Below, in pieces: positions 1-32,164 of a stretch of DNA of 32,164 nucleotides (positions are counted from its first letter, which is position 1; each line of letters starts with the position of its first letter). Where the stretch lies: positions 1-32,164 of the forward strand of contig SOET01000045.1 in the NCBI GenBank assembly GCA_021646465.1, given 5' to 3'. The stretch is from Candidatus Kuenenia hertensis. GTDB lineage: Bacteria > Planctomycetota > Brocadiia > Brocadiales > Brocadiaceae. Under the pieces are notes generated by a model that made no database searches, was not told the DNA's origin, and was given only the letters and a program-made list of their open reading frames with translations. The position numbers and the translations under genes were made by a program.

Positions 1-20
1 CAACTCACTTCTATGAATAA
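1..20 (+). CDS. 3' end of an upstream OmcB/DUF11 paralogue (partial)
   Basis: The first bases read, from position 3, Thr-His-Phe-Tyr-Glu-stop (TAA at 18-20). These are the same last residues and stop as the complete OmcB-like gene ending at 2253, and the next 120 bases after the stop also match. The window therefore starts inside the last codons of another member of the tandem family. Only the tail is visible, so nothing can be said about its N-terminus. Confidence 0.85.
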
Positions 21-110
21 TTTGCTTTGTGTGGTCAAGTTTATTTATGTTTACGATGGTGTGGTTGCATAGGGTAGCGTAGTAGTATGTATACCCGGAA
101 AGGGAAGTAG

Positions 111-137
111 AAAGCCAGTTCTTAAAGCTGGCTTTTT
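111..137 (+). terminator. Rho-independent terminator of the upstream OmcB-like paralogue
   Basis: AAAGCCAGTT (111-120) can pair with AGCTGGCTTT (126-135) across a 5-nt loop with one G-T wobble, and the stem runs into a T-rich tail. It lies about 90 nt after the stop codon at 18-20 and is matched by the stronger hairpin at 2343-2371. Confidence 0.8.
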
Positions 138-142
138 GCTTT

Positions 143-612
143 AGGGCGTATAATGACGCTTGCAAGCTGGGGGGATGTGGTGGAGCTGGCGGTGAGTTCG
201 GTATGAAGGCTCAGAAGCGCTCTTTGTGAAGTATGGATAGATGTTGATTCACGGTGGATGGTGTGTATGGGAATCAAGAGGGGGCGCCTATTGCCGACTG
301 GGCAGGGGTGTCAACAATGCAACACATCCTTTGTTTCAGCGATAAACGCCATCTAAGGGATGATAACACTTCTGTCCCCTCCTTGTTGTGGATTAAAAAC
401 TACTTCCCTGACTGTCGGCAGACAGGGAAGTGGAAGTGCTTATACGGGTAATGGAGTAGTGGAATTCATGAAGGTAAGGGTATTACAAAAGGCGGATTTT
501 TACTTTGTAAAATCATTTGCAGAATTTAGGATTGATTTTCTAAGAAATGTGTGATTCAATTTGCTACTTGCATTTATCAATGATTATTTAGGAAAGGAAA
601 AGGAGTCGCATT
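143..612 (+). other. 470-nt noncoding region upstream of the first full OmcB-like gene
   Basis: I see no convincing gene here. The short open frames lack a ribosome binding site and recognisable motifs. The region contains the palindrome at 402-431 and ends with the AGGAG site (601-605) that serves the gene at 613. No known riboswitch was recognised. The promoter for the downstream gene should be in the AT-rich 470-590 part, but I could not fix its boxes. Confidence 0.5.
402..431. repeat. Palindromic dispersed repeat, family A, copy 1
   Basis: ACTTCCCTG (402-410) is the exact reverse complement of CAGGGAAGT (423-431). Between them lies CTGTCGGCAGACAG, which can form a second, competing hairpin. 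The core CTGTCGGCAGACAGGGA is identical to the core of the copy at 17447-17463. A folded repeat with two exclusive stems, found again in the window, suggests a REP-like mobile palindrome rather than a terminator. Confidence 0.7.
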
Positions 613-2253
613 TTGAAAGCAGAGTATTTGAAAAGATTTTTTTTCGTTGTGCCGTTTTTTGTATTGTGGGTCGCTTTTAGCAATAATTCGTGGGGATGGG
701 GTTTCAAACATAGTGATGATGATAAAGGAAAGCATTATCACGGACATGTAAATGAGGATCCGGGGCCGAGACATTACGGTACGGCACATGAAAAGCCAAA
801 AGAAGAGCCAAAGGCAGAACCAAAACCTGATATGCTCATTACCTCTATGGCGTATCCAACAGGGAATAAGGACTGTTGCAGTGTCATTTATATGGAAAAG
901 ATCGCACCGAGAACAGGCGCCGTTGGCGTTCCGTATGAATATACAATAAAGGTTACAAATCTTATAGATAGCAAAGTGGAAGACGTTGAGGTTCTTCATA
1001 GTTTGCCGGGCAACTTTACGGTAACTAGTGTGGATCCAGCCACGGTATCAAGTATCAGTGACAGCATGAAAGAAGGTGTTGCGGTATGGGAATTAGGGAC
1101 ATTGGAGGCGCATGAAACAAAAATTATCAAGGTGGCAGGCACCCCTTCCGCAGAGGGAAAAATGCCCTTTTGTACCGATCTTGAATACCGATTGCCGGAT
1201 ATTTGTTTAGAGCCGGATATATTACAACCAAAATTAATGCTTTCCAAGAAGGCTCCTGAAAAGGTATTGCTTTGTGATACGATACCTTTAACATTTGAAG
1301 TGAAGAACAGCGGAACCGGATTTGCGAAAAATGTCCAGATAAAAGAATCGCTACCCGAGGGATTGACAACGCAGGACGGCCATAGCAGTGTTATTCTGAA
1401 GGTGGGTACTCTTGCACCCGGAGAGTCAAGGACGGCAACGCTGAACGTGACCGCTGAAGAAATTGGTGAATATCACAATGTTGCAACAGCAGTTGCAGAT
1501 GGAGGATTGAGCGTAGAATCCAATAAAACAACCACTGTGGTACAACAGCCAGAATTGAAGATTACAAAAACAGGTCCGGAAAAGATTTACCTTGGCCGCA
1601 ACATTACCTATGACATATCGGTAAGCAATGTTGGAAATGGTCCTGCCGCATCGACAGTGGTTACGGATACAATTCTCGCAAATGCCACATTTATAAGTGC
1701 CAGTGATGGCGGTGTGATGTCTGGAAATGCCATACAATGGAACGTAGGAACGTTACAGCCGAATGATTCAAAAAAGATGAGTGTTACTTTGAAACCAAAT
1801 GGTATGGGCACTGTTGAAGATAAGGCTGCTGCTGAAGCGGTTTGTGCAGATGCCGTATCTGCAACGGCAAAGACTGATGTTCTCGGTATTGCTGCGATAT
1901 TGCTTGAGGTAATTGACGTAGAAGACCCGGTAGAAGTGGGTAAAAATGTTACATACATAATTACTGTAACTAATCAAGGGTCTGAGCATAGCAAAAATGT
2001 GAGGATAACATGTACACTGGAACCTACCATGGGATATGTATCCTCAAGCGGACCTACCGCAGGAACACTTGGCGGCGAAGGAAAGGTAGTGACATTTAGT
2101 CCGTTACCAAGTTTGGCGCCTAAAGCACAGGCATCGTGGAAGGTTGTCGTTAATGCAGCTGAGGCCGGTGATGTAAGGTTTAAAGTCGATATGACGGATG
2201 ATCGTTTAGAGAGACCTGTAGAAGAAACCGAGGCGACTCACTTCTATGAATAA
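613..2253 (+). CDS. OmcB-like secreted DUF11-repeat envelope protein
   Basis: A 546-residue protein starting at TTG 613, chosen because AGGAG (601-605) lies 7 nt upstream and no ATG is near. A hydrophobic signal segment (residues 8-23) is followed by a His-, Glu- and Pro-rich linker (about 34-75) and then four DUF11/beta-sandwich units (about 97-190, 205-305, 314-420, 430-530), each with the recurring pattern of 'V-N-G-G-A-V-V-D-LP'. Cysteines at 88, 89, 187, 198, 221, 411 and 467 could make disulfides. The segment KAPEKVLLCDTIPLTFEVKN and the one after it strongly recall chlamydial OmcB, the cysteine-rich outer envelope protein that replaces peptidoglycan as a disulfide scaffold. By inference this is a structural cell-envelope protein exported by Sec. 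It is 60-70% identical by eye to its neighbour at 2499 in the last 340 residues. Confidence 0.85.
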   Translation: MKAEYLKRFFFVVPFFVLWVAFSNNSWGWGFKHSDDDKGKHYHGHVNEDPGPRHYGTAHEKPKEEPKAEPKPDMLITSMAYPTGNKDCCSVIYMEKIAPRTGAVGVPYEYTIKVTNLIDSKVEDVEVLHSLPGNFTVTSVDPATVSSISDSMKEGVAVWELGTLEAHETKIIKVAGTPSAEGKMPFCTDLEYRLPDICLEPDILQPKLMLSKKAPEKVLLCDTIPLTFEVKNSGTGFAKNVQIKESLPEGLTTQDGHSSVILKVGTLAPGESRTATLNVTAEEIGEYHNVATAVADGGLSVESNKTTTVVQQPELKITKTGPEKIYLGRNITYDISVSNVGNGPAASTVVTDTILANATFISASDGGVMSGNAIQWNVGTLQPNDSKKMSVTLKPNGMGTVEDKAAAEAVCADAVSATAKTDVLGIAAILLEVIDVEDPVEVGKNVTYIITVTNQGSEHSKNVRITCTLEPTMGYVSSSGPTAGTLGGEGKVVTFSPLPSLAPKAQASWKVVVNAAEAGDVRFKVDMTDDRLERPVEETEATHFYE

Positions 2254-2376
2254 TTTGCTTTGTGTGGTCAAGTTTATTTATGTTTACGATGGTGTGGTTG
2301 CATAGGGTAGCGTAGTAATATGGTAAACCCGGAAAGGGAAGCAAAAAGCCAGCTCTTAAAGCTGGCTTTTTGCTTT
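2234..2376 (+). repeat. Direct repeat, copy 2: gene 3' end plus 3' flank and terminator
   Basis: Nearly identical to 1-142. The match begins in the last codons of the gene and stops just after the terminator hairpin. The third family member (stop at 4094) has no such flank, so the first two genes were duplicated together more recently. Confidence 0.9.
2343..2371 (+). terminator. Rho-independent terminator of the first complete OmcB-like gene
   Basis: AAAAAGCCAGCT (2343-2354) pairs perfectly with AGCTGGCTTTTT (2360-2371) over a 5-nt loop, and T-rich sequence follows. It sits 89 nt after the stop at 2253, so the next gene at 2499 probably has its own promoter in 2380-2480. Confidence 0.88.
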
Positions 2377-2498
2377 TTCTATAGAAATAGTTGTTGTGGA
2401 TATTTCACAAAAAAAGTAATATCTGTTGGTTGCATTAAATATATAGATTATGTTGTGTGCGTACATAAAATAACATTTGTTGATAAGGAGTATATCGT

Positions 2499-4094
2499 AT
2501 GAATGAACATAAAAGAAGATTTTTTATGCTGAGCATCCTTTTTCTCTCATTGTCATTTTTCTATGGTTGCAGTTATACAAGAAGTTATTTTTCGTATGAT
2601 GAAGACGTTACCTCATCAGGCAGATATAATGAGTCACAAAAAGAATCTGAAAAAATATATTCTGAAAAGGAAAAAATAGAATCTGATTCTTCCGGAGAAT
2701 ATAAAAGACTTCGTATGGCAGATAAACAGCACGGCCTGGTGTTAATTGATAAAAATCTTCCTTCGGAACCGCAAGTTGGCCAGATATTTGATTATGTAAT
2801 TATGGTTACCAATGTTTCTGATCAGAAACTCATGGATGTAAAAATAATCGAAACGCTGTCCAACAATTTTGAAATGAAAAATTCCATTCCGAAAATAAGC
2901 GATGCGGTCGGGAGGAATGTTGTACAGTGGAACATAGGAGATTTATCCCCGGATGAAAACAAATCAATCAGGGTTTTCGGTATTCCTGCGAAAGAGGGTA
3001 CGATGTCTTTCTGTACGGATGTAAACTACCGTTTGCCGCCGTTTTGTGCGATTACGAATGTGGTACAGCCAAAGTTATTACTTACTAAGAATGCGCCATC
3101 AACGGTCTTGATTTGTGATGTGATACCCATGACGTTTGTTGTGCAGAATTCAGGAACCGGGTATGCAAAAAATGTTCAGATAAAAGAATCATTGCCCGAG
3201 GGGCTTGCCACACAGGACGGCCACTCCAGTGTCATTCTGAAAGTAGGTACCCTTGCTCCCGGTGAAACCAGGACGCTGTCGTTAAATGTAACAGCAGATA
3301 AAACGGGAGAGTATAATAATATTGCAACAGTGGCTGCTGACGGAGGGTTGAGTGCCGAATCGAATAAGACAACCACCGTTGTGCAAAAACCGGAATTAAA
3401 GATCGTAAAAAAGGGTCCGGGAAAGATCTACCTTGGCCGTGACATAACGTATGATATGTCAGTGAGCAATGTAGGAAACGGCCCTGCAGGGTCAACGGTA
3501 GTGGAAGATACAATTCCCGCAAATACTTCATTTTTAAGCGCCAGTTACGGAGGAGTGTTGTCTGCCGGTTCAGTTGTTTGGAATTTGGGCACATTGTATC
3601 CAAAAGACACGAAAGAGTTGCGTATCACTTTGCGTCCCGATGGTCTTGGTTCGGTTTTGAACAGGGCGACTGCTAAGTCTGTTTGCGCAGATGCTGTGTC
3701 CGCAACTGCCGTAACCGAAGTATTGGGTATTGCTGCAATATTGCTCGAGGTAATTGATGTGGAAGATCCGGTTGAGGTTGGCAACAATACAACTTACGTT
3801 ATTACGGTAACCAACCAGGGTTCGGACCATAGTGAAAATGTTACAATATCATGTATGCTGGAAGATACCATGGAGTACGTGTCCTCATCAGGTGCAACCG
3901 GAGGATTACTTGCCGGAGAGGGCAAGATAGTACGTTTTGATCCGTTGCCAAGTTTGGCGCCAAAAGCACAGGCGACATGGAAAGTTGTTATAAATGCCCT
4001 GCGCGAAGGCGATGTCCGGTTCAAAGTCTCTATGAAGGATGATCGTCTGGATAGACCGGTGGAAGAAACGGAGGCCACCAATTTTTATAAGTAA
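2499..4094 (+). CDS. OmcB-like DUF11-repeat lipoprotein
   Basis: A 531-residue protein with AAGGAG (2485-2490) 8 nt before the ATG. The N-terminus is a lysine/arginine-rich start, a hydrophobic stretch (residues 8-22) and Cys24 in the setting FFYGC, which reads as a slightly non-canonical lipobox. A charged Ser/Glu/Lys linker follows (about 35-70), then four DUF11 units as in the neighbour. The Cys-Cys pair of the neighbour's first unit is missing here, but the paired cysteines of units 1-2 (FCTDVNYRLPPFC, LICDV) and of unit 3 (VCADAV) are kept. By inference it is a lipid-anchored partner of the secreted protein encoded just upstream, comparable to the lipoprotein/large protein pair (OmcA/OmcB) in chlamydiae, although OmcA itself is small and unrelated in sequence. 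Confidence 0.83.
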   Translation: MNEHKRRFFMLSILFLSLSFFYGCSYTRSYFSYDEDVTSSGRYNESQKESEKIYSEKEKIESDSSGEYKRLRMADKQHGLVLIDKNLPSEPQVGQIFDYVIMVTNVSDQKLMDVKIIETLSNNFEMKNSIPKISDAVGRNVVQWNIGDLSPDENKSIRVFGIPAKEGTMSFCTDVNYRLPPFCAITNVVQPKLLLTKNAPSTVLICDVIPMTFVVQNSGTGYAKNVQIKESLPEGLATQDGHSSVILKVGTLAPGETRTLSLNVTADKTGEYNNIATVAADGGLSAESNKTTTVVQKPELKIVKKGPGKIYLGRDITYDMSVSNVGNGPAGSTVVEDTIPANTSFLSASYGGVLSAGSVVWNLGTLYPKDTKELRITLRPDGLGSVLNRATAKSVCADAVSATAVTEVLGIAAILLEVIDVEDPVEVGNNTTYVITVTNQGSDHSENVTISCMLEDTMEYVSSSGATGGLLAGEGKIVRFDPLPSLAPKAQATWKVVINALREGDVRFKVSMKDDRLDRPVEETEATNFYK

Positions 4095-4235
4095 AAAACA
4101 CATCGAAAGAGAAATGGGTCAATGATGGTTTTTTCTTATTGTGTTCGAGGAGAAATGTCGCATGCCCTTACCAGGTGATTTTCATTGATTGTTTCCACTT
4201 TAAAGTATCGAAATTTTTATTAAGTGAATGCAGAG

Positions 4236-4406
4236 AATAGTTTTTTTGGGCTATCCCCTTTACTAAGGTAATATTTTCACAAGACGTTAATTATGCGTTA
4301 CTTAACTGAAATAATTGAATAATGGCAAAAACAACTTTATCGCGTTAATGTCAGAATACTTACGATTTGAGAACCTTAAACAAGTGGATAGCCCAATAGT
4401 TTTTTT
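4236..4406. mobile_element. Putative 147-bp MITE with 9-bp inverted ends and 12-nt flanking repeats
   Basis: GGGCTATCC (4248-4256) and GGATAGCCC (4386-4394) are exact inverted repeats. The base just outside each end begins the same 12-mer, AATAGTTTTTTT (4236-4247 and 4395-4406). Inverted ends flanked by a long direct repeat are the signature of a transposed element with target duplication. The 147-bp inside has no open frame of note, so a non-autonomous element is the simplest reading. A 10-12-nt duplication is known for some IS4-family (IS231-type) transposases, but I do not recognise the ends. The flank is low in complexity, which lowers certainty. The rest of the 4095-4480 gap shows nothing else. 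Confidence 0.55.
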
Positions 4407-4480
4407 ATCTGTTGTTGAGACGTTTTTCCTTTTTCAATTCATTTTTTAATATTGTTGAAAAGGGAACACCAGCCTCCATG

Positions 4481-4846
4481 TTATCCGCAGTTTACAGTCA
4501 ATTTGCCGCCAGCGAGAAACAGACGCTTGCAGGGATATTGTTTGCAGATGTACAAACGGTTGTGGTAATCTCTGCAGGTATTGTCTTTACGCAGCCATGT
4601 ACAGTTAAATTCGAGCAGGCCAGCACTGTCTTTTCCGAGTATTTCAAACCGGGTTAACTCAGGATATTCATTCGTAAGCTCTTCAAATTGCCTGCGGGAG
4701 GATATCCATTTTCCTTTCAGTTCAAGATTTAATCTTTTGCAACAATTCCCGCATTGATGGCAACTTCCGGAAATGATAATCTTCTGGCCTTTTAGCCGCA
4801 ATTTTATGTGCCTGATGAGGCTTATGAGAGAGAAAAAATAAAGCAT
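4481..4846 (-). CDS. YkgJ-type cysteine-cluster protein
   Basis: A 121-residue protein. After a basic hydrophobic start, residues 29-36 carry the C-x2-C-x3-C-C-like motif CHQCGNCC, and the C-terminal half has further cysteines in CTWLRKDNTCRDY, CKQYPC and the final CG. This arrangement is the YkgJ family (formerly UPF0153), predicted to bind zinc or an iron-sulfur cluster; its biochemical role is unknown. It begins 30 nt after the phospholipase D-like gene and is probably the last gene of the trpD-to-ykgJ train. A second protein with a similar motif set lies at 29408. Confidence 0.75.
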   Translation of the reverse strand: MLYFFSLISLIRHIKLRLKGQKIIISGSCHQCGNCCKRLNLELKGKWISSRRQFEELTNEYPELTRFEILGKDSAGLLEFNCTWLRKDNTCRDYHNRLYICKQYPCKRLFLAGGKLTVNCG

Positions 4847-4876
4847 TCAACCATGTATAATCATAAGTGGTTTCAA

Positions 4877-5434
4877 TTATTCTTTTGAGATAGTATTTAG
4901 TGCCGCAAGAAAAGACTCGGCAACGTTTTTGGATTTGATCATGACGGATGCCTCATGATTTTCATTCAAAGCGCTGTAAGTCCAGTTTGTGCTTCCAAGG
5001 ATAGTAATATAGTTGTCAATTACCAGTATTTTGCTGTGAGTGATAGTTTTGATGCTGTCGTAAAAAACAGGGACTCCTTTTTCTTTGAGAAGCTCATATG
5101 CCTTCTGGCTCTTTTTATCAATTGTCCGGCCTTTAGTTCCTTTTGCCCAGAAGGCAATGTTTTTTTCAAAGATCACGGTCACGTTTACCCCTCTTTTATG
5201 GGCGTCGACAAGGTCGTCAATCAGTTGGTATTCTTTCCGTTTTGTGTATTTTGGATTGATATTCGCTGAATACATAACACAGAAAATAGATTTTTTTGCT
5301 TCTTTCATGGCCCGGTGCACTTGCGAATAATAATCCTGATCAACCAGCGGAATTACATCATCTGCCGGTAGTGCGAATAAAAACGATGCGCGAAAAGAAC
5401 AGATGAAAATTGTAATAATAAACAAATATTTCAT
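4877..5434 (-). CDS. Secreted phospholipase D-like (single HKD) protein
   Basis: About 185 residues from the ATG at 5434. A longer frame to 5572 exists, but it overlaps the end of mtaB, and the shorter start places a typical signal peptide (MKYLFIITIFICSFRASFLFALPAD) first. The mature part has one complete HKD motif, H-S-K-I-L-V-I-D, followed by GSTNWT, which is the catalytic signature of the PLD superfamily. One HKD means it would act as a dimer, like the Nuc nuclease and other bacterial secreted PLD-like enzymes. Whether the substrate is DNA or phospholipid cannot be told. It starts 70 nt after mtaB. Confidence 0.78.
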   Translation of the reverse strand: MKYLFIITIFICSFRASFLFALPADDVIPLVDQDYYSQVHRAMKEAKKSIFCVMYSANINPKYTKRKEYQLIDDLVDAHKRGVNVTVIFEKNIAFWAKGTKGRTIDKKSQKAYELLKEKGVPVFYDSIKTITHSKILVIDNYITILGSTNWTYSALNENHEASVMIKSKNVAESFLAALNTISKE

Positions 5435-5504
5435 ACACTCATTATTCCGATTTAATAGAGTTTCTATAAGGTTGGGTTGAGGAACGAAACCCAACAATCT
5501 TGGG

Positions 5505-6902
5505 CTATTCTTTTGCGGCAACTTGGAAATATTTCCGTGATGTTTCATTTTCATAAAGCTTGCCAAAAACAACCGATGGTGTAATTTTTTCTATTTGCAC
5601 CGGTACAATTGAATTTTTCAGTGCATCAGGGCCGTCGAAGAGGACTTTTATGTATCTCTCGGAATATCCGCATAATTTATTCGTTTTTGAATCTCGTTCC
5701 GTTTCGACGAGTACTTCTGCAATACTATTGAGAAAATGTTTTTTATAAGAGAATGCCAGCGTATCGGCTTGTGCCTTCAAAAGGGTTTTTCTTTGTGCGA
5801 TAATTTTCGGAGGACAATGATTTTGCATATTCGCTGCAGGTGTTCCCTTTCTAACGCTGAACGGGAAAATATGCATGCGGCTGTACCCTGCTTTCATACA
5901 CAGGTTTACGGTATTTTCAAAATGCGTATCTGTTTCTCCGGGAAAGCCTACCATAACGTCTGTGGTAAATGAAGGCAATTCGATTTTTTCACGAATAGTG
6001 TCCAGAATTTCCAAATAGAGGTCGGAGGTGTATTTCCTGTTCATTCTTTTAAGAATAAAATTGTCGCCGCTTTGTAACGGAATATGAAAATGGGGGCAGA
6101 TGTTTTTTTTCTCTGCAACGAGACGTATCAGTTCGAGTGTAACTTCGTTCACCTCAATGGAACTTAACCGAATCCTTCCCATGCCGGAAAGGTTACTCAG
6201 TTTTTCGAGAATGTCTACAAGTGAAATACTATCCGGTGTTTCTTTGCCATATGCGCCAAGGTGAATTCCCGTAAGTACGATTTCTTTGTAGCCGTTCTGA
6301 ATAAGGCGCTTTGCCTCGTCCTGAATATCCTGCCACTTTCTGCTCTTGATGTTGCCGCGAACATAAGGAATGATGCAATATGAGCAGTACATGTCACAGC
6401 CGTCTTCTATCTTCAGAAAAGCCTTGGTATGTCCTTGAAAATGGCTGATCTTAAGGTGATAAATAGAATCTTTTTGTATTTTTGCATGAGGTAAATCACT
6501 TTGTAATCGGTGGGAGTGTAAAAGGCTGGTTTGAAAAGAACGGGAGGGTTCGTTATCGGCAACGATTTCCGCAAGGGAGGATTCTTCTGCTTTTGTTATG
6601 ACATGGCTTACGCCGTCAATTTTTTTAATTGCGTCTGCATCTGATTCCGCGTAACAGCCGGTAACAACAATGGTGGAATGCGGGCTTCTCTTCTTCAGAT
6701 GTTTTATATAACTACGGGATTTTTCATCGCTTGCGGAGGTTACCGTGCATGTATTGATTACATAAATATCCGCAGCCATTTCAGGGGAGATTTCCATAAA
6801 TCCCTTTTCAATAAGGGATTCTCTGATCGCTTGAGTTTCATACTGATTAACCTTGCAGCCAAGGGTAATAAAAGCGCACGTCTTTGGGGTGTTTAAAATC
6901 AT
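5505..6902 (-). CDS. mtaB: tRNA (t6A37) methylthiotransferase MtaB
   Basis: A 465-residue radical-SAM methylthiotransferase that converts N6-threonylcarbamoyl-A37 of ANN-decoding tRNAs to its 2-methylthio form. The N-terminal UPF0004 domain holds the three ligands of the auxiliary [4Fe-4S] cluster, C16 (LGCKVNQ), C52 (NTCTVT) and C83 (TGCYAES). The radical-SAM cluster is C169-x3-C173-x2-C176 in CDMYCSYC. The C-terminus should be a TRAM domain. The MtaB rather than MiaB assignment rests on the 'TLGCKVNQYET' start and the YVRGNIKSR context. An insertion-like segment between about 115 and 150 is longer than usual. It lies 20 nt after argJ in the same direction. Confidence 0.92.
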   Translation of the reverse strand: MILNTPKTCAFITLGCKVNQYETQAIRESLIEKGFMEISPEMAADIYVINTCTVTSASDEKSRSYIKHLKKRSPHSTIVVTGCYAESDADAIKKIDGVSHVITKAEESSLAEIVADNEPSRSFQTSLLHSHRLQSDLPHAKIQKDSIYHLKISHFQGHTKAFLKIEDGCDMYCSYCIIPYVRGNIKSRKWQDIQDEAKRLIQNGYKEIVLTGIHLGAYGKETPDSISLVDILEKLSNLSGMGRIRLSSIEVNEVTLELIRLVAEKKNICPHFHIPLQSGDNFILKRMNRKYTSDLYLEILDTIREKIELPSFTTDVMVGFPGETDTHFENTVNLCMKAGYSRMHIFPFSVRKGTPAANMQNHCPPKIIAQRKTLLKAQADTLAFSYKKHFLNSIAEVLVETERDSKTNKLCGYSERYIKVLFDGPDALKNSIVPVQIEKITPSVVFGKLYENETSRKYFQVAAKE

Positions 6903-6922
6903 AGTTATTTGTTTATGGAGGT

Positions 6923-8158
6923 TTAGGTGTGGTAATCGGCATTAATAGAGATGTATTCTTTTGATAAATCACACGTCCAGATCGTATCACTGTAATTTCC
7001 GGTTCCTATTTGCAGGCAGATAAAAATATCCTGTTTTTGCATTGAGGTCTTTAATACACCATAATCAAATGAGGCGGGCATTCCCTTTTCGTAGACGAGT
7101 ATATTGTTAATATAGAGCGTTGTGTGTGCTTCATCCAATTCTACCCCTGCGTATCCGGCAGCGGAAACGATGCGCCCCCAGTTTGGATCGCTTCCGTTCA
7201 TTGCAGTCTTTACGAGAGGTGAATCAGCGATTGTTCTGGCGATTTTTGTGGCATCGGCGAAAGATTTTGCACCCTTTACAAAAATCTGGATAAATTTTGT
7301 CGCACCTTCCCCATCCATGACAATTGCTTTTGCAAGGTATCTGGTGACGTAATCTAGCCCTTCCTGAAATAATGTTAATTTGGTACCGGCAGACGTTATT
7401 TCAACTCCTGAAGCGCCATTCGCTAGAATTGCAATTGTATCATTTGTGCTCATGTGGCCGTCGATTGTGATACGGTTGAATGATTGATCTGCAGAACTTT
7501 TCAGACACGTCTGCAAAAGTTCTGCTGAAATCCTGACGTCAGTTGTTAAGAAACAGAGCATTGTTGCAAGGTTAGGCGAGATCATTCCAGATCCTTTGCT
7601 GATTCCTCCGATAAGTATTTCATTTCCGCTCGTTTTTACTTTGATCGCAATGCTTTTTGGTAGTGTATCTGTGGTCATGATTGCTTGTGCGATTGCATTA
7701 CCATGTGCGGCAGTATTACCTAAAGAGCGGGATGCTTGCTCAATGCCGGCAGAAATCTTATCCATGGGCAAGTGTTTGCCTATTACGCCGGTAGAAGATA
7801 CTAAGATTTCTTCCTCAGAAATTTCAAGGAGTTTCGACGCTGTTAATGCCATTTCCTCGGCATTTTTGTATCCTCGTTCTCCGGTACACGCATTTGCATT
7901 GCCGCTGTTTACGATAATGGCGCGAAGTTTTCCCTGTTTGATAATTTTTTTCCCCAATACTACCGGAGCAGCACAGATTTTGTTTGTTGTAAAAAGAGCT
8001 GCTCCCGCAGCAGGAATTTTTGAGAAAATGACTCCAATGTCAGGGCGGTTTTTTGTTGTTTTTAATCCACAGTATATTCCTGATGCCTGAAACTCTTTTG
8101 GAGTAACAACACTTCCCGACGGGATTTCTTCCAGGGATTCCGGGGTGTTTTCTTTCAT
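6923..8158 (-). CDS. argJ: Bifunctional ornithine/glutamate N-acetyltransferase ArgJ
   Basis: A 411-residue enzyme of arginine synthesis. It transfers the acetyl group from N-acetylornithine to glutamate, and in bifunctional forms also acetylates glutamate with acetyl-CoA. The self-cleavage motif is present: KGSGMISPNLATML (188-201), with the scissile Ala198-Thr199 bond whose Thr becomes the nucleophile of the beta chain. Other family blocks are SGNANACTG (about 85-93), STGVIGKHLPM and GSDPNWGRIVSAAGYAG. The length is normal. Whether it is mono- or bifunctional cannot be read from sequence. It starts 67 nt after the arginine decarboxylase gene, so arginine-making and arginine-using genes sit side by side. 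Confidence 0.95.
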   Translation of the reverse strand: MKENTPESLEEIPSGSVVTPKEFQASGIYCGLKTTKNRPDIGVIFSKIPAAGAALFTTNKICAAPVVLGKKIIKQGKLRAIIVNSGNANACTGERGYKNAEEMALTASKLLEISEEEILVSSTGVIGKHLPMDKISAGIEQASRSLGNTAAHGNAIAQAIMTTDTLPKSIAIKVKTSGNEILIGGISKGSGMISPNLATMLCFLTTDVRISAELLQTCLKSSADQSFNRITIDGHMSTNDTIAILANGASGVEITSAGTKLTLFQEGLDYVTRYLAKAIVMDGEGATKFIQIFVKGAKSFADATKIARTIADSPLVKTAMNGSDPNWGRIVSAAGYAGVELDEAHTTLYINNILVYEKGMPASFDYGVLKTSMQKQDIFICLQIGTGNYSDTIWTCDLSKEYISINADYHT

Positions 8159-8225
8159 GAAATGATCAAGCGGTTTATTGCCAGAAAATGAAAAATATAC
8201 TTATTGTATGGAGTGGAGAAATGTA

Positions 8226-8768
8226 TCATAAAATGAATACGGCAGCGGCGACAACAGTAGTCCACAAACCGTTTTTATCTCCTCTGGCAGCCTGTGTGAT
8301 GTTTCGTGTCTTTACAATTTTACCGCTCATTCGATAAATTTCTTTGCGTTCATCGTAGTTTTTTTCCGGATCAAATTCGATACCAAGGGTGCTTGCAAGC
8401 ATGCTTGCCGCAAGATCTTCAGCATAATCGCCGGATTTTTCTTCCGTCTCTCCGAAGGCATGATGTTCGCTTAAATAGCCGTAACCAACCGTAGAAGGTA
8501 TAGCCATGCCGACAGAAGCACTTATCATCCGGTTTGGTTCGTTGGTAGAGTTATCACTCATTACACAAAACACGACCTGCCCCGCTTTTAGCATAGGAAC
8601 TCCCTGTGGCTTGGAGATCACTTTGCAATTCGGAGGACATATACTGGACACTCTTACCAAATTACACTTTTCTATACCTGCCTTTCTTAGTGCAAGTTCA
8701 AATGATTGCAATTTGTCTTTGTGTTTCCCGGCTCCTTTTGTAAAGAAGACCATCCTTGGTATCATCAT
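8226..8768 (-). CDS. pdaD: Pyruvoyl-dependent arginine decarboxylase
   Basis: A 180-residue proenzyme that cleaves itself and uses a pyruvoyl group to decarboxylate arginine to agmatine, the entry to polyamine synthesis. The expected cleavage site, VRVSSICPP, has Ser41-Ser42, matching the VSSI(L/M)PP motif of the archaeal enzyme, where the second Ser becomes the pyruvoyl residue. The later blocks [20 protein letters not shown] and [16 protein letters not shown] are family-typical. The ATG at 8768 is preceded by AAGGA at a workable distance. This enzyme class is common in archaea and chlamydiae and patchy in bacteria. It sits between trpD and argJ. Confidence 0.9.
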
Positions 8769-8906
8769 GATAATGTTTCCTTAGAAAATGGTTGAATGTG
8801 GGTAAAGTTTTAAAAAATTAATGGGTGTGAGTAGTGAAACAAATTTCAGTATGAAAAGCAATAGAATTTTCACAAAAAAAATCATGATTTTTTTGTGGCT
8901 TAACCT

Positions 8907-9923
8907 CTATTGCTGCCAGCTGATATCGATTAATTTCTGAAGTGATTCTTTTGCCATACCTTCGTCGATAGACTGGCTGGCGATTTCTATTCCCTGGGGA
9001 AAGTTTTTTGCCTTTCCTCCGGCGATGATTGCGGCGGCAGCATTCAAAAGAACGACGTTTCTTTTCGGGCTGCGAACGCCGTCAAATATTTCTTTGATCG
9101 CATCTGCGCTTTCTTCCGGAGAATTAACCAATAGATCGGAGAGATTAGATTTTTCAATTCCAAAATCTTGTGGATCTATATAGTAATTTTTTACTGAGCC
9201 GCCAACCAGTTCGCAGATTTTAGTTTTTTCTGTAACGGTAATTTCGTCCAGGCCATCGAGTCCATGTACGACGAAAGCATGATTGTCGCCCAGCCGTTTG
9301 AGTGTTTCTGCAATGATAACGGTTAAGTGTTCATTATATACACCGAGAATACGATGGGTAGCACCGGCTGGATTCGCCAGAGGACCAATAAGGTTAAATA
9401 TTGTGCGTATTCCGATTTCTTTTCTTGGTTTACTGGCATATTTCATAGCCTGATGCAGAAGAGGTGCAAAGAGAAATCCAACATTTGCAACCTCGATACA
9501 CTTCTCGACCGTTTTTACTTCTGCTTCTATATTTACGCCTAACTGTCGCAAAACATCAGCACTGCCACATTTGCTGGAAGATGCTTTGTTTCCATGTTTT
9601 GCGACTTTTAAGCCTGCTCCGGCTATTACAAAAGCTGCGGCAGTAGAAATATTAAAGGTATTTCTTTCGTCACCTCCTGTACCGCAGGTATCAATGATTA
9701 TTCCCTTACCAGCGTTTATCTTAAGGGCTTTTTGTCTTATTGCCAGAGTGCAACCTGTTATTTCCTCAACGGTTTCTCCTTTCATGCATAAGGCAGTTAA
9801 AAACGAAGCAATTTGAGCCTCTGACGCATGTCCTTCCATGATTTGTGTCATGGCGTTAAAGCATTCTTCCAGGCTTAAGTTTTTCCTGTTTATAAGTTTA
9901 TAAATTATTTCCTTGTTAAACAT
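8907..9923 (-). CDS. trpD: Anthranilate phosphoribosyltransferase TrpD
   Basis: A 338-residue enzyme that joins anthranilate to phosphoribosyl pyrophosphate in tryptophan synthesis. The PRPP/Mg motif GTGGDERNTFNIST is at 81-94 and the anthranilate-site block KHGNKASSSKCGSADVL at 109-125. The length is normal for the family. No other trp gene is visible nearby, so it is not in a classic trp operon. It is the first gene of the - strand train toward pdaD, argJ and mtaB (gap of 138 nt to pdaD). No strong Shine-Dalgarno site stands before the ATG. Confidence 0.94.
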   Translation of the reverse strand: MFNKEIIYKLINRKNLSLEECFNAMTQIMEGHASEAQIASFLTALCMKGETVEEITGCTLAIRQKALKINAGKGIIIDTCGTGGDERNTFNISTAAAFVIAGAGLKVAKHGNKASSSKCGSADVLRQLGVNIEAEVKTVEKCIEVANVGFLFAPLLHQAMKYASKPRKEIGIRTIFNLIGPLANPAGATHRILGVYNEHLTVIIAETLKRLGDNHAFVVHGLDGLDEITVTEKTKICELVGGSVKNYYIDPQDFGIEKSNLSDLLVNSPEESADAIKEIFDGVRSPKRNVVLLNAAAAIIAGGKAKNFPQGIEIASQSIDEGMAKESLQKLIDISWQQ

Positions 9924-10004
9924 AGTAATAAAAGGTTAAAGGTGAAAAGATTTTCCCTTCTTTATTTGGCAGTTTTAGATTTTGGGCATTATTTCATTTT
10001 TTGC

Positions 10005-10033
10005 TTGACGTAGAATTACATAAGTTTTAAAAT
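10005..10033 (+). promoter_or_regulatory. Sigma70-type promoter of rpsU
   Basis: TTGACG (10005-10010) and TAAAAT (10028-10033) are separated by exactly 17 nt, a near-consensus -35/-10 pair. It lies about 57 nt before the rpsU ATG and about 80 nt from the divergent trpD start. Confidence 0.75.
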
Positions 10034-10090
10034 TACCCTTTATTTTTTATAGCATAGGCAAAATTTTATAGAAAGGTATTAAGGAGATTT

Positions 10091-10339
10091 ATGGCAAAAA
10101 TATTAATTACATCTGATGAAAACATTAGAGACGCTCTGCGAAGGTTTAAGAAAATGTGCGATAAAGAAGGTATTATTAATCAGTCGAAACGTATTGCATA
10201 TTTTGAAAAACCTTCAGAGAAAAAGCGTCGCGAGGAAAGCCGACGGATAAAAAACATTAAAAGGGCCCAGAAGTTAGGCATTTCTGGACAAACTACTACC
10301 GCTCGCACAAGTTTTAGCCGATCAGGCAGGAATAATTGA
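10091..10339 (+). CDS. rpsU: 30S ribosomal protein S21
   Basis: An 82-residue basic protein. The N-terminal part, with ENIRDALRRFKKMCDKEGI and the following RRIAYFEKPSEKKR-like block, is the S21 fold that stabilises the mRNA-anti-Shine-Dalgarno contact on the small subunit. The C-terminal Arg/Ser/Thr-rich tail (about 66-82) is a lineage-specific extension. AAGGAG (10081-10086) stands 4 nt before the ATG. It is transcribed alone from the promoter at 10005 and faces rsfS, with 12 nt between the two stop codons. Confidence 0.93.
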   Translation: MAKILITSDENIRDALRRFKKMCDKEGIINQSKRIAYFEKPSEKKRREESRRIKNIKRAQKLGISGQTTTARTSFSRSGRNN

Positions 10340-10351
10340 CAGACATTAAAT

Positions 10352-10687
10352 TTACAAATTTGTTTTCCATGGTATTTTTGGTGCATCACCCCATAAAAGT
10401 TCAAGGTCATAAAAATGCCGCATTTCCTTGCAAAAAAGGTGAAGCACCACATCTCCATAATCTATAAGTATCCATTTTGCCTCTGAATATCCTTCTATAC
10501 CATTCCGGTGAACTCCGTAACCAGCCATTTTTAATTCAACCTCATCGGCAATACTTTGCAATTGACGGCTATTAAACCCGCTGCAAATAACAAAGAAATC
10601 TGCAATAAATGTTAAGTCTCTAACATCTAATATTACTATTTCCTCTGCTTTTTTATCTTCAGCAATTTTGGCAAACATGGTTGCCAT
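10352..10687 (-). CDS. rsfS: Ribosomal silencing factor RsfS
   Basis: A 111-residue member of the Iojap/YbeB family, which binds protein L14 of the large subunit and prevents joining with the 30S subunit when nutrients are scarce. Recognisable blocks are AEEIVILDVRDLTFIADFFVICSG, RQLQSIADEVE and EGYSEAKWILIDYGDVVLHLF. The start at 10687 gives a usual family length. It lies end to end with rpsU, so a gene for the 30S subunit and a factor controlling subunit joining are convergent. Confidence 0.93.
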   Translation of the reverse strand: MATMFAKIAEDKKAEEIVILDVRDLTFIADFFVICSGFNSRQLQSIADEVELKMAGYGVHRNGIEGYSEAKWILIDYGDVVLHLFCKEMRHFYDLELLWGDAPKIPWKTNL

Positions 10688-10735
10688 TTTTCTTGAATCT
10701 AACGTTTTTTCCCCTCCCCAATTTTTTTATTGAAT

Positions 10736-10978
10736 TTAAGCCGTATCTTCGAAATCCGAGTTATAGTGTGCGGAAGATTCGATGTCTGCAATATTACTCC
10801 CGCAATAAAAACAAAACTTTGCGTATTTTGGATTTACGGATACGCAATCATCGCACCTGTAATACAAAAGGGTTCCGCATAAAATACAAAAATTTGCACC
10901 TTTTGCATGATGATCATATTGGCAATTAGAATTAGGGCATATTTTGCTATCTGCCTCCGGGTAACTATTGCCTGCCAT
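10736..10978 (-). CDS. Double zinc-ribbon protein, 80 residues
   Basis: Four Cys pairs form two zinc ribbons: CPNSNC with CILCG (about 14-35), then CDDC with CFYCG (about 42-60). No other domain is present. AGGAGG (10983-10988) lies directly before the ATG. It is 49 nt ahead of rsfS in the same direction, so the two may be co-transcribed. The function is unknown; similar small double ribbons are often found free-standing. Confidence 0.7.
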   Translation of the reverse strand: MAGNSYPEADSKICPNSNCQYDHHAKGANFCILCGTLLYYRCDDCVSVNPKYAKFCFYCGSNIADIESSAHYNSDFEDTA

Positions 10979-11156
10979 AATTGCCTCCTATAATAAAGTT
11001 AGTAATTTTACAAAGACCATGGTTGCAAGAAAAGATTACCTAGTTATTTTGCCGCTATTATACTGCATTATGGTTTCATTTAAATTTGCAGTCGGCCGGG
11101 ATACAGAGTACAAAAACACAAACAAGCAGAAAAAGCCTTATACAAGCAAATTAAAT

Positions 11157-11190
11157 GCAGGGTGCTGAGTTGTCGCATTCAGCACCCTGC
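11157..11190 (-). terminator. Terminator of hppA
   Basis: GCAGGGTGCTGA (11157-11168) and TCAGCACCCTGC (11179-11190) form a perfect 12-bp stem with a 10-nt loop. On the - strand it begins 10 nt after the hppA stop and runs into an AT-rich tail (ATTTAATTT). The T tract is weak, so the strength is uncertain. Confidence 0.75.
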
Positions 11191-11200
11191 TTGAGGTACA

Positions 11201-13633
11201 TTAGTTAAGATGTAAAAGAGTACTGAGTTGCTCTGAATATTTAAGAGTAATTCCTGCGAAAACAACAGATACTACAGACATTAACTTCAACAAAATATTT
11301 AATGATGGGCCAGAGGTATCTTTGAACGGGTCTCCTACTGTATCACCTACCACAGCAGCCTTGTGTGCGTCAGAACCTTTTCCTCCGAACGATCCCCCTT
11401 CAATGTATTTTTTTGCATTATCCCATGCACCACCTGCATTTGCCATGAAAACCGCCAGCAGAAATCCGGTTGTCAAGCTTCCGGCCAAAAGCCCTACTAC
11501 ACCAGAGACTCCAAGTATTAAACCTGTTGCAATAGGCACTAAAAGTGCCAAAATAGAGGGGAGCATCATTTCCTTTTGTGCTCCCTTTGTACTTATAGAG
11601 ACGCATGCAGCGTAATCCGGCTGATTTTTCCCATCCATAATTCCAGGAATTTCCCGGAATTGCCTGCGTACTTCTTCTACCATGCTGCCAGCAGCACGCC
11701 CAACGGCCTTCATCGTCATCGCGCAAAAGACAAAAGCAATTAACCCTCCAATAAATAAACCAATCAGAACTTTTGGATTAATTAAAGTAATATTCAGAGA
11801 GGACATAAGGTCGGATAAAGTTGCTTTTGCTATGTCAATGTTTGTGCCTGCAACCTGTATTACATGTGTCCCTGCACGTTCCATTCCTAATTTTACTTGT
11901 TCTACAAAGGATGCAATTAATGCCATTGCTGTTAAAGCAGCCGATCCTATTGCAAATCCTTTCCCTGTGGCTGCCGTTGTGTTTCCTAATGCATCCAGTG
12001 CGTCGGTTCTTTCTCTCACGTACGGTTCAAGCCCACTCATTTCAGCGTTGCCACCGGCATTGTCCGCAATTGGACCATAAGCATCAGTTGCAAGCGTAAG
12101 ACCAAGAGTGGAGAGCATGCTTACTGCTGCAATAGCGATACCATAAAGCCCGAGTGAGATATTCGAGAAACCACCGGCAAAGCCATAGCTTAGTATTATT
12201 GCAGCCGAAATTGTTACAACGGGTATAATAGTCGACTTCATGCCTGTTGCAATACCATCGATAATAACCGTTGCAGGACCTGTAGTGGCATGTCCCGCTA
12301 TGCCCTTTGTTGGAGGATAATTTGATGAGGTATAGTATTCCGTACCTTTGCCAATAATAACACCGGCGATTAAACCGGTAATAATAGAACCCCAAACACC
12401 AAAATTATGCGGCAACATGAATTTAATAACGATTGCTGATGTTATCAGTATCAGAATAGAACTGACATTAATTCCTTTACCCAAGGCTTTCAGGAGTTCT
12501 TTTTGTGTCGCCTCTTCTTTTGTCTTTACTGTATGTATGCCTATGATAGAAAGAATAATACCAACTCCCGCTAGTATCATTGGTACAACCATGCCTGCAA
12601 CTCCTAAACCAGCGGTGATGGCTAAGGCGGCGCATGCCAGCATTGAATTGTAATAGGATTCATACAAGTCGGCTCCCATACCAGCCACATCGCCAACATT
12701 GTCACCGACATTATCTGCAATCGTTGCAGGGTTTCTCGGATCATCTTCAGGAATACCTGCTTCTACCTTCCCTACCAGATCTGCTCCCACATCCGCTGCT
12801 TTTGTATAAATTCCTCCTCCAACCCTTGCAAATAATGCCTGAGAGCTTGCACCTATACCAAAGCATGGCAACATCATGGCCATATCGAGCAGCGTAAAAT
12901 TGGTAAACTTGCGAAATACGAAAAACCACAAGGATATATCCAGGAGCCCCATTCCCACAACTACGAGACCCATCACGGCGCCGCTTCTAAATGCAATTTG
13001 TAGTCCCTGGTTTAATGATTTCCTTGCTCCTTCTGCTGTCCTGGCGCTGGCGTTTGTTGCCATTTTCATTCCCAAAAATCCGGCAAATCCTGATAAAAAG
13101 GCACTGGACAAAAACGCAAAAGGCACTACTTTGGATTGAACTTTCAATCCATATGAGATAAAAAGAAGTACAAAAAAAGCGACTACCATAAAAATAGCGA
13201 TCACTTTATATTGTTGTTTAAGGTAAGCATAAGCACCTTCCCGCACATGTTTTGCAATGGAAATCATTTTTTCGTTTCCTTCCGGATACTTCATGACTCC
13301 TTTGTAAAATTTCGCTGCGTAAAAAAGGGCGCATAATGCACCAATTGGTGCAATCCACCAAAAAATTGGTATTGAGTGGGGAATGTCTTCCGTTACGTTT
13401 TCCCTCGAACCTCCCAAAGCAAACAGAGGGTGTTCAGTGCGGGTTGTTTCTCCGATGTCAAACGTAGGTTTCTCAGTGCTCCCCTTTGTGGCGGTTTGAG
13501 CCTGAACACTATAAGAAAAAATATCCGATTTTACCAGCCCGAAAATAAGGATGGTCAACATCAAAAGTATCATAGTGATACGAATCCGGTTGACTCTGAA
13601 AATAAAGTTAAAAATGCGTAAAAAATTATTCAT
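11201..13633 (-). CDS. hppA: K+-dependent membrane-bound ion-pumping pyrophosphatase
   Basis: An 810-residue polytopic protein that couples pyrophosphate hydrolysis to H+ or Na+ transport. The PPi/Mg-binding block DVGADLVGKVEAGIPEDDPR lies at 281-300, followed by NPATIADNVGDNVGDVAG, and the C-terminal counterpart has DAHKAAVVGDTVGDPFKDTSGP. At 550-559 the sequence GNTTAATGKG has Ala where K+-independent enzymes have Lys, which predicts K+ dependence. H+ versus Na+ cannot be decided by eye. The first about 90 residues are an extension, with a signal-like helix (20-33) and a hydrophilic stretch to 88. Anammox bacteria are known to have several such pumps on their internal membranes. AAGGAG is 14 nt upstream of the ATG, somewhat far. 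Confidence 0.94.
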   Translation of the reverse strand: MNNFLRIFNFIFRVNRIRITMILLMLTILIFGLVKSDIFSYSVQAQTATKGSTEKPTFDIGETTRTEHPLFALGGSRENVTEDIPHSIPIFWWIAPIGALCALFYAAKFYKGVMKYPEGNEKMISIAKHVREGAYAYLKQQYKVIAIFMVVAFFVLLFISYGLKVQSKVVPFAFLSSAFLSGFAGFLGMKMATNASARTAEGARKSLNQGLQIAFRSGAVMGLVVVGMGLLDISLWFFVFRKFTNFTLLDMAMMLPCFGIGASSQALFARVGGGIYTKAADVGADLVGKVEAGIPEDDPRNPATIADNVGDNVGDVAGMGADLYESYYNSMLACAALAITAGLGVAGMVVPMILAGVGIILSIIGIHTVKTKEEATQKELLKALGKGINVSSILILITSAIVIKFMLPHNFGVWGSIITGLIAGVIIGKGTEYYTSSNYPPTKGIAGHATTGPATVIIDGIATGMKSTIIPVVTISAAIILSYGFAGGFSNISLGLYGIAIAAVSMLSTLGLTLATDAYGPIADNAGGNAEMSGLEPYVRERTDALDALGNTTAATGKGFAIGSAALTAMALIASFVEQVKLGMERAGTHVIQVAGTNIDIAKATLSDLMSSLNITLINPKVLIGLFIGGLIAFVFCAMTMKAVGRAAGSMVEEVRRQFREIPGIMDGKNQPDYAACVSISTKGAQKEMMLPSILALLVPIATGLILGVSGVVGLLAGSLTTGFLLAVFMANAGGAWDNAKKYIEGGSFGGKGSDAHKAAVVGDTVGDPFKDTSGPSLNILLKLMSVVSVVFAGITLKYSEQLSTLLHLN

Positions 13634-13754
13634 TGACTTACATCTTTCTCCTTTCTGCCAAGCATTCCTTTAATTTATTAATTTTACGAAGCAAAGTATA
13701 CAGTACGATTTGTTAAATTAATCAGGTTTTTACCTTCCTGAAAAGATTGTTTTT

Positions 13755-14585
13755 CTACCATTTTTCTAAAACGGCATCATCTGCATTATTTATCAGGCCA
13801 GACAGGGCCATTTTTTTCTCTTCCAGCTTTTTGATAAACTTATTCACTTCTACCAGAGTGTCATCCGGATATTTTTCACGATACTCCTTCCATTCCTTTA
13901 TGGCTGTCTCAACGTGCTCAAGGGCATTGCCAAATTTTCCTTCTTTTTCGGCACATAATGCCGCTCTCCACAGGGTGTGGCAAATAGTTCTTTCAATCGC
14001 AGCGATATTTCTTAGCTTTGGTGCATTTAAAACGGACTTCCTCATCCAAAAAAGTGCTGCATCATAATTATCTTCGCCGTCTTCTTTTTTTAATTGTTCT
14101 CTGTTATATGCAGTATATTTGAAGTACCGGTCATCAAATAAATGCGAGTACATATATCCTAATTCAAAAAAAAGATCACCGCTGTTAGGATTTTTTAATG
14201 CCCCTTTCTTTGCAAAATGCAATCCCGCCTTAATCCATTTCCATTTGTTTTGAGGGGAATCCCACTCATGGGCAATATTATATGCCATATTCCACGCCTG
14301 AAAAATCCAAACAGCCGGAAAATTAGGTTGTAGTTTAGATATTAGATTGTTAATAGTCAACAATTCATAATATTTTTTTTCTTCATGTCTGGCAAGTGCC
14401 CTCACCCATAGAAAGTCAACTACAATACCCCGAAGCCCACCAGACAAAAGCAAAGGAATCGTTTCCGTTGGAGTATAATACTCGTGTGCCTTAGTTGGTG
14501 TGTTTCGAAAAGAATTTACACATATATTAACAACAAAAATGAGGCATAGCAGTGCATATAAAAATAAGCGCCTTTTTCGCAGCAT
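13755..14585 (-). CDS. Membrane-anchored TPR-like protein of an ABC exporter operon
   Basis: A 276-residue protein with an N-terminal hydrophobic anchor (about 6-22) and then helical repeat-like sequence. Blocks such as LQPNFPAVWIFQAWNMAYNI, WIKAGLHFAKKGALKNPNSG and FFELGYMYSHLFDDRYFKYT read like degenerate TPR units. It begins 7 nt after the ABC permease gene and ends the operon. The combination of ATPase, permease and a TPR-like protein is common in planctomycetes and delta-proteobacteria, where the third protein is of unknown role. I infer an extracytoplasmic partner of the exporter. Confidence 0.6.
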   Translation of the reverse strand: MLRKRRLFLYALLCLIFVVNICVNSFRNTPTKAHEYYTPTETIPLLLSGGLRGIVVDFLWVRALARHEEKKYYELLTINNLISKLQPNFPAVWIFQAWNMAYNIAHEWDSPQNKWKWIKAGLHFAKKGALKNPNSGDLFFELGYMYSHLFDDRYFKYTAYNREQLKKEDGEDNYDAALFWMRKSVLNAPKLRNIAAIERTICHTLWRAALCAEKEGKFGNALEHVETAIKEWKEYREKYPDDTLVEVNKFIKKLEEKKMALSGLINNADDAVLEKW

Positions 14586-14592
14586 TCAGTAC

Positions 14593-15873
14593 TTACAAAA
14601 ACTCTCTTTTTTTTAGTATTATACAGGAAATAAGAGTACATAATGTTACATATATTAACGTATATCCCGCAGAGAATCCAATGGTTTCTATCGGGATATT
14701 TATGCCCTTTAAAAGATATGTCAGGCCGTCAAATTTTTTAAAATCGGGCAAAATGAACGAAATCCATTCTAAAGGCTTTTTACACAAATAATCCATATAA
14801 ATCATGAAAATATTAGGTTTTTTGATCATTCCGGGTAATGCATGTTCATGCGTGCCGGAATGATGTAAGAGCAATGAGAAGTCCTTTATAAAATCCAGTA
14901 AATGTCCGCATAAGAACACAGCGAATGCCGATAAAATGCTGACGAGTGCGGAGAGATACGCAGAACCCATTACCGCAATGGCAATTATCAGCAGAAATTT
15001 TAAGAAGGTAATGGCTAATGCCTTTGCATAATTGAATATGAAGCCTTTTTGTATGGAAAAGACCTTGATATTATTTTGTGCTGTGCCAATATAGTCGGTG
15101 TCAAGGGTCGGGAAAACTGTTATTTTAATATCGTTGTTTTTTTTAATAATTTCGGGATTTATACTGATTGTTAATGTTTCGTCCGCTTTTGCAGAAAAAA
15201 CTTCTGTTTTATTTTCTTTTGATTGAATTCCTTCGATTGCAATTGAAAGAAGAATCGTTTCTGTGGTATCCCTGCTGCTGTCAAATTTGAGACGAAGCTC
15301 AGCTTCGAAAGGAGGGATATTTTTCGCTTTTTCGTGCAAACGGGAAAAATTCCATATTGCTGCTCCTTCGCCCCCGCCCATGATCCAGTGAATGCCTTCC
15401 TTTTGATGGTGTATTTTCCCCTGAATATGAAAATGCTGAGCATTAAATTCTTTACGTGCTTTGAAAATGCCTCTGTGTTCTGGAGGCAAATGAGCGGAAG
15501 CAAAAAAAACAAATATGATATTCACGAGACTCAAGACAATCAAGATAAAAGCCGCTAACAATGCAAACCCAAGAGTTTTGCCGGCAACAAGTTTGAATTT
15601 AGAGACAGGTTTTGAAAGAACGCTAAAGACGGTCTTGTTTTCAATATCGTGAGGTAGTGAAATAGCGGAAAAAAGAATGATTCCTATCATGCACAAAAGC
15701 ACCACTACCTGAAAAAACAATATCAGCATTATCTTTGGCAATGCGTCCTGTTCATTTGTAGTTGAAATCAATGGAGATATTGCCAGAATAATGGTGCCAA
15801 GGGCAATTAATATGTGAGGTATTTTTTTTCTAATCGCCTCTCTTAATGATTGAGTGGCAAGGGTTAGTATCAT
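14593..15873 (-). CDS. ABC-2 type transporter permease
   Basis: A 426-residue membrane protein. Hydrophobic helices lie at about 18-38, 47-70 and 95-125; a large soluble, beta-rich domain follows (about 130-280), then helices at about 290-345 and a last one near 400-420. SLPHDIENKTVFSVLSKPVSK (about 72-92) is the typical ABC-2/NatB-like cytoplasmic loop. It starts 21 nt after the ATPase gene and is followed within 7 nt by the TPR-like protein. The cargo cannot be read from sequence. Confidence 0.82.
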   Translation of the reverse strand: MILTLATQSLREAIRKKIPHILIALGTIILAISPLISTTNEQDALPKIMLILFFQVVVLLCMIGIILFSAISLPHDIENKTVFSVLSKPVSKFKLVAGKTLGFALLAAFILIVLSLVNIIFVFFASAHLPPEHRGIFKARKEFNAQHFHIQGKIHHQKEGIHWIMGGGEGAAIWNFSRLHEKAKNIPPFEAELRLKFDSSRDTTETILLSIAIEGIQSKENKTEVFSAKADETLTISINPEIIKKNNDIKITVFPTLDTDYIGTAQNNIKVFSIQKGFIFNYAKALAITFLKFLLIIAIAVMGSAYLSALVSILSAFAVFLCGHLLDFIKDFSLLLHHSGTHEHALPGMIKKPNIFMIYMDYLCKKPLEWISFILPDFKKFDGLTYLLKGINIPIETIGFSAGYTLIYVTLCTLISCIILKKREFL

Positions 15874-15894
15874 CAGCTCGAATGAAAAAAGAAT

Positions 15895-16743
15895 CTATTT
15901 GTGCTGTTGTATGATGTTAACAAACAATTCCTCCAACGTTGAGAGATGCGGATGCATGGAAATTACTTCGCCATTTTTGCCCTGAATAAATACTTTTACC
16001 GATTCCTGGTCTTTGTCGGAAAGATTTTTAACCAGGAACTCCGTAATATCGCTTCGGGAAAGCAGCTCATTCACTTTGCCTGCCACTTGTAAAATACCTT
16101 TATTAAGAATCGCTATTCTATTGCAAATACTTTGCACGTCAGATAATAAATGAGAACATAACAATATGGTTTTGCCTTGTTTGTTAAATTCACGTATCAG
16201 TTCTTTTATTTCCCGGCGGCCTAATGGGTCAAGTCCGCTGGTAGGTTCGTCCAATATAATTAATTCAGGGTCATTTATTATAGCCTGTGCCAGGCCTATT
16301 CTTCTGAGCATTCCTTTTGAGTATTTACTCAAAAGACGTTTTCGGTAAGGGTTTAAGCCGACAATTTGAATTAATTTGTCGATTCTTTCCTTTCTTTCTT
16401 TTCTTGAAAGATTAAAAAGTTTTCCATAAAAATCCAGGATCTCTTCCGCATTTAAAAATTTATATAAATAAGATTCTTCCGGTAAAAACCCGATTTTGTA
16501 TTTGGTTTTTATATGACCGGAAGGTTTGCCTAATAACCAGGATTTGCCACTCGTAGGATGCAGGAATCCGAGAAGTAACTTAACGGTAGTAGTCTTTCCT
16601 GACCCGTTTGGTCCTAACAGTCCGAATATTTCTCCGTGCTTAATCTCAAGATTCAGATTCGTCAGGGCGGAAACACTTTTACGTTTCCAAAAGTCATTGT
16701 AAACTTTCGTAAGACCTTCTGTTTTTACAGCTAAACTATTCAA
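15895..16743 (-). CDS. ABC transporter ATP-binding protein
   Basis: A 282-residue ATPase. The Walker A is GPNGSGKTT (44-52), the signature is YSKGMLRRIG (141-150), the Walker B is LIILDEPTSGLDP (161-173), and the switch His is in CSHLL. The last about 70 residues form a C-terminal extension as in ABC-2 exporters of the CcmA/NatA type. It is the first gene of a three-gene operon with the permease and the TPR-like protein. Confidence 0.92.
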   Translation of the reverse strand: MNSLAVKTEGLTKVYNDFWKRKSVSALTNLNLEIKHGEIFGLLGPNGSGKTTTVKLLLGFLHPTSGKSWLLGKPSGHIKTKYKIGFLPEESYLYKFLNAEEILDFYGKLFNLSRKERKERIDKLIQIVGLNPYRKRLLSKYSKGMLRRIGLAQAIINDPELIILDEPTSGLDPLGRREIKELIREFNKQGKTILLCSHLLSDVQSICNRIAILNKGILQVAGKVNELLSRSDITEFLVKNLSDKDQESVKVFIQGKNGEVISMHPHLSTLEELFVNIIQQHK

Positions 16744-16823
16744 GATGTTTTAATTTTTCACACGATTATAGAACATTGTGTATAAGTGATTACATAATAA
16801 CAGCCTAAAAAGCGTAAGATACT

Positions 16824-16845
16824 CTAATCAAATTTATTTGATTAG
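16824..16845. repeat. Perfect 10-bp inverted repeat at the island's left edge
   Basis: CTAATCAAAT and ATTTGATTAG are separated by only 2 nt. The repeat directly abuts the stop codon of the first island pseudogene and lies 80 nt before the ABC ATPase gene. It could be the end of a former element, an operator or a weak terminator; the sequence does not decide. Confidence 0.5.
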
Positions 16846-17400
16846 TCAAACAATATTTAAAGGGTGGAAAAACTTTAGATTTTCTGCGATTTTCAGATGG
16901 TGCATCCCGTGTAATCTTTGATGGAAATCTAAGTTCTTTCTTGTAGCTGCCCAATCTTCTGGTAGTAAATTCCACAGTAATTCGTCAATTTGCTTGTAGT
17001 TTGCCTGTTGATGCTCGTCGAGAAATTTTAACACCCAATCTTTAAGCTTTTGTTTTTCAAAAGGTTTCCGTTTTGTATAGAAGACTTGTTTGCCTCTCAA
17101 TTTAGCTACATTTGCAGATATAAAAATATTTGGCTTCCTGCCTACTCTACGTAATAAAGATAAAGAAACCGCATCATCGGTAAGTTCACACTTTTTTGGA
17201 CTTTATCCAACAATATTACATTTATCAATGGTAAATCTGCTCTTTCAAACAATAATGTAGAGTAGCTTTTCATCAATTACATTTCCGTATATCTGCAATA
17301 CTACTTTTTGTTTATCATTTAAGATATAATCTGACAAAGGCAGGTATCTTTTGTTGGTGAGGAGCATTCCCGATTTTTTGTAACCTAAATTATTATATTA
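16846..17400 (-). pseudogene. C-terminal fragments of an AAA_4/RecG-like ATP-binding protein
   Basis: In three frames the - strand reads pieces in the right order: GYKKSGMLLTNKRYLPLSDY to VVLQIYGNVIDEKLLYI (around 17390-17270), ERADLPLINVILLDKVQK (around 17250-17200), then LTDDAVSLSLLRRVGRKPNIFISANVAKL and RGKQVFYTKRKPFEKQKLKDWVLKFL to ELLWNLLPEDW (17195-16940). This is the shape of the C-terminal half of AlbA_2/AAA_4 ('ATP-dependent DNA helicase RecG-related') proteins. At least two frameshifts separate the parts and the expected final block is replaced by other sequence. The N-terminal ATP-binding half is missing, so the gene is dead. Confidence 0.6.
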
Positions 17401-17743
17401 TGCTTCGAGGGGGTTTCTCCTGAGCGGTAAAGAGATTCTTCCCTGCCTGTCGGCAGACAGGGACTCCGCTCAGAATGACAAAGCCTGTCCTGTGTGAAGT
17501 GAACGGAGCGAAGGACTCAGCAGAGCATTCACAGTCATCCCGGAGTACATTTTCACTCTTTGATAATCTGATTACCGATAATCTCGGTTGTTTGATGAGT
17601 CCAATATTTTGCAAGTACGATTCTGCTTTGATTTGTTCTAAAGAGATTGGTGGTTCAAAGGTTTTTACGGACTCAAAGTCTATTGCGAGCCAGTTTGTAT
17701 CTTTGGTTGTAAGGCATTGATAGGGTGGTTTTGATATCTGCAT
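17393..17743 (-). pseudogene. Unidentified gene start fused to a dispersed repeat
   Basis: A 116-residue open frame. The first about 60 residues (MQISKPPYQCLTTKDTNWLA onward) look like normal protein but match nothing I know. The rest (from about residue 70, CECSAESFAPFTSHRTG to the end) is translated from the palindromic repeat at 17432-17480 and its flank, so it is not ancestral coding sequence. The likely history is insertion of the repeat into a gene. It begins 36 nt after the toxin gene on the same strand. Confidence 0.5.
17432..17480. repeat. Palindromic dispersed repeat, family A, copy 2 (long form)
   Basis: On the + strand it reads GAGATTCTTCCCTG, then CCTGTCGGCAGACAGG, then GACTCCGCTCAGAATGACA. 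The core folds as CCTGTC/GACAGG, and TCCCTG pairs with CAGGGA. The reverse form, GTCATTCTGAGCGGAG with GAAGAATCTC at the other end, is a motif I know as a high-copy noncoding repeat in several environmental bacterial lineages. The core is shared with 402-431 and the arm with 22127-22152. Confidence 0.75.
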
Positions 17744-17779
17744 GATGACAAATACATTTTTGCCTGAACGGCTGTAAAT

Positions 17780-18129
17780 CTATAATCCAAGGCTGTATCT
17801 TACGGCATTTTCAATCTTTCTCATTGTTTCATCTGAAACCTTACCAGCGGGTTGTTTTGGAAACCTGGCTTGATCTATCGAGCGTATTTGAAAACAAAGG
17901 AATACTGTTTCTATTGGCAAGCCACTCTCTGACGGTGATACGCAAATATTGGTAGGATAATCATGGGAAATGTTTTCGCCTTTTGTTCCGACAACTACAG
18001 TTACTACGAGGGGTAGTTTGTTAATAGCATCTATAGATAAGACCAAATCCGGGCGTGTTCCCGTCTGTTCTTTCCCTTTTACTGGATTTTTAAGTCCACA
18101 AAGTATATTTCCCCTCTCTTGACAGCCAT
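17780..18129 (-). pseudogene. MazF/PemK-type toxin, frameshifted
   Basis: From the ATG at 18129 the frame reads MAVKRGEIYFVDLK and then stops. Switching frame at the A run near 18090 it goes on as NPVKGKEQTGTRPDLVLS and to the stop at 17780. Joined, this is a complete MazF-fold toxin: RGEIYFVDL is the usual start, the EQTGTRP loop is conserved, and VVVVG and TNICVSPSESGLP are later blocks. The normal enzyme cuts mRNA. The A run is one base short or two long. Its ATG overlaps the antitoxin stop (TAATG), typical of toxin-antitoxin operons. Confidence 0.8.
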
Positions 18130-18365
18130 TATATTTTTACCAACCCATCCAATTCAGTGCCAGTGAATTCAGAATTAATCTTTCTTATCTCAAGCTGAAT
18201 CTCCGGGTCAAATGCCATTGCAGTAAGTTGGGTTTCAATAGTTTTTTGCTTATTTAATGCATCACCTCTAAGTTGACGCGCAAGCCGTTCGAACAAACAT
18301 AATTGCTCATCTCGGGATAATTGCTTAATCTTTTTTTCAATATCTTCAATAGTAGATGTTGCCAT
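18129..18365 (-). CDS. Antitoxin of the MazF-type pair
   Basis: A 78-residue acidic-basic helical protein beginning MATSTIEDIEKKIKQLSRDE. The ATG at 18365 is preferred to an upstream one at 18416 because AAGGAG lies just before it. No classic AbrB or RHH fold is obvious. The assignment rests on its size and on the 1-nt overlap with the MazF-like frame. Sequences of the type 'LSRDEQLCLFERLARQLR' recur in small antitoxins next to PemK toxins. With the toxin broken it may be a free remnant. Confidence 0.65.
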   Translation of the reverse strand: MATSTIEDIEKKIKQLSRDEQLCLFERLARQLRGDALNKQKTIETQLTAMAFDPEIQLEIRKINSEFTGTELDGLVKI

Positions 18366-18466
18366 AACTACTTTTCTCCTTCTTAAATAAGTATTGTTTA
18401 TATAGAAAACTTTCAAAGAACTGCATTGTTGCCAATATTCAGCAATTAGTTGTAAATGTATAAAAA

Positions 18467-18480
18467 ACAGGTTAACCTGT
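18467..18480. repeat. 14-bp perfect palindrome
   Basis: ACAGGTTAACCTGT is its own reverse complement. It lies about 100 nt upstream of the antitoxin start, so it could be an operator for autoregulation of the toxin-antitoxin pair, as is usual for such operons. No second site was seen. Confidence 0.4.
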
Positions 18481-18683
18481 CAACAAGCATCTAACAGGGA
18501 GCATTCCCGATCTAAACAGTAGTAGTTTTTTATTTTTACTTCAAATGACTCATACTCCACTTCACTCATGGCAAACTCGGGTTCGATGATTTTTATTTCT
18601 TCGTAGGTTAGTCCAAAGAGTTTGTAGACAAGCTGACCAAAGTGTATTCGCTCCCTTTCATCCTCTCTTAAAAGAAATTGGAG
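18480..18683 (-). pseudogene. Remnant of a type IIG restriction-methylase C-terminal tail
   Basis: In the same frame as the SEC-C gene, after its TAG stop, the - strand continues LQFLLREDERERIHFGQLVY, KLFGLTYEEIKIIEPEF and so on to a stop at 18480. The block QLVYKLFGLTYEEIKIIE is the same as the tails of the genes at 20172 and 19078 (LVYKLYGLTxxEIxIVxG). This is the C-terminal signature of Eco57I-like type IIG proteins, here without the enzyme. Confidence 0.65.
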
Positions 18684-18875
18684 CTAGTTGTTGAGAATTT
18701 CCTTTGCAATGTTATCCTGAGTTTTTTTTAGTATTTCATCGTAGACCTCGGTTGGTATATATTCAACAGACCAATTATTCGATGTATTTTTAGTACAACA
18801 ACATTTTTTGTATTTCTTTCCACTACCGCAAGGACACAGAGTGTTTCTACCATGCTTACTTGTGTTTTTGTGCAT
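18684..18875 (-). CDS. Short SEC-C motif protein
   Basis: A 63-residue protein with RNTLCPCGSGKKYKKCC near the start (residues about 10-26), the zinc-binding SEC-C motif of SecA and many other proteins. No other domain is present. It ends in an in-frame TAG, beyond which the frame runs on into a type IIG tail remnant, so it may be the front end of a truncated longer protein. The Shine-Dalgarno signal is weak. Function unknown. Confidence 0.55.
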   Translation of the reverse strand: MHKNTSKHGRNTLCPCGSGKKYKKCCCTKNTSNNWSVEYIPTEVYDEILKKTQDNIAKEILNN

Positions 18876-19077
18876 AATTTCTAAGCCACTTTTACTGCTT
18901 CTTTGTTTACCATTAAAACCCTATTTTTCCTCATCTTTTAATTATTTTTGTAACAGTTTCTTGGGAGTATAAATGGAGCAAACAAGTTTATGAATAACAA
19001 TTCTCGGAAAGTCTGCAAAGATTTGCTCCCCTTTCTCCACAATTTTTTTAATGGTTTAAAAGTTTTGTAGAGCATAT

Positions 19078-19923
19078 TTAAAATTTATCTATAATGTCAG
19101 TAATGATTTTTTCTAATCGATAGTAATCTTCATAATAATCGATATAAGCGTCAAAAGCTCTTTCAGTGTCAGGTGTATGAATATGAATTTCTAAAAATGA
19201 ATTTGTACCGGCTAAACTCCATATTGAAGGATCTATCTGCAATTTTAAATACTTTTTCGTTTTCGAGTCCTTTGGATTGTAATTATGTTCAATAAGTTTA
19301 TTTCTCGTTTCAGAAAATCTCTTCACGAAATTCTGTTCTGGATGTTGGGTGTTTATTAGTTGTAAAGTTTCTAGCAATTTGATACATTTATTACCATGAT
19401 GATACATCCCGTATAGGCTAACCCCAATTAGTTCATTAAGATGCAGCATTTTCAATCTGTCTCCAAAAGTTTCGTTGATACATGCTACTTTATTGAATCT
19501 TAATTGCTCAAAACTGAAATAAAAGAACTTAAATGAATCGTACAAAAAACGATAATTTTGCCTTTCCTTATTCCAATTTTTACCAAACGATTTCCATTTG
19601 TTGTTCCAATTATCTTGAAAAGTGCCTATAACATTCTGTTGTCCTTGATTTTTTTGGAATTTATCAAAAGCATTTTCATCTCCAAAGATTGTGCAACGAG
19701 AAACATTATCATGCACTTTAACAATTGTCGTTGAATCTATTAATTTTTGAATATCAGGATTTCCCATTCTATTTATCTCTCCTTCTACTATTTTTATCTC
19801 TTTTTCTGTTAATCCATAGAGTTTATAAACAAGCTGGTCAATCTGTCTTTCCATCGTTGACGTGTCGGCATCTGGGTCTTTTTGTTTTGTGGCGAGGATT
19901 TGGTCATGCCATGTAATTTTCAT
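19078..19923 (-). CDS. Chimeric protein: type IIG tail joined to a possible HEPN domain
   Basis: A 281-residue intact frame. Residues 8-46 (ILATKQKDPDADTSTMERQ then QLVYKLYGLTEKEIKIVEG) are the C-terminal tail of an Eco57I-type enzyme. The remaining about 230 residues do not match any family I know. They are rich in aromatic and charged helices and contain ETRNKLIEHNY (about residue 209), an R-x5-H pattern like the catalytic Rx4-6H of HEPN RNases and toxins. The start ATG lies within the end of the RAYT remnant (20-nt overlap). It may be the truncated end of a larger enzyme or a new small fusion. Whether it is translated is uncertain. Confidence 0.5.
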   Translation of the reverse strand: MKITWHDQILATKQKDPDADTSTMERQIDQLVYKLYGLTEKEIKIVEGEINRMGNPDIQKLIDSTTIVKVHDNVSRCTIFGDENAFDKFQKNQGQQNVIGTFQDNWNNKWKSFGKNWNKERQNYRFLYDSFKFFYFSFEQLRFNKVACINETFGDRLKMLHLNELIGVSLYGMYHHGNKCIKLLETLQLINTQHPEQNFVKRFSETRNKLIEHNYNPKDSKTKKYLKLQIDPSIWSLAGTNSFLEIHIHTPDTERAFDAYIDYYEDYYRLEKIITDIIDKF

Positions 19924-20115
19924 CCTTCTCCCAGTTCAAAGGATTGTTGATAATGTATTCACGTATTTTATTCAACTCGGATTCAGTGCGGATAATGCGG
20001 TCGTAGAACCTTAATTGCCAAACCTGGCAGCCAGTCGTTTGTCGGATTGCATTAATGCGCCTTGATGAAAATGTCTTAAATGCACGAACAAATTCAGATA
20101 ATCCATGATTGGGTT
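19904..20115 (-). pseudogene. C-terminal remnant of a REP-associated tyrosine transposase (RAYT)
   Basis: About 70 residues, from NHGLSEFVRAFKTFSSRRIN to REYIINNPLNWEKDENYMA. The VWQ...FYDRIIRTESELNKIREYI block, with the tyrosine of the Y1 family just before it in FYDRII, and the final NNPLNW are the C-terminal end of RAYT/Y1_Tnp proteins. The HUH half is missing. The frame opening further upstream to 20206 is only read-through of the type IIG tail and the palindrome. RAYTs move REP-like palindromes, and a 33-bp palindrome lies directly beside this fragment. Confidence 0.78.
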
Positions 20116-20163
20116 TTGTAGAGACATGCCTTGTAGAGACAGGTTTCAAACCTGTCTCTACAA
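20116..20163. repeat. 33-bp perfect palindrome with a partial direct copy, family B
   Basis: TTGTAGAGACAGGTTT (20131-20146) and AAACCTGTCTCTACAA (20148-20163) form a perfect 16-bp arm pair around a single C. The preceding 15 nt (20116-20130) repeat its first 10 bases, TTGTAGAGAC. The copy at 27942-27971 shares the outer TGTAGAGRCA and TGYCTCTACA. The element separates the end of the type IIG gene from the RAYT fragment. Confidence 0.85.
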
Positions 20164-20171
20164 TAAAAACA

Positions 20172-23100
20172 TCAACCCTTTCCCGCCACAATTGCAATCT
20201 CGTCATCGGTTAAACCGTATAATTTATAAACCATCTTGTCAATCCCTTTTTCAAGTGCCAACGTGTCAGCATTGGGGGTCTTTTTGCTTTAGAGAAAGGA
20301 TTTGGTCAACGAGGGTGATGAAGGGCTGCTGGGCTTTTAAATGAATATCCTTTACAGGCAGCTTATCTATGTAATACTTATCGAAATGCATTGTTCTTAC
20401 TGCTCTATTAAAAACAAACCAGTAATAGAACCATGAAGCAAGTTGTGAATTAAGTATTGCAAGCACATACTGAAGCGCAAACTTATCTACAGTTAAATGA
20501 GTATTCATTACTGTATCAAGGGTTAAAAACCCCTCAGTATAAATTGTTGCCATGATGATTATCCTGTCGTATGGATTCATAATATGAGCAACAATATTTT
20601 GGGATAAAATTTTAGGTTTTAAAAGCTCTTTGACTTTTGTACCGGACAAAATTTCCTTAGGCAAGGTTATGTTATCAATGTCTCCATAGATTTTATATTT
20701 GCCAATGTTTTTGCCTCTTAAAATCGGTTGTCCCGATTTTGATATCCTGCGTTGAAATGGCAAACCTCTAAATGTTTTTGATATTTCGGAAAGCAGTACC
20801 GTATTCTGCCGTAATTTATCCAGAATGCCTTGTATTCTGTTGTCAACATACATCGGCAAAATATCGAGCCGGTCTATAAGTTTATAATCACCTTTACCGT
20901 TGACTTTTATTTCTCCATCCCACCCTTCTCCGGCAGAAAATTGGTAAGAGCTACCAGCTGTTTCTTTTGAGATGCAAATAATTGTCTGCTCTAATAACAC
21001 TGCTTCAAATGCTTTACAGACGTCAATAACCGATAACAACCTGTTCTTATGGGTAACTAACGATCTCGTTTTTTCCAGCCTTCATAAAAAGATAAAGATT
21101 TTGGGATAATGCAGGCTATTACGCCTTTAGAGTTGGTTAATTTGTTGCCAACTTCTATAAAGAAGGACGCTGAATTTTTTTGTCTGTCAAAAAGTTTATA
21201 ATTTCCCGTAAGGTATTCAATATCATCAATTTCCGCTCCATAAGGCGGATTCCCAATCACCACATCAAACCCATCTTTAACGCCAAACATCCACTCAGAG
21301 TCAAAGAAGGGTGCGGAGGTATTTTGGTCGTAAGGATCCCATGCGGCAATTTTTTTGGCAGTGGCAGGTTGGAAGTCGTGATTCTTTATGAGCAATTCCG
21401 CCAGTTCATCACGCAGTTGCTTGTCTTTTATGCGGCAGTTTTCCTTACGCCGGGGCGTCCTGGCTGCAAAGTAATCGTGGCGTACTTTTTTCAGTTCTGT
21501 CTTTTTCTTTTCTATATTCGGGTTGGTAAAAAGATGGGGCGTTCTTTTTCCAATCCTATCAGTGTGTTGGCTGCCACAAATTTGGTTTCAAGGTTTGGCA
21601 GGGGACGTATGCCAAGGTTTTCCTTGCTATAGTTTACCCTCTGGTCAACAATCAGGGAGATAAAGAACCGCAGTTTTGCTATCTGTACGGCGATGGGTTG
21701 TATATCAATCCCATAAATACAGTTCTCAATGAGGTACAGCTTGTGGCCATAGTCCAGCTCGTTGTTATTAAATGCCTCTTCAATATCCCTGCGTGTGTTC
21801 TGCCTGTCTTCAATCACCTTCTCCCTGATGCGGGTGTCTGAAATGCCTTCGGCTTCTTCAATGAGTTTATCTACCGTGCTTAGCTGCTGGTGTTTCCAGT
21901 GGACGTTGTTGGGGTCAAGTTTGTGCAGCATATGAACCATCTTGTGCAATATGCCCATGGGGAAGGTGCCGGAGCCGCAGGCAGGGTCCACAATTTACAG
22001 GTATCTATTGCATTAATCAGCGCTTCGGTTTCTGCAGTATTGAAGGGGTTTGGGTTTTCAGAGTAACTTAGCAGGTCACGCAATCTTTCTTCATCTTTAT
22101 CAGTACCGTTAGCGCCTTTGCTTGGTGATCCTTAGCTTTACTCAGAATGACATTGCAGGACAGACTGTTTAAGGCAGGCAATCAATGATTCATCCACCAT
22201 GTAGTTCACGATCTCACGGGGTGTATAAAACGAACCGGTCTGCTTGCGGGCAGTGGTCCTCGTTTCGGGATTGTAGTTTGCTAAAAGATTTTCAAATACC
22301 TTGCCCAGTAATTCGGGGTCGAGGGCTATTTCTTCTTCAATGGGCGTGTTTTCTGTAATAGTGAATTTGTAGCTGTTCAGGATGTCAATAAGTCCGCGCA
22401 CCTTTTCTTTGCTTTTTTTGGGCGAACCGTAAATCTTACTCAGATCGACTTCCACACCCTTCTCATTAAAAAAGAGTTCGTCCGGCACTTTAAGCACATT
22501 ATCTTCCCGGTCGCTGAAACTATCAATGCGGATGCGCCTTCGTTTGTTCTTTTCGTCCAGTTCCTTATCGAGACATTCAAACAAACCGCCGTTGAGGAAA
22601 GGGATCGGGGCAAAGTATTGTTCCAGTGTTTCAGTTGGCCTTACAAATTCACTCTCATAGCGGAATACGTTGTGAATGAAATAATGCCCGTCCCTGCCGC
22701 TGTCATTTTTCGTCCCGAACCTGCGCTTGCCCATTTCAGTGTTTAACGTGGCAAAGAACAGATTCTGCAGGATTGCTTTGTAGTAAGTGCTTTGCCTGCT
22801 GTCAGTATATTTGAGCAGTTTCTTCAGTTCCTTTTCATCAAATAATTCATCCGGTATCAACCTTTTTTCCTTCAAAAACCAGACAAATATTAAACGGGTA
22901 ATCAGGCGGATAACGCCGGTTGCATTCCGGACGTCTTTTTCCTTTTCTGCATCATCGGGGAATTCCACTTCCTGTATAGCCCGGAAATACCAGTTGGCAA
23001 TTTCCTTAAAAAATCGTTTATTGAGTTCTTTGGTATCCAGCGTATTCTGCCAGGCATTGTGCAATTCAACAAAATTGGTGAATTTGTGTTTGATTTTTAG

Positions 23101-23730
23101 CTCGTCAAATGAAAGGTCGAAGAGGATTTCTATGTGGGCGCAGTGGGTGACAACCCCATCTTCCACCCCCGTCCTGCGGACACCCCCGCCAGCGTGGGAT
23201 ATGCAGATGTCTTTGATGAGGGTTACTTTCTCCAGCACGTCTTTGCTTTCGTCCCGTTTGTGCAGCCTGCGGTTGATGACAGAAAGGGTAAGCGAAAAAC
23301 CGTGTTTGAATAAAATCATTACGGGCATGGGAAACAGGCGATTGACTTCGCGGGTGATGTGTGAAAGTTCTGTTCTGCTGTAATGTTCTTTTGCCAGTTC
23401 TATGGCAAAAAATAAATATGTTTCAATGACGGTGCTGTTGACCTGTCTGGTATCAAACAGTGATAACTGACCCGAAATCTCTTCCTTTGATAACTGAAAT
23501 AGCAGGTCAACGTATTTCCACTCTCTTACCAATGCCCTGTCTTCGTCAAACCGGGAGTGATTATTTACGAAAGCATCTTTGAATGTGGTATAGGATGGTT
23601 TTTCCACAGGCGCCCGGCGTTCAGTAATATAGCCAAGGGTCTAAAACAGATTTAACGCATTTTCGGAAAGGTTGCCATTGTTAAACTGCTGAATGGCTTC
23701 CTTTATTTTTTGTCTGAGGTCTTTACTCAT
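20172..23730 (-). pseudogene. Eco57I-like type IIG restriction-methylase, multiply broken
   Basis: The original gene begins at ATG 23730 (MSKDLRQKIKEAIQQF), with a TAG at 23641 where Gln is expected. The methylase motifs appear in order: DPACGSGTFPMG (SAM site, about 21970) and GNPPYGAEIDD (catalytic NPPY, about 21250); TGSFYTPREIVNYMVDESL precedes them. Breaks: the stop at 23641; a repeat insertion and frame loss around 22000-22138; frameshifts near 21540, 21062 and 20272. The tail reads ADTLALEKGIDKMVYKLYGLT and ends at 20172. Such enzymes methylate adenine and cut at a distance with one chain. It follows an orphan HigA and a helicase, as in helicase-plus-methylase defence loci. Nothing here should be functional. 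Confidence 0.88.
22127..22152. repeat. Dispersed repeat, family A, degraded arm inside the type IIG gene
   Basis: GATCCTTAGCTTTACTCAGA followed by ATGACA matches the arm GATTCTT...CCGCTCAGAATGACA of the copy at 17432-17480. It sits exactly where the type IIG reading frame turns to nonsense (…LKQ then SVLQCHSE-stop) and resumes downstream at LRDLLSYSENPNPF. It is therefore a probable insertion that interrupted the gene. Confidence 0.55.
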
Positions 23731-23783
23731 TAATATTGCTTTAATTCATTCCTAAGGTCTATAAAAAAAATCTGATGTGTACT

Positions 23784-24080
23784 TTATTTCTTAACTAAAT
23801 CCTTATATTTTCCAACAGCTATGGTAACTTTTGATTGGAATCGGTCTTCGGCCACTTCTAAATCGTAACGGGATTGCAAATTCATCCAAAATCCAGGCTC
23901 AATGCCGAACAACCTGCCAAGGCGGATGGTGGTGTCGCCGGTTATAGACCTTTTGCCTAAGACAATCTCATTAATGCGCCGGGGTGACATTCCGGTTTCC
24001 CGCGCCAGCAGGTTTTGGCTTATTCCCATCGGCTCCAAAAACTCCTCAAGGAGAATTTCACCAGGATGGATAGGTTTCAT
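23784..24080 (-). CDS. higA: HigA-family antitoxin without toxin
   Basis: A 98-residue XRE-type helix-turn-helix protein. MKPIHPGEILLEEFLEPMGIS is the standard HigA start; NLLARETGMSPRRINEIVLGKRSITGDTTIRLGRLFG (about 24-60) is the HTH region, and FWMNLQSRYDLE closes the domain. GGAGG lies before the ATG. A HigB toxin gene would usually precede it, but only 97 nt separate it from the helicase end, so it is alone. It may act as a regulator of the defence genes on both sides. Confidence 0.88.
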   Translation of the reverse strand: MKPIHPGEILLEEFLEPMGISQNLLARETGMSPRRINEIVLGKRSITGDTTIRLGRLFGIEPGFWMNLQSRYDLEVAEDRFQSKVTIAVGKYKDLVKK

Positions 24081-24177
24081 TTTTTACCTCCAGTGTTAAT
24101 GATAGTCGGTTGTTTCTACATAGCTTTAAGTTAACGTATGGAAATTTCAATCGCACGTGTTAAAAGATACCGTAGGC

Positions 24178-26638
24178 CTACTTTATGACTAACCAGGTTA
24201 CTAATTCAAAATTGTCCATATTATTCACCTGTTTTGACTGTGGAATCAATAATGCTCTCCGGTCAGAGGTAAGTTTTTGGTTCATCCGTTTTTTGAATAT
24301 ATGGCATATCTTATCCACGGCTTTTTTGAGCAGTTCCGTATATTTACTCATTTCCTCGCCATTCCTGGTTTCTGTATTGAACAATTCACAAAGCTTCTCA
24401 TAAGGCTCTTTGCGTCCCTGGCACATCAGCCGATATATTTCCAGTATCTGTTTGGCATTGGTGTAGTTGAAACGAACCGTTCCATCTTCCCGAATATAAA
24501 CTAAAAAGTATGGTTGCAAGGGACTTACTTCTTCGTTGCCGTCCGTATCTCCTTTTTGTTTCAAACAAAATATTACACCAGGTCTGATAATTTCTTTTTC
24601 TGCTCCGGCAAAGCGGCTTGTATCCGACGGTTGTGCATGAATGCCTGAGGGTGAAGGGACAACGGCGTATAACCCGAGGGGGGCTTCCTCCAGTTTCCTG
24701 CGGTTGTTTGCTATAAAACCGAGCAATTCTATCCGGAAATCATCTAATGTAAAGTCGGTTAATGAAATACTTTCGTGCATTTCTTCAAGATCGAGTACTT
24801 CGTTTTGCAGTTTTTTCAGTTGCCGGTTGCGGTATCTTAAATCATCGGTGATGAGTTCTTCAATCTGCTCGGTGTTCAGGATATTATCGTCTCCTGTAGC
24901 GGTAACATCCACCAATGCCATGCGAGCCTCCACGCGTTCTTTCAGGTTGATGTAATTATCGGGGTCTTTGGTAGGCCAGAAGTTTACCAGTTGGATTTTA
25001 TTATTCCTGCTTCCCAGTCGGTCAATACGGCCAAAAACGCTGGATGATGCGGACAGGATTCCAGTGAATATCGTAGTTAACCAAAAAATCACAATCCTGC
25101 AGATTCTGCCCTTCGCTGATGCAGTCGGTAGCGATCAGTATATCAATCTCACCTTCCTGCGGCATGGATTTCATTAATTCCCTGCATTTAGAAATGGGAG
25201 AAAAGTTAGAGAGGATGTTTGAGAAATCATTTTTTCCTAATGTGGTTTGTGTGCTGCTGCCCGTCACCAATGCAATATGCAGCCATAAATCTTTTTTAAC
25301 CCAATCTTTCAGGCAATCGTAAAGGTATTGAGCCGTATCGGCAAATGCGGTAAAGACAATTACCTTCCTGTTGTTGCTGTTCAGTGGTTGATTAATTTTT
25401 TGTTCGATTAGTTTTTGAAGGTCTTTCAATTTTGCGTCACGTTCCGGGGTTACCGCAACTGCCGTATTATACAAGTCATTGAGGGCTTCTTTGTCTTTTT
25501 TTAAATCGTTTAACCAATCTTCCAGACGTAAATCAGCTAAATCAAATTTCAATTTTTTCCCTACCTGCCATTGTTCAAGATCATCGGTATTTTCTTCTAA
25601 TTCGTCTTCATCCGGTTCCAATGTTTCCAAAACCTCTTCCTGCGATTTAGCGTTTGATTTAAGGAATTCATTGATTCTGCTTTCAAGTTTTTCAATCTTC
25701 TGAATCGTTCTGTTCATAGAAATCTCAAATGATTCAATGGAACTTTCCAGACGTTTCAGGAAGTTTACTTTCATCATCCCGATGAGGAAGTGTTCACGGT
25801 CGCTCTGCTTAAAGGCAAGGACTTCGGTATCGGCTAATACCTCGTATTTTTCTTTCTTTTCTTCCTTCACATAGGCAGAAGGGTTAAATACCGAAAGCTT
25901 GTATTGCAGGATTTTTTTTGTTCAGCGTATCGTAGGTAAAGAAACGGTCTTTTATATCAATATTCGGGTAGAGGGAATGGGGTTTTAACCGCTCCGGGAA
26001 TTTCCCTATTTATAGTACCATCCTCCTTGGCCTTTTCCATTGGATTACCGCGAAAATTACGGGACTCATCGATAACTACCAAATCATAGGCGCCCCAATT
26101 GAAGTTTTCAAGGTCTATGCCGTTTGCATCGGATTTGCCGGTTATTCTGCCAAGGTCGGTATGGTAAAGGACGGTATAGTTAAACCGGTCTCCGATAAAC
26201 AAATTAAGCACGTTGTTCTGGTTTGCCTGGTAGATTATCCAGTTGGCGGAGAGTTTTTTAGGGCAAAGTACCAGCACCCGGTAGTTCAGTAATTCAAAAT
26301 AGCGGATGACCGCCAATGCCTCAAAAGTTTTACCCAGTCCGACGCTGTCTGCTATGATGCAGCCATTATGTTTCAGGATTTTATTGATAGCGCCTTTTAC
26401 GCCGTCTTTCTGGAAGTCGTACAGCATATTCCAGATTTCACTTTCAAAAAACCCGATACGTTCATCCAGTAGGCCGCCGAGCTTCTGTTCATCAAGATAG
26501 TTTTCAAAGATTTTTGTATGCGTAGATAGTGAAATATGCCGAAACTATTGATACATTTGTGCCTTGTTTTACATTATCTATAAGGAACTGACCTACAGTA
26601 CCGTTCTTATGATTGTCACGGATTGAGGTATTGTCCAT
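24178..26638 (-). pseudogene. SNF2-type helicase with PLD-like start, broken and internally deleted
   Basis: Start ATG at 26638 (MDNTSIRDNHKNGTVGQFLI, then VSIVSAYFTIYAYKNL), typical of the N-terminal PLD-like part of defence helicases. A deletion then joins it out of frame to IFENYLDEQKLGGLLDERIG, Walker A ADSVGLGKTFE and motif II VIDESRNFRG (usually DESH). The frame breaks near 25957, where the middle of the helicase is also missing. The C-terminal helicase part, IATDCISEGQNLQDCDFLVN, ends in a shift caused by one extra A in the run near 25034, before RIDRLGSRNN. The end at 24178 is complete. The intact protein would be about 1,000 residues; this one cannot work. Confidence 0.88.
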
Positions 26639-26658
26639 AAGCGCAATTTTCCAGACGG

Positions 26659-27165
26659 TTATTTGTGGGCATGTGGTTCCCTGTCTTTGGCGCAATCTGT
26701 TACTGTTCCTTTAATGAGGCTTATGGTATGAGAGATAACTGGTAGGACGACTGAAAGATTTTCTTCGACTCCTTTCGGACTACCGGGAAGGTTTATGATA
26801 AGGGTTTGTTGATATATGCCCGCCACCGCCCTGGAGCCCATTGCTCTGGGAGTATGTTTAAGCCCTTCCATTCGCATTGCTTCTCCGAAGCCGGGCAATT
26901 CTTTTTCTATTACTGCTCGTGTTGCCTCAGGGGTGATATCGCGAGGTCCAACGCCGGTGCCACCGGTGGTGATGATAAGATCGGATATTTGGGAGAATTC
27001 GCGTAGTTTTTTAATGATGAGGTCTTTTTCATCAGGAATTATTTCATATGCGGAAATGGAACTATTGATTTGCTGAAGCATTGCGCGGATAACTTCTCCG
27101 CTTTTGTCTTCGCGCTCCCCTCTTGATCCTTTATCGCTTAATGTTAATATTGCTGTTCGTATCAT
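26659..27165 (-). CDS. mog: MogA/MoaB molybdopterin adenylyltransferase family protein
   Basis: A 168-residue protein of the MogA/MoaB fold, which adenylates molybdopterin before molybdenum insertion. Key blocks are TLSDKGSRGEREDKSG (9-24), LIITTGGTGVGPRDITPEAT (about 63-82), and LPGSPKGVEEN near residue 126. It starts 3 nt after the MOSC gene, so they form an operon. The name mog or moaB cannot be separated by eye. Its stop lies 20 nt before the first residue of the decaying helicase, which marks the right edge of the island. Confidence 0.9.
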   Translation of the reverse strand: MIRTAILTLSDKGSRGEREDKSGEVIRAMLQQINSSISAYEIIPDEKDLIIKKLREFSQISDLIITTGGTGVGPRDITPEATRAVIEKELPGFGEAMRMEGLKHTPRAMGSRAVAGIYQQTLIINLPGSPKGVEENLSVVLPVISHTISLIKGTVTDCAKDREPHAHK

Positions 27166-27168
27166 AAT

Positions 27169-27618
27169 TTATACCATAGTGGGTTTTTCAACTATTGATA
27201 TTTCATCTCCGGTTGCAATAATCCCATCGTTAAGGATTTCTGCGAAAATTCCTTCTCTCGGCATAATACAATCACCCGCTTTATAATAGATGGCGCAGCG
27301 ATCATGGCACATTTTGCCTATTTGGGTTACCTTGATAATAATTTTGTCACCGATTTTTAAAGTAGTTCCAACAGGAAGCGATTTTAGTTCTATGCCGCTG
27401 GTAACAATATTTTCTCCAAAATCGCCGTCTTTTATATCCAGACCTTTATTACGCATTACCTCGGCGCTTTCCGATGCAAGCAGGCTCAACTGACGATGCC
27501 ATTTACCTGCATGGGCATCTCCTTCGAGGCCATAATGCTTAATTGCTTTGCATTTGCCGATATTGCGTTTTTGGATGCCCTTTTTTTCACTTATGCAGAC
27601 AGCAACTATTTTACCCAT
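27169..27618 (-). CDS. MOSC-domain protein
   Basis: A 149-residue single MOSC domain, the fold that binds sulfurated molybdenum cofactor (as in MOCOS and YiiM). Seen blocks: GLEGDAHAGKWHRQLSLLA (about 30-48), LKIGDKIIIKVTQIGKMCHDRC, and GIFAEILNDG. The family's conserved Cys is probably in GKMCHDRC. It immediately precedes mog, supporting a molybdenum-cofactor role. By context it would assist molybdoenzymes such as nitrite/nitrate oxidoreductase. Confidence 0.88.
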   Translation of the reverse strand: MGKIVAVCISEKKGIQKRNIGKCKAIKHYGLEGDAHAGKWHRQLSLLASESAEVMRNKGLDIKDGDFGENIVTSGIELKSLPVGTTLKIGDKIIIKVTQIGKMCHDRCAIYYKAGDCIMPREGIFAEILNDGIIATGDEISIVEKPTMV

Positions 27619-27743
27619 AGGAAATCGTGTATTCGAATAATTTTATTAGTTATGTAAAGGTTAAGATATGCTTTTTATTTAGTATTATAGTAACGCGGTA
27701 AAAGTGGTAAAATCTGATTGAAGTTTAACAGGAGGTGTTTTTG

Positions 27744-27920
27744 GTGTCAAGGAGAACCCTTTCGTCACAGGGTATAAATTTCTTGTTTTTTTCTACCATT
27801 ACAATTAAAATTGCCATTTTAATCCGGTTTGTTCAAGGGATTGTAATTGTCAGGTTATATTTTCATCATAGAGAGAATTACAGCGTAAAACAAATTGCTG
27901 AAAAAGTTGTTTTTAACTAA
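27744..27920 (+). CDS. Small hydrophobic protein with a strong ribosome binding site (tentative)
   Basis: A 58-residue frame starting at GTG 27744, 8 nt after AGGAGG (27730-27735). It contains a hydrophobic run (FLFFSTITIKIAILIRFVQG) and a basic end. The strong site is the only argument for a gene; the sequence matches nothing I know, and the codon use is undistinguished. Low confidence. Confidence 0.25.
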   Translation: MSRRTLSSQGINFLFFSTITIKIAILIRFVQGIVIVRLYFHHRENYSVKQIAEKVVFN

Positions 27921-27941
27921 ATAGTATTGGAATTTCAGTCG

Positions 27942-27971
27942 TGTAGAGGCAATTTTTGAATTGCCTCTACA
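27942..27971. repeat. Palindromic repeat of family B before glnA
   Basis: TGTAGAGGCAATT (27942-27954) and AATTGCCTCTACA (27959-27971) form a perfect 13-bp arm pair with a TTTG loop. It shares its ends with the palindrome at 20131-20163. It lies 50 nt before the glnA start and would be in its 5' leader. There is no T run, so it is a dispersed palindrome and not a typical terminator. Confidence 0.8.
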
Positions 27972-28021
27972 GGTAAATAAAAATAGTAGCCAAAGGCCTA
28001 ATTAAAGAAAGGTAAGTTTTC

Positions 28022-29368
28022 ATGTCGAGCGAACATGTTGATTTGGCGGTAATTAACCGGGCAAAAGATGACAAGGTAAAGCTTGTTCAGTTGCAATTTA
28101 CCGATATTAACGGCAGCGTGAAGTCGGTTACCATCCCCATAGAAAAATTCCCGGAATCCCTGGAAAAAGGGTTGTGGTTTGACGGATCGTCAATTGAAGG
28201 TTTTACAAGGATTTGCGAGAGTGACATGTTTTTAAAACCAGATGCAAGCACATATGCGTTGCTTCCATGGGAAACAGTTGCCGTAACTGCAAGGTTGTTC
28301 TGCGATGTCCATATGCCTGATGGCTCACCATTTGAAGGCGATCCTCGCTACATATTAAAAAGGGCAATTAAAAATGCTCGTGCTATGAATTTTGAATATA
28401 ACGTGGGACCTGAACTGGAATTTTTCCTGTTTAAGCCGAAAAATGACGGTTTCGTAGCGCCTACCCCACACGATGTCGGGAGTTATTTTGATTTTTCCCC
28501 GAGAGATCTTGCGGGGAATGTGAGGGTTGATATTATTTTTACTCTGGAAAAAATGGGCATTAATGTGGAAATGAGCCATCACGAAGTAGCTCCGGGCCAG
28601 CATGAGATCGATTTTAAATATGCCGAAGCGTTGAAGACGGCGGAGAACGCTTTGACATTTAAACAAGTGGTAAAATCCATCGCGCATAAACATGATTTAT
28701 ATGCTACCTTTATGCCGAAACCGATTTTTGGGGTGTGTGGCAGCGGAATGCATTGCCATCAGAGTCTTTTTGATATAAGGACAAACAAAAATATTTTCTT
28801 TGATGAAAATGACCCGTATAAATTAAGCGAAGAAGCAAAATATTTTATAGCGGGACAATTAGAGCATGTTAAGGCGATGAGCGCTATTCTTTCTCCTACG
28901 GTGAACTCATATAAAAGACTGGTTCCGGGCTATGAGGCGCCGGTGTATATTTGCTGGGGGCAGAAAAACCGATCTGCCCTTATCAGGGTGCCGCGGTATT
29001 CCCCTGGCAGGGAACAGGCGACAAGGGTTGAGTTGCGGTGTCCCGATCCAAGCAACAACCCTTATCTTGCTTTGGCGGTAATGTTGGAGGCAGGTTTGGA
29101 TGGAATAAAAAGAAAGCTTGCATTGCCAAAAGCAATAGAAGAAAATGTGTATGAATTTGATAAGGAAGAATTGTCTTATCGTAATATTGCAACCTTGCCT
29201 GGTTCTTTGGGAGAGGCGTTGCATGAATTAAAGCAGAGCGAATTGATGATGAGAACACTGGGTTCGCACACATATCAAATATATTTACATTCAAAACTTT
29301 CCGAATGGGATGAATACAGGATTCAGGTAACGGAGTGGGAACAGAAAAAATATCTTGAAACCACATAG
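28022..29368 (+). CDS. glnA: Glutamine synthetase type I
   Basis: A 448-residue enzyme that forms glutamine from glutamate and ammonium with ATP; it is the main ammonium-assimilation step. Blocks include FDGSSIEGFTRICESDM (about 54-70), the GPELEFFLF metal site (about 127), GSGMHCHQSLF, VNSYKRLVPGYEAPVYICWG with RSALIRVP, and RVELRCPDPSNNPYLA. The length and the C-terminal sequence after that block resemble the GSI-alpha subtype, which lacks the adenylylation tyrosine region of enteric GSI-beta. A Shine-Dalgarno-like AGAAAGG precedes the ATG at 28022. Nothing else in the neighbourhood is nitrogen-related. Confidence 0.94.
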   Translation: MSSEHVDLAVINRAKDDKVKLVQLQFTDINGSVKSVTIPIEKFPESLEKGLWFDGSSIEGFTRICESDMFLKPDASTYALLPWETVAVTARLFCDVHMPDGSPFEGDPRYILKRAIKNARAMNFEYNVGPELEFFLFKPKNDGFVAPTPHDVGSYFDFSPRDLAGNVRVDIIFTLEKMGINVEMSHHEVAPGQHEIDFKYAEALKTAENALTFKQVVKSIAHKHDLYATFMPKPIFGVCGSGMHCHQSLFDIRTNKNIFFDENDPYKLSEEAKYFIAGQLEHVKAMSAILSPTVNSYKRLVPGYEAPVYICWGQKNRSALIRVPRYSPGREQATRVELRCPDPSNNPYLALAVMLEAGLDGIKRKLALPKAIEENVYEFDKEELSYRNIATLPGSLGEALHELKQSELMMRTLGSHTYQIYLHSKLSEWDEYRIQVTEWEQKKYLETT

Positions 29369-29407
29369 TTATTTCCGAAGAGTGATAACTGTGTCAAATA
29401 ATTGAGA

Positions 29408-30214
29408 ATGGGTAAAAGCCGTACCATGAATGAAAGACGTCATAGTGTTGTCTTTAAAGAAAGTATGTGTTCCGATGGAATGTGTTGTTTTACGTGCGTG
29501 ATTCCAGAGGACAGCAGGCATGTTGGGTTTATAAAATATTTTATCAAAAGAGGATCGGGGTTTCAGCATGTAAAACTGCTGGTTATGAGTGAGGGTCGTA
29601 AGAACGAGTTGTATGAATCGTGCAAGTTTCTTGACGTTATAATTTCAGCAGACCCTGATACCTTGTTGCTGAAAATGGATTTACGATGCAGAATTTATAA
29701 GCACAGACCGGTACAATGCATGGATTATCCTGATTGTGCCGGCGCCAGTCTTGATCAGAAAATAGCAGGTCCGTGTATCTATAACGAATACGTTGCTTCG
29801 CGCGCTTATCAACAATTAGTCTATAAACGTGAATGGAATGCCTTTTATGCGATTAAAGATGATTTGTCAGTTCTGAGTAAGATATTTTCTTCAGAGAATG
29901 AGGTTTCCGCTGCAAGGGAAATGCTGGTAAATGCAAAGGATGTTCGCCTTGCGGAGATATCCGTAATATCAGAAGAACAGGAATTTATCCTGATTCCGAT
30001 ACCAAAACGGTCAGAAAATGTTTTATATTTATCCGGGAAACATCAACCGATTGTTACAATAGAAGATGCATACAGGAAATGGGAGAAGAAGATTCAGGGG
30101 AATCTTCAGCATCATTACGGAGCGGAATGGGAAAAAAGGCTGGAGGAAGCCATTAGAACGGAGGGAAACGATGTTAGTAAAGGAAATAATGAGCACACAA
30201 CTGGTAACTCTTAG
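29408..30214 (+). CDS. Cys-motif protein, possibly YkgJ-related
   Basis: About 268 residues from ATG 29408 (a TTG at 29402 and an ATG at 29426 are other options; none has a good ribosome binding site). Near the start is SMCSDGMCCFTC, a C-x4-CC-x2-C cluster, and later CRIYKHRPVQCMDYPDC, the end pattern of YkgJ-type clusters. These could hold zinc or iron-sulfur. The second half (about 130-268) is helical and shows no known domain. It overlaps the next gene by 44 nt, so the two are likely translationally coupled. A related small Cys-cluster protein lies at 4481. Confidence 0.65.
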   Translation: MGKSRTMNERRHSVVFKESMCSDGMCCFTCVIPEDSRHVGFIKYFIKRGSGFQHVKLLVMSEGRKNELYESCKFLDVIISADPDTLLLKMDLRCRIYKHRPVQCMDYPDCAGASLDQKIAGPCIYNEYVASRAYQQLVYKREWNAFYAIKDDLSVLSKIFSSENEVSAAREMLVNAKDVRLAEISVISEEQEFILIPIPKRSENVLYLSGKHQPIVTIEDAYRKWEKKIQGNLQHHYGAEWEKRLEEAIRTEGNDVSKGNNEHTTGNS

Positions 30215-30584
30215 TGCTGATTCAAAACTTGGTTTTGCCAGCGATATAATGTATTTGGGAAGAATCAGGCATCTACCTGTTGTGAATGGAAAAGAAATTG
30301 TTGGTATTTTGACGCAAAGAGATCTTTACAAAGCTTCATTGACGTCTATAGTTACGAACTGGAATGAAAATAAGGTTTTTCTTGATTCTGTTAAGGTTGC
30401 AGAGACGATGACGAAAGATGTTATTTCCATTTCTTCTGATACTTCTGTTGAAGATGCAGCGCAGATCATGATTGATAAAAAAATAGGGTGTTTGCCGGTA
30501 GTTGAAGATAAAAATATTCTTGTTGGTTTGATTACGGAAACGGATGTGTTGCAGTATTTTGTTGACGAATGCAGAAAAAAATAG
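30171..30584 (+). CDS. CBS-domain pair protein
   Basis: 137 residues starting at ATG 30171 after GGAGGG (30160-30165). The longer frame to 30066 only reads the neighbour's end in another frame. Two CBS repeats fill it: KEIMSTQLVTLSADSKLGFA to LTQRDLY (about 5-53), and AETMTKDVISISSDTSVEDA to ITETDVLQYF (about 72-132). CBS pairs bind adenine nucleotides and act as energy or redox sensors. It overlaps the end of the preceding Cys-motif gene. Confidence 0.9.
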   Translation: MLVKEIMSTQLVTLSADSKLGFASDIMYLGRIRHLPVVNGKEIVGILTQRDLYKASLTSIVTNWNENKVFLDSVKVAETMTKDVISISSDTSVEDAAQIMIDKKIGCLPVVEDKNILVGLITETDVLQYFVDECRKK

Positions 30585-30618
30585 ATTTATAATATGATCG
30601 AAAAAAAAGGAGTAAATA

Positions 30619-30843
30619 ATGTGTGACGTCGGTGGGCATATAAGTAGTGATATGATTACCTGGCAATGCGCTTGTTGTGGTTCTGCAATTGAGGATGCAA
30701 ACGATCCGGCAGATGGACTTTGCGATCTGGGGATATGTTTGTCTTGCAGAAATAATCCGGAAGATTGGATTTCTTTTGTGAATGAGGAATGGGAAGAAGG
30801 AATATGTGACGATTGTATTACCCCATGCAACCTTAAACGATAA
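30619..30843 (+). CDS. Cys-rich 74-residue protein
   Basis: A small acidic protein with AAGGAG before the ATG. It carries CACCG (about 17-21), CDLGICLSC (about 35-43) and CDDCITPC (about 63-70), suggesting one or two metal sites of zinc-ribbon type. I do not recognise the family. It lies between the CBS-domain gene (gap 34 nt) and the phosphoesterase, in the same direction. Confidence 0.65.
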   Translation: MCDVGGHISSDMITWQCACCGSAIEDANDPADGLCDLGICLSCRNNPEDWISFVNEEWEEGICDDCITPCNLKR

Positions 30844-30887
30844 AATTGCCATACATATTTTTTTTCAAATACGGATATAGTGCCTGT

Positions 30888-31718
30888 ATGATTTCCAGAA
30901 GGACATTTATAAAAGGGGCAAGTGGGTGTGCGGTTGGAATGGTATCCGTTGGAAGTTATAGTCGTTTTTTAGAACCCCGCTGGGTAGAAATAAGCAATGT
31001 TACTATAAAAATTAACGATTTGCCAAAACGATTTGAAGGGCTGAAGATCGTCCAGCTTTCCGATATCCACCATTGTAAATATGTATCAAAGGACTTCATT
31101 CGAAAATGTGTTCGCAAAGCGAATGCGTTATTTCCTGATGTAATAGTTTTGACGGGAGATTATGTTTTCAGTGACCAGGGGTATCTTCCGCCAGTGGCAA
31201 AAGAATTATCGGAATTAAGGGCAAAGGATGGTGTTTTTGCCGTTGTGGGAAACCATGACGATAAAGATCGCACATATGACGAATTGCATAAAAATGGCAT
31301 CCGCTTACTGATAAATGAACATATTGTTTTATACAGGGCTAAGGAGTATATATTTATCGCAGGCATAGATGATATATGGAAGGGCGACACCGATATAAAA
31401 AGGGCATTGAAAGGAATGGATGAGAATCCAAAGATTTTGTTATCGCATAACCCGGACGCGATTGAAATAATTCAGCATGAAGATGTTGATTTTGTAATAT
31501 CGGGCCATACTCACGGAGGGCAAGTAAGTTTCCCTTTTTACGGTCCGCCGATTGTATACTCAAAGTTTGGAACTCGTTATACCGCCGGCCTCTTCTGTGA
31601 AAAAAATACAATAATGTATGTAAACAGAGGGATAGGGGTATCTAATTTGCCGGTAAGGTTTTTTGCCAGACCGGAAATAACGCAGTTTACAATAAAAAAT
31701 AATTTGCAATGCGCGTAG
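30888..31718 (+). CDS. Tat-exported calcineurin-like metallophosphoesterase
   Basis: 276 residues from ATG 30888. An in-frame TTG at 30846 is rejected because the ATG places the twin-arginine signal first: SRRTFIKGASGCAVGMV. The metallophosphoesterase motifs follow in order: QLSDIHHCK (D-x-H), LTGDYV, VVGNHDD (GNHD), LLSHNPD, and SGHTHGGQ. The family is close to YkuE and to the chlamydial LpxG, which hydrolyses UDP-2,3-diacylglucosamine in lipid A synthesis. The export signal fits a periplasmic phosphoesterase better than a cytoplasmic LpxG, so the substrate stays open. Confidence 0.88.
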   Translation: MISRRTFIKGASGCAVGMVSVGSYSRFLEPRWVEISNVTIKINDLPKRFEGLKIVQLSDIHHCKYVSKDFIRKCVRKANALFPDVIVLTGDYVFSDQGYLPPVAKELSELRAKDGVFAVVGNHDDKDRTYDELHKNGIRLLINEHIVLYRAKEYIFIAGIDDIWKGDTDIKRALKGMDENPKILLSHNPDAIEIIQHEDVDFVISGHTHGGQVSFPFYGPPIVYSKFGTRYTAGLFCEKNTIMYVNRGIGVSNLPVRFFARPEITQFTIKNNLQCA

Positions 31719-31759
31719 TTTTTATCCTGATAGGAGATTTATTTTTCTTGCATAAGCAA

Positions 31760-32026
31760 TTATTGTTTTGTGTGGCGCTTATATAAAACACGCAAAGAGA
31801 AAATGGTAATTACAAAGGAAAGTGTAAATCCATTTGCAAGCACAATTATGATATCTCTCAGATGTAACCCGTAAATTAACCACATACTGCAGCCGAGTAA
31901 TAAAAGGGATAACATTATAGGGGATACATCATTTAATTCCTTTGTCTTTATCCCCCGAATAATTTGTGGTATAAAACCCACTGTCGTACACATTGCAGCG
32001 ATTGTTCCTATTATAGACCATGTCAT
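31760..32026 (-). CDS. SemiSWEET-type sugar transporter
   Basis: 88 residues, three membrane helices and the PQ motif in GFIPQIIRGIKTKELNDVS (about 17-35), as in the bacterial SemiSWEET family (a dimer of three-helix bundles). Later blocks are LLGCSMWLIYGL and NGFTLSFVITIFSL. It is convergent with the phosphoesterase gene. The transported sugar cannot be predicted. Confidence 0.88.
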   Translation of the reverse strand: MTWSIIGTIAAMCTTVGFIPQIIRGIKTKELNDVSPIMLSLLLLGCSMWLIYGLHLRDIIIVLANGFTLSFVITIFSLRVLYKRHTKQ

Positions 32027-32164
32027 ATGTTTTCTCAGGTTTTTGTTTTATATAAAAATTTATTCGATATTCAGAAAAATTTCAAGAGCTATAGAGTATA
32101 CCAAAAGAGATTGCAAAAGGGAAAATCAAATGCTATATTTAACCCTTGAAGAAAGAGAAGTGTA

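Follow-up and report, generated by a model that had tools for sequence, protein, structure and literature searches.

The window, by which I mean the whole 32,164 bp stretch of DNA analysed, opens with a tandem array of genes for OmcB-like DUF11 proteins, whose products may form, on a reading that I hold with about evenly balanced confidence, a pair of lipid-anchored, Ig-like rods that belong to the PVC OmcB-like family and whose domains are braced internally. Family, architecture, conservation and paralogue history are supported outright. The window is one complete contig (C47) of a 4.17 Mb genome in 89 contigs, and its source is an anammox planctomycete, probably of a Kuenenia-like genus, since hydrazine synthase alpha is encoded in the same genome and the relatives include Brocadia and Jettenia. 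The array connects OmcB, the best known of the disulfide-dependent envelope proteins of chlamydiae, with a broad family in Planctomycetota and Lentisphaerae whose members are mostly lipid-anchored. Its four invariant cysteines give studies of the bracing of PVC envelopes a defined point of attack. How conserved exported cysteines are handled in an anaerobe that lacks recognised Dsb enzymes becomes a question as well.

The two complete genes, copies B and C (Table 1), have the boundaries that an earlier note on this DNA had claimed and carry four DUF11 domains each, and that note also rightly took copy C for a lipoprotein and copy B for a secreted protein, the lipobox being present in C only. 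In a Pfam scan each copy gave four matches to DUF11 (PF01345; E about 1e-42), with scores of 145 and 147 bits that lie above the curated cut-off of 24.6 and place both in the family; all DUF11 matches of the genome are confined to this array. The hairpin behind copy B suggests that copy C is probably a transcription unit of its own. The reported presence, at the very start of the window, of the last codons of a relative sharing the end of copy B was borne out, as bases 3-142 and 2236-2376 agree at 135 of the 141 positions that align, in a stretch that includes a terminator-like hairpin of 17-19 bp. This match across both the 3' end and the terminator rules out chance likeness of the first bases.

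Table 1. Positions in the window of the array genes, their hairpins and the conserved cysteine codons
Feature	Positions	Strand	Remarks
Copy A, last codons (THFYE-stop)	1..20	+	Cut by contig end; identical to copy B end
Terminator-like hairpin 3' of copy A	104..142	+	-22.7 kcal/mol, z -4.7
Copy B, OmcB-like secreted protein, four DUF11 domains	613..2253	+	546 aa, 7 Cys, without lipobox; TTG start
Cys187 codon, copy B	1171..1173	+	Invariant
Cys198 codon, copy B	1204..1206	+	Invariant
Cys221 codon, copy B	1273..1275	+	Invariant
Cys411 codon, copy B	1843..1845	+	Invariant
Terminator-like hairpin 3' of copy B	2336..2378	+	-27.6 kcal/mol, z -5.5
Copy C, OmcB-like lipoprotein, four DUF11 domains	2499..4094	+	531 aa; lipobox FYGC, lipid Cys24, 5 further Cys

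A third copy is indeed likely, but rather than running off the window it is interrupted by the assembly. Contig C55 of the same genome terminates exactly at residue 99 of the N-terminal part of a third copy; a genome search matched residues 2-89 of this leader on C55, and the 99 residues are 66% identical to the leader of copy B. The middle of copy A was found in no contig of the genome, as expected if near-identical copies collapse in assembly. C55 and C47 would accordingly be joined across copy A, a join left undecided by comparison of gene order with G001, the complete relative closest to this genome, in which conservation is limited to the gene pair. The array is therefore likely to comprise three copies, with the assembly broken within the first. 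The leaders of copies A and B both carry a His-rich motif, YHGHVxExPGPRH (window about 718-807 and C55:28343-28429), which within this genome is restricted to these two copies and recurs in many copies from other Brocadiaceae.

AlphaFold2 folds copy B into Ig-like beta-domains. Starting at about residue 201 the pLDDT mostly exceeds 90, and domain 1 is lower, at about 59-87; residues 25-70 form a disordered linker, and a pTM of 0.56 leaves the arrangement of the domains unsure. A sequence search of the PDB gave no real homologue of copies B and C, and the Foldseek matches are multi-Ig proteins, adhesion proteins among them (PrgB, integrins). The proteins would thus be exported and usually lipid-anchored, with a disordered linker leading into four Ig-like DUF11 domains whose chain is probably a stiff rod.

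The earlier note regarded the array as a local expansion. This view has to be given up, as the tandem pair is a common feature of the Brocadiaceae and the family was found in 94 of 294 sampled Planctomycetota genomes (E <= 1e-10), as well as in Lentisphaerae. Named genomes hold 472 relatives, and the best 80 of these 472 include Brocadia, Jettenia, Scalindua, Phycisphaerae and Lentisphaerae; a tblastn search of plasmids returned generic DUF11 matches and nothing closer, and I found no literature report that treats DUF11/OmcB proteins of the anammox cell envelope. Several Brocadiaceae genomes have no match to the pair. Since it is present in all nine Brocadiaceae genomes of at most 40 contigs, as against 8 of the 23 more fragmented ones (p 0.001), its absence may reflect collapse of near-identical copies in fragmented assemblies. 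As defined here, the PVC OmcB-like DUF11 lipoprotein family is characterised by four DUF11 domains, four invariant cysteines, an ETEATxFY end and a lipobox. Copy C has all of these and copy B all except the lipobox, which is also missing in its nearest relatives (L006 and L007). Because most relatives keep it (the lipobox column is Cys in 117 of the 138 aligned rows of the closer family set), the non-lipidated state of copy B is a derived loss, and the arrangement of one secreted and one lipid-anchored protein is derived in this group of genera.

The relation to OmcB itself, also proposed in the earlier note, stands in part. The proteins belong to the DUF11 family, and the Chlam_OMP6 profile (PF03504; cut-off 34.1) reaches 41-46 bits in some relatives in the phylum, on differing DUF11 domains, but copy B scores 25.1 bits, below the cut-off, copy C gives no match at E <= 1, and the profile run over the whole genome gave no match. 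Chlamydial OmcB (60 kDa cysteine-rich protein, CT443) is likewise exported, made of DUF11 repeats and Cys-bearing, and its length of 553 aa (PMC1403754) is close to the 546 and 531 aa of copies B and C. It is not a lipoprotein, in contrast to copy C, and it is encoded with omcA, whereas no omcA-like small lipobox ORF lies beside copies A, B or C. Moreover, C. trachomatis OmcB has 24 Cys (PMC2615015) against 5-7 non-lipid Cys here, so that copy B with 7 and copy C with 6 including the lipid Cys lack its high cysteine content. Finally, OmcB is cross-linked in chlamydiae, with a Dsb pair proposed for this step, and the present genome yielded no such pair. The resemblance to OmcB is therefore real and membership partial, the link resting on profiles and published descriptions. 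Two longer relatives from other families (L164 in f33 and L169 in f59; 773 and 751 aa) have 20-25 Cys and C-terminal ends resembling NENESTHQY / EEESTHVY, and may approach chlamydial OmcB more closely in cysteine content.

Among planctomycete proteins, an OmcB homologue was reported in Rhodopirellula baltica at 3e-25 (PMC1403754). This relative, CAD72259, is 907 aa long and reportedly Cys-free (PMC1403754); long, Cys-poor members of other Planctomycetota families resemble that description, whereas the Brocadiales/Phycisphaerae type retains the four Cys and the lipobox. The YTV cysteine-rich cell-wall proteins of Planctomycetales (PMC8567305) are Cys-bearing envelope proteins too, but differ in domains and range, and Pfam scans of copies B and C gave no match to that family. 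The S-layer protein of Kuenenia (PMC5088730), a related anammox bacterium, is an envelope protein as well, the comparison here being one of description.

The earlier note would have been refuted by cysteines that are not conserved among orthologues, but they are conserved. C187, C198, C221 and C411, numbered as in copy B, are invariant across 25 phylum-wide sequences, and all four occur in 140 of 183 sequences; the 26 that have none of them are mostly long proteins from other families, which agrees with the reported lack of Cys in the R. baltica homologue (PMC1403754). Among partial patterns, C187 and C198 are jointly lost in 6 sequences and C221 and C411 in 5, while 6 others differ; by an independent-pairs test this co-loss comprises few independent events and is not statistically significant. 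The topology of the Ig fold, from which rather than from coordinates I argue here, would place C187 and C198 on either side of the F-G hairpin in domain 1; C221 (A-B loop, domain 2) and C411 (F-G loop, domain 3) would face the domain 2/3 junction. A C187-C198 bond is thus predicted to brace the end of domain 1, and a C221-C411 bond to bridge domains 2 and 3, so that internal bracing of the rod is the most likely role of the four conserved cysteines.

The earlier note tentatively suggested a chlamydia-like cross-linked layer. In such a layer, intermolecular disulfides would connect the copies with one another and with proteins of the outer membrane. Besides the conserved cysteines themselves, this less likely reading can draw on their odd number (7 in B, 5 in C without the lipid Cys), which leaves at least one unpaired per molecule, on C467, present in 69% of rows without a steady partner, on an extra CC pair in copy B and several Brocadiaceae relatives, and on the about 12 non-lipid Cys of many Brocadia-type relatives. 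In Chlamydia, the outer membrane complex is a proposed substrate of a DsbA/DsbB redox pair (PMC6752827). DsbA, DsbB and VKOR profiles found no match in the present genome, although the same searches were positive in control genomes; among 33 Brocadiaceae genomes, none yielded VKOR and 4 yielded DsbA, the latter limited to the genus g6 and G005. The search covered these three profiles, and disulfides may still be formed by another thioredoxin-fold enzyme. Furthermore, Kuenenia stuttgartiensis possesses peptidoglycan (PMC4432595), so that there is no need for these proteins to stand in for a wall. With cysteines far fewer than in OmcB and no OmcA-like neighbour, such a layer is unlikely, and the cysteines look more like internal braces than like intermolecular links, even internal bonds being not assured without a recognised disulfide-forming enzyme. 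Invariance of the cysteines despite the absence of DsbA, DsbB and VKOR would also fit a role in metal binding or as thiols, with no disulfides at all, in an anaerobe that lacks a Dsb system. The residues concerned are widely spaced along the chain and belong to different domains, they are kept phylum-wide, far beyond anammox bacteria, and another thioredoxin-fold oxidase may be at work. This alternative is quite improbable, internal bracing being the preferred reading.

The history of the pair is uneven along its length. In a tree of domain 1, the upstream and downstream genes of Brocadiaceae form two clades (95 and 92), whereas in a tree of domains 2-4 the paralogues group by genus (Kuenenia-like 100, G010 99, Jettenia 99). 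Likewise, copies B and C are 33% identical in domain 1, against 78% in domain 2, 66% in domain 3 and 78% in domain 4, and copy A follows the same trend, with its diverged leader and its near-identical 3' tail. An old tandem duplication in Brocadiaceae produced two paralogues, which have drifted apart in the linker and the first domain and have stayed alike within each genus in domains 2-4; trees and identities point to concerted evolution, by gene conversion, of a shared rod with divergent heads. There would then be two heads on one common rod, probably co-assembling within one layer of the envelope, be it outer membrane, periplasm or surface, although co-assembly, like location and bond pairing, is deduced from these patterns. 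The homogenised domains 2-4 fit co-assembly, but neutral gene conversion resulting from the likeness of tandem DNA may give the same pattern. That the pair is a co-assembling OmcB-like scaffold, in which gene conversion holds domains 2-4 alike, the heads specialise and disulfides, internal or intermolecular, are formed without DsbA, DsbB or VKOR, is a rather doubtful proposal.

Divergent heads on a shared rod would also suit an adhesin of cell aggregates or of the biofilm matrix, which presents a variable head and a His-rich linker to neighbouring cells and whose cysteines are merely structural. The Ig-like adhesin folds among the Foldseek matches are consistent with this, as are the YHGHVEEEPGPRH linker, conserved among many Brocadiaceae copies, and a methanogen OmcB-like DUF11 protein discussed as an adhesin in aggregates (PMC11224092). 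Since outside Brocadiaceae the family mostly does not occur as tandem pairs and is not tied to granule formers, I regard the adhesin as a tentative and rather unlikely alternative to the internally braced, lipid-anchored rod pair.

Elsewhere in the window, a type IIG restriction-methyltransferase (20266-23607, minus strand) appears to be broken into at least four ORFs, either as a decayed gene or through sequencing frameshifts, and an HKD+Snf2-type helicase of candidate defence systems (24178-26427, minus strand) is split across three ORFs.
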